Source: Flavobacterium sp. (lineage in GTDB: Bacteria > Bacteroidota > Bacteroidia > Flavobacteriales > Flavobacteriaceae). Taken from it: a stretch of 10,542 bases of DNA. The notes under the pieces were generated by a model, which was not told the origin of the DNA, searched no databases, and was given only the letters and a program-made list of their open reading frames with translations. The stretch lies in assembly GCA_017989775.1 (NCBI GenBank), contig JAGNPF010000021.1, positions 1 to 10,542 on the forward strand, in the 5' to 3' direction. The translations under genes were made by a program, and so were the position numbers. This document shows, piece by piece, positions 1 to 10,542 of this stretch (its first letter is position 1; each line of letters starts with the position of its first letter).

Positions 1-458
1 CCGAAAAAATGGTAGCCTTTTTCAAAGAAACGAGTGTAACTGTGGCTGAAACCAATCCTATTTTGGAATCAAAAGGTACGGCATTAATTTCTCAAGGTGA
101 TAAAATGTTTAAAGTGTTCTCTCGTCCGCAAATCGATTTGGAAGATATTATCAAATTCGAAAAAGTGGCTGCTTATGTAGAAGAGAATAATTTGGATCAG
201 GAAATATTGGAACAAGCCGAAATCCAGGTGAAATATTCCGGTTATATCGAAAAGGAGCGAAATAATGCCAATAAACTGACTCGCCTGGAAGATGTAAAAA
301 TCCCGGAAAATTTCGATTACAACAAAATCAAATCGATGTCGATTGAAGCAAAACAAAAATTAAACAAAATTCGTCCTGTAACTATTTCGCAGGCATCAAG
401 AATAAGCGGAGTGTCACCAAGTGATATTTCCGTATTGTTGATTTATATGGGAAGATAA
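1..458 (+). CDS. mnmG: MnmG (GidA), tRNA uridine-5-carboxymethylaminomethyl modification enzyme, C-terminal part
   Basis: The reading frame is open from the left edge (in-frame codons from position 3) to a TAA at 456-458, so the gene starts before the window. The visible ~150 residues are the helical C-terminal domain of MnmG/GidA. Recognisable pieces are the helix with YSGYIEKE, the segment KIPENFDY, and the tail IRPVTISQASRISGVSPSDI followed by SVLLIYMGR, which is close to the family signature. MnmG is an FAD protein that works with the GTPase MnmE to modify the wobble uridine of certain tRNAs in the cytoplasm. The C-terminal domain contributes to MnmE and tRNA binding. The FAD-binding part is not in view. 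The first in-frame ATG (position 9) is internal, not the start. In many bacteria this gene lies close to oriC, which fits the parS-like site downstream. Confidence 0.95.
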   Translation, partial: EKMVAFFKETSVTVAETNPILESKGTALISQGDKMFKVFSRPQIDLEDIIKFEKVAAYVEENNLDQEILEQAEIQVKYSGYIEKERNNANKLTRLEDVKIPENFDYNKIKSMSIEAKQKLNKIRPVTISQASRISGVSPSDISVLLIYMGR

Positions 459-519
459 TTGTAGATTTCAGAGTACAGATTTCAGATTGCTCGATATTCA
501 GAAATCTAAACTCTACAAT
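458..519. repeat. Imperfect inverted repeat after mnmG
   Basis: ATTGTAGA at 458-465 is matched by its reverse complement TCTACAAT at 512-519. Inner blocks GATTT and AAATC extend the dyad with bulges. The left half also contains repeated AGATTTCAGA-like words (464-486), so part of the symmetry comes from a simple-sequence motif. No T-run follows the right arm, so this is not a clear intrinsic terminator. It could be a weak 3' hairpin for mnmG mRNA or just low-complexity intergenic sequence. Confidence 0.4.
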
Positions 520-530
520 CTAAAATCATT

Positions 531-546
531 TGTTCCACGTGAAACT
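531..546. other. parS-like site (candidate ParB-binding centromere site)
   Basis: The 16 bases TGTTCCACGTGAAACT match the bacterial parS consensus TGTTNCACGTGAAACA at every fixed position except the last. The core is a near-palindrome around CACGTG. The site is intergenic, between mnmG and the methyltransferase gene. In many bacteria parS sites cluster near oriC, and mnmG (gidA) often lies in the same neighbourhood. No parA, parB or dnaA gene is visible here, so function is inferred from the match and location only. Confidence 0.6.
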
Positions 547-600
547 ACTTTGCGAAGGCTTGGTATAGTTGAAGATTTAAAAAAAGAATATAATAAATAA

Positions 601-1449
601 ATGGACATTTCAAACAAAAAACATTTTCTTACTGTAAAAGATTATTCGGTTTCGAAAGAAACTTTCGATTTGTATTATGACGAAACTTTGGATATGCTGA
701 TTACACATCCGCAACCGAGTTTGGAAAACTTGGGTAAATACTACGAAAGCGAAGATTATATTTCCCATACCGATAACAAACGTTCTTTGTTTGAGAAATT
801 ATACCATTTTATAAAAAGTATTGCTTTAAAGAATAAGTTGAATTTGATTAATTCACTTCAACCGAATAAAGGAAGATTGTTAGACATTGGAGCTGGAACA
901 GGAGAATTTTTGTCCGTGGCAAAAAATGACGGTTGGCAAACAATAGGAGTGGAGCCAAGTGACCGAGCCAAGTCAATTGCAAAAAGCAAAGGCGTTTCAT
1001 TTGTGGAGGAAACTGGCGAATTGGAAAATCATTCTTTTGACGTAATTTCGATGTGGCACGTTTTGGAACACGTTCCGGATTTGGACAAACAAATCAAAGA
1101 ATTGAAAAGATTATTGAAACCAACAGGGACTTTAATTATTGCGGTTCCAAATTTCAAATCTTTCGATGCAAATCATTATGGAAAATTTTGGGCGGCATTT
1201 GATGTGCCAATTCATTTTTGGCATTTTTCCAAAACGGCGATACAATTGCTTTTTGAAAAAGAAGAAATGAAATTGGAAAAAATCCTGCCAATGAAATTTG
1301 ATTCATTTTATGTGAGCTTACTTTCCGAAAAATACAAATCCGGCAAAATGAATTTCATAAAAGCTTTTTTCACGGGATTGCAGTCCAATTGGAAAGCACG
1401 ACAACATTTTGAGTATTCTTCACACATTTATATCTTAAAAAACAAGTAA
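601..1449 (+). CDS. Class I SAM-dependent methyltransferase
   Basis: This is a 282-residue protein with a complete class I (Rossmann-fold) methyltransferase core. Motif I is LLDIGAGTG (residues 93-101). The acidic residue that usually binds the ribose hydroxyls is E118, in VEPS. The post-II/IV region FDVISMWHVLEHV spans 146-158, and LLKPTGTLIIAVPN spans 171-184. This is the Methyltransf_11/23 pattern also seen in UbiG-like enzymes. Residues 1-60 are a short N-terminal extension with aromatic and acidic residues. The substrate cannot be read from the sequence. The ATG at 601 directly follows an A/T-rich leader without a Shine-Dalgarno sequence, as is usual in Bacteroidota. The gene lies 142 bases after mnmG on the same strand. 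It may be read from the mnmG transcript or from a weak TATAGTTG element at 564-571. It ends just before a hairpin terminator. Confidence 0.85.
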   Translation: MDISNKKHFLTVKDYSVSKETFDLYYDETLDMLITHPQPSLENLGKYYESEDYISHTDNKRSLFEKLYHFIKSIALKNKLNLINSLQPNKGRLLDIGAGTGEFLSVAKNDGWQTIGVEPSDRAKSIAKSKGVSFVEETGELENHSFDVISMWHVLEHVPDLDKQIKELKRLLKPTGTLIIAVPNFKSFDANHYGKFWAAFDVPIHFWHFSKTAIQLLFEKEEMKLEKILPMKFDSFYVSLLSEKYKSGKMNFIKAFFTGLQSNWKARQHFEYSSHIYILKNK

Positions 1450-1459
1450 AAATCATTTT

Positions 1460-1482
1460 AAGCGCTTTTAAGCGCTTTTTTT
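1460..1482 (+). terminator. Intrinsic terminator after the methyltransferase gene
   Basis: AAGCGC (1460-1465) pairs with GCGCTT (1472-1477) across a six-base loop. The right arm runs into seven consecutive T residues (1476-1482). It lies 11 bases after the stop codon. The remaining gap up to about 1650 is A/T-rich and holds no gene that I can support. Confidence 0.75.
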
Positions 1483-1654
1483 GGCTCTAATAGGTAAACA
1501 TGTTCGCTATTTTGAAAAAATCGCTTATTCAGAGGCTATGAAATCCATTTTTGATAGCAAATAATTATAAAATTTATTGTTCTAATAGTAAATACTTATA
1601 TCATAAATATTGGTGCATTTTTCCAACTTTATAACAATGCTATCTATTTTTTTA

Positions 1655-1662
1655 TATTTTTG
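1655..1662 (+). promoter_or_regulatory. Candidate Bacteroidota -7 promoter element for the OmpH-like gene
   Basis: TATTTTTG fits the Bacteroidota -7 consensus TAnnTTTG and lies 34 bases before the ATG at 1697, giving a leader of about 30 bases. No convincing TTTG/TTG box lies 17-20 bases upstream. The surroundings are so T-rich that a chance match is possible. Confidence 0.4.
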
Positions 1663-1696
1663 TTATCAATTCTTAAAAATTAGAAAAAATCTTAAA

Positions 1697-2266
1697 ATGA
1701 AAAAAATAGTAGTAATTCTTGCAATTGCAATTTCAATTGTTTCTTGTAATAATAGCAGCAAACCGGCTGCAGAAGTTAAGGAAGTAAAAACAGCTTATGT
1801 TGACACTTCGGTTTTGATGAAGGAATATACGGAGGCAAAAGATGTTGAAGCCAAATATAAAGCCAAAGCAGAAGAAAAAGGAAGACAACTTCAAGCCGAA
1901 ATCAATCGTTTCAAACAAGAAGCTGGCAACTTTCAAGCACAAGCACAAGCCAACGGTCAAGAATGGGCCCAAAAGAAAGGAGCTGAATTGCAGAAGAGAG
2001 AACAACAATTGGCCTATGCACAACAAGCACTTGCCCAACAATTGCAACAAGAAGGCGGTACTGAAATGGACAGTTTAATTGTAGGTGTTAAAAAATTCAT
2101 CAAGGCTTATGGCAAGGAAAAAGGGTACGCCTACATTTATGGCACCAGTGATTCCAATGCGTCTATTTTATATGCTGAAGAAAAGACGGATATTACCAAA
2201 GAAATCGTTAAATTATTGAACGAAAAATACAAAGCTTCATCTGAAAAATCGGAAGCCAAAAAATAA
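1697..2266 (+). CDS. OmpH/Skp-family periplasmic chaperone-like lipoprotein
   Basis: This is a 189-residue protein. The ATG at 1697 was chosen because it starts a clean lipoprotein signal: MKK, a hydrophobic stretch (4-15) and the lipobox VSC with the lipidated cysteine at residue 17. An earlier in-frame ATG at 1610 would bury this signal. The mature part has the OmpH/Skp layout. A short strand with AYVDTSVLM (residues 33-41) leads into a long Lys/Gln/Ala-rich coiled coil (about 45-120). A C-terminal segment then closes the domain, with AYGKEKGYAYIYG (137-149), SILYAEE and DITKEIVKLLNEKY. Skp-family trimers hold unfolded outer-membrane proteins in the periplasm. The usual Skp is soluble, whereas this one is predicted to be membrane-anchored by lipid. 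Residues after Cys (NNSSK) are not the acidic surface-export type, so a periplasm-facing position is more likely. It has its own candidate promoter and terminator and looks monocistronic. Confidence 0.85.
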   Translation: MKKIVVILAIAISIVSCNNSSKPAAEVKEVKTAYVDTSVLMKEYTEAKDVEAKYKAKAEEKGRQLQAEINRFKQEAGNFQAQAQANGQEWAQKKGAELQKREQQLAYAQQALAQQLQQEGGTEMDSLIVGVKKFIKAYGKEKGYAYIYGTSDSNASILYAEEKTDITKEIVKLLNEKYKASSEKSEAKK

Positions 2267-2287
2267 TTTTAGCAGAATCAGTCTATA

Positions 2288-2318
2288 AAATGCCTTCAAA
2301 ATTTGGAGGCATTTTTTT
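2288..2318 (+). terminator. Intrinsic terminator after the OmpH-like gene
   Basis: AAATGCCTTCAAA (2288-2300) pairs with TTTGGAGGCATTT (2302-2314), twelve Watson-Crick pairs and one G-U wobble on paper, though the innermost pairs must open to form a loop. The arm runs into a seven-T tract (2312-2318). This is a strong factor-independent terminator about 21 bases after the stop codon. Confidence 0.85.
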
Positions 2319-2367
2319 GTTTATGTATTCAAAAACAATACTTTAGCTTTTTTAATTTACACGCCAA

Positions 2368-4635
2368 ATGCAAACTATTTCCGAAGCCGCCGTTTATACC
2401 CTGAAATTTATCAATCAAACGCATCGTTCTGTTTTCCTTACGGGAAAAGCAGGAACGGGAAAAACGACCTTGCTGCGAGAAATCATTCAAACTACGCACA
2501 AAAATACGGTTGTCGTTGCGCCTACGGGAATTGCGGCACTAAACGCCGGCGGAGTCACGATTCATTCGATGTTTCAGTTGCCTTTCGGTGGATTTATTCC
2601 AGACAATTCATCGCCCCATTTTTCGGAAAATACCAAGTTTGAAACCAGGGCCACTTTGCGCAGGCATTTCAAGATGAGCGGGTTGAAGAAATCGGTTATC
2701 AAAAATATGGAGTTGCTGATTATTGACGAAGTGAGTATGCTTCGTGCCGATTTGCTAGATGCGATGGATTTTATGATGCAAACCGTTCGGAAAAAAACAA
2801 GTCCATTTGGAGGCGTGCAAGTTTTGTATATAGGAGATTTATTACAGTTGCCGCCCGTGATTCGGGATGAGGAATGGCGCACTTTGAAAAATTATTACAA
2901 AGGAAAATTCTTTTTTCATTCGCACGTGATTCAGCAAAATCCGCCTTTGTACATCGAATTGTCCAAGATTTTTCGTCAAACGGATGATGTTTTCATTTCG
3001 ATTTTGAACAACCTGCGAAACAACCAAATTTCGCCACAAGATGTTCAAAACCTGAACCAATACGTAAATCCAAATTTCGATTTGAAAGCCAATAAAGGCT
3101 ACATCACGTTGACAACGCACAATACCAAAGCCGATGCGATGAATGCACAAGCCTTGGAAGATTTAGAAGAAAAGTTGGTGGTTTATAAACCGTCGATTGT
3201 GGGTGATTTTCCAGAGAAAATTTTTCCCGTTGATGAAGAATTGAAGCTGAAAGTTGGCGCACAAGTGATGTTCGTGAAAAATGATTTGTCTTTTGATAAA
3301 AAATATTTCAATGGCAAAATGGGAATCATCCAATCGCTTTCGAAAGAGGAGATTTTGGTTCATTTTCCCGAAGAAAACACCACAATCGAAGTCGAGAAAT
3401 ACGAATGGGAAAACATTCGCTACAAAGTGGATGAGTTGACCAAGGAAATCGAGGAGGAGGTTCTGGGAACTTTTGTGCACTATCCGATAAAATTGGCTTG
3501 GGCAATTACGGTCCATAAAAGCCAAGGATTGACCTTTGACAAAGCTGCGCTCGACGTATCGCAAGTTTTTCTGCCCGGACAAGCCTATGTAGCTTTGTCG
3601 CGTTTACGTTCGTTAAACGGCTTGATTTTGCTTTCTCCGCTGCGAATGAACGGAATTTCGAATGATCAGGACGTGATGGATTATTCCTTGAACAAAGCTT
3701 CGGATGATTTTCTGAAGAATTCCCTGCATTTCGAAACCAAGAATTTTATACATAACTATTTGGTAAACACCTTCGATTGGGCAGAATTGGCACAAGAATG
3801 GCGCAACCACAAGTTCAGTTATTCGGATAATTCCGAAAGTTCGGCCAAATCCAAGCAGGCCAATTGGGCGGCAAAACAATTGGAAGCCATTGACAGGCTT
3901 TTGGATCCATCCCAAAAGTTCATAGTACAATTGAATAAAATTTTCAATGCGGAAACCGTCGATTTGAACCACGTTTCGGAGCGTTTCTTGGCGGCCTACA
4001 ATTATTTCATCAAACCAATGGACGACTTGGTTTTTGAAATTCTTTGGAAAGTCGAAGAAGTAAAACGTCTCAAAAAAGCCAAAGCTTTTTATGAGGAATT
4101 GATGGTTTTGGAAGAACTGCAAACCAAAGCGGTTTTGCGATTGATGAAAGCCAAATTATTGATTGAGACCGTGGTGGCGGGCGAAACGATTTCGAAGGAA
4201 AAATTAACTTCTGATGTCATTAAAAAGTACATCAGCCATAAAACGGAAGCGATTCAAGCGCAATTCAAGGAAGTCAATGTCACCTTGATTGAAGACGAAG
4301 CCGATGTGGAACGCTACACCAAAAAGAAAAAAGCAACCAAGGAACCCAAAAAATCGACCATCGAGGAAACCTATGAATTGTGGCTGGCCAAAAATTCGAT
4401 TCAGGATATTGCCAATATTCGAAAATTAACTTCTCAAACCATTGAAGGGCATTTGGTCAAATTGATCCAGGCCAAAAAAGTCAGCGTTCAGGACGTTTTG
4501 CCGCAGGATAAAATCGAAGAATTGGCCGAAGCTTTCCGATATTACAAAGAAGAATCTTTGACCGGAATGAAAGAACAATTTGGCGAGAAATACACTTGGG
4601 ATGAGCTGCGAATGTTCAAGGCGAGTTTGAATTAG
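2368..4635 (+). CDS. Pif1-like superfamily 1 DNA helicase with C-terminal HTH domain
   Basis: This is a 755-residue ATPase. Helicase motifs appear in order: Walker A GKAGTGKT (26-33), APTGIAALNAGG (51-62), Walker B IIDEVSML (118-125), motif III GDLLQLPPV (156-164), ELSKIFRQ (197-204), GAQVMF (298-303), and AWAITVHKSQGLTF (377-390) with YVALSR (407-412) near motifs V-VI. This is the Pif1/RecD-like SF1B pattern for a 5'-to-3' DNA helicase. Residues about 440-650 are a helical extension. A Lys-rich linker (652-662) leads to a C-terminal domain (about 663-755) with STIEETYELW and IANIRKLTSQTIEGHLVKLI. This resembles the HTH_40 domain attached to RecQ- and Pif1-type helicases in Bacteroidota and probably binds nucleic acid. 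Likely roles are resolving DNA secondary structure or replication and repair intermediates. It is preceded by a terminator and has no recognisable operon partner. I see no clear TAnnTTTG box within 50 bases of the start. Confidence 0.88.
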   Translation: MQTISEAAVYTLKFINQTHRSVFLTGKAGTGKTTLLREIIQTTHKNTVVVAPTGIAALNAGGVTIHSMFQLPFGGFIPDNSSPHFSENTKFETRATLRRHFKMSGLKKSVIKNMELLIIDEVSMLRADLLDAMDFMMQTVRKKTSPFGGVQVLYIGDLLQLPPVIRDEEWRTLKNYYKGKFFFHSHVIQQNPPLYIELSKIFRQTDDVFISILNNLRNNQISPQDVQNLNQYVNPNFDLKANKGYITLTTHNTKADAMNAQALEDLEEKLVVYKPSIVGDFPEKIFPVDEELKLKVGAQVMFVKNDLSFDKKYFNGKMGIIQSLSKEEILVHFPEENTTIEVEKYEWENIRYKVDELTKEIEEEVLGTFVHYPIKLAWAITVHKSQGLTFDKAALDVSQVFLPGQAYVALSRLRSLNGLILLSPLRMNGISNDQDVMDYSLNKASDDFLKNSLHFETKNFIHNYLVNTFDWAELAQEWRNHKFSYSDNSESSAKSKQANWAAKQLEAIDRLLDPSQKFIVQLNKIFNAETVDLNHVSERFLAAYNYFIKPMDDLVFEILWKVEEVKRLKKAKAFYEELMVLEELQTKAVLRLMKAKLLIETVVAGETISKEKLTSDVIKKYISHKTEAIQAQFKEVNVTLIEDEADVERYTKKKKATKEPKKSTIEETYELWLAKNSIQDIANIRKLTSQTIEGHLVKLIQAKKVSVQDVLPQDKIEELAEAFRYYKEESLTGMKEQFGEKYTWDELRMFKASLN

Positions 4636-4654
4636 AAAGATTTATGTAATAAAA

Positions 4655-4683
4655 AAAGCCATTCAAATTTAAAGAATGGCTTT
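4655..4683. terminator. Bidirectional terminator between convergent genes
   Basis: AAAGCCATTC (4655-4664) and GAATGGCTTT (4674-4683) form a perfect ten-base-pair stem around a nine-base loop. On the plus strand the arm ends in a T-rich run. On the minus strand the seven A residues at 4651-4657 become a T-run. The hairpin can therefore serve both the helicase gene (plus) and the SPOR gene (minus), which end on either side of it. Confidence 0.85.
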
Positions 4684-4690
4684 CTTGTTT

Positions 4691-5638
4691 TTATAATGAT
4701 TGAATCAAAATCCAAGCATCAGGATTATCGGTTTCATTGATTTCCTGTCTGGCTTTTTCGGCTTCGGCAAAAGTGGCGTAGCTGCCGTAAAGAACCGGAA
4801 ACAATCCGTGTTTGTTTTGCGGAATTCTGCGAGCTTTATATCCTTCTTTGGATAATTCCACGAATTTCTTTTGGGCATTTTTTTCGTCCCTGAAAGCGCC
4901 TGCCATAATGTGGTAGGACAATTTTTCTTCTTTCGTTTCTTTTACGTTAAGCGTTACGGCTGGAATTGGTGTTTCGATGAAAAAAGTGGCTTCTTGAATC
5001 TTGTTTTGCACTTTTTTCTGAACAGATTGTTCCACAAGCATCGTTTCATTGGCAATTTGTTGCTGGTAAACTGGGTAACCAACGGCTCCGGTCAAACCTA
5101 ATCCAAGAACAAAAATGGCGGCATATTTCAAATAGGGTCTTGAAGTCCTGATTTCTGGTTCGAAAGCGATAACTTCTTTTTCTTCCTCGAGAGCCTCGAT
5201 TTTTTGTTCGAAAATTTCTCTTTTCACGATTGGCGAAACGAAAGCACTCAAACCAAAAGAATTGGTCAAATAATTGGTTTGGTCGTAAGGAGTGAAAATC
5301 AAATTTTTATCGGCATTCAGCGAAAAATTCCCCACGTTTTTGATGGAAAACAATCCGTTTTCTTGCAATCCTTTTTTCCAATTGAAAACCTCGTATTGAA
5401 TGGCACTCACGGCATATTCATAAGATGTTTTTTCGGCTTGGGCAATGTGGTTGGCCAACAAACCATCGTTGTTTTTCAAATGGGCATTGAAAGAAATGGT
5501 TTTCTTTGGCGGAAAAAACGAATGCGAGCTTTCAATTAATTGAGCCGACTGGATTTCGGTCAAAAAAGCTCCAAAACCAGGAACGGTTACACATTGGTAA
5601 CGGTACAAAAGTTGCGCGATATAGAGTTCGATGTTCAT
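4691..5638 (-). CDS. HU-CCDC81 / transmembrane / SPOR-domain protein
   Basis: This is a 315-residue protein with three parts. Residues 1-65 carry the first HU-CCDC81-type module, with VTVPGFGAF (17-25) and LKNNDGLLANHIA (54-66) as recognisable words. Residues 70-130 fit the second module (LFSIKNVGNFSLN, then FTPYDQTNYL). A single hydrophobic segment at about 169-190 follows an acidic linker (141-162). After a second linker, the C-terminus (about 240-315) is a SPOR domain (SYHIMAGAFRDEKNAQKKF, then FPVLYGSYATFAEAEKA). SPOR domains bind denuded peptidoglycan glycan strands at the division septum. The expected topology is cytoplasmic HU-like modules and a periplasmic SPOR domain. The HU-like modules suggest contact with DNA or a protein in the cytoplasm, but that ligand is not established by this sequence. 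The ATG at 5638 lies five bases after a good promoter element. The gene is divergent from dprA. Confidence 0.85.
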   Translation of the reverse strand: MNIELYIAQLLYRYQCVTVPGFGAFLTEIQSAQLIESSHSFFPPKKTISFNAHLKNNDGLLANHIAQAEKTSYEYAVSAIQYEVFNWKKGLQENGLFSIKNVGNFSLNADKNLIFTPYDQTNYLTNSFGLSAFVSPIVKREIFEQKIEALEEEKEVIAFEPEIRTSRPYLKYAAIFVLGLGLTGAVGYPVYQQQIANETMLVEQSVQKKVQNKIQEATFFIETPIPAVTLNVKETKEEKLSYHIMAGAFRDEKNAQKKFVELSKEGYKARRIPQNKHGLFPVLYGSYATFAEAEKARQEINETDNPDAWILIQSL

Positions 5639-5643
5639 AGTTA

Positions 5644-5673
5644 CAAAGTTAGATATTGAAAATAGTTATCAAA
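5644..5673 (-). promoter_or_regulatory. Bacteroidota promoter for the SPOR gene, nearly leaderless
   Basis: On the minus strand TTTG (5670-5673) is followed after 18 bases by TAACTTTG (5644-5651). Both match the Bacteroidota -33 (TTTG/TTG) and -7 (TAnnTTTG) elements with suitable spacing. The -7 box ends only five bases before the ATG, so the transcript should begin at or within a few bases of the start codon. Confidence 0.7.
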
Positions 5674-5715
5674 ATTTTATTCACAATTTTTATTAACAAT
5701 CCGGCTAAATTTTTA

Positions 5716-5723
5716 TACATTTC
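5716..5723 (+). promoter_or_regulatory. Weak candidate -7 element for dprA
   Basis: TACATTTC matches TAnnTTTG at all but the last base and lies 17 bases before the dprA ATG. There is no obvious TTG box at the right distance upstream, so this is only the best available candidate in the 102-base divergent region. Confidence 0.3.
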
Positions 5724-5740
5724 AACCTCAAATAATTAGT

Positions 5741-6841
5741 ATGACGGATCAGGATTTATTTCATTTATTGGCCTTGCAACAAGTGGAAGGAGTGGGCGAC
5801 ATCGTGGCCAAAAAACTAATCACGCATTGCGGAAATGCCGAAGCAGTTTTTAAAACAAAAGCTTCCCAACTCGCCAACATCGACGGAATCGGTTCGGTTT
5901 TATTGCAAAAATTGAAAGACAAATCCGTTTTCGAAAAAGCCGAAAAAGAACTGAAATTCATACAATCAAACGAAATCAATGTGGCTTATTTTCAGGATGA
6001 GAATTACCCAGATCGATTAAAGCATTGTATCGATGGCCCGGTCTTGTTGTTTACTTCGGGAAACATCGACCTTAAAAACAAGAAAACCATCAGCATTGTG
6101 GGAACGCGTCAAATCACTTCCTACGGAATGGAATTTTGCCGAAAATTGATTGAAGATTTGGCTCCGCTGGATCCCGTCATCATTAGTGGTTTTGCCTATG
6201 GCGTTGATATTTTTGCGCATCAATTGGCGATGGAACACGATTTGCAAACCATTGGTGTCGTGGCCCACGGCTTGAACCAAATTTACCCCAAAAATCACAA
6301 GAAATACGTGGCCAAAGTGGAGCAAAACGGTGGTTTTATGACCGAATTTTGGAGTTCGTCGAATCCGGAAAAAGAAAATTTTGTTCGCAGAAACCGTATT
6401 GTGGCCGGAATTTCCGAAGCCACGATTGTCATCGAATCAGCCGACAGGGGAGGTTCCTTGATTACAGCCAATATCGCCAACGATTACAACCGTGATGTTT
6501 TTGCCGTTCCCGGTCGAACCACCGACAAATACAGCCAAGGCTGCAACAACCTGATTAAAACCCAAAAAGCAAACCTGCTGACCAGTGCCGCCGATTTGGT
6601 GTATATCCTGAATTGGGACATCGAAAGCAAACCCAAACCAGTCCAAAAACAACTATTCGTTACGCTCGAAAACGACGAGCAAAAAGTGTATGATTACCTT
6701 CTAAAAAACGGAAAAGAATTGATGGATATTATAGCCCTGCAATGTGATTTTCCCATTTACAAAATCTCGGGAATGCTCCTGAATATGGAACTCAAAGGCG
6801 TGATTCGACCCTTGCCGGGGAAATTGTTTGAGGCGATTTAA
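5741..6841 (+). CDS. dprA: DprA, DNA-processing / recombination-mediator protein
   Basis: This is a 366-residue full-length DprA. The N-terminus (about 12-60) has two helix-hairpin-helix-like motifs, VEGVGDIVAKKL and IDGIGSVLLQKL. The Rossmann-fold core (about 80-285) shows ENYPDRL (87-93), SIVGTRQITSYG (118-129), ISGFAYGVDIFAH (148-160), ENFVRRNRIVAGIS (212-225), GGSLITA (237-243), DVFAVPG (252-258) and GCNNLI (267-272). The C-terminal 60 residues fit the winged-helix DprA_WH domain. DprA binds incoming single-stranded DNA and loads RecA during natural transformation. It is also common in bacteria not known to be competent. The ATG at 5741 begins directly at the conserved N-terminus. Downstream, 19 bases separate its stop codon from the first palindromic repeat block, which could act as a 3' hairpin on its mRNA but has no T-run. 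Confidence 0.95.
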   Translation: MTDQDLFHLLALQQVEGVGDIVAKKLITHCGNAEAVFKTKASQLANIDGIGSVLLQKLKDKSVFEKAEKELKFIQSNEINVAYFQDENYPDRLKHCIDGPVLLFTSGNIDLKNKKTISIVGTRQITSYGMEFCRKLIEDLAPLDPVIISGFAYGVDIFAHQLAMEHDLQTIGVVAHGLNQIYPKNHKKYVAKVEQNGGFMTEFWSSSNPEKENFVRRNRIVAGISEATIVIESADRGGSLITANIANDYNRDVFAVPGRTTDKYSQGCNNLIKTQKANLLTSAADLVYILNWDIESKPKPVQKQLFVTLENDEQKVYDYLLKNGKELMDIIALQCDFPIYKISGMLLNMELKGVIRPLPGKLFEAI

Positions 6842-6860
6842 ACGAATGAAAAAAAGGTGG

Positions 6861-6942
6861 TTGAGACGCTTCCAGCGTGACAAATAGCAAGAAAAAGCAA
6901 CAAACGCGCTCTACTCAGTTTGTCACGCTGGAAGCGTCTCAA
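6861..6942. repeat. Palindromic repeat block 1: perfect 24-base inverted repeat, upstream of the GIY-YIG gene
   Basis: The left arm (6861-6884) begins TTGAGACGCTTCCAGCGTGA and ends CAAA. The right arm (6919-6942) is its exact 24-base reverse complement. The spacer is 34 bases. Each arm is also a small hairpin by itself: ACGCT and AGCGT pair around a three-base loop (TCC or GGA). The spacer is not random: AAATAGCAAGAAAAA (6882-6896) and GCAACAAACGCGCTC (6897-6911) reappear in block 2. There is no coding signal in the block. Its origin is probably a small non-autonomous mobile or REP-like element. Confidence 0.9.
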
Positions 6943-6981
6943 ATTACGAGGGCGATAAAAATTGACTTTAAAACCATTTTT

Positions 6982-7290
6982 ATGATAGAATATACGGAAG
7001 GGATTTACAATTTTTATGTTTACATTCTGACCAATAGGAGTAAAACTGTGCTATATACTGGTGTAACAAATGACCTAAAACGGCGTTTGCAGGAGCATAA
7101 AGAAAAAACGAATCCCAATAGTTTTACTGCAAGGTATAATGTTGAATTTTTGGTTTATTATGAACATTTTACTTGGATACAGCTTGCTATTGCCCGTGAG
7201 AAAGAAATTAAAGATTTGAAACGAGACAAAAAAGAAATGTTGATTAATGAGATGAATCCAGATTGGAATTTTTTAAACAATTTATTTTAG
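6982..7290 (+). CDS. Small GIY-YIG nuclease-family protein
   Basis: This is a 102-residue single-domain protein. The ATG at 6982 was chosen because it immediately precedes the GIY-YIG domain. The in-frame upstream GTG at 6877 lies inside a repeat arm and would add 35 low-complexity residues. The two signature strands are YVYIL (12-16, GIY position) and YTGV (25-28, YIG position). They are followed by NDLKRRLQEHK (30-40), which contains the expected Arg and His, then the SFTARYNVEFLVYYE strand (47-61) and a helix with AIAREKEIKDL (69-79) carrying the conserved acidic residues. This is the UPF0213/URI-like branch. Family members cut DNA, some homing-endonuclease relatives sequence-specifically, but the target here is unknown. 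The gene lies between two homologous copies of a palindromic repeat block, 39 bases after one and 1 base before the next. No clear promoter is seen, so read-through from dprA is possible. Confidence 0.85.
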   Translation: MIEYTEGIYNFYVYILTNRSKTVLYTGVTNDLKRRLQEHKEKTNPNSFTARYNVEFLVYYEHFTWIQLAIAREKEIKDLKRDKKEMLINEMNPDWNFLNNLF

Positions 7291-7291
7291 C

Positions 7292-7395
7292 TGGAGACGA
7301 TTCCAGCGATATAAATAGCAAGAAAAATAGGTTGGTAATTTATTGATGAGCAACAAACACGCTCCATTTAGTTTGTCACGCTGGAAGCGTCCCGG
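7292..7395. repeat. Palindromic repeat block 2: degenerate second copy of block 1
   Basis: The left arm (7292-7315) matches the block 1 left arm at 19 of 24 bases. The right arm (7372-7395) matches at 21 of 24. The spacer shares AAATAGCAAGAAAAA (7313-7327) exactly with block 1. It also shares a 22-base stretch (7350-7371) with 6897-6918 at 18 of 22 bases. A 22-base insertion (7328-7349) separates these two parts. The whole block is thus a homologous direct copy of block 1 on the other side of the GIY-YIG gene. It begins one base after that gene's stop codon. Confidence 0.85.
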
Positions 7396-7437
7396 TTATG
7401 TTGCTCAAGTTTGTTGAGACGCTTTCAGCGTGACAAA
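7372..7437. repeat. 66-base hairpin element (arms facing the opposite way to block 1), overlapping block 2
   Basis: The right arm of block 2 (7372-7393) is also the left arm of a second inverted pair. Its partner is 7416-7437, after a 22-base spacer (7394-7415). The pairing keeps 21 of 22 positions if G-U wobble is allowed. The same layout, with the same 22-base spacer length and a similar spacer sequence (GGTTATGTTGCTC here, GATTATGGTGCTC there), occurs at 9359-9424. It lies between the convergent ends of the GIY-YIG gene and trpS and could act as a 3' hairpin for both. It lacks a T-run. Confidence 0.85.
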
Positions 7438-7468
7438 TAGTAAGAATACGTAGTATTCATTTCAGGGA

Positions 7469-8446
7469 TTAGATTGCTTCAAACCCCAATTTTTCTCTTA
7501 CCCTGGCCAAAACCCCACTGGCTACAACCGAAGCTTTTTCGGCACCGATTTTCAATAAAGCATCGACTTCTGCGAGGTTGTTGATGTAGTAATTGTATTT
7601 CTCTCTTTCGGTCTTGAATTTTTCCACAATCAGTTCGAAAAGGGCTTGTTTGGCGTGGCCGTAACCGTAATTGCCAGCCAAATAATTGGCTCTCATTTGT
7701 GCCAATTGTTCTTCATTCGCCAATAAAGAATAGATGGCAAAAGCATTGCAAGTATCTGGATTTTTGGGAGCTTCGAGTGGTGTACTATCCGTTTCGATGC
7801 TCATTATCTGTTTGCGCAAGGCTTTGTCGTTCAAGAAAATATTGATGATATTATTGGCTGATTTGCTCATTTTTCCGCCATTGGTGCCGGGAATCAGCAT
7901 ACTGTCTTCCTGGATTTTGGCTTCAGGAAGCACGAAGGTTTCGCCCATTTGAAAATTGAAACGGGAAGCAACGTCACGCGTGATTTCCAGGTGTTGCAAT
8001 TGGTCTTTTCCAACGGGAACAAATTCGGCATCATACAACAAAATATCGGCCGCCATAAGCATTGGATAGGAAAACAAACCGGCATTGACGTCTTCCAATC
8101 TATCGGCTTTGTCCTTGAAAGAATGCGCCAAAGTCAATCTTTGATAAGGGAAAAAACAACTCAAATACCAGGACAATTCCGCCGTTTGTGCCACATCGGA
8201 CTGGCGGTAAAAAACTACTTTATTCACATCCAAACCACAGGCTAGCCAAGCTGCTGCCGTGCTATAGGTGTTTTCTCTTAATGTTTTTCCGTCTTTTATT
8301 TGGGTAATCGAATGCAAATCGGCGATGAAAAGAAAGGATTCGTTTGCCGGATTATTGGATAATTCGATAGCCGGAATGATTGCGCCAAGTAAGTTTCCTA
8401 AGTGTGGTGTTCCTGTACTTTGAACGCCAGTGAGTATTTTTGCCAT
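7469..8446 (-). CDS. trpS: Tryptophanyl-tRNA synthetase
   Basis: This is a 325-residue class Ic aminoacyl-tRNA synthetase of normal bacterial length. The start GVQSTGTPHLGNLLGAI (7-23) contains the HIGH-type signature as TPHLGN. The KMSKS loop appears exactly as KMSKS at 192-196, preceded by MLIPGTNGG. Also visible are the substrate-pocket segments LFSYPMLMAADILLYDA (124-140) and VPVGKDQLQHLE (143-154), typical of TrpRS, and the C-terminal anticodon-binding helices. It charges tRNA-Trp in the cytoplasm. The ATG at 8446 starts directly at the conserved MAKILTGVQ. The leader carries a repeat arm six bases upstream (8453-8478). The best promoter element is TAAATTTG at 8521-8528. The gene is divergent from plsC. 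Confidence 0.97.
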   Translation of the reverse strand: MAKILTGVQSTGTPHLGNLLGAIIPAIELSNNPANESFLFIADLHSITQIKDGKTLRENTYSTAAAWLACGLDVNKVVFYRQSDVAQTAELSWYLSCFFPYQRLTLAHSFKDKADRLEDVNAGLFSYPMLMAADILLYDAEFVPVGKDQLQHLEITRDVASRFNFQMGETFVLPEAKIQEDSMLIPGTNGGKMSKSANNIINIFLNDKALRKQIMSIETDSTPLEAPKNPDTCNAFAIYSLLANEEQLAQMRANYLAGNYGYGHAKQALFELIVEKFKTEREKYNYYINNLAEVDALLKIGAEKASVVASGVLARVREKLGFEAI

Positions 8447-8452
8447 TATTAT

Positions 8453-8478
8453 GTCATTGCGAGGAATGAAGCAATCTC
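8453..8478 (+). repeat. Single arm of a widespread bacterial intergenic palindromic repeat, in the trpS leader
   Basis: The 26 bases run GTC-ATTGC (8453-8460), a ten-base core GAGGAATGAA (8461-8470), then GCAAT-CTC (8471-8478). ATTGC and GCAAT pair as a stem. I recognise this as one base off a repeat seen in many unrelated genomes, where its translation reads VIARNEAI in spurious proteins. Usually two inverted arms occur together. Here only one is visible, and the expected partner is not found in the 126-base intergenic region. On the minus strand it sits in the trpS 5' leader, ending six bases before the ATG. Confidence 0.8.
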
Positions 8479-8520
8479 ATCCTCTTTATTAAGTTGTTGT
8501 TTTAATTTCTTAAAAGTTTC

Positions 8521-8528
8521 CAAATTTA
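8521..8528 (-). promoter_or_regulatory. Candidate -7 promoter element for trpS
   Basis: On the minus strand this reads TAAATTTG, a full match to TAnnTTTG. No TTTG box is seen 17-20 bases further upstream. If used, it gives a leader of about 70 bases that contains the 26-base repeat arm. Confidence 0.4.
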
Positions 8529-8559
8529 ATGCTTTTATAAATAATAGCATAGTTTTACT

Positions 8560-8567
8560 TATTTTTG
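8560..8567 (+). promoter_or_regulatory. Candidate -7 promoter element for plsC, nearly leaderless
   Basis: TATTTTTG fits TAnnTTTG and ends five bases before the plsC ATG at 8573. This is the same geometry as at the SPOR gene. No clear -33 box is present. Confidence 0.5.
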
Positions 8568-8572
8568 GCACT

Positions 8573-9319
8573 ATGAGAGGAATAAAAATTATTTTTTGGC
8601 TGCTTTGGCGGGTTTGGTTTTACGTTTTGATGGCCATTCCCATCTTGCTGATGCTTCCTTTTTTGGTCTTGTCCATCTTGACCGAAAGTGGTTATCCCTA
8701 TTTCTTTAAAATGGCCAGAATTTGGGCCAGATTCATTCTTTTCGGGATGGGATTTTATTATAAAATCGAAAAGGAACAGGAATTGGATAAAGACAAAAGT
8801 TACATGCTTATTGCCAATCACACTTCGATGATCGATATTATGTTGATGCTGGTCACGGTTAGAAAACCCTTTGTTTTTGTGGGGAAAAAGGAACTAGTCA
8901 AAATTCCTTTGTTTGGATTTTTCTACAAACGAACCTGTATTTTGGTCGATAGATCCAGTTCCAGAAGCAAACACGGCGTTTTTGAACGTGCCCAAAAGCG
9001 AATTGATCAAGGACTCAGCATTTGCATTTTTCCCGAAGGTGGCGTTCCCGATGACGAATCGATACTTTTGGATCATTTTAAGGACGGTGCTTTCCGATTG
9101 GCAATCGAACACCAACTGCCCATTGTCCCGATGACTTTTGGCGACAACAAAGAGCGTTTCTCCTTTACTTTTCATAGTGGAAGCCCCGGTTTGATGCGGG
9201 TAAAAGTGCATTCTTTCATCGAGACGGAAGGAAAAACGATGGCGGAAAAAAATAATTTAAAAGAGCAAGCCTGGAAAGTTATTCACGCCCAATTGCTGGA
9301 GTTTGGGAAGAAAAAATAG
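8573..9319 (+). CDS. plsC: 1-acyl-sn-glycerol-3-phosphate acyltransferase (PlsC family)
   Basis: This is a 248-residue membrane-associated acyltransferase that makes phosphatidic acid from lysophosphatidic acid in phospholipid synthesis. The ATG at 8573 was chosen over longer in-frame starts because MRGIKIIFWLLWRVWFYVLM begins the usual N-terminal membrane helix (about 5-37) and because upstream codons run through the promoter and a repeat arm. Acyltransferase motifs are in order: NHTSMID with catalytic H83 and D88, KIPLFGFFYKRTCILVDR (110-127), FPEGG (153-157), and LPIVPMTFGD (182-191). A second hydrophobic patch precedes motif I (about 52-62). It is divergent from trpS. Its last 16 codons are duplicated in degenerate form 195 bases downstream, on the other side of a palindromic repeat. 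Confidence 0.92.
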   Translation: MRGIKIIFWLLWRVWFYVLMAIPILLMLPFLVLSILTESGYPYFFKMARIWARFILFGMGFYYKIEKEQELDKDKSYMLIANHTSMIDIMLMLVTVRKPFVFVGKKELVKIPLFGFFYKRTCILVDRSSSRSKHGVFERAQKRIDQGLSICIFPEGGVPDDESILLDHFKDGAFRLAIEHQLPIVPMTFGDNKERFSFTFHSGSPGLMRVKVHSFIETEGKTMAEKNNLKEQAWKVIHAQLLEFGKKK

Positions 9320-9358
9320 CTTTTATCCAACCTTTTCGATACCAAATAATTCTTGCTA

Positions 9359-9424
9359 TTTGTCACGCTGGAAGCGTCTCGATTATGGTGCTCTCGTGTG
9401 ATGGGACGCTTCCAACGTGACAAA
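9359..9424. repeat. 66-base hairpin element downstream of plsC
   Basis: The left arm is 9359-9380 and the right arm 9403-9424, with a 22-base spacer. The pairing has one mismatch and one G-U wobble out of 22. The left arm is the same sequence as the right arm of block 1 (6919-6940). The adjacent TCTTGCTATTT (9351-9361) is the reverse complement of the AAATAGCAAGA seen in blocks 1 and 2, so homology extends past the arm. It lies between the convergent ends of plsC and the outer-membrane protein gene. No T-run follows, so any termination role is doubtful. Confidence 0.88.
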
Positions 9425-9466
9425 TGGAATAGGTAGGTTTTGTGTGAAAAAAAAAGAGCCTCACAT

Positions 9467-9511
9467 TGGAAAATTATTCACGCCCAATTGCTGGATTTTG
9501 AGAAGAAATAG
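9467..9511 (+). pseudogene. Degenerate duplicate of the plsC 3' end
   Basis: These 45 bases read as WKIIHAQLLDFEKK followed by TAG. The true plsC end (9272-9319) reads WKVIHAQLLEFGKKK. They differ by three substitutions and one deleted codon. The identical core is 22 bases (9279-9300 and 9474-9495). Similarity continues weakly on both sides: AAAAGAGC before, and TTTCGATACCAA against TTTCGATATCAA after the stops. The copied stretch is therefore roughly 80-90 bases. It has no start codon or upstream coding and is a remnant, either of a lost tandem plsC paralogue or of a local duplication around the repeat at 9359-9424. Confidence 0.75.
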
Positions 9512-9538
9512 TGGCTAAATAAATTATTTCGATATCAA

Positions 9539-10542
9539 TTAAAAGCCATAACTGATACCGGAATACAATCCAATAAATAGTGGTTTAAAGTCACCCGAGT
9601 CATTTGAAAAGGTGTTCAATTGGTATTTAACCATTGGTTCGAGATTAATTTGGAACGATTTTAGAATCTGGTACTTAAATCCTAAACCTACATTAGTGCT
9701 GAAATGGACTTGATTCAAGTTTTTTGCTTCACCGAGTTCGATGTTTGATTGGGGAGATACCAACGAAATTGTGTTCTCATTCAGGAACAAAGTACTGAAT
9801 CCTCCAATTAGATTGATTCCGAATTTTTTGTCCAGAACAGCATAAGAAACTTCCATAGGCAGTTCAAAATAGCCCATTTTTTGGTTTAAAGTGCCCGTAT
9901 TTGTCTTTTGAATTTCTTTTTCAAATGTTGGGTATGAACTGTAATTGGCTTGATCTACAAGTTTGACCACATTGTCTGAAGGATATTGGATGTTTTTCAA
10001 ATTGTTGGCCGTTAATCCTGTGGAATACAACACATTGTTTGTGTTATAGCCTAAAACTACCTTGTTCACACCGGTTCTAATGGCTAGTTTATTGTTGACG
10101 GCGTAGCGTAGGCCTAGTCCAAAACTAAGGCTATTATCCGATTTTTTTTCATAATCAGAAAGTTGCTCATCAATGGGGGAGCCGCCTGAATTGGCGTTCA
10201 GGTACACTGGAGCAACATTGGGAGTGATTTGCCATTTGTTTTTAGAATTGGATGCCACAGCCTTTTTTTGTGCCGATTTGGCTTTTAAAATCTCTTCTAG
10301 TTCGTTTGGCGATTCTGGATTGATTGATGGTTGTTTTTGTGATTCCTCGTTCTCTTTGAGGTTCTTTTTTTCCAAGGTTTGATTGGGTGTGCTCGCCAAA
10401 GAATTTGAATTTTCAACGCCGTTTTCCTCGGGATTTAATGTGCGGTTATTGTCACTTTTTAACTCCGGTTGATTTATCGACAAATTATCTTTTGATAGAA
10501 AAACGTCAGCATTATTTTGATTCTTTTTATTGACACCAAGGG
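9539..10542 (-). CDS. Outer-membrane beta-barrel protein with long linker, N-terminus beyond the window
   Basis: The frame is open from the TAA at 9539-9541 to the right edge, so the start lies outside. The first plausible in-window start, a TTG at 10483, is an internal leucine codon. At least 334 residues are visible. The first ~100 are polar and low in complexity (Asn, Glu, Lys, Ser, Pro), like a disordered linker. The remaining ~235 contain repeated amphipathic beta strands: KWQITPNVAPVYLN, SFGLGLRYAVNNKLAIRTG, GYFELPMEVSYAVLDKKFG, FSTNVGLGFKYQI, and a C-terminal strand ending SGISYGF with the terminal Phe typical of outer-membrane barrels. It resembles the OMP_b-brl family of Bacteroidota. 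From memory, relatives in flavobacteria have an N-terminal cytoplasmic and transmembrane part before the linker, often next to an ECF sigma gene. That part is not in view, so the function is unassigned. Confidence 0.75.
   Translation of the reverse strand, partial: LGVNKKNQNNADVFLSKDNLSINQPELKSDNNRTLNPEENGVENSNSLASTPNQTLEKKNLKENEESQKQPSINPESPNELEEILKAKSAQKKAVASNSKNKWQITPNVAPVYLNANSGGSPIDEQLSDYEKKSDNSLSFGLGLRYAVNNKLAIRTGVNKVVLGYNTNNVLYSTGLTANNLKNIQYPSDNVVKLVDQANYSSYPTFEKEIQKTNTGTLNQKMGYFELPMEVSYAVLDKKFGINLIGGFSTLFLNENTISLVSPQSNIELGEAKNLNQVHFSTNVGLGFKYQILKSFQINLEPMVKYQLNTFSNDSGDFKPLFIGLYSGISYGF

Follow-up and report, generated by a model that had tools for sequence, protein, structure and literature searches.

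The window analyzed here, a stretch of 10,542 nucleotides from a Flavobacterium-type MAG (2.05 Mb in 399 contigs; completeness, 62.8%), contains a small nuclease gene between the host genes dprA (positions 5741 to 6841, forward strand; PF02481, TIGR00732) on its left and trpS (7469 to 8446, reverse strand) on its right, which are convergent and separated by a gap of 627 bp. The nuclease gene (6982 to 7290, forward strand) is an intact frame of 102 amino acids, with the GIY-YIG domain as its sole domain match (PF01541; E value, 1.9e-16). The motif residues Y14, Y25, R35, H39, E73, and N92 are kept, and across 24 nuclease homologs Y25, G27, R35, H39, E73, and N92 are invariant and Y14 nearly so. 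The motif tyrosines, the arginine, the histidine, and the glutamate have catalytic roles in GIY-YIG enzymes. With these residues intact, the window nuclease is expected, from its family, to nick or cut DNA. The solved structure closest by sequence is 1zg2 (BH0048, UPF0213; E value, 5.5e-5), and weak similarity to the group I intron endonuclease model TIGR01453 falls under the cut-off of that model. One other PF01541 match was found in the incomplete MAG, within a 602-amino-acid open frame that is taken to be uvrC. Neither an Rfam match at the gathering threshold nor a tRNA was detected anywhere in the window.

Architecture and dispersal of the tagged repeats

Palindromic repeats surround the nuclease gene and recur as a solo copy, as a sequence-only reading of this DNA had described, and their arms are 95 to 100% complementary. 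Each arm of 20 to 24 nt forms a small hairpin composed of the tag TTTGTC, a 5-bp stem (ACGCT/AGCGT; first pair A-T, second pair C-G), and the loop GGA, with CTC as the tail; as single-stranded DNA, a 20-nt arm has a predicted fold of -3.9 kcal/mol. Inverted arms are located at 6861 to 6884 and 6919 to 6942 (24 nt, 100% complementarity, spacing of 34 nt), at 7372 to 7391 and 7418 to 7437 (95%, 26 nt), and, in the solo copy, at about 9358 to 9378 and 9405 to 9425 (95%, 26 nt). The blocks on the two sides of the gene had been proposed to be homologous past their arms, and we find them to share the sequence families D1 and D4 (D4, 91% over 43 nt). The third element and the solo copy are 85% identical over 67 nt (family D2).

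The layout of two complete palindromic blocks around the gene needs revision: the repeats are present, but the left arm of the second block (7294 to 7315) is decayed, and the blocks whose tags point inward look like junctions between neighboring elements. By comparison with the solo elements, the nuclease gene lies between an RE-REP end and a REP-LE end, at the place where solo dimers have a short spacer. The upstream end of this nuclease unit (6909 to 6942, forward strand) consists of the outer end RE (about 6909 to 6918) and a REP arm (6919 to 6942) with its tag directed away from the gene. The downstream end (7294 to 7324, forward strand) consists of the decayed REP arm, whose equivalent is intact in F. 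fluvii, and the outer end LE (TAGCAAGAA). The recurrent unit in relatives has the same order of outer end, REP, gene, REP, and outer end, with the tags again directed away from the gene. In addition, an extra half element with a REP arm and an LE is present on the dprA side (6861 to 6893, forward strand), and a second REP dimer (7372 to 7447, forward strand) has two inverted arms separated by a spacer of 26 nt, with an LE-like end (TAGTAAGAAT) after them.

The solo REP dimer (9350 to 9434, reverse strand) spans about 85 bp without a nuclease gene and comprises LE, arm, 26-nt spacer, arm, and RE; as single-stranded DNA it has a predicted fold of -21.7 kcal/mol (z, -7.6). The inner sequence beside the upstream REP of the nuclease unit resembles the solo spacers, which is modest evidence (1 of 500 random 26-mers from the window matches the summed score). 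From this likeness and the position of the gene in place of the spacer, solo dimers may have arisen from the nuclease unit by internal deletion, in the way that MITEs derive from transposons, though the opposite order could also apply.

Across the whole MAG, the 20-nt arm occurs 26 times at up to 3 mismatches, versus 0 occurrences for a reversed-pattern control, and its recurrence is thus not due to chance. We identified 10 distinct two-arm inverted elements, 0 of which are spanned by an open reading frame of at least 100 amino acids. Most of them share outer ends (LE, TAGCAAGAAT; RE, about ATTCTACTCCA, reading inward), and most have a spacer of 24 to 26 nt.

Other repeated sequence was seen in the window and its relatives. 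The solo dimer is enclosed by a 50-nt direct repeat (88%; 9272 to 9321 and 9467 to 9516), in which the 3' end of an acyltransferase gene is duplicated around the dimer; F. fluvii carries neither the dimer nor the 50-nt duplication at this site. In F. cellulosilyticum, a different GTC-tagged palindrome (GTCATTGCGAGGAACG...) is located 3' of the acyltransferase gene, where the window and a further relative (L058) carry the ACGCT dimer, which suggests an insertion hot spot downstream of this gene. A further dispersed Flavobacterium repeat (L003; query positions 921 to 1027) contains CATTAGGGATGG and GTACAGCCCGACC, and eight genomes were searched for it, several of which show partial matches at other places.

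Tagged hairpins beside nuclease homologs

We examined 80 homologous nuclease loci, the best 80 of 488, chosen on protein similarity alone, using a strict detector defined by a GTC tag and a 5-bp stem with A built in as the first stem base. The stem length was chosen after inspection of the observed stems and was afterwards compared across all 64 tags; a detector with a 6-bp stem gave no signal. Of the 80 homologs, 62 have GTC-tagged hairpins at a distance of up to 250 bp from the gene, 46 of them on both sides, and 18 have no strict GTC hairpin in this range. At the Flavobacterium nuclease loci, which overlap with the 80, the counts are 27/29 on any side and 24/29 on both sides, so that other copies of the gene do lie near such repeats, a point that the sequence-only reading had raised. 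The same detector finds hairpins on any side of 3/27 Y1_Tnp genes of the genus and 6/27 dprA genes, and on both sides of 0/27 in either set.

Hairpin density at the 80 loci is 1.10 per 250 bp beside the gene versus 0.088 past 500 bp. GTC ranks first of the 64 tags near these genes with 172 hits, followed by GAG with 86 (median, 15). Furthermore, a perfect 5-bp stem is found at 179 of 427 GTCA sites, compared to 28.5 (standard deviation, 4.8) after stems were swapped between sites, which demonstrates strong hairpin covariation; the pairing stems include ATTCC, ATTCT, ATTGC, ACGCT, ATGCT, ATCCT, ACTCT, and others. These distance, tag, Y1_Tnp, and dprA controls were used in place of a direct-orientation control, which was uninformative (73/110 over threshold versus 86/110 for the inverted orientation) because dimers match in both orientations. 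Among the homologs, one from Allomuricauda taeanensis (approximately 58%) is also located between dprA and trpS, with ATGCT-type hairpins, which reflects either an ancestral location or two separate arrivals there.

Di Nocera 2013 (PMC3733652) describes REPs with the tag CGTC, often TGTC or CCTC, beside a hairpin whose first stem pairs are almost always AT, with a stem of 8 to 9 bp and a CCA tail, and which frequently form inverted dimers. The superfamily includes Neisseria dRS3 and R. conorii RPE-4 and RPE-6, and the hosts named there include A. lipoferum, S. meliloti, N. aromaticivorans, and Neisseria (PMC3733652). According to that paper, CGTC REPs “apparently lack a dedicated transposase” and show no association with transposase genes, and we therefore sought the nuclease in records of named organisms.

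A nuclease homolog was found in 34 such records, and 16 of the 34 were examined. CGTC, TGTC, or CCTC hairpins lie within 350 bp of the nuclease in 15/16 and on both sides in 13/16, with flanked nucleases in A. lipoferum, S. meliloti, Shinella, Rhizobium, Sphingobium, Novosphingobium, Neisseria, Aeromonas, and Planktothrix, among others. The Novosphingobium nuclease is flanked by a perfect 31-nt inverted repeat. In 4 of the 16 (S. meliloti, Sinorhizobium K101, R. tumorigenes, and Novosphingobium), the strict detector returned no hits or hits that looked unrelated, and a wider detector, applied post hoc and with a background of 1 to 15 hits in the rest of each locus of approximately 5.3 kb, recovered CCTC-tagged palindromes or a CGTC stem starting with G; the N. 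aromaticivorans stem begins with G, where the strict detector presets A. Photobacterium is a weak case, since its whole locus is rich in such hairpins: two hits lie downstream of the gene and 13 others in the 4.3 kb around it. The only negative of the 16 is the Radiobacillus homolog, which sits in a housekeeping setting, abutting or overlapping rsmI and a tRNA methyltransferase gene, and has no tagged repeats within 350 bp. Tagged repeats are likewise absent within 350 bp of E. coli yhbQ.

The arms of A. lipoferum and Shinella have 8-bp stems and mostly CCA tails, and those of Neisseria have 8-bp stems with CCG, CTA, or CCA tails; alpha- and betaproteobacterial nuclease loci carry CGTC or CCTC tags. 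In Azospirillum lipoferum 4B, the nuclease and CGTC repeats are located inside the suf cluster, in the sufB-sufC gap, and on plasmid p1 of Planktothrix agardhii, nuclease and repeats have an MmeI-type restriction enzyme gene on one side and DISARM drmA on the other.

Repeat type, nuclease subfamily, and inheritance

The stem sequence follows the nuclease phylogeny. On a tree of 98 nucleases, with 65 rows labelled by stem types seen at least 3 times, we count 15 stem-type changes versus a shuffled mean of 40.1 (0/500 shuffles as low). Without the Flavobacterium-like cluster, 12 changes remain versus 20.5 (33 rows; 0/500 shuffles as low).

Two arm types are enriched in genomes carrying their own nuclease subfamily, defined as a nuclease at least 80% identical, across 299 genomes of the genus with the own genome included; these comparisons are uncorrected for shared ancestry, and nuclease and repeats both appear to be vertically inherited. 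The sequence-only reading had asked whether repeat number goes with the nuclease, and it does for the ACGCT arm, which reaches at least 3 copies in 6/6 genomes with the own nuclease versus 11/293 others, nuclease-flanking arms counted. The ATTCC arm, counted in the same way, reaches this number in 11/11 genomes with its own subfamily, one of which (G066) has a nuclease carrying two stops, versus 31/288 others. Crossed combinations of arm and nuclease do so in 1/11 and 1/6. When arms within 500 bp of the nuclease are removed, 5/6 (ACGCT) and 8/11 (ATTCC) genomes still have at least 3 copies (Fisher P of 1.3e-6 and 5.2e-6, respectively, versus the same uncorrected other genomes), with an average of 6.2 and 9.8 dispersed arms beyond this distance.

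The correspondence has exceptions on both sides. Three genomes with an ATTCC nuclease (G056, G153, and G180) have no arm past 500 bp at up to 1 mismatch, and G234 has a single ACGCT arm beyond 500 bp of its nuclease. The highest ATTCC count of the 299 genomes, 101 arms, is found in G179, whose best nuclease shares 55% identity with that subfamily; 7 and 10 arm copies are found in G084 and G197, respectively, neither of which has a nuclease match at an E value of up to 1e-10. Such arms may have outlasted a lost nuclease gene or be driven by another subfamily.

The nuclease unit does not look freely mobile. The 39 nuclease rows represent 35 distinct loci in 10 chromosomal contexts (single linkage on flank similarity); most members of a subfamily share one context, and the ATTCC type occurs in at least three. 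Several genomes contain 2 to 8 nuclease homologs of different subfamilies. A nuclease mostly held at one locus per subfamily, accompanied by dispersed solo dimers, agrees in layout with the RAYT/REPIN likeness drawn by the sequence-only reading. Broken nuclease copies lie between ATTCC arms in G013 and G066.

At dprA-trpS, the nuclease unit is present in G000, G293, G212, G227, and G234, and at 29 further dprA loci (the best of 79 genomes with a match) no nuclease lies within reach. The dprA-trpS gap was measurable in 21 unit-less relatives, with 16 gaps of 2 to 139 bp and 5 of 281 to 1184 bp, and 20 of the 21 lack a GTC hairpin. The L148 gap (1148 bp) contains two GTC hairpins unlike an arm pair, and the short L154 gap has a REP-like relic only. 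Occupancy also differs at sites of solo dimers: G000 has a dimer at one site where G293 has none, and at a second site both G000 and G293 carry one and G212 and G227 do not. Neither an exact empty site nor a target duplication was resolved at three solo sites, where divergence blurs the boundaries.

Proposed mechanism and relation to known systems

At the level of sequence, the nuclease gene lies between inverted GTC-tagged REPs, the same arrangement recurs in many phyla, the stem tracks the nuclease lineage, and solo dimers are dispersed and extragenic. We consider it probable that this locus represents the enzyme-encoding copy within a REP/REPIN-like system, and that a single-domain GIY-YIG nuclease there replaces the RAYT, recognizes and cuts its own repeats, and allows dimers to spread in trans. 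The nuclease would recognize the GTC tag together with the hairpin of its own repeat type, single-stranded or as a cruciform, and would nick or cut at or near the tag. The dimer would then be copied in trans to new intergenic sites, with solo dimers as the putative nonautonomous products, and the nuclease gene would be largely domesticated and inherited mostly at one locus per subfamily.

The main alternative, which we regard as unlikely, is that the nuclease is a host-domesticated, structure-specific enzyme whose cleavage of REP hairpins or cruciforms, at replication forks for instance, limits repeats that are copied by other means. Inheritance mostly at a fixed locus is consistent with such policing, as are the genomes that have the nuclease and few or no dispersed arms and the strong fold of the two-arm element as single-stranded DNA. 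E. coli YhbQ, which presumably belongs to the same broad group of single-domain GIY-YIG proteins, is annotated as a “DNA damage response nuclease” and points the same way; however, neither yhbQ nor the Radiobacillus homolog has tagged repeats nearby. The flanking of the gene on both sides by its own repeats and the inner sequence common to solo elements and nuclease unit fit a mobile-element origin better.

Less probable still is homing, in which the REP palindromes would be landing sites into which the nuclease gene inserts by cutting, with something else amplifying the repeats. The GIY-YIG fold is a homing-endonuclease fold, the window nuclease shows its subthreshold similarity to TIGR01453, and the gene sits between two half-dimers. 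Against this, subfamily members mostly occupy one chromosomal context though other dimers are often available, and 20/21 unit-less dprA-trpS gaps have no GTC hairpin, with two non-arm-like hairpins in L148 and only a relic in L154. We give very little credence to a fourth explanation, in which repeats moved by a Y1/RAYT or other transposase gather near a small accessory gene to which they have no functional link. REPs are mostly located between unidirectional and convergent genes, as stated in PMC3733652, and Y1_Tnp matches over the cut-off are present in 54/81 genomes of the genus. The incomplete MAG itself has a marginal Y1_Tnp match only (E value, 7.7e-4), however, and hairpins on both sides mark 46/80 and 24/29 nuclease loci versus 0/27 Y1_Tnp and 0/27 dprA genes. 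That stem type tracks nuclease lineage, and that the same source reports CGTC repeats as unassociated with transposase genes, also speaks against such hitchhiking. A RAYT in particular is unlikely as the driver of these repeats because flanking repeats are missing at Y1_Tnp genes.

What would be new here is a REP/REPIN-like system with an unrelated enzyme, a GIY-YIG nuclease. We found no earlier report linking GIY-YIG nucleases to CGTC REPs in the open-licence PMC literature, and a report outside it is possible. Extending this reading to the whole [C/T]GTC REP superfamily, we lean toward the view that its missing dedicated enzymes are single-domain GIY-YIG nucleases. REPIN-type systems would then have evolved a second time independently, with palindromic dimers spread by a nuclease, and no transposase, in groups ranging from Bacteroidota and Cyanobacteria to Rhizobiales and Neisseria. 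CGTC REPs such as Neisseria dRS3 and some Rickettsia elements thereby gain a candidate enzyme of small size with intact catalytic residues, whose action on its own hairpin is open to direct testing, and a role that can be tested follows for many proteins annotated only as “GIY-YIG nuclease family protein.” A spreading role would mean that REPIN-type element populations can be driven by a GIY-YIG enzyme in place of a transposase, and a policing role would make it a nuclease for palindromes that is paired with a particular repeat family. In both cases, the system offers a comparative partner for RAYT/REPIN.

Several known systems share parts of this architecture. GIY-YIG homing and intron endonucleases have the same catalytic domain family and motif residues, whereas here there is no intron, no further domain, and a TIGR01453 match below the cut-off. 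Single-domain proteins of the UPF0213 type (YhbQ, YazA-like) are alike in size and domain and differ in that E. coli yhbQ and the Radiobacillus homolog lack tagged repeats within 350 bp. MITEs are also short, nonautonomous inverted-repeat elements that have their ends in common with an enzyme-coding unit, but no transposase is involved here and no target-site duplication was resolved. The CGTC REPs resemble the repeats described here in the tag next to a hairpin, TGTC in the window, and in the inverted dimers of the MAG, and differ in that the Flavobacterium arm has a 5-bp stem and a CTC tail rather than an 8- to 9-bp stem and a CCA tail.

The RAYT system was reportedly also described by Nunvar in 2010. 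Bertels and Rainey 2011 (PMC3116915) and PMC8049555 describe RAYTs as vertically inherited, single-copy genes that each have a repeat type of their own, a pattern that nuclease inheritance here resembles in part, given the several contexts of the ATTCC type and the genomes with more than one homolog. The likeness to RAYT/REPIN lies in short tagged hairpins that form inverted pairs and are scattered outside genes, in an enzyme gene near its own repeat type, and in distinct enzyme and repeat types existing in parallel. The two differ in their enzyme, a GIY-YIG nuclease (PF01541) here and an HUH/Y1 transposase (PF01797) there, and in their tag, [C/T]GTC here and GTAG there.
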